Shown here piece by piece: positions 1-64,000 of a stretch of 64,000 nt of DNA. How positions within the stretch are numbered: position 1 is the first letter of the stretch; each line of letters begins with the position of its first letter. Made by a program: the position numbers and the translations under genes. This DNA is from Rhodopseudomonas sp. BR0M22 (GTDB taxonomy: Bacteria > Pseudomonadota > Alphaproteobacteria > Rhizobiales > Xanthobacteraceae), in assembly GCF_010907035.1 (NCBI RefSeq), contig NZ_QUMK01000021.1, forward strand, positions 1 through 64,000, in the 5' to 3' direction. The notes beneath the pieces were generated by a model. That model worked only from the letters and a program-made list of their open reading frames with translations. It had not been told where the DNA came from and made no database searches.

Positions 1-19
1 AGAGGTGTATAAGAGACAG
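1..19. other. Nextera transposon-end (library adapter) remnant
   Basis: The first 19 bases, AGAGGTGTATAAGAGACAG, match the Nextera Tn5 mosaic end AGATGTGTATAAGAGACAG with one mismatch at base 4. The sequence sits exactly at the contig edge and the high-GC coding sequence begins right after it. This is sequencing-library carry-over and not genomic DNA. The reading frame of the neighbouring gene happens to run through it without a stop, so an automatic annotation would add false residues. Confidence 0.93.
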
Positions 20-1901
20 GCGCCTGCGCCGCCGGAGCGGCACCGGTAGGCGCCTCCGGTCCAGGTCGGCCCTGCCCCGGACGCGACGCCACGGCAGGCC
101 CCTCGGCCCGAGCCGGCGGAGAGCCGGGAGCAGCCCCTGGCGCAACTGCCGGTGCAGCCGCGTTCCGCGCCGGCGCGAGCGCTGCCGCAGGCTGGGCCGG
201 TCGCGGCCCCTGGAGCTGCACGCCGGGACGCGGCGCGAATCCGCCCGGCGGCTTGGTGACGATCGACGCGCTGGGCGGAACCGCCGCCTTGCCCTGCTGA
301 ATTAGCGCGGCCCGGTGCAACGCCGCAGCCGGCAGCGCGGCGCCGATCACCGCACCGGAGGCGACAGCGGCTGCGGCGACAGCCGGTGCAGCCGTGCCGG
401 GAGCTGCGACGGCAGGCCCGGCCTGCGGACTCACCAGCGGAGCTGTCGGATTGGCAGCTACCGGGGGCGGCTGATTGATCACCTGGTTGATCACCGTGGT
501 GTTGTGGATATTGGCGAAGATGATGTTGTTCGGCGGCGGCTGCACATAGACCGGCGGCTGGACATAGGCCGGGATCGGCACGAACAGCGGCCGCGGCAGA
601 TAGAACAGGCCGATCGGCGGCGGAGGTGGCGGCAGCTCCACGAAATCCGGCGGCGGCGGCGGCAGCAGGTACACCGGCGGAGGCGGTGGCGGCGCAAAGT
701 CGAATTCCGGGTCGCTGAACATGAGAACCGGACGATCGACATAAACGATCTCGTCCGGAGGCGGCGGCGGCACGTCATAGTCGATCATCGCAAAGCTCGG
801 CGGCGGCTCCAGGGCGGCGGCGAGGATCTCCAGTCGGCGCCGCGCATCGGCCGCGTGCGGACCGCGCGGATAGCGGCGCAGATACGACCAGTAGGCGTCC
901 GGCGTATCGACCCGGTAGGTACGACGCCAGGTGATCGCCTCGCGGCGGGCCGCGACGATCGCCCTCACCCGCTTGGCCAGCGGATCGTTCGGATAAGCGG
1001 CAAGAAAGTCCTCATAGGCCTGCAGCGTGTCGCGATCGAGCGCCGCCGCAAACGCCTCCTGCGCGCCGAAATCGCGGATCGGCTTGGCCCGCAGAGTCTG
1101 GTCGACCGCAGCCATCGGCGGCGCGTCGGGCGCACGGTCGAAGAACATGAAATTGGAATCGATGGTCCGCGTATCCCACGGCAATTGCGCGCCCTTGGTG
1201 TTTTCGTTGACGCGCAGCCGGACGCGGTCGAACAGTTGCGGCAACGTCAAGCCGCCGGTGCGGATCATCTCGGCCAGCGCCTGGGCATAGACGCCGTAAG
1301 CGCCGCGCTCGTCCGGCGCCACCGTGCCGGGCGCGGCGTTGAAGGCGATCAGCATCTTCGGATTGGGCTCGACCATGGCGAGCCCCGAGGCCACCGATCC
1401 CCCGGGCACGAACGGCTGCTGGCGCGCCAGATCGAGCACCACGACGCTGGTCTTCAGCGGCAGCGCCGCGAGCTGGCGCAGATAGTCGCCGATCCGCAGG
1501 CCTTCGGTCGGAATTTCGGTGTCGCGCGACAGCCGCGTATCGACCGGGATGAAGTAGTTCTCGCCGGCATATTGCACGCCGTAGCCCGCCAGATAGATCG
1601 CCGCGACGGTGTCGGGACCGGAGTCCTCGGCCTTCTTCAGAAAGTCGCGGAAGGTGCCGCGCAGCGTGTCGCCGTCGAGATCGCGTGCGCCGGTGACATC
1701 GAAGCCGGCGGCCTGCAGCGTCTGCGCGATCAGGCCGCCGTCATTGGCGGCAGTGGACAGTGGCCCCTTCGCATAGGCGCCGTTGCCGATCACCAGCGCG
1801 ATGCGCTTTTCCTGCGCCTGCGCGCGGGCATGATCGATCGGGGCGACGAGAAGGACGGCGAGAAGGACGGAGGCGAGAGACAGAGCGGAGGTGAGACGCA
1901 T
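20..1901 (-). CDS. Caspase-fold (peptidase C14) protein with both catalytic residues replaced, 3' truncated
   Basis: The ATG at 1901 opens a frame that runs off the left edge without a stop. A signal peptide (about residues 1-28, ending ARAQA) leads into a caspase p20-like domain: ALVIGNGAY, then GENYFIPVD and later DSNFMFF. The His motif usually written AGHG is AGYG here, and the Cys motif usually DACR is DLAR, so neither catalytic residue is present. After the domain come a tetratricopeptide-like stretch and a long Pro/Ala-rich tail with runs of 4-6 prolines, pointing to an exported, extended protein. The family assignment is firm from the fold motifs. Loss of peptidase activity is inferred from the missing dyad. 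The true C-terminus is not in the window. Confidence 0.88.
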
Positions 1902-2073
1902 GGCCGGGGACCCGATTCATGGGCGCCCTTGGGACCGACGGAGCGCCGCCGCACGCATTTCAGCGCGCCGCAATCTGAACGGCAATTGAATAAATCACGC
2001 CTCGAATAAGGCAGCACCGGTCGCGTGGATCACGCAGCCGATGCGCCGATTGGGTCCGTGGCCTGAAAAAGGC

Positions 2074-5000
2074 TTACAACGTCTCGACGTGCTCGACGCC
2101 GCTGACCGCTTTGATCGCGCCGGCGATCTGCGGCGAGACCTGGAAGCGCCCTGGAATCTCGAATTCGACCTCGGTCTGCGGATCGAGCCGCAGCACCAGC
2201 GCGACGTTGCCGCCGGCGGTGCGAGATTCCGACGGCTGCAGGCGCTTGGTCAGCGACTCCAGCGGTTTGGTGTCGCGCAGGAAGATGCGCAGCCCCTTCT
2301 GGGTCTTGGCCGCCGCGGCGTCGAGCAATTCGGCGTGCAGAACGCGGGCGCGAACATCCTCGCCCTGGAGTTCGGCGCCGAGCTGCAGCAGCACCGCCGC
2401 CCCGGGCTCCAGCACGTCGCGATATTGCGCCAGCCCTTCGGAGAACAGCACCGCCTCGAAATGCCCGGTCGGGTCGGACAGACCCATGATGCCCATCTTG
2501 TTGCCGGTCTTGGTACGCCGCTCCATCCGCGACACCACCGTGGCGGCGACCTTGCCGGCGGTGGCGCCCGACTTCACCGCCTTGCAGAACTCGGCCCACG
2601 ATTGCACCCGCAACCGCTTCAGCGCCGTGACGTAGTCGTCGAGCGGATGGCCGGACAGGAAAAAGCCGATCGCGTCGTATTCGCGGCGCAGCCGTTCGGC
2701 CGGCAGCCAGGCGTCGATCTGCGGCAGAATGATCGACGGAGCATCCGACAGCCCGCCGAACATGTCGTTCTGACCGCTGGTCGCCGCTTCATGATTGCGC
2801 TGGCAGGCGGCGACGATGGCATCCGCAGCGGCGGACACCACCGCGCGGTTGGAGTTGAGGCAATCGAACGCGCCCGCGGCAGCGAGACACTCGACCACGC
2901 GCCGGTTGATGGCGCGCGGATTGACGCGCGCGGCGAAGTCGGCCAGCGAAGCGAACGGCTTGTCGCCCCTCGCCTCGACGATCTGCTGCACCGCCTGCAG
3001 CCCGACGCCCTTGAGGCCGCCGAGCGCGTAGTAGATCGTGTTCGGCCCGACCTCGAAGGTGGCGCCGGAATGATTGACCGACGGCGGCTCGACCTTGATG
3101 CCGAGCCGCTGCGCCTCGGCGCGGAATTCGCTCAGCTTGTCGGTGTTGTGGATTTCCAGCGTCATCGACGCGGCCAGGAATTCGACCGGATAGTGCGCCT
3201 TCATGAAGGCGGTGTGGTACGACACCAGCGCATAGGCCGCCGCGTGGCTCTTGTTGAAGCCGTAGTCGGCGAACTTGGCGAGCAGATCGAAGATGGTGTC
3301 GGCGGCGTCCTTGGCGACGCCGTTCTTGACCGCGCCTTCGACGAAAATCGCGCGCTGCTTGTCCATCTCGGCGCGGATCTTCTTACCCATCGCGCGGCGC
3401 AGCAGGTCGGCGTCGCCGAGCGAGTAGCCGGCCATCACCTGCGCGATCTGCATCACCTGTTCCTGGTAGATGATGACGCCGAACGTCTCCTTGAGGATCG
3501 GCTCCAGCATCGGATGCAGGTATTCCGGCTCCTCGTCGCCGTGTTTGCGGGCGCAATAGGTCGGGATGTTGGCCATCGGGCCCGGGCGATACAGCGCCAC
3601 CAGCGCGATGATGTCTTCGAACCGGTCGGGGCGCATGTCGATCAGCGCCCGCCGCATGCCGGCGCTTTCCACCTGGAACACGCCGACCACATCGCCGCGC
3701 GCCAGCATCTGATAACTCGGCGCGTCGTCGATCGGCAGCGTGTGCAGATCGACATGGATGTCGCGCTGTTTCAGGAGCTTCACCGCGACGTCGAGCGTCG
3801 TCAGCGTCTTCAGGCCCAGGAAGTCGAACTTCACCAGGCCCGCCGGCTCGACCCACTTCATGTTGAACTGGGTCACCGGCATGTCGGATTTCGGATCGCG
3901 ATACAGCGGCACGAGATCCGACAGCGGGCGGTCGCCGATCACGATGCCGGCGGCGTGGGTCGAGGCGTGGCGGGTCAGGCCTTCGAGTTTCTGGGCGATG
4001 TCGAAAGCACGCGCCACGATCGGGTCTTCGTCGCGCGCCGCCTGCAGTTTCGGCTCGCCCTCGATCGCCTGCTTCAGGGTGATCGGCGCGGCGGGATTTT
4101 GCGGCACCAGCTTGGTCAGCTTGTCGACCTGGCCGTAGGGCATCTGCAACACCCGGCCGACGTCGCGCAGCACGCCGCGCGCCTGCAGCGTACCGAAGGT
4201 GATGATCTGCGCCACCTGATCGCGACCGTAGCGCTGCTGCACGTATTCGATCACTTCGCCGCGGCGGTCCTGACAGAAGTCGATATCGAAGTCCGGCATC
4301 GAGACGCGTTCGGGATTGAGGAAGCGCTCGAATAGCAGGCCGAATTTGATCGGATCGAGATCGGTGATGGTCAGCGAATACGCCACCAGCGAGCCGGCGC
4401 CGGAGCCGCGGCCCGGACCGACCGGAATGCCGTGCGCCTTCGCCCACTTGATGAAGTCCGACACGATCAGGAAGTAGCCCGCGTATTTCATGCGGGTGAT
4501 GACGTCGAGTTCGAAGGCGAGCCGCTTGTGGTAGTCCTCTTCCGTGGTGCCCTGCGACAGGCCGTGGACGCTGAGCCGCTTGGCCAGGCCCTGCTCGGCT
4601 TGGCGGCGCAGCTCGGCGGCTTCGGCGGCGGCCGCTTCGGCGGCATCGCTGACACCGGCGCCGACCGTGAACAGCGGCAGGATCGGCTTGCGCGTCAGCG
4701 GCCGGTAGGCGCAGCGCTGCGCGATCTCCACTGTCGAGGCCAGCGCCTCGGGCAGGTCCGCGAACAGCACCGCCATTTCGGCGCGGGTCTTGAAACGGTG
4801 ATCGGGCGTGAGCTGAACCCGCTCGGTCTCGGCGATCAGCTTGCTGGAGGCGATGCAAAGCAGCGCGTCGTGGGCTTCGTAGTCGTCGGTCGAGGCAAAA
4901 TGCGGCTCGTTGGTCGCCACCAACGGCAACCCCTTGTCGTAAGCGAGATCGATCAGCCCGGCTTCGGCACGGCGTTCGGCGTCGGTGCCGTGACGCTGCA

Positions 5001-5529
5001 GCTCGACATACAGCCGGTCGCCGAACGCCCGCATCAAGCGTTCGCAGCGCTGCGCGGCAAGCGCCGGATCATTCAGCACCGCCAGCGAAATCGGGCCGTC
5101 CGGTCCGCCGGTCAGCGCAATCACGCCGTCGGTCTCGCCATCGAGCCAGTCGAGCTTGATGTGCGGCGCCTGATTGACCGGCGTTTCCAGGAACGCCCGC
5201 GAGTTCAGCCGCATCAGGCTGCGATAGCCCTGCTCGCGCGCCGCCAGGAGCACGATCCGCGAAGGTTCGCTGAGCGCGCCGTGCCGGGCGTTCGGATCCT
5301 GGTCGCCGAAATCGATCCCGAGCTCGAGCCCGACGATCGGCTGGATGCCGGAGCCCGACAGCTTGTCGGAGAATTCCAGCGCCCCGAACATGTTGTCGGT
5401 GTCGGTGAGCGCCAGCGCCGGCTGATGGTCGGACTTCGCCAGCTCGGCGAGCTTGGCGATTTTCATCGAGCCCTTCAGCAGCGAATAGGCCGAGTGGACG
5501 TGCAGATGGACGAATCCGGCGTTGCTCAT
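2074..5529 (-). CDS. dnaE: DNA polymerase III alpha subunit
   Basis: Replicative DNA polymerase catalytic subunit, 1151 aa, full length for the family. The N-terminal PHP domain starts FVHLHVHSAYSLLKG. The polymerase core carries GPGRGSGAGSLVAY and the metal-binding aspartates in MPDFDIDF. A helix-hairpin-helix region and a C-terminal OB-fold follow. The N-terminus and length fit DnaE1 and not the shorter SOS polymerase DnaE2/ImuC. It stands alone on the minus strand. A 27-base imperfect inverted repeat and an SOS-type small gene lie upstream. Confidence 0.97.
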   Translation of the reverse strand: MSNAGFVHLHVHSAYSLLKGSMKIAKLAELAKSDHQPALALTDTDNMFGALEFSDKLSGSGIQPIVGLELGIDFGDQDPNARHGALSEPSRIVLLAAREQGYRSLMRLNSRAFLETPVNQAPHIKLDWLDGETDGVIALTGGPDGPISLAVLNDPALAAQRCERLMRAFGDRLYVELQRHGTDAERRAEAGLIDLAYDKGLPLVATNEPHFASTDDYEAHDALLCIASSKLIAETERVQLTPDHRFKTRAEMAVLFADLPEALASTVEIAQRCAYRPLTRKPILPLFTVGAGVSDAAEAAAAEAAELRRQAEQGLAKRLSVHGLSQGTTEEDYHKRLAFELDVITRMKYAGYFLIVSDFIKWAKAHGIPVGPGRGSGAGSLVAYSLTITDLDPIKFGLLFERFLNPERVSMPDFDIDFCQDRRGEVIEYVQQRYGRDQVAQIITFGTLQARGVLRDVGRVLQMPYGQVDKLTKLVPQNPAAPITLKQAIEGEPKLQAARDEDPIVARAFDIAQKLEGLTRHASTHAAGIVIGDRPLSDLVPLYRDPKSDMPVTQFNMKWVEPAGLVKFDFLGLKTLTTLDVAVKLLKQRDIHVDLHTLPIDDAPSYQMLARGDVVGVFQVESAGMRRALIDMRPDRFEDIIALVALYRPGPMANIPTYCARKHGDEEPEYLHPMLEPILKETFGVIIYQEQVMQIAQVMAGYSLGDADLLRRAMGKKIRAEMDKQRAIFVEGAVKNGVAKDAADTIFDLLAKFADYGFNKSHAAAYALVSYHTAFMKAHYPVEFLAASMTLEIHNTDKLSEFRAEAQRLGIKVEPPSVNHSGATFEVGPNTIYYALGGLKGVGLQAVQQIVEARGDKPFASLADFAARVNPRAINRRVVECLAAAGAFDCLNSNRAVVSAAADAIVAACQRNHEAATSGQNDMFGGLSDAPSIILPQIDAWLPAERLRREYDAIGFFLSGHPLDDYVTALKRLRVQSWAEFCKAVKSGATAGKVAATVVSRMERRTKTGNKMGIMGLSDPTGHFEAVLFSEGLAQYRDVLEPGAAVLLQLGAELQGEDVRARVLHAELLDAAAAKTQKGLRIFLRDTKPLESLTKRLQPSESRTAGGNVALVLRLDPQTEVEFEIPGRFQVSPQIAGAIKAVSGVEHVETL

Positions 5530-5565
5530 CGGCGCGGCGGCTCTTCAAATCGAATGGCAGATCGG

Positions 5566-5642
5566 GGCGAGAGGTGGGCGGAGCCGGCACCATCGCGGTT
5601 GCCGACTCGGTAAGCCGATGGTGGGCTCCCCCACCTTTCGCC
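5566..5642. repeat. Long imperfect inverted repeat upstream of dnaE
   Basis: The left arm (5566-5595) and right arm (5616-5642) pair over about 27 bases with few bulges: GGCGAGAGGTGGG with CCCACCTTTCGCC, and CACCATCG with CGATGGTG. It lies between the stop of the small SOS-type gene (5711) and the dnaE start (5529). A terminator for the small gene, a structured dnaE leader or a dispersed palindrome are all possible. There is no T-run to settle it. Confidence 0.6.
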
Positions 5643-5710
5643 GCAAGCGCCGGCGGGACGCTTATCCCCGCTATGCCGGGTCCATCGCAGCGCCACCTCG
5701 CTCGCCCGGA

Positions 5711-5809
5711 TCAGGCCTGCGCCAGGACCTGGGCCCACACCGCGACCATGCCGATGAACAGTGCAATCGACGTCAGCGCCGCAGCTTCCTGGATGAAGAT
5801 CTTCAGCAT
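5711..5809 (-). CDS. 32-residue single-helix membrane protein under LexA control (SidA-like candidate)
   Basis: A 32-codon frame starts at ATG 5809, preceded by GGGAGCGGGACG as ribosome binding site, and ends TGA at 5711. The peptide starts MLKIFIQEAAAL, then has about 20 hydrophobic residues (SIALFIGMVAVWAQVLA) forming one predicted transmembrane helix. Two LexA boxes of the alphaproteobacterial type start 22 bases upstream of the start codon. An in-frame ATG at 5836 lies inside a LexA box and has no Shine-Dalgarno sequence, so it was rejected as the start. Size, topology and control resemble SidA, the 29-residue SOS-induced inner-membrane division inhibitor of Caulobacter. That is analogy from context; I claim no sequence homology. 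It could also be a small toxin or an unrelated SOS membrane peptide. Confidence 0.68.
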   Translation of the reverse strand: MLKIFIQEAAALTSIALFIGMVAVWAQVLAQA

Positions 5810-5830
5810 CGTCCCGCTCCCTGACTTCGT

Positions 5831-5863
5831 GAACATAACAAGAACATTGTTCTTCTTTCGTTC
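5831..5863 (-). promoter_or_regulatory. Double LexA (SOS) box
   Basis: Two direct-repeat LexA sites lie back to back: GAACataacaaGAAC at 5831-5845 and GTTCttctttcGTTC at 5849-5863, which is GAAC-N7-GAAC on the minus strand. This is the known alphaproteobacterial LexA consensus. The centre also forms the palindrome GAACATTGTTC (5842-5852). A minus-strand TTGACT (5867-5872) could be a -35 element, placing the boxes over the promoter. The nearest start is the 32-codon gene at 5809. The plus-strand gene at 6032 is 170 bases away. Confidence 0.82.
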
Positions 5864-6031
5864 CAGAGTCAAGCGAGGGCCGTGCGACGCAACCCTGATC
5901 GTTAACGAGCCGTTACTATCCCCGGAATTCACCGCGCGGCGCGGATTGACGATGATCGCGGAATGGCGCACGGACCGAAGCGGACGCGCCCTCCGGGCAA
6001 ACGAGCGGCGCGCGCGGGAGCGGAGACGACG

Positions 6032-6274
6032 ATGCGATTTGGAGCGATCGTGCTGCTGGCCGGGCTGGCGCTGCCCGCAGCGGCAACGGCACAGCCTTAC
6101 GACAACTATCCGGTCTGCCTGCGGGTCTACGGCCCGGTCCGCTACGACGAGTGCCGCTACGTCTCGATCGAGCAGTGCCAGCCATCGGCCTCGGGGATCG
6201 CCGGACAATGCGTCGTCAATCCATGGTATCAACCGCCGGCGGGGCCGAGTGCCCGCCGCGCCCAGCGGCGCTGA
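6032..6274 (+). CDS. DUF3551 family secreted protein (copy 1)
   Basis: 80-residue exported protein. The signal peptide spans roughly residues 1-23 (MRFGAIVLLAGLALPAAATA). The mature part carries the DUF3551 pattern YPVCLRVYG, YDECRY, EQC, SASG and QCVVNPWY, with four cysteines suited to two disulfides. Start ATG 6032 is chosen because GGAG precedes it and the signal peptide begins there; an upstream in-frame ATG at 5963 would bury the signal sequence. The function of the family is unknown. A second member follows at 6401. Confidence 0.85.
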   Translation: MRFGAIVLLAGLALPAAATAQPYDNYPVCLRVYGPVRYDECRYVSIEQCQPSASGIAGQCVVNPWYQPPAGPSARRAQRR

Positions 6275-6400
6275 ACCGAACGAGATGCGCCGGGGCCGCC
6301 GGCGTCATAGACTTCTGCAAGACTGGGACTTCTGCAAGACTTGCAGGCATCCCGAGTCGCCAGCAAGGCGGACTGCCGCTCACCAAGGATACCAACGACG

Positions 6401-6661
6401 ATGCGCAAGCTGTTCCTGATCGCGATGCTCGCCGGCCTCGGCCTCACCACCACCGCGGAAGCGCGAGACTATCCCGTCTGTCTGCGGGTGTATCAGAGCT
6501 ATCACGACTGGTACGACGAGTGCAGCTACGACACCATGGCGCAGTGCCGGATGTCGGCTTCAGGCCGCCACGCCGATTGCATGACCAACCCGTGGTACAC
6601 CGCACCGCAGCCGGCGAAGAAGAAGCTCCGCAAGCACCGCCGCCAGCATCGGCAGAACTGA
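6401..6661 (+). CDS. DUF3551 family secreted protein (copy 2)
   Basis: 86-residue paralogue of the gene just upstream, with signal peptide MRKLFLIAMLAGLGLTTTAEA and the same core: YPVCLRVYQ, YDECSY, AQC, SASG, DCMTNPWY. It ends in a basic tail rich in Lys, Arg and His. The four cysteines align with copy 1, but the flanking sequence has diverged, so the duplication is not recent. Function unknown; likely periplasmic or secreted. Confidence 0.85.
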   Translation: MRKLFLIAMLAGLGLTTTAEARDYPVCLRVYQSYHDWYDECSYDTMAQCRMSASGRHADCMTNPWYTAPQPAKKKLRKHRRQHRQN

Positions 6662-6686
6662 GGCCCGCTGCACGCCCCTCAGGCCA

Positions 6687-6804
6687 GTCATTCCGGGGCG
6701 CGCGCCAGCGCGAACCCGGAATCCCGAGATGTTCTGCGTTGATGCGCTGCACCCTGCACCGCGGGATTCCGGGTTCGCGAACTTCGTTCGCGCCCCGGAA
6801 TGAC
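6687..6804. repeat. Nested palindromic intergenic element
   Basis: GTCATTCCGGGGCGCG at 6687-6702 is matched perfectly in inverse at 6789-6804. A second inner pair, CGCGAACCCGGAATCCCG (about 6709-6726) and its complement ending about 6780, makes a hairpin of roughly 118 bases. It fills the gap between two convergent genes and looks like a dispersed palindromic repeat of the kind common in Bradyrhizobiaceae. It could also serve as a two-way terminator. Confidence 0.8.
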
Positions 6805-6834
6805 GCGCCAATGACCGGCGGAAGCCGAGCCGCC

Positions 6835-7533
<699 letters not shown>

Positions 7534-7544
7534 CGTCTTTCGCC

Positions 7545-8825
7545 TTACTCGTAGCGCAGCGCGTCGACCGGATCGAGGCGCGCAGCGCGCCACGACGGGT
7601 ACAGCGTGGCCAGGAACGACAGTGTCAGCGCCATGATCACCACCGCGCTGGTCTCGGCGAAGTCGATCTCGGCCGGCAGCTTCGACAGGAAATACAGTTC
7701 AGGCGAGAACAATTCGGTGTTGGTGACCCAGGACAGGAACTGCCGGATCGACTCGATGTTCAGGCAAACCAGGACGCCGACCAGGAAGCCGGTCAGCGTG
7801 CCGACCACGCCGATCGCCGCGCCGGTGATCAGGAACACCCGCATGATCGAGCCCTGAGTCGCGCCCATGGTGCGCAGGATCGCGATGTCGCTGCCTTTGT
7901 CCTTCACCAGCATGATCAGGCCGGAGATGATGTTGAGCGCCGCCACCAGCACGATCAGCGTCAGGATCAGGAACATGACGTTGCGCTCGACCTGCAGCGC
8001 GTTGAAGAAGGTGGCGTTCCGCTGCCGCCAGTCGACCAGGAACACCGGTCGCCCCGCCGCCTCGGTGACGGCCTTGCGGAAGGCGTCGATCCGGTCCGGA
8101 TTGTCGGTGTAGACCTCGATCGCGGTGACGTCGTTGGCGCGGTTGAAATACGCCTGCGCTTCCTTCAGCGGCATGAACACGAAGGTCGAGTCGTATTCCG
8201 ACATGCCGATCTCGAACACCGCCGCCACCTTGTACGGCTTGATCCGCGGCGTGGTGCCCATCGGCGTCACCGCACCGCGCGGCGCCACCAGCGTGATGCT
8301 GTCGCCGGCATGCAGCGAGAGCTGATCGGCGAGCCGCCGGCCGATCGCGACGCCCTGGCCGTCGTCAAAGCCTTCCAGCGTGCCTTGCTTCAGGTGATTG
8401 GCGATCGACGACAGGCGATTGAGATCCTCGGCGCGGATGCCGCGCACGAACACGCCGGAGGCATTGAACGGCGACGACGCCAGCGCCTGACCGTCGACCA
8501 CCGGTGCCGCCAGCTTGATGCCTGATACACCGCTGATCCGGTCGGCCACGTCCTTCCAGTCGGTCAACGGACTTTCCAGCGGCTGCACAAGCAGATGGCC
8601 GTTGAGGCCGAGAATCTTGTCGAGCAGCTCTTTGCGGAAGCCGTTCATCACCGCCATCACGATGATCAGCGTCGCCACCCCGAGCATGATGCCCAGGAAG
8701 GAGAAGCCGGCGATCACCGAGATGAACCCCTCACGCCGGCGCGCACGCAGATAGCGCCCGGAGAGCAGCCATTCGAATGGCGCGAAAGGAGGGGTCCGAA
8801 CAGGCTCGTTCATGGCGTGATCCAT
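7545..8825 (-). CDS. lolC: Lipoprotein-releasing ABC transporter permease (LolC/LolE)
   Basis: 426-residue inner-membrane permease of the FtsX/MacB fold: one N-terminal transmembrane helix (about residues 35-60), a large periplasmic domain, and three C-terminal helices. It begins [11 protein letters not shown]; a second ATG at 8813 is equally plausible. A single gene of this type next to lolD suggests one hybrid permease acting as a homodimer, as in many alphaproteobacteria. Confidence 0.92.
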
Positions 8826-8904
8826 AGTCCGAATTTCACACGATTCGGGCTTTATCTGGCCGACGCCGCCCTCGCCGCTTAGGCCCGCGGTGGATAAGTG
8901 CCTA

Positions 8905-10221
8905 TTACGTCAGACGTGAGACCACATCGGCCAGCGCGAGGTTTTCACGCGAGCCGTCGCTGCGCCGCTTGAGTTCGACCTTGCCTTCGGCCAGTCCGCG
9001 CGGTCCGACGTGGATCTGCCACGGAATGCCGATCAGGTCCGCGGTCGCAAACTTGGCGCCAGCGCGCTGATCGGTGTCGTCGTACAGAACGTCGACGCCC
9101 TTGGCGGACAGCTCGCGATACAGCTGCTCGCAGGCCGCGTCGGTCGCGGCATCGCCCTGCTTCAGATTGAGGATCGTCACCCGGAACGGAGCCACCGCCT
9201 CCGGCCAGATAATGCCGTTGTCGTCGTGGCAGGCCTCGATGATCGCGCCGACCAGCCGCGAGACGCCGACGCCGTAGGAGCCGCCATGGATCGGCGCATC
9301 GGTCCCGTCCGGACCGGTGACGTTGGCCTTCATCGTGTCGGAATATTTGGTGCCGAAATAGAAGATCTGGCCGACCTCGATGCCGCGGGTATTGAGGCGG
9401 TTGGCCTCCGGCACTTCGCTCTCGTAACGCGCCGGCTCGTGGACGTCCTCGGTCGCCGCATAGACCGAGGTCCACTGCTTGATGATCGGGGTCAGGTCGC
9501 CGTCGTAATCGACGTCCTCGCCCGGCACCGGCAGGTTCAGCACGTCGCGATCGATGAACACCCCGGACTCGCCGGTCTCGGCCAGCACGATGAATTCGTG
9601 GCTGAGGTCACCGCCGATCGGGCCGGTCTCGGCGCGCATCGGGATCGCCTTCAGGCCCATCCGCGCGAAGGTGCGCAGGTAAGCAACGAACATCTTGTTG
9701 TAGGACTTGCGCGCGCCGGCCTCGTCGACGTCGAACGAGTACGCGTCCTTCATCAGGAATTCGCGGCCGCGCATCACGCCGAAACGCGGACGCTGCTCGT
9801 CGCGGAATTTCCATTGAATATGATAGAGATTGAGCGGCAGGCTCTTGTAGGACTTGATGTAGGACCGGAAGATCTCGGTGATCATTTCCTCGTTGGTCGG
9901 TCCGTACAGCAACTCCCGCTTATGCCGGTCGGCGATCCGCAGCATCTCCGGACCGTAGGCATCGTAACGGCCGCTCTCGCGCCACAGGTCGGCGAGTTGC
10001 AGCGTCGGCATCAAAAGCTCGATGGCGCCGGCGCGGTTCTGCTCCTCGCGGACGATCTGTTCGATCTTCTTCAGCACGCGATGGCCGAGCGGCAGCCAAG
10101 CGTAGATGCCGGCGGCCTCCTGCCGCAGCATGCCCGCGCGCAGCATCAGCCGGTGCGAGACGATCTCGGCCTCCTTCGGGTTTTCCTTCAGGATCGGCAG
10201 GAAGAAGCGCGACAAACGCAT
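8905..10221 (-). CDS. proS: Prolyl-tRNA synthetase, short alphaproteobacterial form
   Basis: 438-residue class II aminoacyl-tRNA synthetase that charges tRNA-Pro. Motif 2 region ([22 protein letters not shown]) and motif 3 ([13 protein letters not shown]) are intact, and the anticodon-binding domain is C-terminal. The protein lacks the roughly 180-residue editing insert of the E. coli enzyme, which is normal for this group; proofreading by a separate YbaK/ProXp-type protein would be expected elsewhere. It lies upstream of lolC in the order seen across Rhizobiales. Confidence 0.96.
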
Positions 10222-10392
10222 AGGATTTGCTCGGAGAATCGGGTGGAAGTTGAACTTGTGTCAGTGAAACCGGATCGGACGCCAAAACACAAGGGCGCGG
10301 GCCGCGCAGTTCGGCAATTCGGGCCGGATTCGCCGCGCTGCGGCGCGGGCCGGACGCGGTCCTAGCACGGCGGCCCGGTGCTCGGCACCCGA

Positions 10393-12000
10393 CTATCGAA
10401 TCACGATCGGGGCTTCGAGGTTCACCTTCTCGAAATCCGAGATCAGCACGCCCAGCGTCAGCGTCCACGTCCCCGGAACGGGCGCCGTCAACCGCGCCTG
10501 CCATTGTCCGTCCGCAGCTTTCTGCGCCTCGGCGCTGAGCGGCTCGATCCCGGCGTCGGGATTGGCCAGCGTCACGGTCAGCGCCTGCGCGGCAAGCGGC
10601 GCCTCCTCGGCCGTCTGCAGCAGCACTTCGATCTCGACAGGCCCGGCTCGGGCGGGCGCCAGCGTCACCGTGGCCATCGCCCGCTCGGTATGAAGATGCA
10701 CCATCTCCGAGGCTGCTGCCGACTGAGATGCGGCGCTGCGCGGCGGCGGGGTGAACCGCCACAGCCCGACCACGCCCAGGATGGCAATCACCAGCACCAG
10801 CTCGGCCACGATGCTGGCCCGCATTCTCCGCACCGCCGGAGCTTCGCCGGCCAGCAGCAGCGGCGTCAGCCGCACCCGGTTCCACAGCGCCAGAGCGAGC
10901 AGCACGCAAACCAGCGCCAGCTTGGCGATCAGCACACGGCCATAATCGCTCTGCCACAACGCATCGATCCGCCCGAGTTCGATCACCGCGAGCGCGACGC
11001 CGCTGATCAGCAACATTACGATCGCCAGCGGGATCGTGCGCGAGAACCGCCGCAGCGTCGCCGGCGCCGTGTCGCGCTTGCCGATCGCGAGCGCGAGCGG
11101 CAGCAGCGCGCCGATCCACAGCGCCAGGCTGACGCCATGCACCCACACCGCAGCGGATGCGAGCGCGCGCGGTTCAGCCGTGGCGGCATGGCCGCTGACC
11201 GCGAACGCCGTCCCCAATCCAGCTACCGCGCCGAGCGACAGCAGCCGCGCATTCCAGCCGCGCCAGCGCAGCGACAGCAGCGCCACCATCAATGCAATGC
11301 CGGACAGAGCCGCGGTGTCTCCGAACGAGCCGGCCCCGCCGGCCCGCCATACCGCCGCCTCGCCGATGCGGGAAAGCGGCAGGTCGAGCACGTCCAGCCC
11401 CTGCAGACCGACCGAGAGAGTGAGCGCAGCAAGACCGAGCAGCGCGGCGGCGGCGCAGCCAGCTCGCGCACCGCGCGACGGGTCTGCGGCGATCCAGCCG
11501 AGAAATGCCGCGCCGCCGACCGCCATCAGCAGCGTCAGCTCGAACGCAATCCGGGTCAGCCAGATCGCGGTGCGACGCATCGGATCGTCGGGCACCTCGA
11601 TGGCCGGCAGCCTTTGGCCGGGCGTGCCGATCCAGAACGTCAGTGCCCCGCCGATGGGATGGCCGTCAGCGGACGACACCCGCCAGCTCAGCAGGTGGGC
11701 GCCCTCGCCCAGCGGCGCCGGCGGCTTGAAGCGCAGCGTCGTGCCGTCCTGGTCGATCGCGCTGACCGGATGGCTTTGGCCGCGCGGATCGATCAGTTGC
11801 AGCCGCAGCGCGGTGACCGGCTCGTTGAAGGTCAGCGTGAAGCTCTGCGGCGCCGCCGCCAGCACCGAATTTGTGGCGGGATCGCTGGCGACCAGGCTTG
11901 CATGCGCCGCCGCGAGCGCCGGCCACAGCATCACGGCGATCACCGTGATCCAGGCCAGCCAGCGCCCGCGGCGGCGCGTCTGTCGGCGAGTTCCCGTCAC
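10393..12000 (-). CDS. CopC-CopD fusion copper resistance/uptake protein
   Basis: 535-residue fusion. A signal peptide ending LAAAHASLV leads into a CopC domain (N-terminal His after cleavage, then SSADGHPIGGALTFW), followed by a CopD-type multi-helix membrane domain and a C-terminal soluble segment. Translation starts at GTG 12000, overlapping the upstream TGA as GTGA, so the two genes are translationally coupled. Known CopC binds copper in the periplasm and CopD is linked to copper import. It is the last gene of a four-gene copper cassette. Confidence 0.88.
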   Translation of the reverse strand: MTGTRRQTRRRGRWLAWITVIAVMLWPALAAAHASLVASDPATNSVLAAAPQSFTLTFNEPVTALRLQLIDPRGQSHPVSAIDQDGTTLRFKPPAPLGEGAHLLSWRVSSADGHPIGGALTFWIGTPGQRLPAIEVPDDPMRRTAIWLTRIAFELTLLMAVGGAAFLGWIAADPSRGARAGCAAAALLGLAALTLSVGLQGLDVLDLPLSRIGEAAVWRAGGAGSFGDTAALSGIALMVALLSLRWRGWNARLLSLGAVAGLGTAFAVSGHAATAEPRALASAAVWVHGVSLALWIGALLPLALAIGKRDTAPATLRRFSRTIPLAIVMLLISGVALAVIELGRIDALWQSDYGRVLIAKLALVCVLLALALWNRVRLTPLLLAGEAPAVRRMRASIVAELVLVIAILGVVGLWRFTPPPRSAASQSAAASEMVHLHTERAMATVTLAPARAGPVEIEVLLQTAEEAPLAAQALTVTLANPDAGIEPLSAEAQKAADGQWQARLTAPVPGTWTLTLGVLISDFEKVNLEAPIVIR

Positions 12001-12524
12001 GGCGCTTTCGATTCGAGCCGCAGCGCCGGTGCCGGCTCGTGCAGCGCGTCGGACTTCTGTCCCGCGGCCGGAATCTCGATCCAGCGCGACACGCCCTTTT
12101 CGCATTCCTGCACCACCGGGAAGTACAGCGTCTTGCCGGCGGCGGCGGGCAGCTTCATCACCAGACCGAAGGTGTCGTAGAGATTGTCCGGGAGCGGCCC
12201 GCCGCGCCATGTCACCTCGTCGACGGTTTCGGTGATGGTCTTGCCGTGCAGCTTCGGCTGTTCGCCCTCGATCTTGCGCGTCTTGATGTCGACCGACCAG
12301 CCCGGCTTCATCTGCGGCTTCACCGACAGCACGCCGTCCGGAATCTTGACCCGCACCGCAAGCGTGGCGCTGCCGTCGCAGCCGTGCGGCACGCTGAACG
12401 CCGCCTGGAAGTAATTGCCGGCAACAGCTCTGTTCGGCTGCAGCGTGACGTGGGCCAGCGCCGGGGCTACCCCAAACGCGGCGGCCACAAAGGCCGCCGC
12501 TCCCAAGACGGATCGGGATCGCAT
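11997..12524 (-). CDS. YcnI-like (DUF1775) copper-associated exported protein
   Basis: 175 residues with a signal peptide ending ALAHVTL, which leaves an N-terminal His after cleavage, as known for YcnI where that residue takes part in copper binding. The core includes GNYFQAAFSVPHGCDGSAT and VTWRGGPLPDN, typical of DUF1775. ATG 12524 overlaps the stop of the PCuAC gene (ATGA) and the end overlaps the CopC-CopD start (GTGA). Likely a periplasmic copper metallochaperone. Confidence 0.9.
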   Translation of the reverse strand: MRSRSVLGAAAFVAAAFGVAPALAHVTLQPNRAVAGNYFQAAFSVPHGCDGSATLAVRVKIPDGVLSVKPQMKPGWSVDIKTRKIEGEQPKLHGKTITETVDEVTWRGGPLPDNLYDTFGLVMKLPAAAGKTLYFPVVQECEKGVSRWIEIPAAGQKSDALHEPAPALRLESKAP

Positions 12525-13063
12525 CACTTCTTCATCCCGTGACCGCTGTGATCCATCGTGCCGTGATCCATCTTCATCATGCTGCCGCCGGCATCGCCCG
12601 GCGCCTTGGCGCCGACGCCTTCGACGTCGAGCGTGACCTGCACCTTGCCGGCCTTTTCGAACTGCAGCGTCATCGGCACCTTGTCGCCCTGCTTCAGCGG
12701 GCCCTTCAGGTCCATCAGCATGATGTGGTAGCTGCCCGGCATCAGCGTCACGGTCTTGCCGGGCTCGATCGCCAGGCCCTTGTCGAGCGGACGCATCTTC
12801 ATCACGCCGTTGTCCATCGACATCTCGTGGATCTCGACCTTGCCGGCGATGTCGGCGCTGCCGGACACCAGACGGTCGGCGCTGCTGCCCTTGTTCTGAA
12901 TCGTCAGGAAGCCGCCGGCGACTTTGGCGCCGCCCGGAGTGGCGCGGCTCCACGACTGGCTGATCACCAGATCGCCGGCCTTGACCTCGGCAGCCTGCAC
13001 GGCGGCGGTGGACAGCAGAGCGGCGACGGCGACGGATGCGAAGCTGCGAATGAACATCTTCAT
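12524..13063 (-). CDS. PCuAC family periplasmic copper chaperone
   Basis: 179-residue exported protein. The signal peptide is about residues 1-24. The PCuAC domain carries the Cu(I) ligand set H-(M)x10-M...HxM: VEIHEMSMDNGVMKMR and later GSYHIMLMDLK. A Met/His-rich tail (MMKMDHGTMDHSGHGMKK) adds further soft-metal ligands. Known relatives deliver copper to the CuA site of cytochrome oxidase. ATG 13063 gives a complete signal peptide, though its Shine-Dalgarno sequence is weak. Confidence 0.92.
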   Translation of the reverse strand: MKMFIRSFASVAVAALLSTAAVQAAEVKAGDLVISQSWSRATPGGAKVAGGFLTIQNKGSSADRLVSGSADIAGKVEIHEMSMDNGVMKMRPLDKGLAIEPGKTVTLMPGSYHIMLMDLKGPLKQGDKVPMTLQFEKAGKVQVTLDVEGVGAKAPGDAGGSMMKMDHGTMDHSGHGMKK

Positions 13064-13182
13064 GGGAGGATCTTTCTTTCGTTGAGGACTGAAAAGGGAA
13101 CGCGCCGATGGCGTTCCCCGTGCTGCGGGGACAAGCGCCGGCGGGCGAGTGCCGATGATGAGACAGGCGGCCGAGGCCGCGA

Positions 13183-13596
13183 TCAGGCGAAGGCAGCAAT
13201 CCGGGCCGGCGGCGCGCGCGCCTGAGCATGGGCGAACGATCGAGTGTCGATTGGCGCGGCACCAGCAAGGCGCCACACCACCTTCTGTGCAAATCGCGCC
13301 GCCACGAAGTCCTGCGGCGGCAGCGCCGGCACCGGTGCTCCGCCGAGCGAGAGCGCACAGATCACGCAGCAACCGCCGCCATGGCTCAGCGGACCACTGT
13401 CCGAAGTCGGCCCAGGCTCCGCCATGGCCGCACAGAGCGGCGCCACCGCGACCGGATCGGCAATGGCGCTGGCAATGAAGCGCACTGCACTGATCGGCGC
13501 CAGAATCTGCACCAGCACCACTGCGGCAACCAACGGAATCATCCGCCCGAAACGTCGGCTCAGCGAGGCTCGTGCTTTGGGTGTATGAATTATCAT
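13183..13596 (-). CDS. DUF2946-like small membrane protein of the copper cassette
   Basis: 137-residue protein with an N-terminal basic segment, a hydrophobic helix (about residues 18-45) and a GGCCVICALSLGG motif whose clustered cysteines resemble those of DUF2946 proteins next to copper genes. Start ATG 13596 gives KARASLSRRFGR before the helix. It leads the cassette, 119 bases ahead of the PCuAC gene. A role in copper sensing or handling is inferred from neighbours only. Confidence 0.72.
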   Translation of the reverse strand: MIIHTPKARASLSRRFGRMIPLVAAVVLVQILAPISAVRFIASAIADPVAVAPLCAAMAEPGPTSDSGPLSHGGGCCVICALSLGGAPVPALPPQDFVAARFAQKVVWRLAGAAPIDTRSFAHAQARAPPARIAAFA

Positions 13597-13727
13597 GCAG
13601 GTTGATTGCGGTCTGCGAGGGAGTGCAGCATCGCACAGGTCGACAACCGCGCCAAACGAAACTGCCAAGCGCGCGCAACAGGCCTCTTATCGTTCATTTC
13701 GCGCTTTGCCTTAAATTTGAACATTCG

Positions 13728-13758
13728 TTGCCGAGAATGATGACAAGCCGCTTAGAAT
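13728..13758 (+). promoter_or_regulatory. Candidate sigma-70 promoter for the 13.8 kb small transcript
   Basis: TTGCCG (13728-13733) and TAGAAT (13753-13758) are spaced by 19 bases on the plus strand, in a locally AT-richer stretch. Initiation near 13766 would give a transcript of about 175 nt ending at the terminator at 13910-13939. Confidence 0.4.
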
Positions 13759-13804
13759 AGGCTACCAATAACAGCACAGGCTGAGCTTTGCGGCGAAAGT
13801 CTGA

Positions 13805-13909
13805 GTGGTCCAAGTCTCGGGAGGAACCCTGACGTTCACCAACGAACGTCGCCCCGGCCAAAGATACGAACAACTATTCGGGGTAATTACAGGGTCGACA
13901 AGTTTTTGA
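13805..13909 (+). CDS. Possible 34-residue peptide ending at a terminator
   Basis: GTG 13805 follows an in-frame TGA directly. The frame reads TLTFTNERRPGQRYEQLFG further on and ends at TGA 13907-13909, one base before the terminator hairpin. A GGGAGG at about 13819-13824 lies inside the frame and could serve a later non-ATG start. Its composition looks protein-like and the stop position is suggestive. No homologue is recognised; it may be the tail of a decayed gene or chance within a small RNA. Confidence 0.28.
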   Translation: MVQVSGGTLTFTNERRPGQRYEQLFGVITGSTSF

Positions 13910-13939
13910 GCAGGGCGCCGCGCCCTGCTTTTTCTTTTT
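13910..13939 (+). terminator. Rho-independent terminator
   Basis: GCAGGGCG (13910-13917), loop CCG, CGCCCTGC (13921-13928), then TTTTTCTTTTT. Perfect 8-bp GC-rich stem with T-run on the plus strand. Confidence 0.88.
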
Positions 13940-14149
13940 CGGCGCCATTTCGGCACTATTTTTCATTGTACGAATCGCCAAGCGCGCGGGGCGCACGGGG
14001 CAGCTTGCATCCGATGGCGTTGGCAGACTTGAGTCGTTTGAATACGAACTGATCGGATCGGTCGAACGTATCGAAACCGACCTCTCGCGAATCGCGCGCG
14101 CATCCGATGGGCTCGGCGATGATGCGCCGCGTTGCGTGCTGCTCAGCCG

Positions 14150-14431
14150 CTACAGCGGCACATGCATCAGCCTGGCGAGACGATCGATGCTGAGCCAGCC
14201 GGCGTGATACGCGTACAGCGCGACGGCGAAGATCACGGCCGAAATCACCGTGGTCAACAGCGCCTTGCGCGCCAGAAGCGTCGCCACCGGGGCGCCCGGA
14301 TCGGTGCCGGGTGTCGCCCCCTCACCTCCGCTCTCGGCGTGATTGCGCACGCCGAACGGCAGCGTCACGAACAGCACGGTCCACCACAGCACGAAGTAGA
14401 TCGCGAGCAGTCCGGTGATCGTGGCGACCAT
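14150..14431 (-). CDS. DUF1467 family membrane protein
   Basis: 93 residues with two predicted transmembrane helices (about 3-25 and 62-82) and the typical LWWTVLFVTLPFGVRN segment after the first. The gap to mce is 3 bases, so the two are coupled. In Rhizobiales this gene regularly follows mce and precedes proS; function unknown. Confidence 0.88.
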   Translation of the reverse strand: MVATITGLLAIYFVLWWTVLFVTLPFGVRNHAESGGEGATPGTDPGAPVATLLARKALLTTVISAVIFAVALYAYHAGWLSIDRLARLMHVPL

Positions 14432-14434
14432 GGC

Positions 14435-14839
14435 TCAGGCTTGTTCGATCTCGACCAGTGCGCCGGAGAAATCCTTCGGGTGGAAGAACAGCACCGGCTT
14501 GCCGTGCGCACCGATCTTCGGATTGCCGTCGCCGAGCACCCGGGCGCCTTCCTTGGTCAGGCGGTCGCGCGCTTCGATGATGTCCGGCACTTCGTAGCAG
14601 ACGTGGTGGATGCCGCCGTCGGCATTGCGCTCGAGAAACTTGGCGATCGGCGAGGATTCGCCGAGCGGCTGGATGAACTCGATCTTGGTGTTCGGCAGAG
14701 TCACGAACACGGTGATGACGCCGTGCTCCGGCAGCGGCACCGCCTCCGAGATCGCAGCGTCGAAACCGCCGCCATAGACCTTGGCGGCCTGCACCGCATC
14801 CTTCACCGCGATCGCTACGTGATTGAGCCGCCCGAGCAT
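14435..14839 (-). CDS. mce: Methylmalonyl-CoA epimerase
   Basis: 134-residue vicinal-oxygen-chelate enzyme converting (S)- to (R)-methylmalonyl-CoA in propionyl-CoA breakdown. It begins MLGRLNHVAIAV with a metal-binding His; HHVCYEVPD and a C-terminal Glu in LVEIEQA supply the other ligands. GAGGGTG lies ahead of ATG 14839. Full length for the family. Confidence 0.94.
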   Translation of the reverse strand: MLGRLNHVAIAVKDAVQAAKVYGGGFDAAISEAVPLPEHGVITVFVTLPNTKIEFIQPLGESSPIAKFLERNADGGIHHVCYEVPDIIEARDRLTKEGARVLGDGNPKIGAHGKPVLFFHPKDFSGALVEIEQA

Positions 14840-14880
14840 GTCACCCTCTTTTGCTTGTTGGTTTCTTGGTGGTGTTTATC

Positions 14881-16551
14881 TCAAACCGTCAGGACGTGCA
14901 CCGTGCACAAAGGTTTCTTGCCCCACTCCGCCTGAACGATCGAGCGGACAGTGCGTCGCACCGATTCGGCGACCGCGTCCGGATCGCGCCGCCGCGCCCG
15001 CGGCAGGCCCTCGACGGTGGAGACGATCGCATCGAACACGATGTCTTCCAGCGGCTCGCCGGCAGTGTTCTTTTCCGGCATCCCGACCAGTTCGACTTCC
15101 GGATCGTCCGCAAGCTCACCGGCTTCGCTCAGCGCCAGCGCCACGAAGGCACAGCCGGCGAACGCCATCTTGCGGCGCTCGACCACGGCACGCGATGAGT
15201 CCTGCTCCAGAATGGTGCCGTCCTTGAAGAGCCGGCCCGACGGCAACTGATCGATCACCGCCGGATTGCCCGGTCCGAGCCGCACCAAATCTCCATTGCG
15301 GACGGTCATCACCTTCGGCACACCCATCTGCCGCGCCAGCTTGGCGTGTTCGTTCAGATGCAGCGCTTCGCCGTGCACTGGGATCAGCAACTGCGGCCGC
15401 ACCCACGAGATCATCTCGCGCAGCTCGTCGCGCCGTGGATGGCCGGAGACGTGGACGAGATGATCGCGATCGGTGATCACCTCGATGCCTTGATTGACCA
15501 GCCCGTTGATAATGCCGCCGACCGCCTTCTCGTTGCCCGGAATGGTCCGCGACGAGAAGATCACGCAGTCGCCCTTGTTCAGCGTGATTTCGGGGTGATC
15601 GTCGCGCGCGATCCGCGCCAAAGCGGCGCGCGGCTCACCCTGGCTGCCGGTGCACAGCGCCAGCACCTTGTCGGGCGGAAAGTGCCCGTAATATTCAGGT
15701 CCGCGAAAGCTCTGTACGCCGTCGAGATGGCCGGTTTCACGCGCCACCTGCGCGACGCGGTCCATCGCGCGGCCGACGAGCACCACTTCGCGCCCTGCAG
15801 CCTTTGCCGCATCGGCGACGGCGCGGATGCGGCCGACATTGGACGCGAAGGTCGTCACAGCGACACGGCCCTTCGCCGACTTGATCAGGCCGGCGAGCGA
15901 GGCCGCGACTTCAGTCTCGGACGGCGAGCGGCCGTCGCGTACCGCGTTGGTGGAATCGCCGATCAGCGCCAGCACGCCCTCGTCGCCGAGCTGGCGCAGC
16001 CGCGCTTCGTCGGTGGGCGGACCGACCACGGGAGTCGGATCGATCTTCCAGTCGCCGGTGTGCAGCACGGTGCCGACCGAGGTGCGGATCGCCAGCGCGT
16101 GGCTCTCCGGAATCGAATGCGCGACCGGGATGAACTCGACGCTGAACGGCCCCAGATCGATCGTGCCGCCCGATGGGACTTCGGTAATCGGAATCTTCAG
16201 GGTGGTGCGTTCGGCCGCGAGTTTGGCGGCGAACAGCGAGGCGCTGAACTTGGTGGCGTAGATCGGGCATCCGAGCTTCGGCCACAGATCGATGATCGCG
16301 CCGAAATGGTCCTCGTGGGCGTGAGTCAGCACCAGTCCGACGAGGTTCTTCTTCTCTTTTTCGAGAAATCGAACGTCCGGCATGATCAGATCGATGCCGG
16401 GCAGATGCTCCTCGTCGCCGAACGACACGCCGAGATCGACAGCCAGCCAGCTGCGCTGAGCGCGGTTACCGAGGCCGTAGATCGACAGATTCATGCCGAT
16501 CTCGCCGACGCCGCCGAGCGGCGCAAAAGTCAATTCGTCCGGACGCGCCAT
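14881..16551 (-). CDS. rnj: Ribonuclease J
   Basis: 556-residue metallo-beta-lactamase/beta-CASP ribonuclease acting in RNA maturation and turnover. Zinc motif THAHEDHFGA, HSIPESHA and HVSGHPRRDEL are present, with the beta-CASP domain between and a C-terminal domain after about residue 450. ATG 16551 (preceded by GGGGAG at ideal spacing) overlaps the birA stop by one base; a GTG one codon upstream is the alternative. Confidence 0.95.
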   Translation of the reverse strand: MARPDELTFAPLGGVGEIGMNLSIYGLGNRAQRSWLAVDLGVSFGDEEHLPGIDLIMPDVRFLEKEKKNLVGLVLTHAHEDHFGAIIDLWPKLGCPIYATKFSASLFAAKLAAERTTLKIPITEVPSGGTIDLGPFSVEFIPVAHSIPESHALAIRTSVGTVLHTGDWKIDPTPVVGPPTDEARLRQLGDEGVLALIGDSTNAVRDGRSPSETEVAASLAGLIKSAKGRVAVTTFASNVGRIRAVADAAKAAGREVVLVGRAMDRVAQVARETGHLDGVQSFRGPEYYGHFPPDKVLALCTGSQGEPRAALARIARDDHPEITLNKGDCVIFSSRTIPGNEKAVGGIINGLVNQGIEVITDRDHLVHVSGHPRRDELREMISWVRPQLLIPVHGEALHLNEHAKLARQMGVPKVMTVRNGDLVRLGPGNPAVIDQLPSGRLFKDGTILEQDSSRAVVERRKMAFAGCAFVALALSEAGELADDPEVELVGMPEKNTAGEPLEDIVFDAIVSTVEGLPRARRRDPDAVAESVRRTVRSIVQAEWGKKPLCTVHVLTV

Positions 16552-17357
16552 CACGCCGCTCCCCTTGATGCGACGCCTTTGAAATACACGTCACCGGCCG
16601 AGACCGGCACCCTTCTTCCGTCGGTGGTGTGCACGATCAGACAGCCGGCCTCGTCGATGCTGTCGAAGATGCCCTCGAGCGCGCTGTCGCCAGAGCGGAT
16701 CGACACCGGCTCGCCGAGGCCGGCGGCGCGCTCCAGCCAGCGCCGGCGGATCTCGGCAAAGCCGCGGCCATCGTCCCAGACGCCGCGCAGTTCGGTCCAG
16801 GCGTCGGACAGCGCCGCGAACAGATCCTCGGCGCCGACCGAAATACCGAGATCGTGCAGCGAAACCGCCGGATACGGTGTATCGGTCGGTGCCGCGATGA
16901 CGTTGGTGCCGATGCCGACCACCACGGCGAGGCGATCACCGACATTCTCGGCTTCGAGCAGAATGCCGGCGAGCTTCTTACCCGAGGCCAGAACGTCGTT
17001 CGGCCACTTCAGCCGGAAACAGAAATCCGTGCCCGAACGCGCCCGCGCCTCCAGGCTGACCTGTTGCAGCGCGGCTTCGAGCGCCAATCCCGCGGCGAAG
17101 CCGAGCGTCGCCGCGGTGCCGGGCGGCACCCGCATCACTTCGAGGATGCTGCTGGCGAGGTTACCGCGCGGCGCCGCCCAGGCGCGCTGGCGCCGGCCAC
17201 GGCCGGCAGTCTGCTCGGTGGTGACGAACCAGATCGGCCCCGCCTCTCCGGCGCGTGCCTGCGTCAGCGCCTCGGCGTTCGTCGAGCCTACTGAATCGAA
17301 AGCGGCGAGCCGATAGCCCGCCGCTGTCGCCTTTGATCCGAGGTGTAGCGCCGTCAT
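16551..17357 (-). CDS. birA: Biotin--[acetyl-CoA carboxylase] ligase, group I
   Basis: 268-residue ligase that attaches biotin to carboxyl carrier proteins. Core motifs are STNAEAL, QTAGRGRRQRAW (biotinyl-AMP loop) and KWPNDV. It lacks the N-terminal DNA-binding domain of E. coli BirA, so it is not itself a bio repressor. It directly follows nuoN, the usual order in Rhizobiales, and overlaps rnj. Confidence 0.95.
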   Translation of the reverse strand: MTALHLGSKATAAGYRLAAFDSVGSTNAEALTQARAGEAGPIWFVTTEQTAGRGRRQRAWAAPRGNLASSILEVMRVPPGTAATLGFAAGLALEAALQQVSLEARARSGTDFCFRLKWPNDVLASGKKLAGILLEAENVGDRLAVVVGIGTNVIAAPTDTPYPAVSLHDLGISVGAEDLFAALSDAWTELRGVWDDGRGFAEIRRRWLERAAGLGEPVSIRSGDSALEGIFDSIDEAGCLIVHTTDGRRVPVSAGDVYFKGVASRGAA

Positions 17358-18797
17358 TCAGAACAGCGACTTGGCGGCTGCCGTCGCCGCGTTCACCAGC
17401 GGCGCCGGGTAGATGAAGAACAGCAGGTTGAACAGGCCTGCAACCATCAGCACGCTGCGCAGCTCCGGCCGCACCGGATCGATACCGGGTGCCGGCTCGT
17501 CGAAATACATCGTCTTGATGATCGCCAGATAATAGTAGGCGCCCACCACGCTGCAGACCACGCCGATCACCGCCAGCACGAACAGCCCGGCCTTGATCGC
17601 CGCCATGAACACGTAGAACTTGGCGAAGAAGCCCGCCAGCGGCGGAATGCCGGCGAGCGAGAACAGCAGCATCGCGAAGAAGAACGCGAGCGGCGGGTTG
17701 GTGCGCGACAGACCGGCGAAATCGGAGATGCTCTCGACGTGCTGACCGTTGCGGCGCATCGACAGGATCACCGCGAACGCGCCCAGCGTCATCGCCACAT
17801 AGATCGAGATGTAGACGATCACGCCCTGCGCGCCTTCGACGGTGCCGGCCGACAGGCCGACCAGCGCGAAGCCGATATGGCCGATCGCCGAATACGCCAT
17901 CAGGCGCTTGATGTTCTTCTGGCCGATCGCGGCGAACGAGCCGAGCGCCATCGAGGCGATCGCCACGAAGATCACGATCTGCTGCCACTGCGGCACGATG
18001 CCCGGGAACGCGGTCAGCGTGACGCGGGTGAAGATCGCCAAACCCGCCACCTTCGGCGCCGAGGCGAAGAACGCCGTAACCGGGGTCGGTGCACCTTCAT
18101 AGACGTCCGGCGTCCACATGTGGAACGGCACCGCCGAGACCTTGAAGCAAAGACCGGCGAGCAGGAAAACGAGGCCGAACACCAATCCGATGTTGCCGTC
18201 CTTGGCCGCGGCGGCAATGCCCGAGAACTGCACCGTGCCGGTGAAGCCGTAGATCAACGAGGCGCCGTACAGCAGCATGCCGGAGGACAGCGCACCGAGC
18301 ACGAAATACTTCATGCCGGCTTCATTGGACTTGGCGTCCTTGCGGTTGCTGGCTGCCACGACATAGAGCGCAAGGCTCATCAGTTCGAGGCCGAGATACA
18401 GCATGATCAGGTCGCCGGCCGAGATCAGCAGCAGCATGCCGGCCGACGACAGCAGCACCAGGATGGCGTATTCGAACATCCGCCGCGACGGATCGGTCAG
18501 GACTTCGAGGGACAGAAGCAGCGTCACCGCCGAGCCGATCAACGCCAGCACTTTGAGGAACCGGGCAAAGTCGTCGACCACGAAGCTGCCGCCGAACGTG
18601 ACCAGCTTGCCGGCCGGCAGCGCGAACAGCTCCAGCGCGCCGGTGGCGAGCAGCAGAAGGATCGCCAGCACCGTGATGGTGCCGGTGGCCTTCGGCCCGC
18701 GATACGCGCCGAGCATCAGGAGCAGCATCGCGCCGATCACCAGCACGAGTTCCGGCAGGATCGGCAGCAGCGGGTAACCGGCTGTTTCAAAGTTCAT
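17358..18797 (-). CDS. nuoN: NADH-quinone oxidoreductase subunit N
   Basis: 479-residue antiporter-like membrane subunit of complex I, with about 14 transmembrane helices. The proton-channel Lys/Glu helices are recognisable (MLYLGLELMSLALYV and MAYSAIGHIGFALVG). It ends the nuo operon; birA starts immediately after its stop. Confidence 0.96.
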   Translation of the reverse strand: MNFETAGYPLLPILPELVLVIGAMLLLMLGAYRGPKATGTITVLAILLLLATGALELFALPAGKLVTFGGSFVVDDFARFLKVLALIGSAVTLLLSLEVLTDPSRRMFEYAILVLLSSAGMLLLISAGDLIMLYLGLELMSLALYVVAASNRKDAKSNEAGMKYFVLGALSSGMLLYGASLIYGFTGTVQFSGIAAAAKDGNIGLVFGLVFLLAGLCFKVSAVPFHMWTPDVYEGAPTPVTAFFASAPKVAGLAIFTRVTLTAFPGIVPQWQQIVIFVAIASMALGSFAAIGQKNIKRLMAYSAIGHIGFALVGLSAGTVEGAQGVIVYISIYVAMTLGAFAVILSMRRNGQHVESISDFAGLSRTNPPLAFFFAMLLFSLAGIPPLAGFFAKFYVFMAAIKAGLFVLAVIGVVCSVVGAYYYLAIIKTMYFDEPAPGIDPVRPELRSVLMVAGLFNLLFFIYPAPLVNAATAAAKSLF

Positions 18798-18816
18798 CGG
18801 GATTGGTCCTTGCCGG

Positions 18817-20334
18817 TCACGGCAGCGCCGCTGCCTTCACGGCAGTCACGGCGGCAGCGTAGTTGTTGACGAGTTGCTGGACGGAGGCGGCCGACATGTC
18901 GAGCACCGGCTTCGGATAGAAGCCGAACAGCACGGTGAGCACCACCAGCGGTGCCAGCATCAGCCCTTCCCGCCAGGTCAGGTCCTTGATGGTGGCGAGC
19001 GACGGCTTGGTCAGCGCACCGAACACCACCTTGCGATACAGCCACAGCGCGTAGCAGGCCGACAGGATCACGCCGGTGGTCGCCAGAGTCGCGGTCGGCA
19101 CATTGACCTTGAAGGTGCCAAGCAGGGTCAGGAACTCGCCGATAAAGCCCGAGGTGCCCGGCAGGCCGACATTGGCCATGGTGAAGATCAGGAACACCAG
19201 CGCGTACAGCGGCATCCGATTGACCAGACCGCCATAGGCGGCGATCTCGCGAGTGTGCATGCGGTCGTAGACCACGCCGACGCAGAGGAACAGCGCGCCC
19301 GAGACGATGCCGTGGCTGATCATCTGGAACACCGCGCCGGAGACGCCCTGCGTGGTACCGGCGAAGATGCCCATGGTGACGAAGCCCATGTGCGCGACCG
19401 AGGAGTAAGCGATCAGCTTCTTGATGTCCTCCTGCATCAGCGCGACCAGCGAGGTGTAGATGATCGCGATCACCGACAGGGTGTAGATCAGCGGCGCGAA
19501 ATACGCCGAGGCATCGGGGAACATCGGCAGCGAGAACCGCAGGAAGCCGTAGCCGCCCATCTTCAGCAGGATCGCGGCGAGCACGACCGAGCCCGCGGTC
19601 GGCGCCTCGACGTGGGCGTCAGGCAGCCAGGTGTGCACCGGCCACATCGGCATCTTCACCGCGAACGAGGCGAAGAACGCCAGCCACGCCCAGGTCTGCA
19701 GCCCGCGCGGAACCGAGGTTTGCAACAGGGTCGGAATGTCGGTGGTGCCGGCGTTCCAGTACAGCGCCATGATCGCCAGCAGCATCAGCACCGAGCCGAG
19801 CAGCGTGTACAGGAAGAACTTGAACGACGCGTACACCCGGCGCGGACCGCCCCAGATGCCGATGATCAGGAACATCGGGATCAGGCCGCCTTCGAAGAAC
19901 AGATAGAACAGCACCAGATCGAGCGCCGAGAAGGTGCCGATCATCAGCGTTTCCAGCACCAGGAACGCGATCATGTATTCGCGCACCCGCATCGTCACCG
20001 AGCGCCAGCTCGCGATGATGCAGAACGGCATGATCGCGGTGGTCAGGATCACCAGCGGCAGCGAAATGCCGTCCAGACCCATGTGATAGGTGATGGTGTT
20101 GCCGAGCCAGGGCGCCTTTTCGACGAACTGGAAGCCCGGATTGGCGGAGTCGAAGTGCCAGACCAGCAGCAGCGACACCGCGAAGGTGATCAGCGTGGTC
20201 CACAGCGCGATCCAGCGCGCATTGCGGCGCGCCGCCTCGTCTTCGCCGCGGGCGAGATACACCAGCGCCGCGCCGAGCACCGGCAGGAAGGTGACGACCG
20301 AAAGCACCGGCCAGGTCATGATCGAAGCCGACAT
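18817..20334 (-). CDS. nuoM: NADH-quinone oxidoreductase subunit M
   Basis: 505-residue antiporter-like proton-pumping subunit. [22 protein letters not shown] contains the conserved Glu, [18 protein letters not shown] and [14 protein letters not shown] are family signatures. Its start lies one base from the nuoL stop. Confidence 0.97.
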
Positions 20335-22422
20335 TTACCGGCCCCCCAAGCCGAGCATGAACCAGGTGATCAGACCGGCCACGCCGATCAGCATCGCAAA
20401 TGCGTAGTGGTAGAGATAGCCGGTCTGCATCCGGACCACGCCGCGGGTGACGTCGAGCACCCGGGCGGAGATGCCGTCGGGCCCGAGCCCGTCGATCAGC
20501 ATGCCGTCGCCCTTCTTCCAGAGCTGCCGTCCGATCCACTTCGCCGGCCGGACGAAGATCACTTCGTACAGCTCGTCGAAGTACCACTTGTTGAGCAGGA
20601 ACTGGTACAGCAGCCGGTGCTGGCCGGCGAGTTCCACCGGAATGTCCGGACGGCGGATGTAGAACACCCACGCCACCAGGAAGCCGACCACCATCATCAC
20701 CGTCGGCAGGAACGCGATCCAGGCCGGGATGTGGTGCATCTCCTCGATGATGTGCGGATGCATCTTCAGCGACGAGCGGAAGAACTCCTCGATGCCGTGA
20801 CCGGCGAACAGCTCCTTGAACGGATAGCCGGCCGCCAGCGCGCCGAAGGCGAGCACGAACAGCGGGATCGTCATCACCAGCGGGCTCTCGTGTGCGGCCT
20901 CGTAGTGCTTACGATCGTGCGGCTCGCCGTGGAACGTCTTGAACACCAGACGCCACGAGTAGAACGAGGTCAGCAGCGCCGCCACCACGGTCATCAGGAA
21001 GCCGTAGAACGCCAGCGGGTTCTTCGACACGAACGCGGCCTCGATGATCGCGTCCTTGGAGAAGTAGCCGGCGGTCAGCGGGAATCCGGTCAGCGCCAGG
21101 GTGCCGATCAGCATTACGCCGTAGGTGAACGGGATCCGGTCCTTCAGACCGCCCATGTGGCGGATGTCCTGCTCGTGGTGCATCGCGTGGATCACCGAGC
21201 CGGCGCCCAAGAACAGCAGCGCCTTGAAGAAGGCGTGCGTGAACAGGTGGAACATGCCGACCGAATAGGCCCCTGCCCCCATCGCCACGAACATGTAGCC
21301 GAGCTGCGAGCAGGTCGAATACGCCACGATGCGCTTGATGTCGTTCTGCACGAGACCGATCGTCGCCGCGAAGAACGCGGTGGTGGCGCCGAAGAACATC
21401 ACCACGGCCTGGGCGTCCGGCGCGAGCTCGAACAGCGGCGACATCCGCGCCACCATGAACACGCCGGCGGTGACCATCGTGGCGGCGTGGATCAGCGCCG
21501 ACACCGGGGTCGGGCCCTCCATCGCGTCCGGCAGCCAGGTGTGCAGCAGGAACTGCGCCGACTTGCCCATCGCGCCCATGAACAGCATCAGGCAGGCCAG
21601 CGTCAGGGCGTCGGCGTGCCAGCCGAAGAAGTTGATGGTCTTGCCGGTCAGCCCGGGCGCGGCGGCGAAGATGGTGTCGAAATCGGTCGAACCGACCAGC
21701 ACGAACACCGTGAAGATGCCGAGCAGGAACCCGAAGTCGCCGACGCGGTTGACCACGAAAGCCTTGATCGCGGCGGCGTTGGCCGAAGGCTTCTGATACC
21801 AGAAGCCGATCAGCAGATAGCTCGCCAGACCGACGCCTTCCCAGCCGAAGAACAGTTGCAGCAGGTTGTCGGCGGTCACCAGCATCAGCATGGCGAAGGT
21901 GAACAGCGACAGATAGCCGAAGAACCGCGGGCGATGCGGGTCTTCGTGCATGTAGCCGATCGAATACAGATGGACGAGCGACGACACCGTCGTCACCACC
22001 ACCAGCATCACGGCGGTGAGCGTGTCGACCCGCAGTGTCCAGGCGACCTGCAGATCGCCGGAATTGATCCACGGCAACAACGCCACGCGTGAATCGTGGT
22101 GCATGAAGCCGACTTCCACCAGCGTCACCCAGGCCAGCGCGCAGGAAATCAGCAGCAGCGTGGTGGTGACGATCTCGGCCAGCCGCGAGCCGGCTGCGGC
22201 CGGTTCGGTCGGGCCGTGGGCGTGATCGTCGTGTGCATGGTCGTCGTGCGCATGGTCGTCGTGCCCGTGCGCCGCGTGCGCATGGGCATCGTGGCCATGA
22301 CCGTGATCGTCGTGATGCTCGACGGTGTCGCCGCTCGGGTTGCGGGCATGGGCGCCCACCAGCGCAATGACGGCGGCGATCAGCGCGCCGACGAGCGGCA
22401 GAAATACGATAGCCTGGATCAT
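20335..22422 (-). CDS. nuoL: NADH-quinone oxidoreductase subunit L with His-rich loop
   Basis: 695-residue largest antiporter-like subunit, with the long lateral C-terminal helix. Signatures include [45 protein letters not shown] and [14 protein letters not shown]. The loop between the first two transmembrane helices (residues 36-69) carries 15 histidines in HDDHA-type repeats, absent from model NuoL proteins and encoded by near-identical 15-base units. The subunit is otherwise normal. Confidence 0.96.
22216..22317. repeat. 15-base tandem repeat encoding the NuoL His-rich loop
   Basis: On the plus strand the unit gcatggtcgtcgtgc recurs (about 22235-22265), and diverged copies flank it. On the minus strand it encodes HDDHA units within the first loop of NuoL. 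Copy number could vary by slippage without breaking the frame. Confidence 0.7.
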
Positions 22423-22481
22423 GCGCGCGCCTTCAGCCTCCGGACGATGCCGTCAATCCGCGATCGATTGCCGATCATGCC

Positions 22482-22793
22482 CTAGCCCTTCATCAAGTTG
22501 ATATCTTGCACCGCGATCGTGCCGCGGTTGCGGAAGAACACCACCAGCACCGCCAGGCCGATTGCAGCCTCGGCGGCGGCGACGGTCAGAACCAGCAGCG
22601 CGAACACCTGGCCGACGATGTCGTTCAGGTAGATCGAGAAGGCCACCAGGTTGATGTTGACGGCGAGCAGCATCAGCTCGATCGACATCAGGATGATGAT
22701 GACGTTCTTGCGGTTCAGGAAGATGCCCAGCGTGCCGAGCGTGAACAGCACTGCGGCGACCGACAGAAAATGGCCGAGCCCGATCTCGTTCAT
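22482..22793 (-). CDS. nuoK: NADH-quinone oxidoreductase subunit K
   Basis: 103-residue three-helix membrane subunit. The conserved glutamates are in [14 protein letters not shown] and [16 protein letters not shown] 22793 overlaps the nuoJ stop (ATGA) and gives the usual length; a start three codons upstream is possible but less likely. Confidence 0.95.
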
Positions 22794-23428
22794 CGCACCC
22801 ACTCCGCAGCATCGTTGTCGGACAGTCCCTGCCCCGGTTTGACGTGGCGCATCGCCATCGCCGTCTCCTTGGAGCGGGCGTTCTGAGCGGAGATGTCCTG
22901 CCGCTTGACCTTCTTCTTGTGGCGAAGCGTCAGCACGATCGCGCCGACCATGGCGACCAGCAGGATCATGCCCGAGACCTGGAAGTAGTGGATGTAGCGG
23001 GTGTAGAGCACCAGCCCCAGAGCTTCGGTATTGGACACGCCGGCCGGGATCGGCGCCGTCACCGTCTTGGTCACGGTCGGGCTGATCATCCAGCCCCCCG
23101 CCAGCAGCAGCAGCTCGGCCAGGAAGATGAAGCCGATCAACAGGCCGAACGGCAGATATTCGAGGAAGCCTTCGCGAAGCTGGCTGTAGTCGACGTCCAG
23201 CATCATGATCACGAACAGGAACAGCACCGCGACGGCGCCGACATAGACCACGATCAGAATCATCGCGAGGAATTCGGCGCCCATCAGCACGAACATGCCG
23301 GCGGCGTTGACGAACACCAGGATCAGAAACAGCGCGGAGTGCACCGGGTTGCGGGCGACCACGACCATCACTGCGGCGGCTATCGCCACCCCGGCGTAGA
23401 GATAGAAGAACAGAACGGGCATCGACAT
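22790..23428 (-). CDS. nuoJ: NADH-quinone oxidoreductase subunit J
   Basis: 212-residue membrane subunit with five helices, including [20 protein letters not shown] that forms the conserved pi-bulge helix. A hydrophilic C-terminal tail of about 40 residues ([13 protein letters not shown] onward) extends beyond the helices. The stop overlaps nuoK. Confidence 0.95.
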
Positions 23429-23437
23429 GGCGTCAGC

Positions 23438-23926
23438 TCACCGGTACGGCGCGTCGAGGGAGATGGCTTTGGCGATTTCGCGTTCCCAGCGATCGCCATT
23501 GGCCAGCAGGCGGGCCTTGTCGTAGTACAACTCTTCGCGGGTCTCGGTGGCGAACTCGAAGTTCGGCCCCTCGACGATCGCGTCGACCGGGCATGCCTCC
23601 TGGCAGAACCCGCAATAGATGCACTTCACCATGTCGATGTCGTAGCGCACGGTGCGGCGGGTGCCGTCGTTGCGCCGCGGACCGGCCTCGATGGTGATCG
23701 CCTGCGCCGGGCAGATCGCCTCGCACAGCTTACAGGCGATGCAGCGCTCTTCGCCGTTGGGATAGCGGCGCAGCGCGTGCTCGCCGCGGAACCGCGGCGA
23801 GATCGGATTCTTCTCGAAAGGATAATTGATCGTCCGCTTCGGTCTGAAGAAGTAGCGCATGGCGAGAAAGAACGCCGATACGAATTCGGTCAGAAGCAGC
23901 GAACGGGCGGTAGCGGTGACGTTCAT
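23438..23926 (-). CDS. nuoI: NADH-quinone oxidoreductase subunit I
   Basis: 162-residue ferredoxin-like subunit carrying clusters N6a and N6b. Both 4Fe-4S motifs are complete: [12 protein letters not shown] and [12 protein letters not shown]. It passes electrons towards NuoB. Confidence 0.97.
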
Positions 23927-23933
23927 CGAAGCC

Positions 23934-24959
23934 TCATTTCGGTGCCAGGCCGGCGAACTGCAGAACGGCCGCCACGATCACCACCATCGCCAGCGACAGC
24001 GGCAGGAACACCTTCCAGCCCAACCGCATCAACTGGTCGTAGCGGTAACGCGGCACGATCGCCTTCGCCATGGCGAACAGGAAGAACATGAACAGCAGCT
24101 TCAGCGAGAACCAGACGATGCCGGGCACCCAGGTGAAGGGCGCGTAAGGCACCGGCGGCAGCCATCCGCCGAGAAACAGGATCGTGCCCATCGCGCACAT
24201 CGTGACGATGGCCACGTATTCGCCGAGCATGAACAGCAGATACGGGGTCGACGAGTATTCGACCATGAAACCGGCGACCAATTCCGATTCCGCTTCGACG
24301 AGATCGAACGGCGGGCGGTTGGTCTCGGCCAGCGCCGACACGTAGAACACCACGAACATCGGGAACAGCGGCAGCCAGTACCAGCCGAGCATGCCCCATT
24401 TGCCGTCCTGCGCCTCGACGATCGCCGTCAGGTTCAGCGAGCCGACGCACAGCAGAACGCAGATCACCACGAAACCGATCGAGACCTCGTAGGACACCAT
24501 CTGCGCGGCCGAGCGCAGCGCGGCCAGGAACGGATACTTCGAGTTCGACGACCAGCCGGCCATGATGATGCCGTAGACCGACAGTGACGACACTGCGAGG
24601 ATGTACAGCACGCCGACATTGATGTCGGCGATCACCCAGCCCGCGTTGACCGGGATCACCGCCCAGGCCGCCAGCGCCAGAACGCAGGTCACCAGCGGTG
24701 CGAGCAGGAACAGGCCCTTATTGGCTCCGTCCGGAACCGTCGGCTCCTTGAGCACGAACTTCAAAAGGTCGGCGAACGACTGCAGCAGGCCCCATGGCCC
24801 GACAACGTTCGGGCCGCGCCGGATCTGCACCGCCGCCCAGATCTTACGATCGGCGAGCAGGATGTAGGCGATCGCGATCAGGAGGATGACCAACAGCAGC
24901 ACGCTCTGCCCGAGCACAACGAGCAGCGGCCACAGGTTGGTCGCGAAGAATTCAGCCAT
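23934..24959 (-). CDS. nuoH: NADH-quinone oxidoreductase subunit H
   Basis: 341-residue membrane subunit that forms part of the quinone chamber. [17 protein letters not shown]-type sequence (here [14 protein letters not shown]) and [23 protein letters not shown] are diagnostic. Seven bases separate it from nuoI. Confidence 0.97.
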
Positions 24960-24968
24960 GGGTCCCGC

Positions 24969-27044
24969 CTACTCCGCCGCCGTCAGCAATTGCCCCGACG
25001 CCAGGCGGGAACATTCCGCCATCACCGCGGACGCCCGCGCGATCGGGTTGGTCATGTAGAAATCGGCGATCACCGGCTTGAACGGCGTCTTTTCGACGCT
25101 GCCGCCGGCGCCCGCCAGCTTGCGCACATCGGCCGGATCGCCGGCCTCGATCTGGTCGACCCGCATCAGATGCGGCACCTCGGCGAACAGCGCCTTGCGC
25201 AGCGCCGCCAGCGAGTCGTAGGGCAGCTTGGCGCCGAGCGCTTCCGACAGCGCTCGCAGGATCGCCCAGTCCTCGCGCGCATCGCCCGGCGGGAATGATG
25301 CCCGCCCAGCGATCTGCACCCGGCCTTCGGTGTTGACGTAGATGCCCGACTTCTCGGTGTAGGCTCCGCCCGGCAGGATCACGTCGGCGCGGTGCGCGCC
25401 GCGGTCACCGTGGGTGCCGATGTAGACCACGAACGCCCCGTCCGGCACCTTGATTTCATCAGCGCCGAGCGAGAACAGCACGTCGACGCCGCCGGCGGTC
25501 GTCATCTCCGCCGCCCCCAGGCCGCCCTTGCCCGGCACGAAGCCGATGTCCAGCGCACCGACGCTGGAAGCCGCCGGATGCAGCACCGCAAAGCCGTTCC
25601 AACCGTCGTCGAGCGCTCCGACATCGGCGGCGAGCTTGGCCGCCAGCGACAGGATCGCCGGGCCGTCGCGCCGCGCGGTCGCCGCGGCCCCGACCAGAAT
25701 GATCGGCTTCTTGGCGTTCTTCAGCGTCTCGGCGAAAGCATGCTTGCCGGCAATCAGATCGTTCAGCGTGTCGGTGCCGGCGCCGAGATAATCGTAGCCG
25801 TAAGTCAGATCGGCTCTATCCCCGATTACGCCGATCGGCATGCCGCTGGCGCGCCAGCGCTTGCGGATGCGGGCGTTGAGGATCGCCGCCTCCTTGCGCG
25901 GATCGGAGCCGATGATCAGCACCGCGTCGGCCTGTTCAATGCCGACGATGCCGGGGTTGAAGATGTAGCTGGCGCGTCCGGCCTTCGGATCGAAGGCAGC
26001 AACGTTCTGCGCCGCGATGTTGTCCGAGCCGAGCTTGGCGAGAAGCTGCTTCAGCGCGAACATCTCTTCGACCGCGGCCAGATCGCCGGCGATGGCGCCG
26101 ATCTTCTTGGCCGAGGTGCCGTCGAGCTTGGCCTTGATCGCGGCGAATGCCTGCGGCCAGCTCGCCGGCTTCAGCTTGCCGCCCTCGCGAACGTAGGGCC
26201 GGTCGAGCCGCTGGGTGCGCAGGCCGTCGACGACGTGGCGGGTCTTGTCGGAGATCCACTCCTCGTTGATCGCCTCGTTGACGCGCGGCAGGATCCGCAT
26301 CACTTCGCGGCCGCGGGTGTCGACCCGGATCGCCGAGCCGACGCCGTCCATCACGTCGATCGACTGGGTCTTGCCCAGCTCCCAAGGGCGCGCCGCGAAG
26401 GCATAGGGCTTCGACGTCAGCGCACCGACCGGGCAGATATCGACCAGATTGCCCTGCAGCTCGGAAGTCAGCGCCTTTTCGAGATAGGTAGTGATCTCCA
26501 TGTCCTCGCCGCGGCCGATCGCGCCCATCTCCGGCACACCGCAGATCTCCGCCGCGAAGCGCACGCAGCGGGTGCACTGGATGCAGCGGGTCATCGAGGT
26601 CTTGACCAGCACGCCGAGATACTTGTCCTCGACCGCGCGCTTATTCTCGGCGAACCGGCTCTGATCGACGCCGTAGCCCATCGCCTGGTCCTGCAGATCG
26701 CATTCGCCACCCTGATCGCAGATCGGGCAGTCGAGCGGATGGTTGATCAGCAGGAACTCCATCACGCCTTCGCGGGCCTTCTTGACCATCGGCGACTTGG
26801 TCGAGATTTCCGGCGGCTCGCCGTTCGGGCCCGGACGGCAATCGCGCACGCCCCAGGCGCAGCTCGCCACGGGCTTCGGCGTGCCCTTCAGCTCGACCAG
26901 ACACATCCGGCAGTTGCCGGCGATCGACAGCCGCTCGTGGTAACAGAACCGCGGAATCTCGGCGCCGGCGGACTCACAGGCCTGCAGCAGCGTGTACTCC
27001 GGCGGAACTTCGACTTCCTTGCCGTCGACGATGATCTTGATCAT
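24969..27044 (-). CDS. nuoG: NADH-quinone oxidoreductase subunit G
   Basis: 691-residue iron-sulfur subunit. The 2Fe-2S domain spans about residues 1-80 (CYHERLSIAGNCRMCLVE), followed by HPLDCPICDQGGECDLQ and CIQCTRC for the further clusters, then a molybdopterin-oxidoreductase-like domain without cofactor. ATG 27044, preceded by GGAG, lies 5 bases behind the nuoF stop. A much longer upstream open frame is an alternative reading of nuoF and was not used. Confidence 0.96.
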   Translation of the reverse strand: MIKIIVDGKEVEVPPEYTLLQACESAGAEIPRFCYHERLSIAGNCRMCLVELKGTPKPVASCAWGVRDCRPGPNGEPPEISTKSPMVKKAREGVMEFLLINHPLDCPICDQGGECDLQDQAMGYGVDQSRFAENKRAVEDKYLGVLVKTSMTRCIQCTRCVRFAAEICGVPEMGAIGRGEDMEITTYLEKALTSELQGNLVDICPVGALTSKPYAFAARPWELGKTQSIDVMDGVGSAIRVDTRGREVMRILPRVNEAINEEWISDKTRHVVDGLRTQRLDRPYVREGGKLKPASWPQAFAAIKAKLDGTSAKKIGAIAGDLAAVEEMFALKQLLAKLGSDNIAAQNVAAFDPKAGRASYIFNPGIVGIEQADAVLIIGSDPRKEAAILNARIRKRWRASGMPIGVIGDRADLTYGYDYLGAGTDTLNDLIAGKHAFAETLKNAKKPIILVGAAATARRDGPAILSLAAKLAADVGALDDGWNGFAVLHPAASSVGALDIGFVPGKGGLGAAEMTTAGGVDVLFSLGADEIKVPDGAFVVYIGTHGDRGAHRADVILPGGAYTEKSGIYVNTEGRVQIAGRASFPPGDAREDWAILRALSEALGAKLPYDSLAALRKALFAEVPHLMRVDQIEAGDPADVRKLAGAGGSVEKTPFKPVIADFYMTNPIARASAVMAECSRLASGQLLTAAE

Positions 27045-27049
27045 GGCAG

Positions 27050-28375
27050 TCACTCCGCCGCTTGCATGTGCGCCGGATCGAGCACGCCCTGATCGTCGAG
27101 CGTGGCCTTGCGCGAGAAATCGTCGATACGGCGCTCGATCTCGGGGCGGAAGGCGCGGATCAGGCCCTGGATCGGCCAGGCCGCGGCATCGCCGAGCGCA
27201 CAGATGGTGTGGCCTTCGACCTGCTTGGTCACTTCCAGCAGCATGTCGATCTCGCGCTTGTGGGCGCGGCCGTGCACCATCCGGTCGAGCACGCGCCACA
27301 TCCAGCCGGTGCCTTCGCGGCACGGCGTGCACTGGCCGCAGCTTTCGTGCTTGAAGAAGTAGCTGATGCGCGCGATGGCGGCGACGACGTCGGTCGATTT
27401 GTCCATCACGATCACGCCGGCGGTGCCGAAGCTCGACTTCACCGCACGGGTGCCGTCGAAGTCCATGATCAGCTCCTGGCAGTCCGCCGCCGGGATCAGC
27501 GGGCACGATGCGCCGCCGGGAATGATCGCGAGCAGATTGTCCCAGCCGCCACGGATGCCGCCGGCATGCTTTTCGATCAGTTCACGGAACGGGATGCCCA
27601 TCGCGTCCTCGACGACGCAGGGCGCGTTGACGTGACCGGAGATGCCGTACAGCTTGGTGCCGACGTTGTTGGCACGGCCGATCGAAGAGAACCACGCAGC
27701 GCCGCGGCGCAGGATGTCGGGCGCGACCGCGATCGACTCGACGTTGTTCACGGTGGTCGGGCAGCCGAACAGACCGACATTCGCCGGGAACGGCGGCTTC
27801 AGCCGCGGCTGCCCCTTCTTGCCCTCGAGGCTTTCGAGCAGCGCAGTCTCTTCACCGCAGATGTAGGCGCCGGCACCGTGAGCGACGTAGAGGTCGAACG
27901 GATAGCCGTGGACATTGTCCTTGCCGATCAGCTTGGCCTCGTAAGCCTGATCGATCGCCGCCTGCAGCCGCTCGCGCTCGCGGATGAACTCGCCGCGGAC
28001 ATAGATGTAACCGGTGTGGGCGCCCATCGCGCAGCCGGCGAGCAGACAACCTTCGACCAGCGTGTGCGGGTCGTGGCGCATGATCTCGCGGTCTTTGCAG
28101 GTGCCGGGCTCGGACTCGTCGGCATTGACCACCAGATAGCTCGGGCGGCCGTCGGCGTTGTCCTTCGGCATGAACGACCATTTCAGGCCGGTCGGAAACC
28201 CGGCGCCGCCACGGCCGCGCAGGCCCGACGCCTTCATCTCGTTGATGATCCAGTCGCGGCCCTTGTCGATGATCGCCTTGGTGCCTTCCCACGCGCCGCG
28301 ACGGCGCGCGCCCTTCAGCGTCCAGTCGTCGAGACCGTACAGGTTCCGGAAGATGCGGTCCTTGTCGTCCAGCAT
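27050..28375 (-). CDS. nuoF: NADH-quinone oxidoreductase subunit F (NADH/FMN binding)
   Basis: 441-residue subunit that oxidises NADH and carries FMN and cluster N3. [15 protein letters not shown] binds [26 protein letters not shown] follows, and [11 protein letters not shown] holds three of the N3 cysteines. Complete and co-directional with the operon. Confidence 0.97.
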
Positions 28376-28393
28376 GGCTTGCGGCGTTCCCTG

Positions 28394-28609
28394 TCAGCGT
28401 TTCGATTGCATGTGAGCGAGCCCGGCCGCGCAACCCCCGAAGGTCAGCGCCCAGATCAGGCTCGATTGGAGTGTCGCACCGAGCGCGTAGCGCTGCAGCA
28501 GAAATATGAACGCTGCGGCGGCAAGCCCGTGCAACAGGATGTAAACTGGGGTCGGCATGGCTTTCGCGCTTTCCGCGACGGCGCCCCCCGCTGGGGCGAT
28601 CATCGTCAT
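28394..28609 (-). CDS. Small membrane protein between nuoE and nuoF
   Basis: 71 residues with two hydrophobic segments (about residues 21-40 and 46-62). ATG 28609 overlaps the nuoE stop (ATGA), so it is translationally coupled within the complex I operon. It is not one of the 14 core subunits and no family is recognised. It could be an accessory subunit or assembly factor, inferred from position only; a later ATG at 28603 is also possible. Confidence 0.72.
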
Positions 28610-29355
28610 GGCGTGTTCTTACCGCTAGAGTCCGCGGCGGGCGGCTTCGGCGCCGGGCGCTCCTGCACATTGGCCGCCGCCCCGCTCCGCTTGGCTTCCT
28701 CGTCGGTCAGCGACGGCCCGTTGGCGTTGACCGGCGAAACGTTAATCCCGCCGCTCAACAGCGTCGTCGGACCGGTAATCGGCGCAGCGTGCTGGCGGCC
28801 GTTCTGCGGACCCGGCTGCGGCGGATTGCCGGCAGCGAAGCCGTCGAGCACCTTGTTCAAGGTCTCCGGCGTCAGATCCTCGTAAACATCTTTCCAGATC
28901 TGGACCATCGGCGCATTCACGCAGGCACCGGCGCACTCGACCTCCTCCCAGGAGAAGTCGCCGTCGGCCGACAGATGGAACGGATCGTGATGGATCCGGT
29001 TCTTGCAAACTTCGATCAGCTCGCCGGCGCCGCGCAGCCGACACGGCGTGGTGCCGCAGACCTGGACGTGGGCTTTCTTGCCGACCGGGTTGAGCTGAAA
29101 CATCGTGTAGAAGGTCGCCACTTCCAGCGCCCGGATATGCGGCATCTGCAGCATGTCGGCGACGGTGCGGATCGCCGCTTCCGGCAGCCAGCCGCCGCAT
29201 TGTTCCTGGGCGCGCCACATGATGGCGATCACCGCCGAGAACTGTCGGCCCGGCGGATACTTGGTGATTTCCTTCTGCGCCCAAGCGAGATTGTCCGCGG
29301 TGAACGCGAAGCTCTCGGGTTGCAGCTCTTTGGGTGCCAGACGACGAACGGACAT
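28606..29355 (-). CDS. nuoE: NADH-quinone oxidoreductase subunit E
   Basis: 249-residue thioredoxin-fold subunit with the 2Fe-2S cluster N1a. Ligands lie in [11 protein letters not shown] and [13 protein letters not shown]. Beyond about residue 170 there is a Pro/Ala/Asn-rich tail without recognised domain, making it longer than the E. coli protein (166 aa). Similar tails are known in Rhizobiales NuoE. Confidence 0.95.
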
Positions 29356-29357
29356 GC

Positions 29358-30329
29358 TCAGTTTCTCGCCGAGCGCTTCGCAACGCTCGCATTCAGGTGT
29401 TGGATACGGGCGTGCCAGAACGCGCTCGCGGTTCCGATCACGTTGTAGCCGACATTCGACGCGACCTTGATCCGGTCGAGAATGCCGAGGTCGACCACGG
29501 CCTCGTATTGATTGCTTTGCGGGTCGTACACGACCAGCTTCAGCGGCGTATTTTCGAGGATGTAGCGCGAAACCGTGTGACCGCGGTCGCTACCGTGCTC
29601 TTCGCACAGGATCGCGGTGTCTTCGGCGAGAAGTCGCTGTCCGCCGCGGATCGCGTCGATCTCGACCCCCTCGACGTCGAGCTTGACGATGTACTTGCCG
29701 CCGGCCGGCAGATGGCCGTCATCGATCAGGTCGTCGAGCCGGATCACCGCCACGTCCTCACCGTCCGCATCGGCACGACCGACGATGCTGAACGCTTCGT
29801 GCTTGGAGCCGGACAGCCTGGCGGTGCCCCGCGCGGCACCGACCGCGCATTTCATCACCGAAAACCGATCGCCGTTGATCTTGGCATTGTGCGCCAGGCG
29901 CGCGAAGTTCTGGCTCGACGGCTCGATCGCCAGTGTGCGGTGCGCACCGAACGGCGCGCTCGACACCAGGATCGACCAGTACCCGTAATTGGCGCCGCAA
30001 TCGATCAGCGTGTAGTCGACGTCGGACGCATCGCGGAACAGCAGGTCCAGCTCGATCTCGTAATCGTAGTCGCGCTGCAGCAACTTGCTCCAATAGCCGT
30101 CGCCATAAGGGAACACGAAGGTCGCATCGGGATTGAGCTTGATCGCGATATCGCGCTCCGGGAGCGCCTTCCGCATCAGGTTGGCCGCGGCGTTGTAACC
30201 GCGATACGAAAAGGTCGACGACACCCGGGCGCCCATCACCAGCGCACACGCCGCCGCACGCTCCAGGGCGCCTGCGCCCTCGAGCGCGCCGGTCGCGCGA
30301 TCGAACTGGATGGGCTCGGGGACGTTCAC
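29358..30329 (-). CDS. FkbM family methyltransferase inside the nuo operon
   Basis: 323-residue SAM-dependent methyltransferase. Motif I is [16 protein letters not shown], followed by the acidic [14 protein letters not shown] and [15 protein letters not shown], the usual FkbM pattern. Translation starts at GTG 30329, overlapping the nuoD TGA as GTGA, and its stop is 2 bases before nuoE, so it is fully embedded in the operon. FkbM enzymes usually O-methylate sugars or polyketides. A role in modifying complex I or a respiratory cofactor is speculation; it may simply be a gene captured by the operon. Confidence 0.86.
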
Positions 30330-31534
30330 CGATCGACCTCTCCGAACACGATGTCGAGCGAGCCGAGGATCGCCGAGACGTCGGCCAGCAGATGGCCGCG
30401 GCTGAGGAAATCCATCGCCTGCAGATGGGCGAAACCCGGCGCCCGGATCTTGCACTTGTACGGCTTGTTGGTGCCGTCCGACACCAGATACACGCCGAAC
30501 TCACCCTTCGGCGCCTCGACCGAGGCATAGACTTCGCCGGCCGGAACGTGGAAGCCTTCGGTGTACAGCTTGAAGTGATGGATCAGCGCTTCCATCGAGC
30601 GCTTCATCTCACCGCGGCGCGGCGGGAAGATCTTGTGATCGTCGACCACCACCGGCCCCTGCCCGGCCGGCTCGCGCAGCTTGGCGATGCACTGCTTCAT
30701 GATCCGAGCCGACTGCCGCATCTCTTCCATACGGATGTGGTAGCGATCGTAGCAGTCGCCGTTCTTGCCGATCGGCACGTCGAAATCCATCTCGGCGTAG
30801 CACTCGTAGGGCTGCGCCTTGCGCAAGTCCCAGGCCGCGCCGGAGCCGCGCACCATCACGCCCGAGAAGCCCCAAGCCCAGGCCTGTTCGAGCGTCACCA
30901 CGCCGATATCGACGTTGCGCTGCTTGAAGATGCGATTGTCGCTGAGCAGCCGGTCGAGATCGTCGATCACCGGGGGGAAAGCGTCGCACCAGGCGTCGAT
31001 ATCGTCGATCAGCTTCGGCGGCAGATCCTGATGCACGCCACCGACGCGGAAGTATGCCGCGTGCATCCGGCTGCCGGAGGCGCGCTCGTAGAACATCATC
31101 AGCTTTTCGCGCTCGTCGAAACCCCACAGCGGCGGCGTCAAAGCGCCGACGTCCATCGCCTGGGTGGTGACGTTGAGCATATGCGACAGAATGCGGCCGA
31201 TCTCGGCGTACAGGACGCGGATCAATTGCGCGCGGCGCGGCACGGTGATGCCGAGCAGCTTTTCGACTGCCAGACAGAACGCGTGCTCCTGATTCATCGG
31301 CGAGACGTAGTCGAGCCGATCGAAATACGGAATCGCCTGCAGATAGGTCTTCTGCTCGATCAGCTTCTCGGTGCCGCGATGAAGCAGACCGATGTGCGGA
31401 TCGACCCGCTCGACCACTTCGCCGTCGAGCTCCAGCACCAGCCGAAGCACGCCGTGCGCCGCCGGATGCTGCGGACCGAAATTGATCGTGAAGTTGCGGA
31501 CGCTGGGCGCGTCAGTGGCGGCGACGTCAGCCAT
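30326..31534 (-). CDS. nuoD: NADH-quinone oxidoreductase subunit D
   Basis: 402-residue quinone-site subunit related to the large subunit of NiFe hydrogenases. [22 protein letters not shown] holds the conserved His of the quinone pocket; the C-terminus ends DIVFGEVDR as expected. A separate gene, not fused to nuoC. Confidence 0.97.
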
Positions 31535-31585
31535 GGAGCGGGCTCCGCATCAAAGCGAGTAGCGAACAACGAGCAGCGAACGTCA

Positions 31586-32200
31586 TCACGACTTCACTCC
31601 CGCCTTCTCGTCTCCGGGAAGGACCGGATAGTCAGCGCCTTCCCAGGGAGATAGGAAGTCGAACTTGCGGAATTCCTGATTGAGCCGGACCGGCTCGTAG
31701 ATCACCCGCTTCTGGTCGTCGTCGTAGCGGACCTCGACGAAACCGGTGAGCGGAAAATCCTTGCGCAGCGGATGCCCTTCGAAGCCGTAATCGGTCAGCA
31801 GCCGGCGCATGTCGGGATGGCCGGTGATGATGATGCCGTACAGGTCGTAAGCCTCGCGCTCGAACCAGTCGGCGCCGGGAAACACGTCGATGATCGACGG
31901 CACCAGCGTCGTCTCGCCGACCTCCGCCTTCACCCGGATCCGCTCGTTCAGCTTCGGCGACAGCAGATGATAGACGATCTCGAACCGCTGCGCGCGGCCG
32001 GGATAGTCGACCGCGGTCATGTCGATGAAGCCGATGAAACGGAAGCGCGGGTCGTCGCGCAGCGTCCGCATCGTCTCCACGATCTTGCCGGCATCGACCG
32101 TCAGCGTGAGCTGGCCGAACGCAACCGAATGACCGGTCGCGACGCCCGGCAACGCGCCGACGATCGTCTGACCCAGGGTGTCGAGCCCGTTGTCGTCCAT
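31586..32200 (-). CDS. nuoC: NADH-quinone oxidoreductase subunit C
   Basis: 204-residue 30 kDa-type subunit. The family signature [29 protein letters not shown] and [19 protein letters not shown] are present. It lies 13 bases behind nuoB and 51 bases ahead of nuoD. Confidence 0.96.
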
Positions 32201-32213
32201 GAAACAGCCTTCT

Positions 32214-32810
32214 TCAGCGTTCGATAGTGCCGGTTCGCCGGATTTTCTTCTGCAGCAGCATCATGCCGTACAGCAGCGCTTCGGCGGTGGGCGGACAGCC
32301 GGGCACGTAGATGTCGATCGGAACGATGCGGTCGCAGCCGCGCACCACGGAATACGAATAGTGATAGTAGCCCCCGCCGTTGGCGCAGGATCCCATCGAG
32401 ATCACGTAGCGCGGCTCGGGCATCTGGTCGTAAACCTTGCGGAGCGCCGGAGCCATCTTGTTGGTCAGCGTGCCGGCGACGATCATCACGTCCGACTGCC
32501 GCGGCGAAGCGCGCGGCGCGAAGCCGAAACGCTCGGCGTCGTAGCGCGGCATCGAAAGCTGAATCATTTCGACTGCGCAGCAGGCCAACCCGAAGGTCAT
32601 CCACATCAGCGAGCCGGTGCGCGCCCAGGTGATCAGATCATCGGTCGCGGCAACGAAGAAGCCCTTGTCGGACAATTCGCGGCTGACATTGAGAAAGAAC
32701 GGATCGTCGGCCCCAATCGGCTTGCCGGTGCGGGGGTCGATGATGCCGGTAGCCGGCCGAGAGATCAGCGGCTGCGCGCCGATCGGATGTTGCGACGGTG
32801 TCGGCTGCAT
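32214..32810 (-). CDS. nuoB: NADH-quinone oxidoreductase subunit B
   Basis: 198-residue subunit with terminal cluster N2. Cys ligands are in [31 protein letters not shown] and [11 protein letters not shown] 32810 is 11 bases after the nuoA stop; a start at 32831 would overlap nuoA and lacks a better ribosome binding site. The N-terminal Pro/Thr-rich extension is usual in this group. Confidence 0.95.
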
Positions 32811-32821
32811 CGTCTCAGGCC

Positions 32822-33187
32822 TCAATCCCATTCCAGCGCGCCCTTCTTCCACTCGTAGGCGAAGCCGACCGTCAGGACGCCGAGAAACACCATCATCGAC
32901 CAGAAGCCGGTCGCGCCGAGCTTGCCGAAGGCCACGGCCCACGGAAACAGAAACGCGACTTCGAGATCGAAGATGATGAACAGAATGGCGACAAGATAAA
33001 ATCGGACGTCGAATTTCATGCGGGCATCGCTGAAAGCGTTGAATCCGCATTCATAAGCCGAGAGCTTTTCCGGGTCCGGCTGCTGATACGCCACCGCGAA
33101 CGGAGCGACCAGAAGGACGAAGCTCAAGCCGGCGGCAACGATGATAAAAACGACGATTGGCAGATAGTTAGACAGAATGCCGCTCAT
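32822..33187 (-). CDS. nuoA: NADH-quinone oxidoreductase subunit A
   Basis: 121-residue three-helix membrane subunit and first gene of the operon. [20 protein letters not shown] and [14 protein letters not shown] are diagnostic. ATG 33187 is preceded by GGGAG with good spacing; a GTG one codon upstream is the alternative. Confidence 0.95.
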
Positions 33188-33190
33188 CAC

Positions 33191-33506
33191 CCGCTCCCTA
33201 ACCCCGCGGCCCGTTGTGCTGCCGCAGACTCGTTCGCATTTGAATTGTTCTACCGCTTAGCGCAGTGCAACAGGGGGCGCAAGCCAAGCTGTGGCAACTC
33301 CGAGGCATATGCACGCTTCTACGTCTTTAGCAGCACGAATTCGTGACTCATCATTCAGCACAGTGCGCGAGTCACATCAACCAAACGGAAACCATACGGC
33401 CATCGCACGAAACCCTTTTCGGAACCGGCGAAACGATCCTGAAACACACGTAAGGCTATCGTCGGCTCGTCAACGCGGCAACAACAACAGCCGCGGGGAG
33501 GCAGCG
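33191..33506. other. Divergent intergenic region between nuoA and the 64-residue membrane protein gene
   Basis: About 315 bases that must hold the nuo promoter (minus strand) and that of the plus-strand gene. On the minus strand TTGCAC (about 33269-33274) with an ACAATT-like element 16 bases later is a weak candidate for nuo. No clear FNR, RegR or other known operator was recognised by eye. Confidence 0.35.
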
Positions 33507-33701
33507 ATGAACCACTCTTTGCATTCAGCGGATCGTGCGACCCACCTGAAGATCGTGGTGGTGGCCCTCGTTGCCGGTATCAGCGTCGCCGTGATCGGAA
33601 TTACGGCCAGAACCACCGCTCCCGACAGCCAGACCGCTCAGGTGATCAAGGCCACCAAGCAGATCACCCTCACCGACTCGGGTCGGTCGACGGTGAGATA
33701 A
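33507..33701 (+). CDS. Small single-helix membrane protein
   Basis: 64 residues: a polar N-terminus, one hydrophobic helix (about residues 16-36, IVVVALVAGISVAVIGI) and a short Thr/Ser-rich tail outside. GGGGAGG before ATG 33507 is a strong ribosome binding site, supporting a real gene. No recognised family or function; it stands alone, divergent from nuo. Confidence 0.75.
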   Translation: MNHSLHSADRATHLKIVVVALVAGISVAVIGITARTTAPDSQTAQVIKATKQITLTDSGRSTVR

Positions 33702-34020
33702 CCGCGGCTCGCTCTCGACGCATCAGCAGTCACACATGGTTGAGAAGGCGGCAGCCAAGCTGCCTCCTTCTGTGACGACACCCCTGTTCTGTGACGACAC
33801 GATGTCCCGAGGGCGCCTGGCCGAGAAGCGCACACCTGCGCCCCCTTCTCCCTCAAGCTCACCAGCCCCAACGAACGAAAGCGCCAACGCAGGTCGCGCG
33901 GCCGCATCGTCGACAGCACCAACGCGGAACGAACAGCGCAATTAGGCCTGAGACGGATCCAGTTCGGTCGAGCTTATTTCGGGGTAACGCGCAGGATCGC
34001 CAAACGCCCCTTGGGCGAAA
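33702..34020. other. Gap with a terminator-like hairpin and a short direct repeat
   Basis: A 12-bp stem with one mismatch (GAAGGC GGCAGC paired with GCTGCC TCCTTC, 33744-33770) follows the small membrane gene and may end its transcript, though there is no T-run. TGTGACGACAC then occurs twice, at 33771-33781 and 33790-33800. Near the end CGCCC-aag-GGGCG (about 34006-34018) forms a hairpin downstream of the minus-strand tRNA-Asp. No coding frame looks real. Confidence 0.5.
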
Positions 34021-34097
<77 letters not shown>

Positions 34098-34343
34098 GTG
34101 GTTTGCATCAACCGCGCAGGCGGTCGATTAAAGGGAGCGCACTCCCAAGTCAAGCGGCTTGAGGCAGAGATTCCCATTCTCGTGCACAGCTTTGCATTTA
34201 TCCTTTAATGTCGGCATTTTTCAGCGCGCCAATGCAAATAATGCGCTGTTTACGGGGCAAACGGCGTAGGCAGCGCCCACCCGAATCATCTAAGCCCTGC
34301 TACGTCTTAGTTTCTAAGCCGCCACACACAGCAGGAGGGCTAT

Positions 34344-34655
34344 ATGGCGAAGAAAGCAGTTGCCAAAACCGCAACGCCGGCAACGGTGACCCTGAAGCAT
34401 CTCGCAGCCGCGCTCGCCGAAGAGCACGAGCTGTCCAAGAAGCAGACCGAGGCTATCCTCGGCGACATGGTGACCCGCATCACCAAGCACCTGAAGAAGG
34501 GCGAGCGCATCCGCATCGTCGGCCTCGGCATCCTCCAGGTCCGCAAGCGCGCCGCCCGCATGGGCCGCAACCCGGCCACTGGCGAGCAGATCCAGATCAA
34601 GGCCAGCAAGAAGGTGGCGTTCCGCGCCGCCAAGGAGCTCAAGGAAGCGATCTGA
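34344..34655 (+). CDS. HU-family DNA-binding protein
   Basis: 103-residue nucleoid protein. A Lys/Ala/Thr-rich N-terminal extension of about 15 residues precedes the HU fold (ELSKKQTEAILGDMV ... GLGILQVRKRAARMGRNPATGE, the last being the DNA-binding arm with its Pro). AGGAGGGCTAT precedes ATG 34344. A strong terminator follows, so it is monocistronic. The extension is longer than in E. coli HU (90 aa). Confidence 0.93.
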   Translation: MAKKAVAKTATPATVTLKHLAAALAEEHELSKKQTEAILGDMVTRITKHLKKGERIRIVGLGILQVRKRAARMGRNPATGEQIQIKASKKVAFRAAKELKEAI

Positions 34656-34779
34656 TCCTGCTTCCGGGGTCATTGGTTCGCGCGTTTCCGGTTTTTCGGA
34701 CGCGTGGACAAAGCTCGTCCCGCGCGGCGCTGGGGCCGGTTTCCAAGTCGATTGGAACCAGCTCCAGTTCAGATTGAAG

Positions 34780-34824
34780 AACGGCAGGCTTGGGCATCCG
34801 CCCCGCCTGCCGTTTCTTTTTTGT
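34780..34824 (+). terminator. Rho-independent terminator of the HU gene
   Basis: AACGGCAGGC pairs perfectly with GCCTGCCGTT across a 15-base loop, followed by TCTTTTTT. It lies 125 bases after the HU stop. Confidence 0.88.
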
Positions 34825-34950
34825 CCCCCCAGCCGTGGCCCGGCTGCGGGTCGCGCGGCAAGCCAGGACGGGATATCAACAGCAAAGCTCGCGACCGAAC
34901 GCGCTTGAACGCCATGCCGCGGTGTTTGCGAGCCTGCAGGGAGTTCGGAC

Positions 34951-36204
34951 GTGACCGCAATCGACTTCGACTTCACCGTGCTGGAGCGCTTCCTCCGCTA
35001 CGTCACGATCGACACCCAGTCGGACCCGGCCTCCGACACCTGCCCCTCGACCGAGAAGCAGAAGAATCTCGGCACGCTGCTGGCGCAGGAGCTGCGCGAA
35101 CTGGGGCTCGTCGACGCTCATCTCGACCACCACGGCTATGTCTACGCGACGATTCCCGCGACCACCGCCAAGCCGAATGTCCCGGTGATCTGCTTCTGCG
35201 CCCATATGGACACTTCACCCGATTGTTCAGGTGCGGGCGTCAAACCGCAGGTCTGGAAGGACTATCAGGGCGGCGACATCATCCTGCCGGGTGATTCCTC
35301 ACAGGTGATTCGGCGCGCCGAGCACCCGGCGCTGTCGGAGCAGATCGGCCACGACATCGTCACCAGCGACGGCACCACCCTGCTCGGCGCCGACAACAAG
35401 GCCGGCATCGCCGAGATCATGGATGCGGCGCGATTCCTCCTGGCGCACCCGGAGATCGAGCACGGCACGCTCAAGATCCTGTTCACCCCGGACGAGGAAA
35501 TCGGCCGCGGCGTCGACAAGGTCGATTTGAAAAAGCTCGGCGCTGATTTTGCCTACACGATGGACGGCGAAAGCGCCGGGCACATCGAGGACGAAACTTT
35601 CTCGGCCGACAGTGCGGTGATCACGATCGAGGGCGTCAGCGCCCATCCGGGATTCGCCAAGGGCAAGATCGAGCACGCCATCAAAATCGCCGCAGCGATC
35701 GTCGAACGGCTGCCCAAGACCGGCTGTTCGCCGGAGACCACCGAAGGCCGCGAGGGCTTTCTTCACCCGATCGGAATCAGCGGCGCGCTGGAAAAGACCA
35801 CCCTCGGCTTCATCGTTCGAGACTTCACCGAAGCGGGGCTGAAGGACAAGGAGACGCTGCTGCAGAGCATCGTCGAAGAGGTGATGCTGGATTACCCGCG
35901 CTCGCGCGCCAAGATCGAGATCCAGCCGCAATACCGCAACATGAAGCAGGTGCTCGACCGCCATCCCGAACTGGTCGAGAACGCCCGCGAGGCGATCCGA
36001 CGCGCCGGCCTGACGCCGGTCACCGCCGCGATCAGGGGCGGCACCGACGGCGCCCGGCTGTCGTTCATGGGGCTGCCCTGCCCCAACGTGTTCGCCGGCG
36101 AGCACGCCTTCCACTCCCGGCTGGAATGGGTCAGCCGCCAGGACATGGAAGCCGCAGTCCGCACCATCGTGCATCTGGCAACGATCTTCGAGCAGCAGGC
36201 TTAG
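34951..36204 (+). CDS. pepT: Peptidase T (tripeptide aminopeptidase)
   Basis: 417-residue M20 zinc peptidase that removes the N-terminal residue of tripeptides in the cytosol. Metal ligands are in FCAHMDTSPD, LGADNKAGIAEIM and PDEEIGRG, with the late GGTDGARLSFMG and GEHAFHSRLEWV. Start GTG 34951 is preceded by GGGAG. Full length. Confidence 0.95.
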   Translation: MTAIDFDFTVLERFLRYVTIDTQSDPASDTCPSTEKQKNLGTLLAQELRELGLVDAHLDHHGYVYATIPATTAKPNVPVICFCAHMDTSPDCSGAGVKPQVWKDYQGGDIILPGDSSQVIRRAEHPALSEQIGHDIVTSDGTTLLGADNKAGIAEIMDAARFLLAHPEIEHGTLKILFTPDEEIGRGVDKVDLKKLGADFAYTMDGESAGHIEDETFSADSAVITIEGVSAHPGFAKGKIEHAIKIAAAIVERLPKTGCSPETTEGREGFLHPIGISGALEKTTLGFIVRDFTEAGLKDKETLLQSIVEEVMLDYPRSRAKIEIQPQYRNMKQVLDRHPELVENAREAIRRAGLTPVTAAIRGGTDGARLSFMGLPCPNVFAGEHAFHSRLEWVSRQDMEAAVRTIVHLATIFEQQA

Positions 36205-36280
36205 AACAGGCGGTCGCTTGCGCATTCCTGCTTCGACCGGCTAAATGCGCTCTTGCGAAAGCGCTTCATGCTTGGCGTCC

Positions 36281-36357
36281 GGGCGGCTAGCTCAGCTGGT
36301 TAGAGCATCTCGTTTACACCGAGAGGGTCGGGAGTTCGAATCTCTCGCCGCCCACCA
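36281..36357 (+). tRNA. tRNA-Val (anticodon TAC)
   Basis: GGGCGGCTAGCTC starts a 77-nt cloverleaf with anticodon loop TTTACAC, T arm GGGAG-TTCGAAT-CTCTC, acceptor GCCGCCC and encoded CCA. Confidence 0.96.
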
Positions 36358-36650
36358 TTTGACCGCAGATCGCCAATTCGCGAACGATTCCTCGCACCCG
36401 TATCGGCCGCACATTCGTGCGTGCTGGTGAACAATTTCCGAGCGAGATTGCCTCCACTGATTGCAATTTCTCCGAAAACAAAACCGATGATTGCGTTTGC
36501 GGGCAAAACCGAACGCCAACGTACCAAAACCAACGCCGAATCGGCCTGACCGTAGCTGTCGCCCACAACGGCTGCTCGTATCTGTACTAACCAGATGTCC
36601 ATCTCCGGCCGGTAAAAAGCTCGCATTGACGATGCCTGCCGGGGTGATCA

Positions 36651-39293
36651 ATGCGACGAATTGGATGGGACGCAGGAGCGGAAGGCCTGCTGCACGGACC
36701 GCGAAACGTCTCGGTGCGCGGCATCGTCGTCAGCGGCGTTCTGCTCGGCGCCGCGATCGCAATGGTCACCGGCTGGATGGTCATGGACAGCCGCGAGCGT
36801 GTGCTGCGCAATACCGAGCGCGAACTCCGCAACACCGCGCTGTTGCTCTCGCGCCAATTCGACCGCTCCTTCGAGGCTCTCAACATCGACCAGAGCGAGA
36901 CAGCCGCATCGCTTGAAAACACTTTCCCGCTGGCCAAATCGCGGACCAGCCACACGCTGTTGTCGCTGAAGGCAGCGGAGCTCGGCGAGTTCGACCTGTT
37001 CGGCTCCGACGGCGCGTTGATCAATACGTCGCGGAGCTGGCCGGTGCCGCCGGTTCAGATCGGCACCGACCACAATTTTCAGCGCTGGATCTCCGACGAT
37101 GAGCGCGACGAGAAGCAGGTCGAATTCGTGCGCGATCCGGTGCTCGGTGGCTGGACGCTGGCGCTGGTCAAGCGGCTTCGTGGTCCGACCAAACAGACCT
37201 CGGGGATTCTGACACGCACCATCCCCACAGCCTGGCACGAGACTCTGGCGTCGTCGCTGGCGCTCGGCAGCGACGCGACGATCGCGGTGTTCACCAGCGG
37301 AGGTGCCCTGGTGACGCGGTGGCCCCGCTTCGCCTCGTCGATCGGCGAGAACTACCTGAATTCCGATCTCAAGCCGCTGTTCAGCCGAGTCAGCACTTCG
37401 CGGCGAATCATCAGCCCGTTCGACGGCAGCGAACGAATCGCGGCGGCGCGGGCGCTGAGCAAGCAGCCGATCGTCGTCGTGGTGTCGCGATCGGTGGATG
37501 GCGCGCTGGCGGCGTGGTGGCACGAATTGCGGACGATCCTGTCGATCGCGCTGGCGACCGGACTTGCCGTCGCGGTGGTGCTGTTCCAGCTCGGCCGCAA
37601 CATCATCCGGCATCAGACCGATCTGCGCCAACGCTACAGCATCGCGGTCGACAACATGACCCAGGGGCTGTCGTTGTTCGACGCCGAGGGCCGGCTGCTG
37701 CTGCACAACCGGCGCTACCTCGAAATCTATCGGCTTCCCGCGGACGCCGTGAAGCCGGGTCTCACCGGCGCTGACCTGATCGCGCTGATGGTGCAGGCCG
37801 GGCATGATCCGCAGCTCATCAGCCGCTATTCGTACCTTGCCAATAACCACCGCGACACGGGGCGCAAATTCGAGGTCGAGCTCGCGGACGGCCGAACCAT
37901 CCTCGTGATCAATGAGCCGATCCAGGGCGGCGGCTGGGTCACCACCCACGAAGAGGTCACCGAGCGCAAACGCGCCGACTCCCGTATCCACCACCTCGCC
38001 CATTTCGACGAACTGACCGGACTGCCGAACCGGTCGTCGTTCCGCGATCATCTCGGCGAGGCGCTCGACGTGCTCGAGCCGGGCGATCGGCTGGCATTGA
38101 TCTACATCGACATCGACGAGTTCAAGATCGTCAACGACACGCTCGGCCATCCGGTCGGCGATCAGCTTCTGAGGTCGATCGCCGAGCGGCTGCAGGGCTG
38201 CGTCGGAGCGAACGACTACGTCGCCCGGCTCGGCGGCGACGAGTTCGCCGTGGTGACGACCGACGCCGGCGCGGTCCGCGAATTGGTCTCCAAGCTGCAG
38301 CGCACGTTGCGCGACAGCTTCGACTGCGCCGACGACGAGGTCTCGCTCGATGCCAGCATCGGCATCGCACTGGCGCCGGAGCACGGCGCCGAACTCGACG
38401 AACTGATCGCCAAGGCCGACCTTGCGCTGTACGCCGCGAAGTCCGAAGGGCGCCACACCTATCGGTTCTTCATCCCCGATATGGACGTCAAGGCCAAGGC
38501 TCGCCACGAACTGGCGACCGAGCTGAAGCGCGCCGTCGCCGAGCGAGACTTCCAACTGCACTTCCAACCGCTGGTCGATCTGAATTCCGGCACGGTCGCC
38601 GGCTGCGAGGCACTGCTGCGGTGGAAGCATCCGGTGCGCGGCTTCGTCTCGCCGGCCGAGTTCATTCCGCTCGCCGAGGACATCGGACTGATCGAAGAGC
38701 TGGGCGAATGGGTGCTGGATCAGGCCTGCGCCATTGCGGTCGGCTGGCCCGCGACCATGACGGTCGCCGTGAACGTATCGCCGATCCAATTCCGCCGCTC
38801 GACCTTCCCGCTCAAGGTCGCCGCCACGCTGGCGCGGACCGGGCTGTCGGCCGACAGGTTGGAGCTGGAGATCACCGAAGCCCTGCTGCTACAGGACACC
38901 GAGTCGACGCTGGCTGTCCTCAACCAGCTCCGCGCCCTCGGCGTCAAGATCGCGCTCGACGATTTCGGCACCGGTTATTCGTCGCTGAGCTATCTGCACC
39001 GCTTCCCGATCGACAAGATCAAGATCGACAAGAGCTTCGTCGACACCCTGACCGAGGAAGCGGGATCGGCGATGATCATCCGTGCGATCGCGAAGATCGC
39101 CGCCGCCGGCCACAAGACGACCTTGGCCGAAGGCGTCGAGACCGCAGAACAACGCGAGCTGCTGCGCAAGCTCGGCTGCCAGCAGATGCAGGGCTACCTG
39201 TTCAGCCCCGCCATCCCCTCCGACGCGCTGACCCGCCTGATCGCCGGCACCGAAACGCAAACGGGAATCCGAAGAGCGCCGGCAACTGCGTAG
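36651..39293 (+). CDS. Membrane sensor diguanylate cyclase/phosphodiesterase (PAS-GGDEF-EAL)
   Basis: 880 residues. Transmembrane helix at about 25-45, periplasmic sensor region to about 285, second helix at about 290-312, PAS domain at about 325-430, GGDEF domain with intact RLGGDEFAVV near residue 530, and EAL domain from about 615 with CEALLRWKHP near 653, DDFGTGYSSLSYL and KIDKSFV. Both domains keep their key residues, so it may make or degrade cyclic di-GMP according to signal. It stands alone between tRNA-Val and the restriction operon. Confidence 0.94.
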   Translation: MRRIGWDAGAEGLLHGPRNVSVRGIVVSGVLLGAAIAMVTGWMVMDSRERVLRNTERELRNTALLLSRQFDRSFEALNIDQSETAASLENTFPLAKSRTSHTLLSLKAAELGEFDLFGSDGALINTSRSWPVPPVQIGTDHNFQRWISDDERDEKQVEFVRDPVLGGWTLALVKRLRGPTKQTSGILTRTIPTAWHETLASSLALGSDATIAVFTSGGALVTRWPRFASSIGENYLNSDLKPLFSRVSTSRRIISPFDGSERIAAARALSKQPIVVVVSRSVDGALAAWWHELRTILSIALATGLAVAVVLFQLGRNIIRHQTDLRQRYSIAVDNMTQGLSLFDAEGRLLLHNRRYLEIYRLPADAVKPGLTGADLIALMVQAGHDPQLISRYSYLANNHRDTGRKFEVELADGRTILVINEPIQGGGWVTTHEEVTERKRADSRIHHLAHFDELTGLPNRSSFRDHLGEALDVLEPGDRLALIYIDIDEFKIVNDTLGHPVGDQLLRSIAERLQGCVGANDYVARLGGDEFAVVTTDAGAVRELVSKLQRTLRDSFDCADDEVSLDASIGIALAPEHGAELDELIAKADLALYAAKSEGRHTYRFFIPDMDVKAKARHELATELKRAVAERDFQLHFQPLVDLNSGTVAGCEALLRWKHPVRGFVSPAEFIPLAEDIGLIEELGEWVLDQACAIAVGWPATMTVAVNVSPIQFRRSTFPLKVAATLARTGLSADRLELEITEALLLQDTESTLAVLNQLRALGVKIALDDFGTGYSSLSYLHRFPIDKIKIDKSFVDTLTEEAGSAMIIRAIAKIAAAGHKTTLAEGVETAEQRELLRKLGCQQMQGYLFSPAIPSDALTRLIAGTETQTGIRRAPATA

Positions 39294-39358
39294 ATCGAGG
39301 CACATCTGATCAGCAGGCACTTTCGGGCCACTCTACCCAAATGCTCGCATCGGCGAGA

Positions 39359-42300
39359 TTAAGCGAATTCCCAATCCTCGCTGAGCCTCGCGGCCTGCTC
39401 CAGCACCGTCTGCGTGGCCTGCTCCTGCTTGTCCGGCGGATAGCCGTATTTGCGCAGGATACGCTTCACCAGCACCCGCAAATTGGCGCGAACGTTCTCG
39501 CGGACAGTCCAGTCGATCGTCACATTGGCGCGGACGGTGGCGACCAGTTCGCGGGCGATCGTCCGCAGGGCGCTGTCGCCCATCACTTTGACGGCGCTAT
39601 CGTTGGTCTCCAGCGCATCATAGAACGCTACTTCGTCGTCGGTGAGGCCGAGAGCTTCGCCACGCAATGCGGCCTGGCGCATGTGTTTGGCGAGCTGAAT
39701 CAGTTCCTCGATAACCTTGGCGGTCTCGATCGCCCGATTTTGGTATCGCCGCAGCGCCTGCTCCAGCATTTCGGAGAACGTCCGCGCCTGCACCAGATTG
39801 CGGCGTGAGCGGGTTTTGATCTCGCCTTTCAGCAGCTTCTGCAGCAGCTCGACCGCGAGATTCCGCTGCGGCATGGCCCGCACGTCGGCCAGGAACTCGT
39901 CGGACAGAATCGAGATGTCCGGCTTCTTCAGGCCGGCGGCGGCGAAGATGTCGACGACCTTGTCCGACACCATCGCCCGCGACACGATCTGGCGGATGGC
40001 GTGGTCGATGTCCTCGCTGCTCTTACGCTCGCCGGTCTCGTTCTTGGAGAGCACGGCGCGCACCGCCTGGAAGAAGCCGACGTCGTCGCGGATCTGGATC
40101 GCTTCGGCGTGGGGCACCGCGAGCGCAAACGCCTTCGACAATTCGTCCACCGCTTGAATCAACCGGGCCTTGCCGTTGTCCTGAGCGAGGATGTGCTCCT
40201 GCGCGGCCGGAAGCAGCGTGATCCGTTGGGCCGGACTGCCGCTCAGCCAATACGACCAGTCTAAACCGTGGAACAGGCCGCGGCAGACCTCGTATTTCTC
40301 CAGCATCACCGCGACCGCTTCGTCCTGGTCCAGCGCCGTGCGGCCGGTGCCGCCGGCTTCGGTGTAGGTGACCAGCGCCTGCCGCAATTCCTCGGCGAGA
40401 CCGAGATAGTCGACCACCAGACCGCCCGGCTTGTCCTTGAACACCCGGTTGACCCGCGCGATCGCCTGCATCAGGCCGTGGCCGCGCATCGGCTTGTCGA
40501 GATACATCGTCGACAGGCTCGGCGCGTCGAAGCCGGTGAGCCACATGTCGCGGACGATCACCAGCTTGAACGGGTCCTTGGCGTCGCGAAACCGCTCGGC
40601 CAGATCCTCGCGCCGCTTCTTGCTGCGGATGTGCGGCTGCCAGTCGATCTGATCGGACGCCGATCCAGTCATCACGATCTTCATCGCGCCGGTCGCGTCG
40701 TCATCGCTGTGCCAATCCGGCCGCAGCCGAACGATGGCATCGTACAGCGCCACGGCGATGCGGCGACTCATCACCACCACCATCGCCTTGCCGTCCATCG
40801 ACGACAGCCGCGCCTCGAAATGCTCGACCAGATCGCGAGAGACCAGCGCGACCCGGTTCTCCGAACCGACCACCGCTTCGAGCTGCGCCCAGCGGCTCTT
40901 GAGCCTCTCCTTGCGCTCGACTTCCTCGCCTTCGGTCGCCTCCTCGAAATCCGGATCGATCCGCGGGCGCTCGGAGGCTTTCAGTTCGAGCTTGGCGAGC
41001 CGGCTTTCGTAATAGATCGGCACCGTGGCGCCGTCGATCACTGCGCGCTGGATGTCGTAGACGCTGATGTAGTCGCCGAACACCGCGCGGGTGTTGGCGT
41101 CGGTCTGCTCGATCGGCGTGCCGGTGAAGCCGATGAACGAGGCGTGCGGCAGCGCATCGCGCATGTGGCGGGCGAAGCCGTCGACGAAATCGTACTGGCT
41201 GCGGTGGGCTTCGTCGGCGATCACTACAATGTTGCGACGCTCCGACAGCACCGGGTGACGGTCGCCCTTCTCTTCCGGAAAGAATTTTTGGATGGTGGTG
41301 AACACCACGCCGCCAACGTCGACCTTAAGCTTCGCGCGCAGATCGGCGCGATCCTCGGCTTGCACCGGCAACTGGCGCAACAGCTCGCGGCAGCGTGCGA
41401 AGGTGCCGAACAACTGCTCGTCGAGATCGTTGCGGTCGGTCAGCACCACGATGGTCGGATTTTCCATCTCCGGCGCGAGGATCACGCGGCCGGCATAGAA
41501 CGCCATCGTCAGGCTCTTGCCGGAGCCTTGGGTGTGCCACACCACGCCGACGCGGCGGTCGCCCTCGGCGCCGCCCGGCATCGGCCCGGCGTGATAGTGG
41601 CCGTTCTCTTCGGCAAAGCCCTGCGCCTTGTGCCAGCTCTGCGCCGGGATCGCGGCCCGCAGCGTCTCCTCCAGCGCGACGTTGACGGCATGAAACTGGT
41701 GATAGCCGGCGATCTTCTTCACCAGCTTGCCGTCCTCGAACGTCTCGAACACGATGAAGTAGCGCAAGAGGTCGAGAAACCGCCGCTTGTCGAACACGCC
41801 TTCCAGCAGCACCTGCAATTCGGCGAGCCCGGTCGGCTGATCGCGGCCGGTGATGGTGCGCCACGGCTTGAACCATTCCCGCCCGGCGCCGAGCGAACCG
41901 ATCCGCGCCTGCGCGCCATCGGAGGCGACCAGCACGGCATTGGCGGCGAACAGCGCCGGGATCTGCGCCTGATAGGTCTGCAATTGGCGATACGCCGCCC
42001 AGATGTCGGCGTCTGCGTCGGCGGCGTTCTTCAGCTCGATCACCCCCAGTGCCAGGCCGTTGACGAACACCACCACGTCCGGCCGGCGCTGATGCTGTCC
42101 TTCGGCGACCGTGAACTGATTGACCGCGAGCCAATCGTTCTGCGCCGGCTGGTCGAAATCGATCACCCGCGCCTGCGCCCCACCGATCGAACCGTCGGGC
42201 CGACGAAACTCGACCGTGACGCCGTCGACCAGCAGGCGATGGACGGCGCGGTTGCGCTCGATCAGCGTCGGAGCATCGAGCCGCATCAATTTGCGATGCG

Positions 42301-42514
42301 CCTCCTCCAGTGCCTCGGCCGGCAGCTCAGGATTGAGCCGCGCCAGCGCCGCCCGCAGCCGCCCCTGCAGCACCACGTCGCGGCAGCCGGAGCCGTCACG
42401 CTCGGCCGCCGGCTCACCGGCGCCGATCTCCGGCCCATGCAGCACGGCATAGCCGAGGCCACCGAACCATTCGAGCGCTGCCTCCTCGACGACGGATTCG
42501 GTGAAGCTACTCAC
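39359..42514 (-). CDS. hsdR: Type I restriction enzyme, R (endonuclease/translocase) subunit
   Basis: 1051 residues. An N-terminal nuclease domain contains [16 protein letters not shown] (PD-(D/E)xK type). SF2 translocase motifs follow: [13 protein letters not shown] (Walker A), [13 protein letters not shown] (DEAH) and FTGTPIE. A C-terminal helical domain binds the methyltransferase. It starts at GTG 42514, overlapping the rhuM stop as GTGA. Complete, so restriction is probably functional. Confidence 0.95.
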
Positions 42515-43547
42515 GGCTCGGGCTTCCTCGGGGTCAGCAGCTTCGCCTCAGCTTCGAGCCTGGCCAAATCCTCGGCCTCCTCCTGCTCCGCTTCGGCCGC
42601 CTCGACGGCGCGGCGGTTGGCGTCGAAAGTGTCAAAGCGGGCGTGGGCGATCTCGCTCATCTGCTCGTGCGACATCCGTCCCTTGCCCTGCAAGACGTCG
42701 CGTTCGTTGAAGGCCAGGAAGCGGTCGGTCTGGACGATCCAGTCGGCCATCCGGGTCTCCTGCCGGCGCGAGGCGCGGTCCTCGGCGAAGTCGAGGAACA
42801 TCGTGGTGAGCCGATTGAGGGATTCGATCTCCTCGGCGTCGAGGTAATTCTTGGAGATCGTAACGTCGGCCTTGCGCACCCGGTCGCCGCCAAAGCTGGT
42901 CAGCGCCATGTTCGGCTTGGCGGGATCGGCGCGGGCAACGATCAGCTCGGCGGCGGTCTGGCCGGTGACCGCGAACACCAACTTGTTCTGGATGGTGGCG
43001 AAGAACGCCTTGGCGGTCTCGGCGGTGCCGTCGTAGTCGACGCTGGTGGCTTTGAACAGGTCGCGTAGTTTTTGATAGAACCGCTTCTCCGAGGCGCGGA
43101 TGTCGCGGATGCGGCGCAGCAGTTCGTCGAAATAGTCGAGGCCGCCGGGCTCCTTGAGCCGGACATCGTCGAGCACGAATCCCTTGACCAGATAGTCGCG
43201 CAGCACGGTCGTCGCCCAGCGCCGGAACTGGCTGCCGCGCGGGCTGCGAACCCGGTAGCCGACCGCCAGAATGGCGTCGAGATTGTAGGCTTTCACAGAG
43301 CGCCGGACCGATCGGGTGCCCTCCTGCTGAACTTGTAAGAAATCCTTACAAGTTGCCGCCTCGTCCAGTTCGCCGTCGCCGAAGATGGTGCCGAGGTGCT
43401 GGGTGACGTTTTGCGGCGTGGTGTCGAACAGCGCCGCGATCTCGGCCTGGGTCAACCACACTGTGCCGTCGACCACCCGCAACTGCACCACATTCCGCCC
43501 GTCCTCGGTGCGGTACAGGATCAACTCGCCGCGGGACGGGATGTCGG

Positions 43548-43551
<4 letters not shown>
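42511..43551 (-). CDS. RhuM-family accessory protein within the hsd operon
   Basis: 346 residues. The N-terminal half carries a helix-turn-helix ([20 protein letters not shown]) and the RhuM core [41 protein letters not shown]. The C-terminal part is helical with many charged residues. Overlaps of 4 bases with hsdS and hsdR show that it belongs to the operon. RhuM-type genes recur inside type I operons, but their role is not established; regulation or extra defence are both possible. Confidence 0.88.
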
Positions 43552-44844
<1,293 letters not shown>

Positions 44845-44855
<11 letters not shown>

Positions 44856-46443
44856 ACCCGAGCTCCCTCAGGTTGGCGGCGATCGCGGCGTCCAGCTTCG
44901 CGCCCTCCTCCTGCTGCGCGCGCAACGTCTTCGCCAGCCGAGCCATCTTGTCGGCGAACGGCTCGTCGTCCTCTTCGGCCGCCGCAGCGCCGACGTAGCG
45001 GCCAGGCGTCAGCGCGTAGCCGTGCTGCTTGATATCATCGAGCTTGGCCGCCTTGCAGAAGCCGGGCACGTCTTCGTAAGCGCCGGCGTCCCTGTCGCCG
45101 CGCCAGGCGTGGTAGGTGCCAGCGATCTTGGCGATGTCAGCGTCGGTCAGCGCGCGATGGACGCGATCGGTCAGCGTACCGAGCTTGCGCGCGTCGATGA
45201 ACAGCGTCTCGCCGCGGCGGTCGCGGAAGCGGCCGTAGGACTTGGTGCGCGCCAGAAACCACAGGCAGACCGGGATCTGCGTCGAGTAGAACAATTGGCC
45301 CGGCAGCGCCACCATGCAGTCGACCAGATCGGCCTCGACGATCGCCTTGCGGATCTCGCCCTCGCCGGACTGGTTCGACGACATCGAGCCGTTGGCGAGC
45401 ACGAAGCCGGCCTGCCCGGTCGGGCCGAGGTGATGGATGAAATGCTGCACCCAGGCGAAGTTGGCGTTGCCGGCCGGCGGCGTGCCGTACACCCAGCGTT
45501 GGTCGTCCTTCAAGAGATCGCCGCGCCAGTCGGAATCGTTGAACGGCGGATTGGCCAGCACGTAGTCGGCCTTCAGGTCGGGATGACCGTCATTGTGGAA
45601 GGTGTCGCCGTGGGCGATCCGGGCGTCGATGCCGCGGATCGCCAGATTCATCTTGGCGAGCCGCCAGGTGGTGTAGTTCGACTCCTGGCCCCAGATCGAG
45701 ATGTCGTTCTTGGCCTTGCCGCCATTGCCGTTGCCGCTCGCATGAGCGTGGATGAAATTCTCGCTCTGCACGAACATGCCGCCGGAGCCGCAGCACGGAT
45801 CGTAGACCCGGCCCTTGTAAGGCGCGAGCATCTCGACCAGCACCCGGACGACGTGGGACGGCGTGTAGAATTGGCCGCCGCTCTTGCCCTCGGCGCTGGC
45901 GAAGCGCGACAAGAAATACTCGTAGACCCGGCCGAGCGTGTCCTTGGCGCGGTCCGCCGGCGCGCCGAGCGCGATGTCGCTGACGAGATTGATGATCTGG
46001 CCGAGCCGCTGCTTGTCCAGACCAGGCCTGGCGTAATCCTTGGGCAGCACGCCCTTGAGCGAGACGTTGTCGCGCTCGATCGCCTCCATGGCGTCGTCGA
46101 CCAGCTTGCCGATGGTCGGCTGCGGCGCCATCGCCTTCAGGTAGCCCCAGCGCGCCTCCGGCGGCACCCAGAAGATATTTGCCGCGCGATACTCGTCCGG
46201 GTCCTCCGGATCGGCGCCCTGCGTGCGCTCGGCTTCCAGTTCGGCATGCTTGGCCTCGAACGCGTCGGAGATGTATTTCAGGAAGATCAGCCCGAGCACG
46301 ACATGCTTGTACTCGGCCGCATCCATGTTGTTGCGCAGCGCGTCGGCTGCGGCCCACAGCTTGGCCTCGAAGGCTCCATTTTCGTTGCTGGAATTGGTCT
46401 GGCTGGTTTCCGCCTTCTTACGCTTCCCCGGACTTCTCGACAT
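44845..46443 (-). CDS. hsdM: Type I restriction enzyme, M (adenine methyltransferase) subunit
   Basis: 532 residues. SAM motif I is [13 protein letters not shown] and catalytic motif IV is NPPFNDSDW, both typical of N6-adenine gamma-class enzymes; the N-terminal helical domain includes [19 protein letters not shown] 46443 begins [10 protein letters not shown] with a moderate GAG upstream. First gene of the operon, 161 bases behind lon. Confidence 0.94.
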
Positions 46444-46546
46444 TTTCTCGTTCGACTCGCGTGTAACGTGTGCGCCCTGTTTACGACATTGCGGCGCTAT
46501 TCTGCAGTCCCCTTTTGATGAACACCAATCGCATCGACAGGCGGCC

Positions 46547-46578
46547 GCAAAACGCAAACGGCGCCCTTTCGGGCGCCG
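46547..46578 (-). terminator. Terminator of lon
   Basis: On the minus strand CGGCGCCC-GAAA-GGGCGCCG (46578-46559) is a perfect 8-bp stem with a GAAA tetraloop, followed by TTTGCGTTTT. It separates lon from the hsd operon, so hsdM needs its own promoter in the remaining hundred bases. Confidence 0.85.
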
Positions 46579-46604
46579 CTGAGTTCGTTGGGTGTCGCTC
46601 GCCG

Positions 46605-49040
<2,436 letters not shown>

Positions 49041-49360
49041 GGCCCCGTTCCTTTCGTTTTGCCCCCTCGCCCTCGGCCCGCCATCGGCGCTGCCGTCACG
49101 AGGTGCGGAGGTGTCCGGTCTTCTCCGGCCAATCGCGGCCTCGGTCTCCGGAATGATTGCGGCGAATCCTGAAAACGCTTGTCATCGCCGAACGATTAGG
49201 TGGCTATCCGATAGTGGGGTGTCAAGTCGTGGAAAACGCAACGATTTGTCGGCTTTCGCACAGGATGTTGATGCACGGAGGCGGGCCGCGACACGTGTGC
49301 GGCGGCCCGTCCTGATCGTTGCCAGCGGCGGCCCTCAGGCCACTGCTTCGGCGCGGCGCA
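49041..49360. other. lon upstream region
   Basis: The minus strand shows TTGACA (49220-49225) and CCTAAT (49195-49200) spaced 19 bases, a plausible but poorly spaced promoter for lon. It does not fit the CTTG-N17/18-CYTATNT heat-shock pattern. No coding sequence is seen. Confidence 0.4.
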
Positions 49361-50635
<1,275 letters not shown>

Positions 50636-51022
50636 TTCTATCTCCGTCCGCCGTTCGGTCTCTTCCGGTCATCGCCAGGCCCGAGGCGAGCCGGGTTGAC
50701 GAGGTTCAAGGTAGCAAAATCCGTACCAGAAAAGACCCCCGCATCAGTCTGGTCGCGAACCGCGACCGAGTTCGAATCCCCCAAGCACTTCGTCGATCAG
50801 GCTCAGCCAACCAGACTGGCACCCGTCTATCAAGAATTCGCTAATCGGCCGAACGCCGGCCGACGTGACAATAGCGTGATTTGCTGCGTGTGCGCGACCC
50901 TTGGTCGCTGAAATCAACGCAGCGTTGCGCCATTGTCACGGGGAATTCCGGCACGAAAGCGGAACATTGGGGCTTTCCTGTGAGAAGCCCGAGGTCGGTA
51001 TCCCGACCTCGGAGAACTCGGC
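50636..51022. other. clpP-clpX intergenic region
   Basis: 387 bases. Directly after the clpP stop the minus strand forms a perfect 10-bp stem (CCGAGGTCGG with CCGACCTCGG, 50989-51012) followed by GCTTCTC, a probable weak terminator. A short hairpin GGTCGCG-AAC-CGCGACC sits at 50751-50767 ahead of clpX. No coding frame is convincing. Confidence 0.5.
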
Positions 51023-51661
51023 TCAGGCCGCCTTCGGGGCCGGCGCGGGATCTTCGGGGCGCTTCTCGATCACCTTGTCGACGATTCCGAATTCCCTCGC
51101 CATCTCGGCGGTGAGGAACTTGTCGCGCTCCAGCGCATCCTCGATCGCCTTGTAGGTCTGGCCGGTGTGGTGAACGTAGATCTCGTTGAGCCGCTTCTTC
51201 AGGTTCAGGATCTCCTGAGCGTGCAGCATGATGTCGGTCGCCTGGCCCTGGAAGCCGCCGGACGGCTGATGCACCATGATGCGGGCGTTCGGCAGCGAGA
51301 ACCGCATGTCCTTGTGGCCGGCGGCGAGCAGCAGCGAGCCCATCGAGGCGGCCTGACCGGTGCACAGGGTGGAGACCGGCGGACGGATGAACTGCATGGT
51401 GTCGTAGATCGCCAGGCCCGACGTCACCACCCCGCCCGGCGAGTTGATGTACATCGAGATTTCCTTCTTCGGATTTTCCGCCTCGAGGAACAGAAGCTGG
51501 GCGACGATCAGCGTCGACATGCCGTCTTCGACCGGGCCGGTCACGAAGATGATCCGCTCTTTCAGGAGGCGCGAGAAGATGTCGTAGGCTCGTTCGCCGC
51601 GGTTGGTCTGCTCGACCACCATCGGCACGAGGTTCATGTAGGTTTCCACCGGATCGCGCAT
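51023..51661 (-). CDS. clpP: ATP-dependent Clp protease proteolytic subunit
   Basis: 212-residue serine protease. The catalytic Ser lies in [12 protein letters not shown] and His in [11 protein letters not shown], with the Asp further on. The N-terminus [17 protein letters not shown] is usual for alphaproteobacteria. A good RpoH-type promoter lies about 95 bases upstream. Confidence 0.97.
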
Positions 51662-52002
51662 AAATCACCTGAGGGTTGTCGTGGGCGACAGCTCGCGGGA
51701 GCGACAAAAACGGCTCCGCCGCGGGCGTTCGCCCCGTGATGCAGGACGTGAAGCGAGGTCACAGATATGAGCCGATTGCGCGGCGACAAGGGTGAGCCCC
51801 GTTTCCACCCGTGAGTTGATACCGATTCGGCCAGTGCCGGCAAAACCGACGATCGGCTTTCCGCCCGATCGGGGCGGCTTTCGCGCCGGATCGTTAACGG
51901 CTTCCGCACAGATAGGACGCACCGCGCCGTACCCTCCTCCGCGGCACGTCAAGACGCGCCCATAGGGCCGTCCCCCACGACGAGGCGTTGGAAACAAAAT
52001 GA
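51662..52002. other. Gap between the DNA methyltransferase gene and clpP
   Basis: About 340 bases containing the RpoH-type clpP promoter at 51763-51790. Nothing else is supported; the open frames here lack ribosome binding sites. Confidence 0.5.
51763..51790 (-). promoter_or_regulatory. RpoH (heat-shock) promoter of clpP
   Basis: On the minus strand CTTG (51790-51787), 17 bases, then CATATCTGTG (from 51769). The alphaproteobacterial sigma-32 pattern is CTTG-N17/18-CYTATNTNNG; only the second base of the -10 differs. Heat-shock control of clpP is well established in the group. Confidence 0.6.
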
Positions 52003-52971
52003 TCAGACCGGCGTCCGTAGTCGCTCGTTGGCAATTTGCGCGTATTGCGGATCGATCTCGAACCCGACGAAGCGGCGGTCGAGCTGCTTGGCCGCCAGCA
52101 GGGTGGTGCCGCTGCCGGCAAACGGGTCGAGCACGATCTGGCCCGGCTGGGTGGTGAGTTCGATCAGAGCCGACATCAGTTGCAGCGGCTTCTGGGTCGG
52201 GTGCAGGCCGCCCTCGCCCGCAGCAAATCCGCTTCTGATGATGTTGTCGGGCCGCTCGAAATGCCGGACGAACGCCTCTTCGTTGTAGGCCCCGACGCCG
52301 TGTTCGAGCACGTTGTCGGCGATCGTGATGCGGTACGGCTTGAAACACCAGATGATCGGCTCGAATGACGGCCGCAGATTGCCGACGCGCCAGCCGTCCC
52401 ACAGCGCCGCCGACTGCACGTCGCCCCGACGCTCGAACACGATGCTGAGCCGCTGCGCCCGATGCGGCGCGCGGTCACGCACCCACGCCAGCATGTCGCG
52501 GTAGTTGAAGCCGGCATCCTCCAGCGCGGCGATGCCACGGTGCATCAGGCGGCGGCCGGCGAACACGATCGCGGCTCCTCCCGGCTTCAGTACGCGCAGC
52601 CATTCGCCGGCCCACGAGCTGCACCACTCGTAGTATTCCCGAGGGATCGCACGGTCGGCGTCGGACCAGCCGTTGATCGGCTTGCCGCGCTTCTTGAAGA
52701 TGGCACCGGCCTTCTCCTGAGCCGGGCTGTTGCCGAGGTAGGCGGAGTTGGTGTTGGAGTGCAGCACGTCCCAGTCGTCGACACCGATGCCGTAGGGAAT
52801 ATCGCTCAGGATCAGGTGCACCGAATTGCTCGGCAGCTTCTTCAGCGCCGCCAGACAGTCCGCATTGTGAAGGACGTCCAATTCCAGGTCTGCAGTCCCG
52901 GTACCGTCCTCGGACCTGAGAATGTCGCTGCGCCGCTTCAACGGTGAGAAGTGTGGGACGGGCTCGGCCAT
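52003..52971 (-). CDS. Solitary beta-class DNA methyltransferase
   Basis: 322 residues from ATG 52971 (AGGG upstream); longer in-frame starts exist but lack ribosome binding sites. Catalytic motif IV appears first as LILSDIPYGIGVDDWD, and the SAM motif comes last as LDPFAGSGTTLLAAK, the order of beta-class N6-adenine or N4-cytosine enzymes. Motif IV is D-I-P-Y instead of the usual D-P-P-Y. No restriction gene is beside it. It is not CcrM, which carries DPPYNLQ and a C-terminal extension. Its place between tig and clpP is unusual; relatives of this type occur on phages, so an acquired origin is possible. Confidence 0.85.
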   Translation of the reverse strand: MAEPVPHFSPLKRRSDILRSEDGTGTADLELDVLHNADCLAALKKLPSNSVHLILSDIPYGIGVDDWDVLHSNTNSAYLGNSPAQEKAGAIFKKRGKPINGWSDADRAIPREYYEWCSSWAGEWLRVLKPGGAAIVFAGRRLMHRGIAALEDAGFNYRDMLAWVRDRAPHRAQRLSIVFERRGDVQSAALWDGWRVGNLRPSFEPIIWCFKPYRITIADNVLEHGVGAYNEEAFVRHFERPDNIIRSGFAAGEGGLHPTQKPLQLMSALIELTTQPGQIVLDPFAGSGTTLLAAKQLDRRFVGFEIDPQYAQIANERLRTPV

Positions 52972-53147
52972 GAATGGACCCTGCGGCTCGGTGGTCTCTG
53001 CCGGCGATTCGTCGATACCGCCGGCCACATCTTCGCGCGCTCCACGCTCTGCGTCGACCGATGGCATCGACGCCGCTACCGCCGATGCGAAACGGCCGCC
53101 GCGACGAGTGTCGCGACGGCCGCTGGATCGAACAGGAAGACGACGGA

Positions 53148-54506
53148 TCAGGCCGCGGTCTTGTCGTCCTCGTCCTTGTAGAGCTCCTCGCGGGTAACCG
53201 GCTTCTCGGTCACGTTGGCGAGCTCCAGGATGAAGTCGACCACCTTGTCTTCGTAGATCGGGGCGCGGAGCTGCGCGACCGCTTCCGGATTGGAGCGGTA
53301 GAAGTCCCAGACTTCCTTCTCGCGGCCCGGCATCTGACGGGCGCGCTCGATCACCGCACGGCTGACTTCGTCGTCGGTGACCTGGATCTTGTTCTTCTCG
53401 CCGATCTCCGACAGCACCAGGCCGAGACGAACGCGGCGGTCGGCAATCTTGCGATACTCTTCCTTGGCGGCGTCCTCGGTGGTGTTCTCGTCCGCAAAGG
53501 TCTTGCCGGTCGACTGCATCTCGGCGTTGATCGAGCGCCACATCACTTCGAACTCCTGCTCGATCAGCGACGGCGGAGCATCGAACTTGTGGGCTTCGTC
53601 GAGGCGGTCGAGCAGCTGGCGCTTGACCTTCAGACGCGCCGCGCCGGCGTATTCGGCGGCGAGCCGGGACTTGGCGGCTTCCTTCAGCTTGTCGAGCGAT
53701 TCCAGGCCGAGGGTCTTGGCGAACTCGTCGTCGATGGTGACGTCCTGCGGCGCCTCGAGCTTGGTCGCGGTGGTCTCGAACTCGGCCGGCTTACCGGCCA
53801 GCGTCTCGCTGGCGTAGTTGGCCGGGAACGACACCTTGATGGTGCGGGTCTCGCCCACGGCGATGCCGACGAGCTGGTCCTCGAAGCCCGGAATAAAGCT
53901 GGCCGAGCCGATCACCACCGGGATGTCCTCGCCGGTGCCGCCGTCGAACGCGACGCCGTCGATGGTGCCCTTGAACGACACGGTGACGCGGTCGCCGGTC
54001 TCGGCCTTGGCGCCCTCGGCCTTGTCGGCGTAGGCGCGGTTGGATTCGGCGATCCGCTTGATCGCTTCATCGACGTCCGATTCGCCGACCTCGACCACCG
54101 GCTTCTCGACCGAGAAGCTCTTGAAGTCGGCCAGTTCGATCGCCGGCACGACTTCGATCGCGACGGTGTAGTTGAGATCGGACTTGCCCTCGAGGATCTC
54201 CTCGATCTCCTTCTGGTCCTGCGGCATGGTGATCTTCGGCTCGGTCGCGAGCCGGAAGCCGCGCTCGGTGAAGATGCCGTCATTGGTGTCGCGGACCAGC
54301 TTGTCGATGGTCTCGGCGGCGACCGAACGGCCGTAGACGCGCTTCAGATGGGCGGTCGGCACCTTGCCCGGACGAAAGCCGTTGAGGCGCACTTTGTCCT
54401 TCAGATCGGCGAGCTTCTCGTCGATCTTGGCGTCGATGTCCGCAGCCGGGACATTGACCTGGAATTCGCGCTTCAATCCGTCGGCAACGGTTTCCTTGAC
54501 CTGCAT
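53148..54506 (-). CDS. tig: Trigger factor
   Basis: 452-residue ribosome-bound chaperone and prolyl isomerase. The N-terminal ribosome-binding domain includes [21 protein letters not shown], the FKBP-type domain spans about residues 160-245 ([20 protein letters not shown]), and the C-terminal domain is helical. First gene of the tig-clpP-clpX-lon block. Confidence 0.97.
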
Positions 54507-54656
54507 GGCGTCAATCTTCTTCTCTTGGCTCCGGCCGAAGGACCGGAAATGGTCGAACTGTGCGATGTGGCCTCGCGGCCTGCATCAACGGGGTGGCGGA
54601 CATCCGTCCTGGCGGACGGCCCTCCGAAAAACTCGTCATGAGCAAAAGCACTTGCG

Positions 54657-54741
<85 letters not shown>

Positions 54742-54928
54742 GAAGAGCATCATGTCCGGCCGCGATGCCGCGGGCGGCGGCTTATAACATGACATATAGG
54801 GCCCGCATCAAGAGAAACCCGCAGCTTTTGCAAGCCCAAGCCAGCAGCCGTAGCACGCCCGCAGCCGTCAGCATGGAACTCAGCACTGAGAAGCCGCTGA
54901 CGTCGCCCGCCGGGCATAGACCGGCGAG

Positions 54929-55279
54929 CTAGCCGCCCGCGATCATCAGTGACCGGACGCGCTCGTAGAGTTTGTTGCCGCGGTCGACCAGATACTGGCC
55001 TCGCGAGCGGAAATCCCCGGGGACGGGCCGAATCTCGATGATCGACAGGCCGGGCCGGTCCTGGTGGCCGCGCTCCGACATCAAGGCGCAGATCCGCGAG
55101 ATGGTGCCATCCTTCAGACCGGTGCGATCGGCGAGCTCGCGCTGGGTGATCCCGGGGGTCCCGCCGATCTGCAGCAGCACGAGGATCTGATTGGCGGTGA
55201 TGTCGGGATTAATCTCGCGAAACGCATCGAGAATAAGGGCAAGTCGTTCGATCCAGCCCGCGTCTTCGGTCTTCGTCAT
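54929..55279 (-). CDS. MarR-type winged-helix regulator
   Basis: 116 residues with a winged helix-turn-helix in the centre (GITQRELADRTGLKDGTISRI, about residues 44-64) and a short C-terminal helix. Start ATG 55279. It is divergent from the multicopper-oxidase-like gene at 55405, which it might control. Shorter than classical MarR proteins (about 140 aa); effector unknown. Confidence 0.78.
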   Translation of the reverse strand: MTKTEDAGWIERLALILDAFREINPDITANQILVLLQIGGTPGITQRELADRTGLKDGTISRICALMSERGHQDRPGLSIIEIRPVPGDFRSRGQYLVDRGNKLYERVRSLMIAGG

Positions 55280-55404
55280 GATGGAGAAGGCAACCTCGTC
55301 GGTCGGTAATGTGAAACCAGCTCATACGAACCGAATCTCATCGCCTCCAAGCATCAGATTGTCGCAGACTGGACAGCGCGCATCGAACATGGTCCGCATC
55401 GCGG

Positions 55405-56730
55405 ATGACCGTTCAGCCGCCTGCCCTGTCCCGCCGCGCCGTGCTCGCCGGCTTCGGCACTATGATCACCGCGCCGGTCCTACATATCGGCGACGCTGCC
55501 GCAGCGCCGCCGCACAAAGCGCTGACGATCCGCGCCGCGCCCGGCAGCGTCGTGCTGAAACCTGGAGCAGCGCCGCTGGCGCGGCCGTCGCTGACGCTCG
55601 AGGCGCCGGCTTTGACCCGCGGCGACGAGGTCGCGGTGCAGTTCGACAACCAGCTCGACCAGCCCGCGCTGTTGACGCTGCGTGGCCTCGACGGTGCCGC
55701 GAGCGCCGAACCGCTGGTCAAGACCAAGCCGGTGCCGCCCGGCGGCAGCGATCGGTTTCTGTTGTCGCTGCGCTCGGCCGGCACGCTTCTCGCTGACCTC
55801 CGCCTGACCGCAGACGGCGGCTCCGCGCCGATGCCGGCGCTGCCGCTGATCGTCAGCGAAGCCGAGCCGCCGCAGGCCGACGGCGATCAGGTGGTGCTGA
55901 TCGAGGATTTCCGGCTCGGCGACGACGGCAAGCTCCGCCCCTCGGGCGTCGATGTCGGCGCCACGCCGTGGCTGTACACGGTCAACGGCAAGCCCTCGGC
56001 GGAGTTTACGCTACGCGCCAATGGCCGATTTAGATTCCGCTTCATCAATGCCTGCCAACGCAATGTGATCGCGCTCAGAATCGAGGATCACAACGTTTGG
56101 GTGATGGCCCTGGACAGCCAGCCGGCCGAGCCGTTTCTGGCGCGCGGCGGAGCGCTTGTGATCGCCGCCGGCGGCCGGGTCGACGTGCTGATCGACGCCG
56201 CAAAGCCGCCCGGCTCGAGCGCCGCGATCACGCTGCACGACGGCGGCAAGCCGGTCCCGCTGGCGCGGCTGGTCTATGCCGGCGATCCGCCGCTGCGCCC
56301 CGCGCCGCTACCGCAGCCTGCGCCGTTCCCAGCCAACGGCCTGCCTGCGCAACTCCCGCTCGGCGGCGCGCTGCGCACCGAGCTGCTGCTCGGCGCCCTG
56401 GTCAATGCCCAGCTCGACTGGTTCGCGCCCGACAAGTTCAATCCCGCCGCCGGCCCGGCGTTTCAGGTCAAGCGCGGCCGCACCGTGGTGCTGGCGCTGA
56501 CCAACCACGCCACCTCCCCGATGGTGTTTCACCTGCACGGCCACCATTTCCGGCTGCTCGACCGGCTCGACGACGGCTGGAAGCCGTTCTGGCTCGACAC
56601 CCTGGCAATCGACGCCGGCCAGACCCAGCGGATCGCGTTTGCGGCCGAATATCCGGGGCTGTGGCTGATCGAGGCCTATGCGGCCAAATGGTCGGAGCCG
56701 CGGCTTCTCCGCAGCTATCTCGTGACTTGA
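55405..56730 (+). CDS. Multicopper-oxidase-fold protein lacking most copper ligands
   Basis: 441 residues with a Tat-type signal (LSRRAVLAGFG). Cupredoxin-like domains are recognised by FRFRFINACQRNVIALRIEDH and the late SPMVFHLHGHHFRLLDR. Where active enzymes have HWHG in domain 1 this protein has LLTLRGL, and where they have the HCHxxxH type-1/type-3 motif it has LWLIEAYAAKW, so the type-1 Cys and most histidines are gone. It is likely a structural or binding relative of the FtsP/SufI kind, and not an oxidase. No copper cassette gene is adjacent. Confidence 0.82.
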   Translation: MTVQPPALSRRAVLAGFGTMITAPVLHIGDAAAAPPHKALTIRAAPGSVVLKPGAAPLARPSLTLEAPALTRGDEVAVQFDNQLDQPALLTLRGLDGAASAEPLVKTKPVPPGGSDRFLLSLRSAGTLLADLRLTADGGSAPMPALPLIVSEAEPPQADGDQVVLIEDFRLGDDGKLRPSGVDVGATPWLYTVNGKPSAEFTLRANGRFRFRFINACQRNVIALRIEDHNVWVMALDSQPAEPFLARGGALVIAAGGRVDVLIDAAKPPGSSAAITLHDGGKPVPLARLVYAGDPPLRPAPLPQPAPFPANGLPAQLPLGGALRTELLLGALVNAQLDWFAPDKFNPAAGPAFQVKRGRTVVLALTNHATSPMVFHLHGHHFRLLDRLDDGWKPFWLDTLAIDAGQTQRIAFAAEYPGLWLIEAYAAKWSEPRLLRSYLVT

Positions 56731-56776
56731 ACCAACGGTTCCAGCCCTCTGCGAAACCTGGACTCTTTTCAAAGCC

Positions 56777-58276
56777 TCAGTACGCGATCCCGAGCGCATC
56801 GTAGAGCCGCCGGTGCACCCCCGGCAGCGTCTCGGTCAGATCCTCCGCGATCAGGCCGGGGCCAGCTTCGCACGCCGCTTCGCCATGCATCCAGACGCCG
56901 ATGCAGGCCGCCTCGAACGCCGGGACGCGCTGCGCCAGCAGGCCGGTGATAATCCCGGTCAGCACGTCGCCCGAACCGGCGGTCGCCAGCCAGGGCGGCG
57001 CATTGCAGGCGATCGCAGCACGTCCGTCCGGTGCAGCCACCACCGTATCGGCCCCTTTGAGCAGCACCACCGCCCCTGAGCGCTGCGCCGCGACGCGCAC
57101 CCGCTCAAGTTTAGAGCGAAGTGGATTTTTGTTGCTCATATCACTGAAGAGCCGAGGGAATTCGCCTTCGTGAGGGGTGAGGACAACCTGTGGATTACTT
57201 GTGGATTTGATCGCCTCGAACAGCTCCTCGGGACGGCCGGCGAAGCTGGTCAGCGCGTCGGCATCCAGCACCAGTCCGGTGCCGGCCATCAGCGCCGCCA
57301 GCACCTTGCCCTGGGTCGCCTCGCCGATCCCGGCCCCCGGCCCGATCCCGACCGCATTGAAGCGCCGGTCGGCCAGCATCGTCCCGAGCTCGCCCGCCGT
57401 GTCGATCGGCCGCACCATCACGGCGGTCAGCGCCGCAGCATTGACCGCCAGCGCTTCGCGGGGCGACGCCACCGTCACGAGGCCGGCGCCGGCGCGCAGC
57501 GCCCCGCGCGCGGCCAGCCGCGCCGCGCCGGTCTGCGACAGCTCGCCCGACACCACCACGGCATGGCCGCGACCGTATTTGTGGCCGTCGGCGCGCGGCA
57601 CCGGGAAATCGTGCAGCCACAGGTCGGGATCGTTCTCGAACGCCTGCGGCCGGATTTCGCCGAGCACGTCGGGCTCGATGCCGATATCCACCAGCCGCAC
57701 CCGGCCGCAATGCAGCCTGCCCGGCAGCAACAGGTGTCCAATCTTGCGCCGGAAGAAGGTGACGGTCTCGCGTGCCCGGATCGCCGCCCCCATCACCGCG
57801 CCGGTGGCGCCGTTGATGCCGCTCGGCAGATCGACTGCGAGCACCGGGGCTCCGGCAGCGTTGACCGCCTCGATGATCTCCAGCGCCTGATCCTTGACCG
57901 GGCGATTGAGGCCGGAGCCGAACAGCGCGTCGACGATCAGCGCCGGCGCGCCGATCGATTGGGTCAGGAACGGCAGCAGCGGCCCCTTCCACTCTCGCGC
58001 CGCCAGCGCCGCGTCGCCCTTCAGCGCGTCGCGCCCGCCGAGTAGCATCACGTGCACCGTGCGCCCCAATGCAACTAATTCGGTCGCCGCGATCAGTCCG
58101 TCACCGCCATTGTTGCCGGGACCGGCAATCACCAGGATCGGGCCCTCGTCGGCGAGTTCGATCGCGGCCTGCGCGACGTGACGGCCGGCATGCAGCATCA
58201 GCGCGAAGCCGGACGACCCGCCGGCGATCGTCAACAGGTCGGCGCGGTCCATTTCAGCGGGCGTCAACAGTTCCAT
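56777..58276 (-). CDS. nnr: Bifunctional NAD(P)H-hydrate epimerase/dehydratase
   Basis: 499 residues. The N-terminal YjeF_N epimerase half has GPGNNGGDGL; the C-terminal ADP-dependent dehydratase half has LTPHEGEFPRL, KGADTVVAAPDG and ATAGSGDVLTGIITG. Together they repair hydrated NAD(P)H. ATG 58276 is preceded by GGGAA; an earlier in-frame start is less likely. It precedes glnB on the opposite strand, as in other Rhizobiales. Confidence 0.95.
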   Translation of the reverse strand: MELLTPAEMDRADLLTIAGGSSGFALMLHAGRHVAQAAIELADEGPILVIAGPGNNGGDGLIAATELVALGRTVHVMLLGGRDALKGDAALAAREWKGPLLPFLTQSIGAPALIVDALFGSGLNRPVKDQALEIIEAVNAAGAPVLAVDLPSGINGATGAVMGAAIRARETVTFFRRKIGHLLLPGRLHCGRVRLVDIGIEPDVLGEIRPQAFENDPDLWLHDFPVPRADGHKYGRGHAVVVSGELSQTGAARLAARGALRAGAGLVTVASPREALAVNAAALTAVMVRPIDTAGELGTMLADRRFNAVGIGPGAGIGEATQGKVLAALMAGTGLVLDADALTSFAGRPEELFEAIKSTSNPQVVLTPHEGEFPRLFSDMSNKNPLRSKLERVRVAAQRSGAVVLLKGADTVVAAPDGRAAIACNAPPWLATAGSGDVLTGIITGLLAQRVPAFEAACIGVWMHGEAACEAGPGLIAEDLTETLPGVHRRLYDALGIAY

Positions 58277-58678
58277 GCCCAATTCCCGGTACACTCGCCT
58301 GCGGCGAAGGCAGCGCAACCCGCGCGCCGCGCCACATGCACAAGAGATGAGCTAATTGCCCTCAAATTAATCAGACAACGCCCGTAGAGCCTTCGCACAG
58401 TGGGCCACACGCCCGATTAATATCCTGATAAGGCTTCACAATCAGTCACCCTAGCAAATTGGCACGGACCCTGCTTTTACGGAAGCCAGTTTCGATCCCT
58501 CGCGCTCGCCTCTCGTAGGCGGGGTCGGCGCGATCGTCTTCGGGTTCCGGGCCTGGCGGGACTTGGGGGCGATGTCGCTCACCCAATCGGCCGCGGTGTC
58601 ATCGATCAACTGCGCAGCGTCGCGCAATCTGGCATACACATGCCGACTCACGACGTGGGAAGTCCGGGGAGAGTGTAA
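58277..58678. other. nnr-glnB divergent intergenic region
   Basis: About 400 bases with the sigma-54 promoter at 58461-58474 and a leader of roughly 190 nt before glnB. An AT-richer stretch at 58355-58460 would suit an enhancer. No symmetrical NtrC site was convincing. Confidence 0.45.
58461..58474 (+). promoter_or_regulatory. Sigma-54 promoter of glnBA
   Basis: TTGGCACGGACCCTGCTTTT contains the invariant GG (58461-58462) and GC (58473-58474) separated by exactly 10 bases and matches TGGCACG-N4-YTGCW well. This fits nitrogen-limitation control by NtrC. Confidence 0.78.
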
Positions 58679-59017
<339 letters not shown>

Positions 59018-59104
59018 GCGCCGGGCCTATCACCTCGCCTGATCGAATCACCTGGCGGCCTGTCCGGCTGCCGTTTCACGACGACCCGAAGCAAAGGGGT
59101 ACTC

Positions 59105-60514
59105 ATGACGACCGCTAAAGAAGTCCTGAAATCCATCAAGGACAACGACGTGAAATACGTCGATCTGCGTTTCACCGATCCGCGCGGCAAGTGGCAGCAC
59201 GTCACGTTCGACGTGTCGATGATCGACGAGGACATCTTCTCGGAAGGCACGATGTTCGACGGCTCCTCGATCGCCGGCTGGAAGGCCATCAACGAGTCCG
59301 ACATGACGCTGATGCCCGATCCGGCGACCGCCACGATCGATCCGTTCTTCGCAGAGACCACCATGGTGATCACCTGCGACATCCTCGAGCCGTCGACCGG
59401 CGAGCCCTACAACCGCGACCCGCGCGGCATCGCCAAGAAGGCAGAGGCCCAGGTCAAGGCGCTCGGCATCGGCGACACCGTGTTCGTCGGCCCCGAAGCC
59501 GAGTTCTTCGTGTTCGACGACGTGCGCTATTCGGCGAACCCGTACAACACCGGCTTCAAGCTGGACTCGTCGGAACTGCCGACCAACTCGGACACCGAGT
59601 ACGAAGGCGGCAACCTTGGCCACCGCATCCGCACCAAGGCCGGCTACTTCCCGGTGCCGCCGCAGGACTCGGTGCAGGACATGCGCTCCGAAATGCTCGG
59701 CGCGATGGCCAAGATGGGCGTCAAGGTCGAGAAGCATCACCACGAAGTCGCTTCGGCCCAGCACGAGCTCGGCATGAAGTTCGACACCCTGACCCACATG
59801 GCCGACCAGATGCAGATCTACAAGTACTGCATCCATCAGGTCGCCCACATCTACGGCAAGACCGCGACCTTCATGCCGAAGCCGGTGTACGGCGACAACG
59901 GCTCGGGCATGCACGTCCACCAGTCGATCTGGAAGGATGGCAAGCCGACCTTCGCCGGCAACAAGTACGCCGACCTGTCGGAAACCTGCCTCCACTACAT
60001 CGGCGGCATCATCAAGCACGCCAAGGCGATCAACGCCTTCACCAACCCGTCGACCAACTCCTACAAGCGTCTGGTCCCGGGCTATGAAGCGCCGGTGCTG
60101 CTGGCCTACTCGGCCCGCAACCGCTCGGCCTCGTGCCGCATCCCCTACACCACCTCGCCGAAGGCCAAGCGCGTCGAAGTCCGCTTCCCGGACCCGATGG
60201 CCAATCCGTATCTCGCCTTCGCGGCAATGCTGATGGCCGGCCTCGACGGCATCAAGAACAAGATCGATCCGGGTCCGGCGATGGACAAGGATCTGTACGA
60301 CCTGCCGAAGGAAGAGCTGAAGCAGATCCCGACCGTTTGCGGCAGCCTGCGTGAAGCGCTCGAGAGCCTCGACAAGGACCGCGCCTTCCTCAAGGCCGGC
60401 GGCGTGTTCGATGACGACTTCATCGACGCCTTCATCGAGCTGAAGATGACCGAAGTCGCGCGGTTCGAAATGACCCCGCACCCGGTCGAGTTCGAGATGT
60501 ACTACTCGTACTAA
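59105..60514 (+). CDS. glnA: Glutamine synthetase type I
   Basis: 469 residues; condenses ammonia and glutamate using [35 protein letters not shown] and [19 protein letters not shown] are diagnostic. The adenylylation Tyr is at 398 in LYDLPKEE, so the enzyme is under GlnE control. A terminator follows. Confidence 0.97.
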
Positions 60515-60540
60515 TCGCTTCCGCGATACCAGTTAGGGAA

Positions 60541-60570
60541 AGGCGCTCCTCGCGGGGCGCCTTTTTCTTT
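60541..60570 (+). terminator. Terminator of glnA
   Basis: AGGCGCTCC and GGGGCGCCT pair around a short loop (60541-60562), followed by TTTTTCTTT. It lies 27 bases after the glnA stop. Confidence 0.85.
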
Positions 60571-60629
60571 GCCCGACGGCCAGCGGCAGAGTCCGTCGCC
60601 CCGTCACGGTTGATTCAGCTCAAAGCCTC

Positions 60630-60645
60630 ATTCATTCGAATGAAT
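60630..60645. promoter_or_regulatory. Palindromic operator upstream of the TetR gene
   Basis: ATTCATTCGAATGAAT is a perfect 16-base palindrome located 27 bases ahead of the TetR start. Position and symmetry are those of an autoregulatory TetR operator. Confidence 0.68.
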
Positions 60646-60672
60646 TAAACAAAGGCCAATGAGGTGCCGCCC

Positions 60673-61431
60673 ATGACGTCCATTGGCAACGCTGCGCCGC
60701 TCCGCACTGCGCTGCTGTTCGGCGGCCAGAGCCGTGACACCCGCGCCCGCATGATCGAGGCGGCGATAGAGGTGTTCGGCTCGGTCGGCTACGACGGCGC
60801 CACCACCCGCCAGCTCGCCGAGCGGGCAAAAGTCAATCAGGCGGCGATCCCGTATCATTTCGGCGGTAAGCGCGAGCTGTACCTCGCCGCCGCGCAGGCG
60901 ATCGCCGACTACATGCGATCCCGCATCGAGCCGCTGATCGATCAGCTCCGTACCGCCGCCGCCGATCCGGCCCGCCACATCGACGCGGTGGTGATGCGGT
61001 TCTTCCAGTTCATCGCCGGCGACGAGGAACCCGAAGCTTGGACCGTCTTCTTCGTCCGCTGCGAGCGCGACGCCGACGACGCTTTCCGGATCATCTATTA
61101 TCAGTCGGTCGCGCGGTTTCAGGCCGCCTTGATCGCGGAAGTGGCAGCCGCCACCGGACGGTCGCCGGATGACGAGGACCTGAAGGTGCGGGTTGCGATC
61201 GTGCTCGGTGCCATCTCCAACTTCCGCACCCTGCGCAACGTCATGCTGAGTTCACTCGGCTGGGACACATTCGACGCCGCGCGGAAGCGAACAGTCGAGA
61301 TCGCCGTCCGGCGGCTGGCGCTGGCCGAACTGCTCGGCATCCGCGCCGAGGACCAGTCAGGCGCCCCGTCTCCGTGCTCTGCAACCGAAGCCACACCTGC
61401 CTTCACCGACCTCGAAAGGAGGACTTCATGA
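60673..61431 (+). CDS. TetR-family regulator with CerR-type C-terminal domain
   Basis: 252 residues. The N-terminal helix-turn-helix reads ATTRQLAERAKVNQAAIPYHFGGKRELY; the C-terminal part (FFVRCERDADDAFRIIYYQS, RVAIVLGAISNFRTLRNVM) matches the DUF1956/CerR type. ATG 60673 has GAGG upstream; GTG 60664 is an alternative. The stop overlaps the next gene (ATGA). The likely regulon is its own operon. Confidence 0.88.
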   Translation: MTSIGNAAPLRTALLFGGQSRDTRARMIEAAIEVFGSVGYDGATTRQLAERAKVNQAAIPYHFGGKRELYLAAAQAIADYMRSRIEPLIDQLRTAAADPARHIDAVVMRFFQFIAGDEEPEAWTVFFVRCERDADDAFRIIYYQSVARFQAALIAEVAAATGRSPDDEDLKVRVAIVLGAISNFRTLRNVMLSSLGWDTFDAARKRTVEIAVRRLALAELLGIRAEDQSGAPSPCSATEATPAFTDLERRTS

Positions 61432-62039
61432 CCAAGCCAGATCTCGCACAAGCCTATATGGAATGGACCAAGCAGAAGCTCGATGAATCCGCCGCAACGC
61501 TCGCCAAGGTCGAGGAATCGGTCGCCAAGCTGAGCGACGCCTCGAGCGCCAAGGCACAGGAAGCGCTTGCCCAACTTCGCACCGCGCGCGACGCGTTCCA
61601 GACGCAGGTCAACGCGCTGCAGGCTGATCTCGGCGCCTCCAAGCAGGTGACCGACGCTGCGCTGTCGGCGGTCTCAGCACAGTGGAACGAGGTCGAACTC
61701 GCCTTCCAGAAATTCCTCGGCACCGCCGGCGATCAGGCCGGCGTGGTCAAGGATGCGCTTGCCGCCCGCGCCGAGGCGCAGCGCCAGGCGTTCCTGTCGT
61801 CGCTGGAGACGATCCAGACCAGTGCCGCCTCCGCGCTCGAACAGGGCCGCAAGGAGATGGAATCCTCGCTGCGCCGCTGGACCGAAGAGACCGAGAAGAC
61901 GCTGGGCCCGAAGCTTACCCAATTGTCCGCCGCCGGCGACGAGACCTGGAACGCGCTGAAGGCCGGCCTCGACGAAACCGCCGCGGTCTACGAAAAGACC
62001 TGGGCCCGGATCTCGCAGGCGTTCACCAAGACGAAGTAA
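61428..62039 (+). CDS. Alanine-rich coiled-coil protein, coupled to the TetR gene
   Basis: 203 residues, strongly helical, rich in Ala, Lys, Glu and Gln, with heptad-like spacing through most of its length, no Cys, no signal peptide and no transmembrane helix. AAAGGAGGACTTC is an excellent ribosome binding site, and the ATGA overlap couples it to the regulator. It resembles phasins or apolipoprotein-like amphipathic proteins in composition only; no family is claimed. Possible roles are granule or membrane-surface coating. Confidence 0.78.
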   Translation: MTKPDLAQAYMEWTKQKLDESAATLAKVEESVAKLSDASSAKAQEALAQLRTARDAFQTQVNALQADLGASKQVTDAALSAVSAQWNEVELAFQKFLGTAGDQAGVVKDALAARAEAQRQAFLSSLETIQTSAASALEQGRKEMESSLRRWTEETEKTLGPKLTQLSAAGDETWNALKAGLDETAAVYEKTWARISQAFTKTK

Positions 62040-62057
62040 CAGCACATCCAGCGTCTT

Positions 62058-62143
62058 GGCCGGGCTCGTCCCGGCCATCCACGTCTTCGACGACCTTGCA
62101 CGGCCCTAAGACGTGGATGCCCGCGACGAGCGCGGGCATGACG
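62058..62143. repeat. Compound palindromic intergenic element
   Basis: Three nested inversions: GGCCGGG-ctcgt-CCCGGCC (62058-62076), CATCCACGTCTT (62076-62087) with AAGACGTGGATG (62108-62119), and GCCCGCG-acgag-CGCGGGC (62119-62137). It lies between convergent genes and looks like a dispersed repeat family of Bradyrhizobiaceae, distinct from the element at 6687-6804. Confidence 0.78.
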
Positions 62144-62177
62144 GGTTGCGTATTTTCCTGCTCGTCAAATCAACCGC

Positions 62178-63455
62178 TCAGCTCAGCGGACCACCCCGCG
62201 CCAGCACCTCGGGGGCCGCAGCGATCGCCTCATACACCGTCTCGATCTCAGCCGCCGTGCTGCAATAGGGCGGCATCAGGTAGATGGTATTGCCGAGCGG
62301 ACGGACCAGCAGGCCGCGGGCGATGAAGTACGCATACAGTCGCGGCCCGACGTCGGCGAGATAGCCGCTGTCGCCGACCTCGAGATCCACCGCAGCGATG
62401 GTGCCGATCTGCCGGACATTGGCGAAGCGCTTATCGTCGCGAAAGCGATCCAGTGCGCGGGTGTGCACGCCGGCGAGATCGTCGATCCGCTGCCGCACCG
62501 GCTCGCTTCCCCACACCTGAAGATTAGCCAGCGCTGCGGCGCAGGCGATCGGATTGGCGGTGTAGGAGCTGGAGTGGAAAAAGGTCTTGCGCCGGTCGGT
62601 CGAGAAATGCGCGTCAAAGATTTCGCGCCGGCACATCGTCACCGCGAGCGGCACCGAGCCGCCGGTCAGCCCCTTCGAGTAGCAGGCGATGTCGGGGACG
62701 ACGTTCGCCTGTTCGCACGCGAACAGCGTGCCGGTGCGGCCCCAGCCGGTCATGACTTCGTCGGCGATCAGCAGCACGCCATGCGCCTTGCAGATCCGCG
62801 CCATCTCGGCCAGCACCCAGGGCGGATAGATCAGCATCCCGCCGGCCCCGAGCACCAGCGGCTCGACGATCAGCGCCGCCACCGCCTCGGCACGGCACGC
62901 CTGCTCCAGCGCGTCGAGCGTCGCCTGCTCGGCACCGGCCCGCGGGAACGGCAGCCGGCTGACGTCGAACAGCAGCGGATCGTAGGGCGCATTGAACACG
63001 CCGCGCTCGCCGACCGACATGCCGCCGATGGTGTCACCGTGATACGCGCCCTCCAGCGCCAGGATACGCCGACGGTTCTCGCCTGAATGCAACCAATAGC
63101 CGAGCGCCATCTTCAGCCCGACCTCGACCGAGGTCGAGCCACTGTCGGAGAAGAACACATGCGTCAGCTCGGGCGGCGTGATCTCGACCAGGCGCTGTGC
63201 GAGCTGCTCGGCCGGCGGATGCGTAAAGCCGGCGAAGATCACCTGATCGAGCCGGTCGGCCTGCTGCTTGATCGCGGCGATGATCGCAGGATGGCGGTGG
63301 CCATGCGTCACCACCCACCATGAACTGATCGCGTCGAAGATCCGGCGGCCGTCCTCGGCTTCGAGCCAGGCGCCCTCGCCGCGCACAATCGTCGGCGTCT
63401 CGCCCTGCACCGCATGCTGGGTGAACGGATGCCAGACCGGGGATGCGTGGCTCAT
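62178..63455 (-). CDS. bioA: Adenosylmethionine-8-amino-7-oxononanoate aminotransferase
   Basis: 425-residue PLP enzyme of biotin synthesis that makes 7,8-diaminopelargonate using SAM as amino donor. [46 protein letters not shown] and the PLP lysine in [14 protein letters not shown] are present. ATG 63455 overlaps the bioD stop (ATGA). Confidence 0.96.
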
Positions 63456-64000
63456 GGCGCGTCTCCTTTGAAATCGCGAGGATCGAACGCCGCGGCGAAG
63501 GCTGCGCGCAGCGCGGCGGCATCGAGCGTCGCCAGCCACGGCAGCCGGCCGAGCCGGCGGGTGCGGCCGAGCTCGGTGATGATCTGTTCGGACTCGGCGT
63601 TTTCCTCGCCGAGGAATGCGACGCCGAGCAGCGGAATGTCGCGCGCCCTGATCGCCTCGATCGACAGCAGCGTGTGGTTGATGGTGCCTAGCGAAGTGCG
63701 CGCGCACAGCACCAGCGGCGCGCGCCAGCGCCCGAACACGTCGATGTAAGTCACCTCGCGCGTCAGCGGCACCATCAATCCGCCGGCGCCTTCGACCACC
63801 AGCGGACGCGCCACATCCGGAAGGTCGAGCGCGGCAACGTCAATCTCGATGCCGTCGATCGCGGCGGCGAGATGCGGCGAGGCCGGCGTCTTCAGCCGGT
63901 AGCGCTCCGGCAGGATGCGTTCGGCGGGCAATCCCGACAGCCGCTGCACTGCGCCGGAGTCGGTCTCGTCCTCGAGGCCGGACTGCACCGGCTTCCAATA
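63452..64000 (-). CDS. bioD: Dethiobiotin synthetase, N-terminus beyond window
   Basis: The frame enters from the right edge with YWKPVQSG, the conserved BioD segment after the P-loop, which itself lies outside the window. [12 protein letters not shown] and the [13 protein letters not shown] region are present. About 182 residues are visible. It makes dethiobiotin from diaminopelargonate, CO2 and ATP, the step after BioA, and is coupled to bioA. Confidence 0.95.

What the first reader, a model, noticed from the sequence alone, without database searches (positions are those of the whole stretch)
5711..5863. SOS-controlled 32-residue membrane peptide, a candidate SidA-like division inhibitor
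Two perfect GAAC-N7-GAAC LexA boxes sit head to head just upstream of a 32-codon gene that has a good ribosome binding site and encodes one transmembrane helix. In Caulobacter the LexA regulon includes SidA, a 29-residue inner-membrane peptide that blocks division. This gene matches in size, topology and control, yet is short enough to be missed by gene callers. The adjacent dnaE suggests a link to replication stress. Boxes and frame are read directly; the function is inferred.
Basis: partly seen in the sequence, partly recalled or inferred. Interest (0 to 1): 0.86.

Follow-up and report, generated by a model that had tools for sequence, protein, structure and literature searches.

The report
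SidA-type SOS division inhibitor, widely conserved
A 32-residue membrane peptide that the DNA-damage repressor LexA should control sits beside a DNA polymerase gene, and it is the counterpart of SidA, the peptide that stops cell division in damaged Caulobacter cells, in bacteria where the public family model for SidA does not recognise it.

Summary
Window 5711-5809(-) encodes a 32-aa single-helix peptide behind two perfect head-to-head LexA boxes. It is in 16/16 genomes of the genus and 319/391 of the family. All 51 family loci fetched by the peptide and checked have two facing perfect boxes, 48 in the exact 3-bp arrangement; dN/dS is 0.12-0.16. The SidA reading is supported. Four genomes reached through a Caulobacter HigX motif carry a LexA box and a 29-aa ORF just upstream of dnaE; the three distinct 29-mers match NCBIfam's SidA. 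The window peptide lies at the same place and aligns to SidA without gaps (10/29 identical; 3 of 20,000 shuffles reach the score). A profile hits 108/239 genomes of the order. Of 53 hits in non-training genomes, 51 have dnaE downstream and 44 a perfect LexA box (shuffles average 0.42). NCBIfam's SidA model matches only the Caulobacter member of 29. Division inhibition through FtsW is inferred from SidA, not shown here.

The parts
5711..5809 (-). 32-aa SidA-family membrane peptide MLKIFIQEAAALTSIALFIGMVAVWAQVLAQA (ATG start, TGA stop)
   Evidence: conservation; dN/dS; helix; homology
5817..5822 (-). ribosome binding site AGGGAG, 8-13 nt before the ATG
   Evidence: read directly
5831..5845 (+). 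LexA box proximal to the gene, GAAC-N7-GAAC on + (GTTC-N7-GTTC on -)
   Evidence: two facing perfect boxes in 51 of 51 family loci fetched by the peptide and checked
5849..5863 (-). LexA box distal to the gene, GAAC-N7-GAAC on -, head to head with the other, 3 bp apart
5867..5872 (-). TTGACT, probable -35 element next to the distal box; TTGAC just upstream of the boxes in 36 of 36 loci; no -10 consensus was found
   Evidence: strict sigma-70 scan found none
2074..5529 (-). dnaE, replicative DNA polymerase III alpha subunit, 181 nt downstream of the peptide, same strand
   Evidence: ORF list; dnaE adjacency in other genomes
6835..7593 (-). ABC-transporter ATPase (lolD; name recalled), the other syntenic flank; two DUF3551 genes lie between in this genome
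   Evidence: ORF list; used as tblastn query; Pfam of DUF3551

Best explanation
The gene is the sidA orthologue of this genus. In undamaged cells LexA dimers sit on the two head-to-head operators between the TTGAC element and the ribosome site and silence the promoter (inferred from sequence). After DNA damage RecA triggers LexA self-cleavage (established knowledge), the peptide is made and inserts in the inner membrane as one helix, and there it holds the late septal machinery (FtsW, with FtsI and FtsN) inactive, so cells filament until repair is done. Shown here: the gene, the boxes, purifying selection, a family spread over the class, shared ancestry with Caulobacter SidA by statistics and position, and the dnaE location. 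Inferred from published SidA work: LexA binding, damage induction, the FtsW target and the division block.
For: Conserved frame, boxes and selection. Same locus and LexA box as sidA in 4 of 4 genomes reached; the three distinct 29-aa ORFs there score 71.5-74 bits against NCBIfam NF033228 SidA, cutoff 35. Window peptide vs SidA: ungapped BLOSUM62 score 48, 10 of 29 identical, 3 of 20,000 shuffles reach it, 0 of 382 TM-like 29-mers from long six-frame open frames of the window do (max 35); a profile built without Caulobacter scores the four sidA ORFs 19.9-21.0 bits and the next of 550 segments 3.1. Leave-family-out profiles: window peptide 39.4 bits, Caulobacter SidA 22.7 bits, 0 of 1000 shuffles each; over all 31 peptides, 27 had 0 and four had 1-4 of 1000. 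Test in non-training genomes: 53 profile hits, 51 with dnaE downstream, 44 with a perfect box within 160 nt. The genome has a lexA gene with a box about 150 nt upstream of its start. SidA as a 29-aa inner-membrane FtsW-binding inhibitor: PMC4211646 (passages).
Against: No expression, binding or phenotype data were available. BLASTP of the two peptides finds nothing at E<=100 and hhalign gives only 45% probability (E 2e-4), so the case rests on synteny, control and the many-member profile. No library model recognises the window peptide: NCBIfam, Pfam and PHROGs 0 families; no solved structure matches the profile. The residues of SidA that touch FtsW are not known to me, so target conservation was not tested. 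72 of 391 family genomes and 131 of 239 order genomes gave no hit, and only 19 of 236 class genomes did, so it is missing or unrecognisable in many lineages; the profile even misses its own training genome G794 at E<=0.01. The strict sigma-70 scan found no promoter.
Confidence: 0.8

Rival explanations
1. An SOS-induced membrane toxin of the TisB/DinQ sort: the peptide inserts and disturbs the membrane or energy state, slowing growth or making persisters, without touching the divisome.
For: Same size class, one helix, LexA boxes. DinQ is an SOS-regulated single-TM toxic peptide of E. coli (PMC3567139, search listing with start of abstract only).
Against: Shared ancestry with SidA; conserved polar and aromatic positions in the family consensus (D, A-L, F, W); net charge 0 (one K, one E, read directly); the proximal box ends mostly 17-23 nt before the ATG (range 14-54), leaving little room for the long structured leader of tisB (recalled); Rfam found no RNA family in 5300-6500.
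Confidence: 0.1
2. A LexA-controlled regulator of another inner-membrane protein, for instance the neighbouring lipoprotein transporter or an envelope-stress factor; the SidA resemblance is ancestral but the target has changed in this order.
For: Collected members outside the own family are 6-52% identical to the window peptide and many sit near lolD as well as dnaE.
Against: The ungapped core is shared with Caulobacter SidA. lolD proximity does not imply function: dnaE is the constant neighbour (51 of 53).
Confidence: 0.08
3. No gene: the boxes control dnaE through a long leader and the short frame is incidental.
For: Box and dnaE are on one strand; no terminator-like site in 5480-5960, though only 0.3 would be expected by chance.
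Against: Third-position-biased variation (11, 5, 23 variable sites by codon position) and dN/dS 0.12 in the genus; the peptide profile finds the locus without using the box, with boxes then found upstream.
Confidence: 0.02

Closest known systems
SidA of Caulobacter (sidA, CCNA_02004; NCBIfam NF033228)
   Same: LexA box then a 29-32 aa single-TM ORF just upstream of dnaE on the same strand; ungapped alignment E..AL.S.A.F..M....AQ..A
   Different: 32 vs 29 residues; about 34% identical; not matched by the NCBIfam equivalog model; two head-to-head perfect LexA boxes here, whereas about 97% of Caulobacter SOS promoters carry one box (PMC12700426 passage); in the four sidA loci one perfect box plus at least two one-mismatch boxes
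DidA of Caulobacter
   Same: damage-induced single-TM division inhibitor acting on the FtsW/FtsI/FtsN complex (PMC4211646 passages)
   Different: 71 aa, SOS-independent, binds FtsN; no sequence comparison made here
YneA, SosA, ChiZ (Gram-positive SOS division inhibitors)
   Same: SOS-induced small membrane proteins proposed to act on septal synthesis through FtsW (PMC13396833 passages)
   Different: SidA is predicted there, in models the authors call not of high confidence, to bind the opposite side of FtsW TM7; no sequence comparison made here
TisB and DinQ of E. coli
   Same: LexA-controlled hydrophobic peptides (DinQ: PMC3567139, search listing with start of abstract; TisB recalled)
   Different: toxins that disturb the membrane, with antisense RNA control; no such RNA family found here

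Membership tests
SidA family | small (29 aa in Caulobacter) single-TM inner-membrane peptide | tested here: met
   32 aa; AlphaFold2 single helix 2-31, pLDDT 97.6; membrane insertion itself inferred
SidA family | LexA operator at the promoter | tested here: met
   two perfect boxes; same in 51 of 51 family loci fetched by the peptide and checked; LexA binding not tested
SidA family | sequence homology with Caulobacter SidA | tested here: met
   significant; pairwise BLASTP negative, hhalign 45%
SidA family | genomic position directly upstream of dnaE | tested here: met
   4 of 4 Caulobacter-type loci; window 181 nt upstream of dnaE; 51 of 53 profile hits in non-training genomes
SidA family | above cutoff of NCBIfam NF033228 (equivalog) | tested here: not met
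   window peptide 0 families; three Caulobacter ORFs 71.5-74 bits. So I call it a SidA-family orthologue, not a 'SidA' by the NCBIfam equivalog model
SidA family | binds FtsW/FtsN and blocks constriction | not testable with these tools
   needs two-hybrid, over-expression and deletion experiments
SidA family | induced by DNA damage through RecA and LexA | not testable with these tools
   no expression data held
TisB/DinQ-type toxins | antisense RNA control and long structured leader | tested here: inconclusive
   no Rfam family in 5300-6500; box ends mostly 17-23 nt before the ATG; antisense transcript not testable

The most novel reading that the evidence does not exclude
lolD - sidA - dnaE is an ancestral alphaproteobacterial SOS module: one LexA-controlled promoter makes the division inhibitor and, by read-through on the same strand (no terminator-like site found in 5480-5960, weak evidence), also raises the replicative polymerase DnaE. 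Damaged cells would then stop septating and add replicase from a single switch, in lineages from Caulobacter to the order of this genome.
Probability: 0.3. Interest if true: 0.8.

Novelty: new member of a known kind. Interest (0 to 1): 0.68.

Why it matters
[quoted passage not shown] The locus-plus-box evidence shows a fast-evolving but related peptide in many families of the class, which the Pfam and NCBIfam models tested do not name. That turns a mechanism known from one genus into a testable class-wide checkpoint, supplies natural sequence variation for mapping the FtsW contact, and offers a candidate answer to how bacteria of this order could halt division when their DNA is damaged.

Tried and rejected
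Chance boxes: a single GAAC-N7-GAAC is expected about twice per 64 kb, so only the double arrangement and its conservation carry weight; own-genome counts were 134 on both strands against 68 for the reversed pattern. Incidental ORF: rejected. A first class search with a family-only profile (A1) gave no credible hit outside the family; the wider profile A2 later reached other families. The exact double box is rare outside the family: 2 of 385 class genomes, both of the own family, and 14 of 249 order genomes. Of those 14, eight are own-family genomes, five belong to family f194 and precede diverged peptides, and one (G848, L052) had no such peptide and I treat it as chance. One own-family genome (G037) has the peptide but not the exact double box; its two facing boxes are 31 bp apart.

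Limits of the counts. In the 79 dnaE loci, 26 of 79 are profile-positive (8 bits or more), 24 of them with an adjacent perfect box and 2 with a one-mismatch box; 5 of 53 profile-negative loci have a perfect box. This agreement is partly circular because most training peptides were picked through a box; one search is the cleaner test. Of the 108 hits, 9 are own-family, 17 are training genomes, 53 were examined, mostly weaker, were not. Two of the 53 (G949, G870) have the very peptide of training genome G792 and several more are close relatives of training members. One of the 53 (L186) had no box even with one mismatch, and two (L191, L198) had no dnaE found. The shuffle control was made for perfect boxes only; 52 of 53 have a box with at most one mismatch, for which no chance level was computed. 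At E<=0.01 two or three of 239 genomes could match by chance, and some hits lie in frames of over 400 aa (G793, G950, G855) and are probably false; the same holds for G536 (410 aa) and perhaps G487 (289 aa). Of the 19 class hits, eight are training genomes, the window included. The near-gapless alignment used a raised gap penalty; with default settings shows a few gaps near the N-end. One peptide row (G399) has a non-start codon replaced by Met; it was left out of A2. Training members G447 and G506 scored below 8 bits when left out, and G460 (not in training) scored 7.5. In note 51 I wrote 66 nt between sidA and dnaE; that figure is not used here.

Literature: ten searches. In the listings and passages that I saw no paper reports sidA outside Caulobacter, but listings were capped (20 of 84, 25 of 30) and most listed papers were not opened. 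The founding SidA paper (Modell 2011, recalled) is not held, so what it says about conservation is unknown to me. Papers seen as passages only: PMC4211646, PMC12700426, PMC13384398, PMC11034885, PMC4117421, PMC5189948, PMC1839093, PMC9578287, PMC13396833, PMC10811719, PMC9638019 (in the last two the term only matched the statistician's name Sidak); PMC3567139 as a search listing with the start of its abstract.

Full report
WHAT IS THERE. The minus strand of 5711-5809 encodes MLKIFIQEAAALTSIALFIGMVAVWAQVLAQA, 32 codons with an ATG and an AGGGAG ribosome site. Upstream lie two perfect LexA boxes, 5831-5845(+) and 5849-5863(-), head to head with 3 bp between them. A single box is ordinary (3 seen, 1.99 expected in the window); the 33-bp double box is the only perfect one in the 5.29-Mb genome. 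The genome has a lexA gene with a box about 150 nt before its start. AlphaFold2 on an alignment of 29 family members gives one helix over residues 2-31 (pLDDT 97.6).

IT IS A GENE. The peptide is in 16 of 16 genomes of the genus and in 319 of 391 genomes of the family at E<=0.1. Thirty-one family loci fetched by the peptide all have the 32-aa ORF, the exact double box and TTGAC just upstream (its total of 36 includes 5 loci fetched through the box). These are the best-scoring loci, so 20 more were taken for spread over genera: 17 have the exact arrangement, and all 20 have two facing perfect boxes. Fifteen distinct genus sequences give pooled dN/dS 0.12, and 34 distinct family sequences 0.16, with variable sites 11, 5, 23 by codon position in the genus. 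Of the 72 family genomes without a hit, five were looked at upstream of dnaE and had neither a box nor a profile hit.

WHERE IT SITS. The exact double-box pattern in 249 genomes of the order hit family f194, five genomes of which carry it before a diverged 24-32 aa hydrophobic peptide; in one of them, G794, tblastn places lolD and dnaE on either side. This pointed to the lolD - dnaE interval. In 79 genomes (80 searched, one match lacking the dnaE start) the region upstream of dnaE was read: 30 of 79 have a perfect LexA box there, usually followed by a short hydrophobic ORF.

IT IS SIDA. A degenerate pattern for a peptide of Caulobacter HigX reached four genomes (Caulobacter sp. Root343, C. vibrioides OR37, a Caulobacter MAG, and a MAG titled 'Proteobacteria bacterium isolate CAULO1'). 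In all four, a perfect box GAACATCTTGTGAAC and a 29-aa ORF lie directly before dnaE. The three distinct 29-mers match NCBIfam NF033228 'cell division inhibitor SidA' over all 29 positions at 71.5-74 bits, cutoff 35. In print, sidA is CCNA_02004 (PMC11034885 passage), a 29-aa inner-membrane protein that acts through FtsW (PMC4211646 passage), and dnaE is CC1926 (PMC1839093 table passage); the two numbering systems were not matched by any search. The window peptide aligns to SidA without gaps: 10 of 29 identical, score reached by 3 of 20,000 shuffles and by 0 of 382 TM-like 29-mers of the window; a profile built without Caulobacter finds the four sidA ORFs at 19.9-21.0 bits, next best of 550 segments 3.1. 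With each family left out, the window peptide scores 39.4 bits and SidA 22.7 bits, 0 of 1000 shuffles each; of all 31 peptides 27 had 0 and four (G794, G793, G447, G506) had 1-4 of 1000. Against this, BLASTP sees nothing and hhalign gives 45% (E 2e-4).

THE FAMILY. The 31 peptides collected by eye from box-bearing loci align with few gaps: D or E, then A-[LF], then a hydrophobic run with F and, in most, W. Profile A2 (29 members) hits 108 of 239 order genomes and 19 of 236 class genomes at E<=0.01, training genomes included; the weakest hits are doubtful. Of 53 hits examined in non-training genomes, 51 have dnaE within 1.5 kb downstream on the same strand, 44 have a perfect LexA box within 160 nt upstream and 52 a box with at most one mismatch; dinucleotide shuffles of the same stretches give 0.42 perfect-box loci on average, 3 at most. 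The window peptide hits nothing in Pfam, NCBIfam or PHROGs; among the 29 members only the Caulobacter one meets the SidA model, and Pfam has only stray single matches at E 0.06 or worse.

HOW IT WORKS. Most likely as SidA does: LexA holds the promoter shut; damage frees it; the peptide inserts in the inner membrane and keeps FtsW/FtsI/FtsN from driving constriction. A recent paper predicts SidA on FtsW TM7, with models its authors call not of high confidence (PMC13396833 passage). Transcription control is inferred from the boxes, and everything after it is inference for this genus. The TisB/DinQ-like toxin rival is disfavoured by descent, net charge and short leader, but only an experiment excludes it.

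KNOWN OR NEW. The kind is known (SidA). New, as far as the listings and passages that I saw go (ten searches, named in Tried and rejected), are the presence of sidA outside Caulobacter, its link to dnaE across the class, and the head-to-head double operator of this family. The founding SidA paper was not available, so prior notice there cannot be excluded. The boldest reading left open is that the same SOS promoter reads through into dnaE: same strand in 51 of 53, no terminator-like site in 5480-5960, though only 0.3 were expected by chance.

Noticed in passing
window 6032-6274 (+) and 6401-6661 (+): Two tandem small DUF3551 proteins (PF12071, E 5e-14 and 5e-19) lie between lolD and the peptide in this genome, on the opposite strand.
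   Followed up: partly
window 6682-6809: Nested inverted repeats (23 nt at 91% and 21 nt at 90% complementarity) between the second DUF3551 gene and lolD, resembling a mobile or REP-type intergenic repeat.
   Followed up: no
L053-L057 (family f194): The same head-to-head double LexA box occurs in five genomes of another family of the order, before shorter (24 aa in four) diverged peptides.
   Followed up: yes
L147-L150 (Caulobacter type, upstream of dnaE): The sidA promoter has one perfect LexA box followed by one-mismatch boxes 16 and 34 nt further on, i.e. a cluster of operator-like repeats.
   Followed up: no
L241 (G037), L246 (G073), L251 (G031): Three family loci keep two facing perfect boxes but with 31, 1 and 1 bp between them instead of 3.
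   Followed up: no
genomes G019, G037, G087, G125, G131 and others: Some family genomes show two matches to the peptide, possible sidA duplications.
   Followed up: no
L184, L185, L186, L200, L201 (family f215): Loci with a 27-aa peptide (MIIRDVLALGS...) where no perfect LexA box lies within 160 nt; four have a one-mismatch box about 140 nt upstream and L186 has none: control may have shifted there.
   Followed up: no
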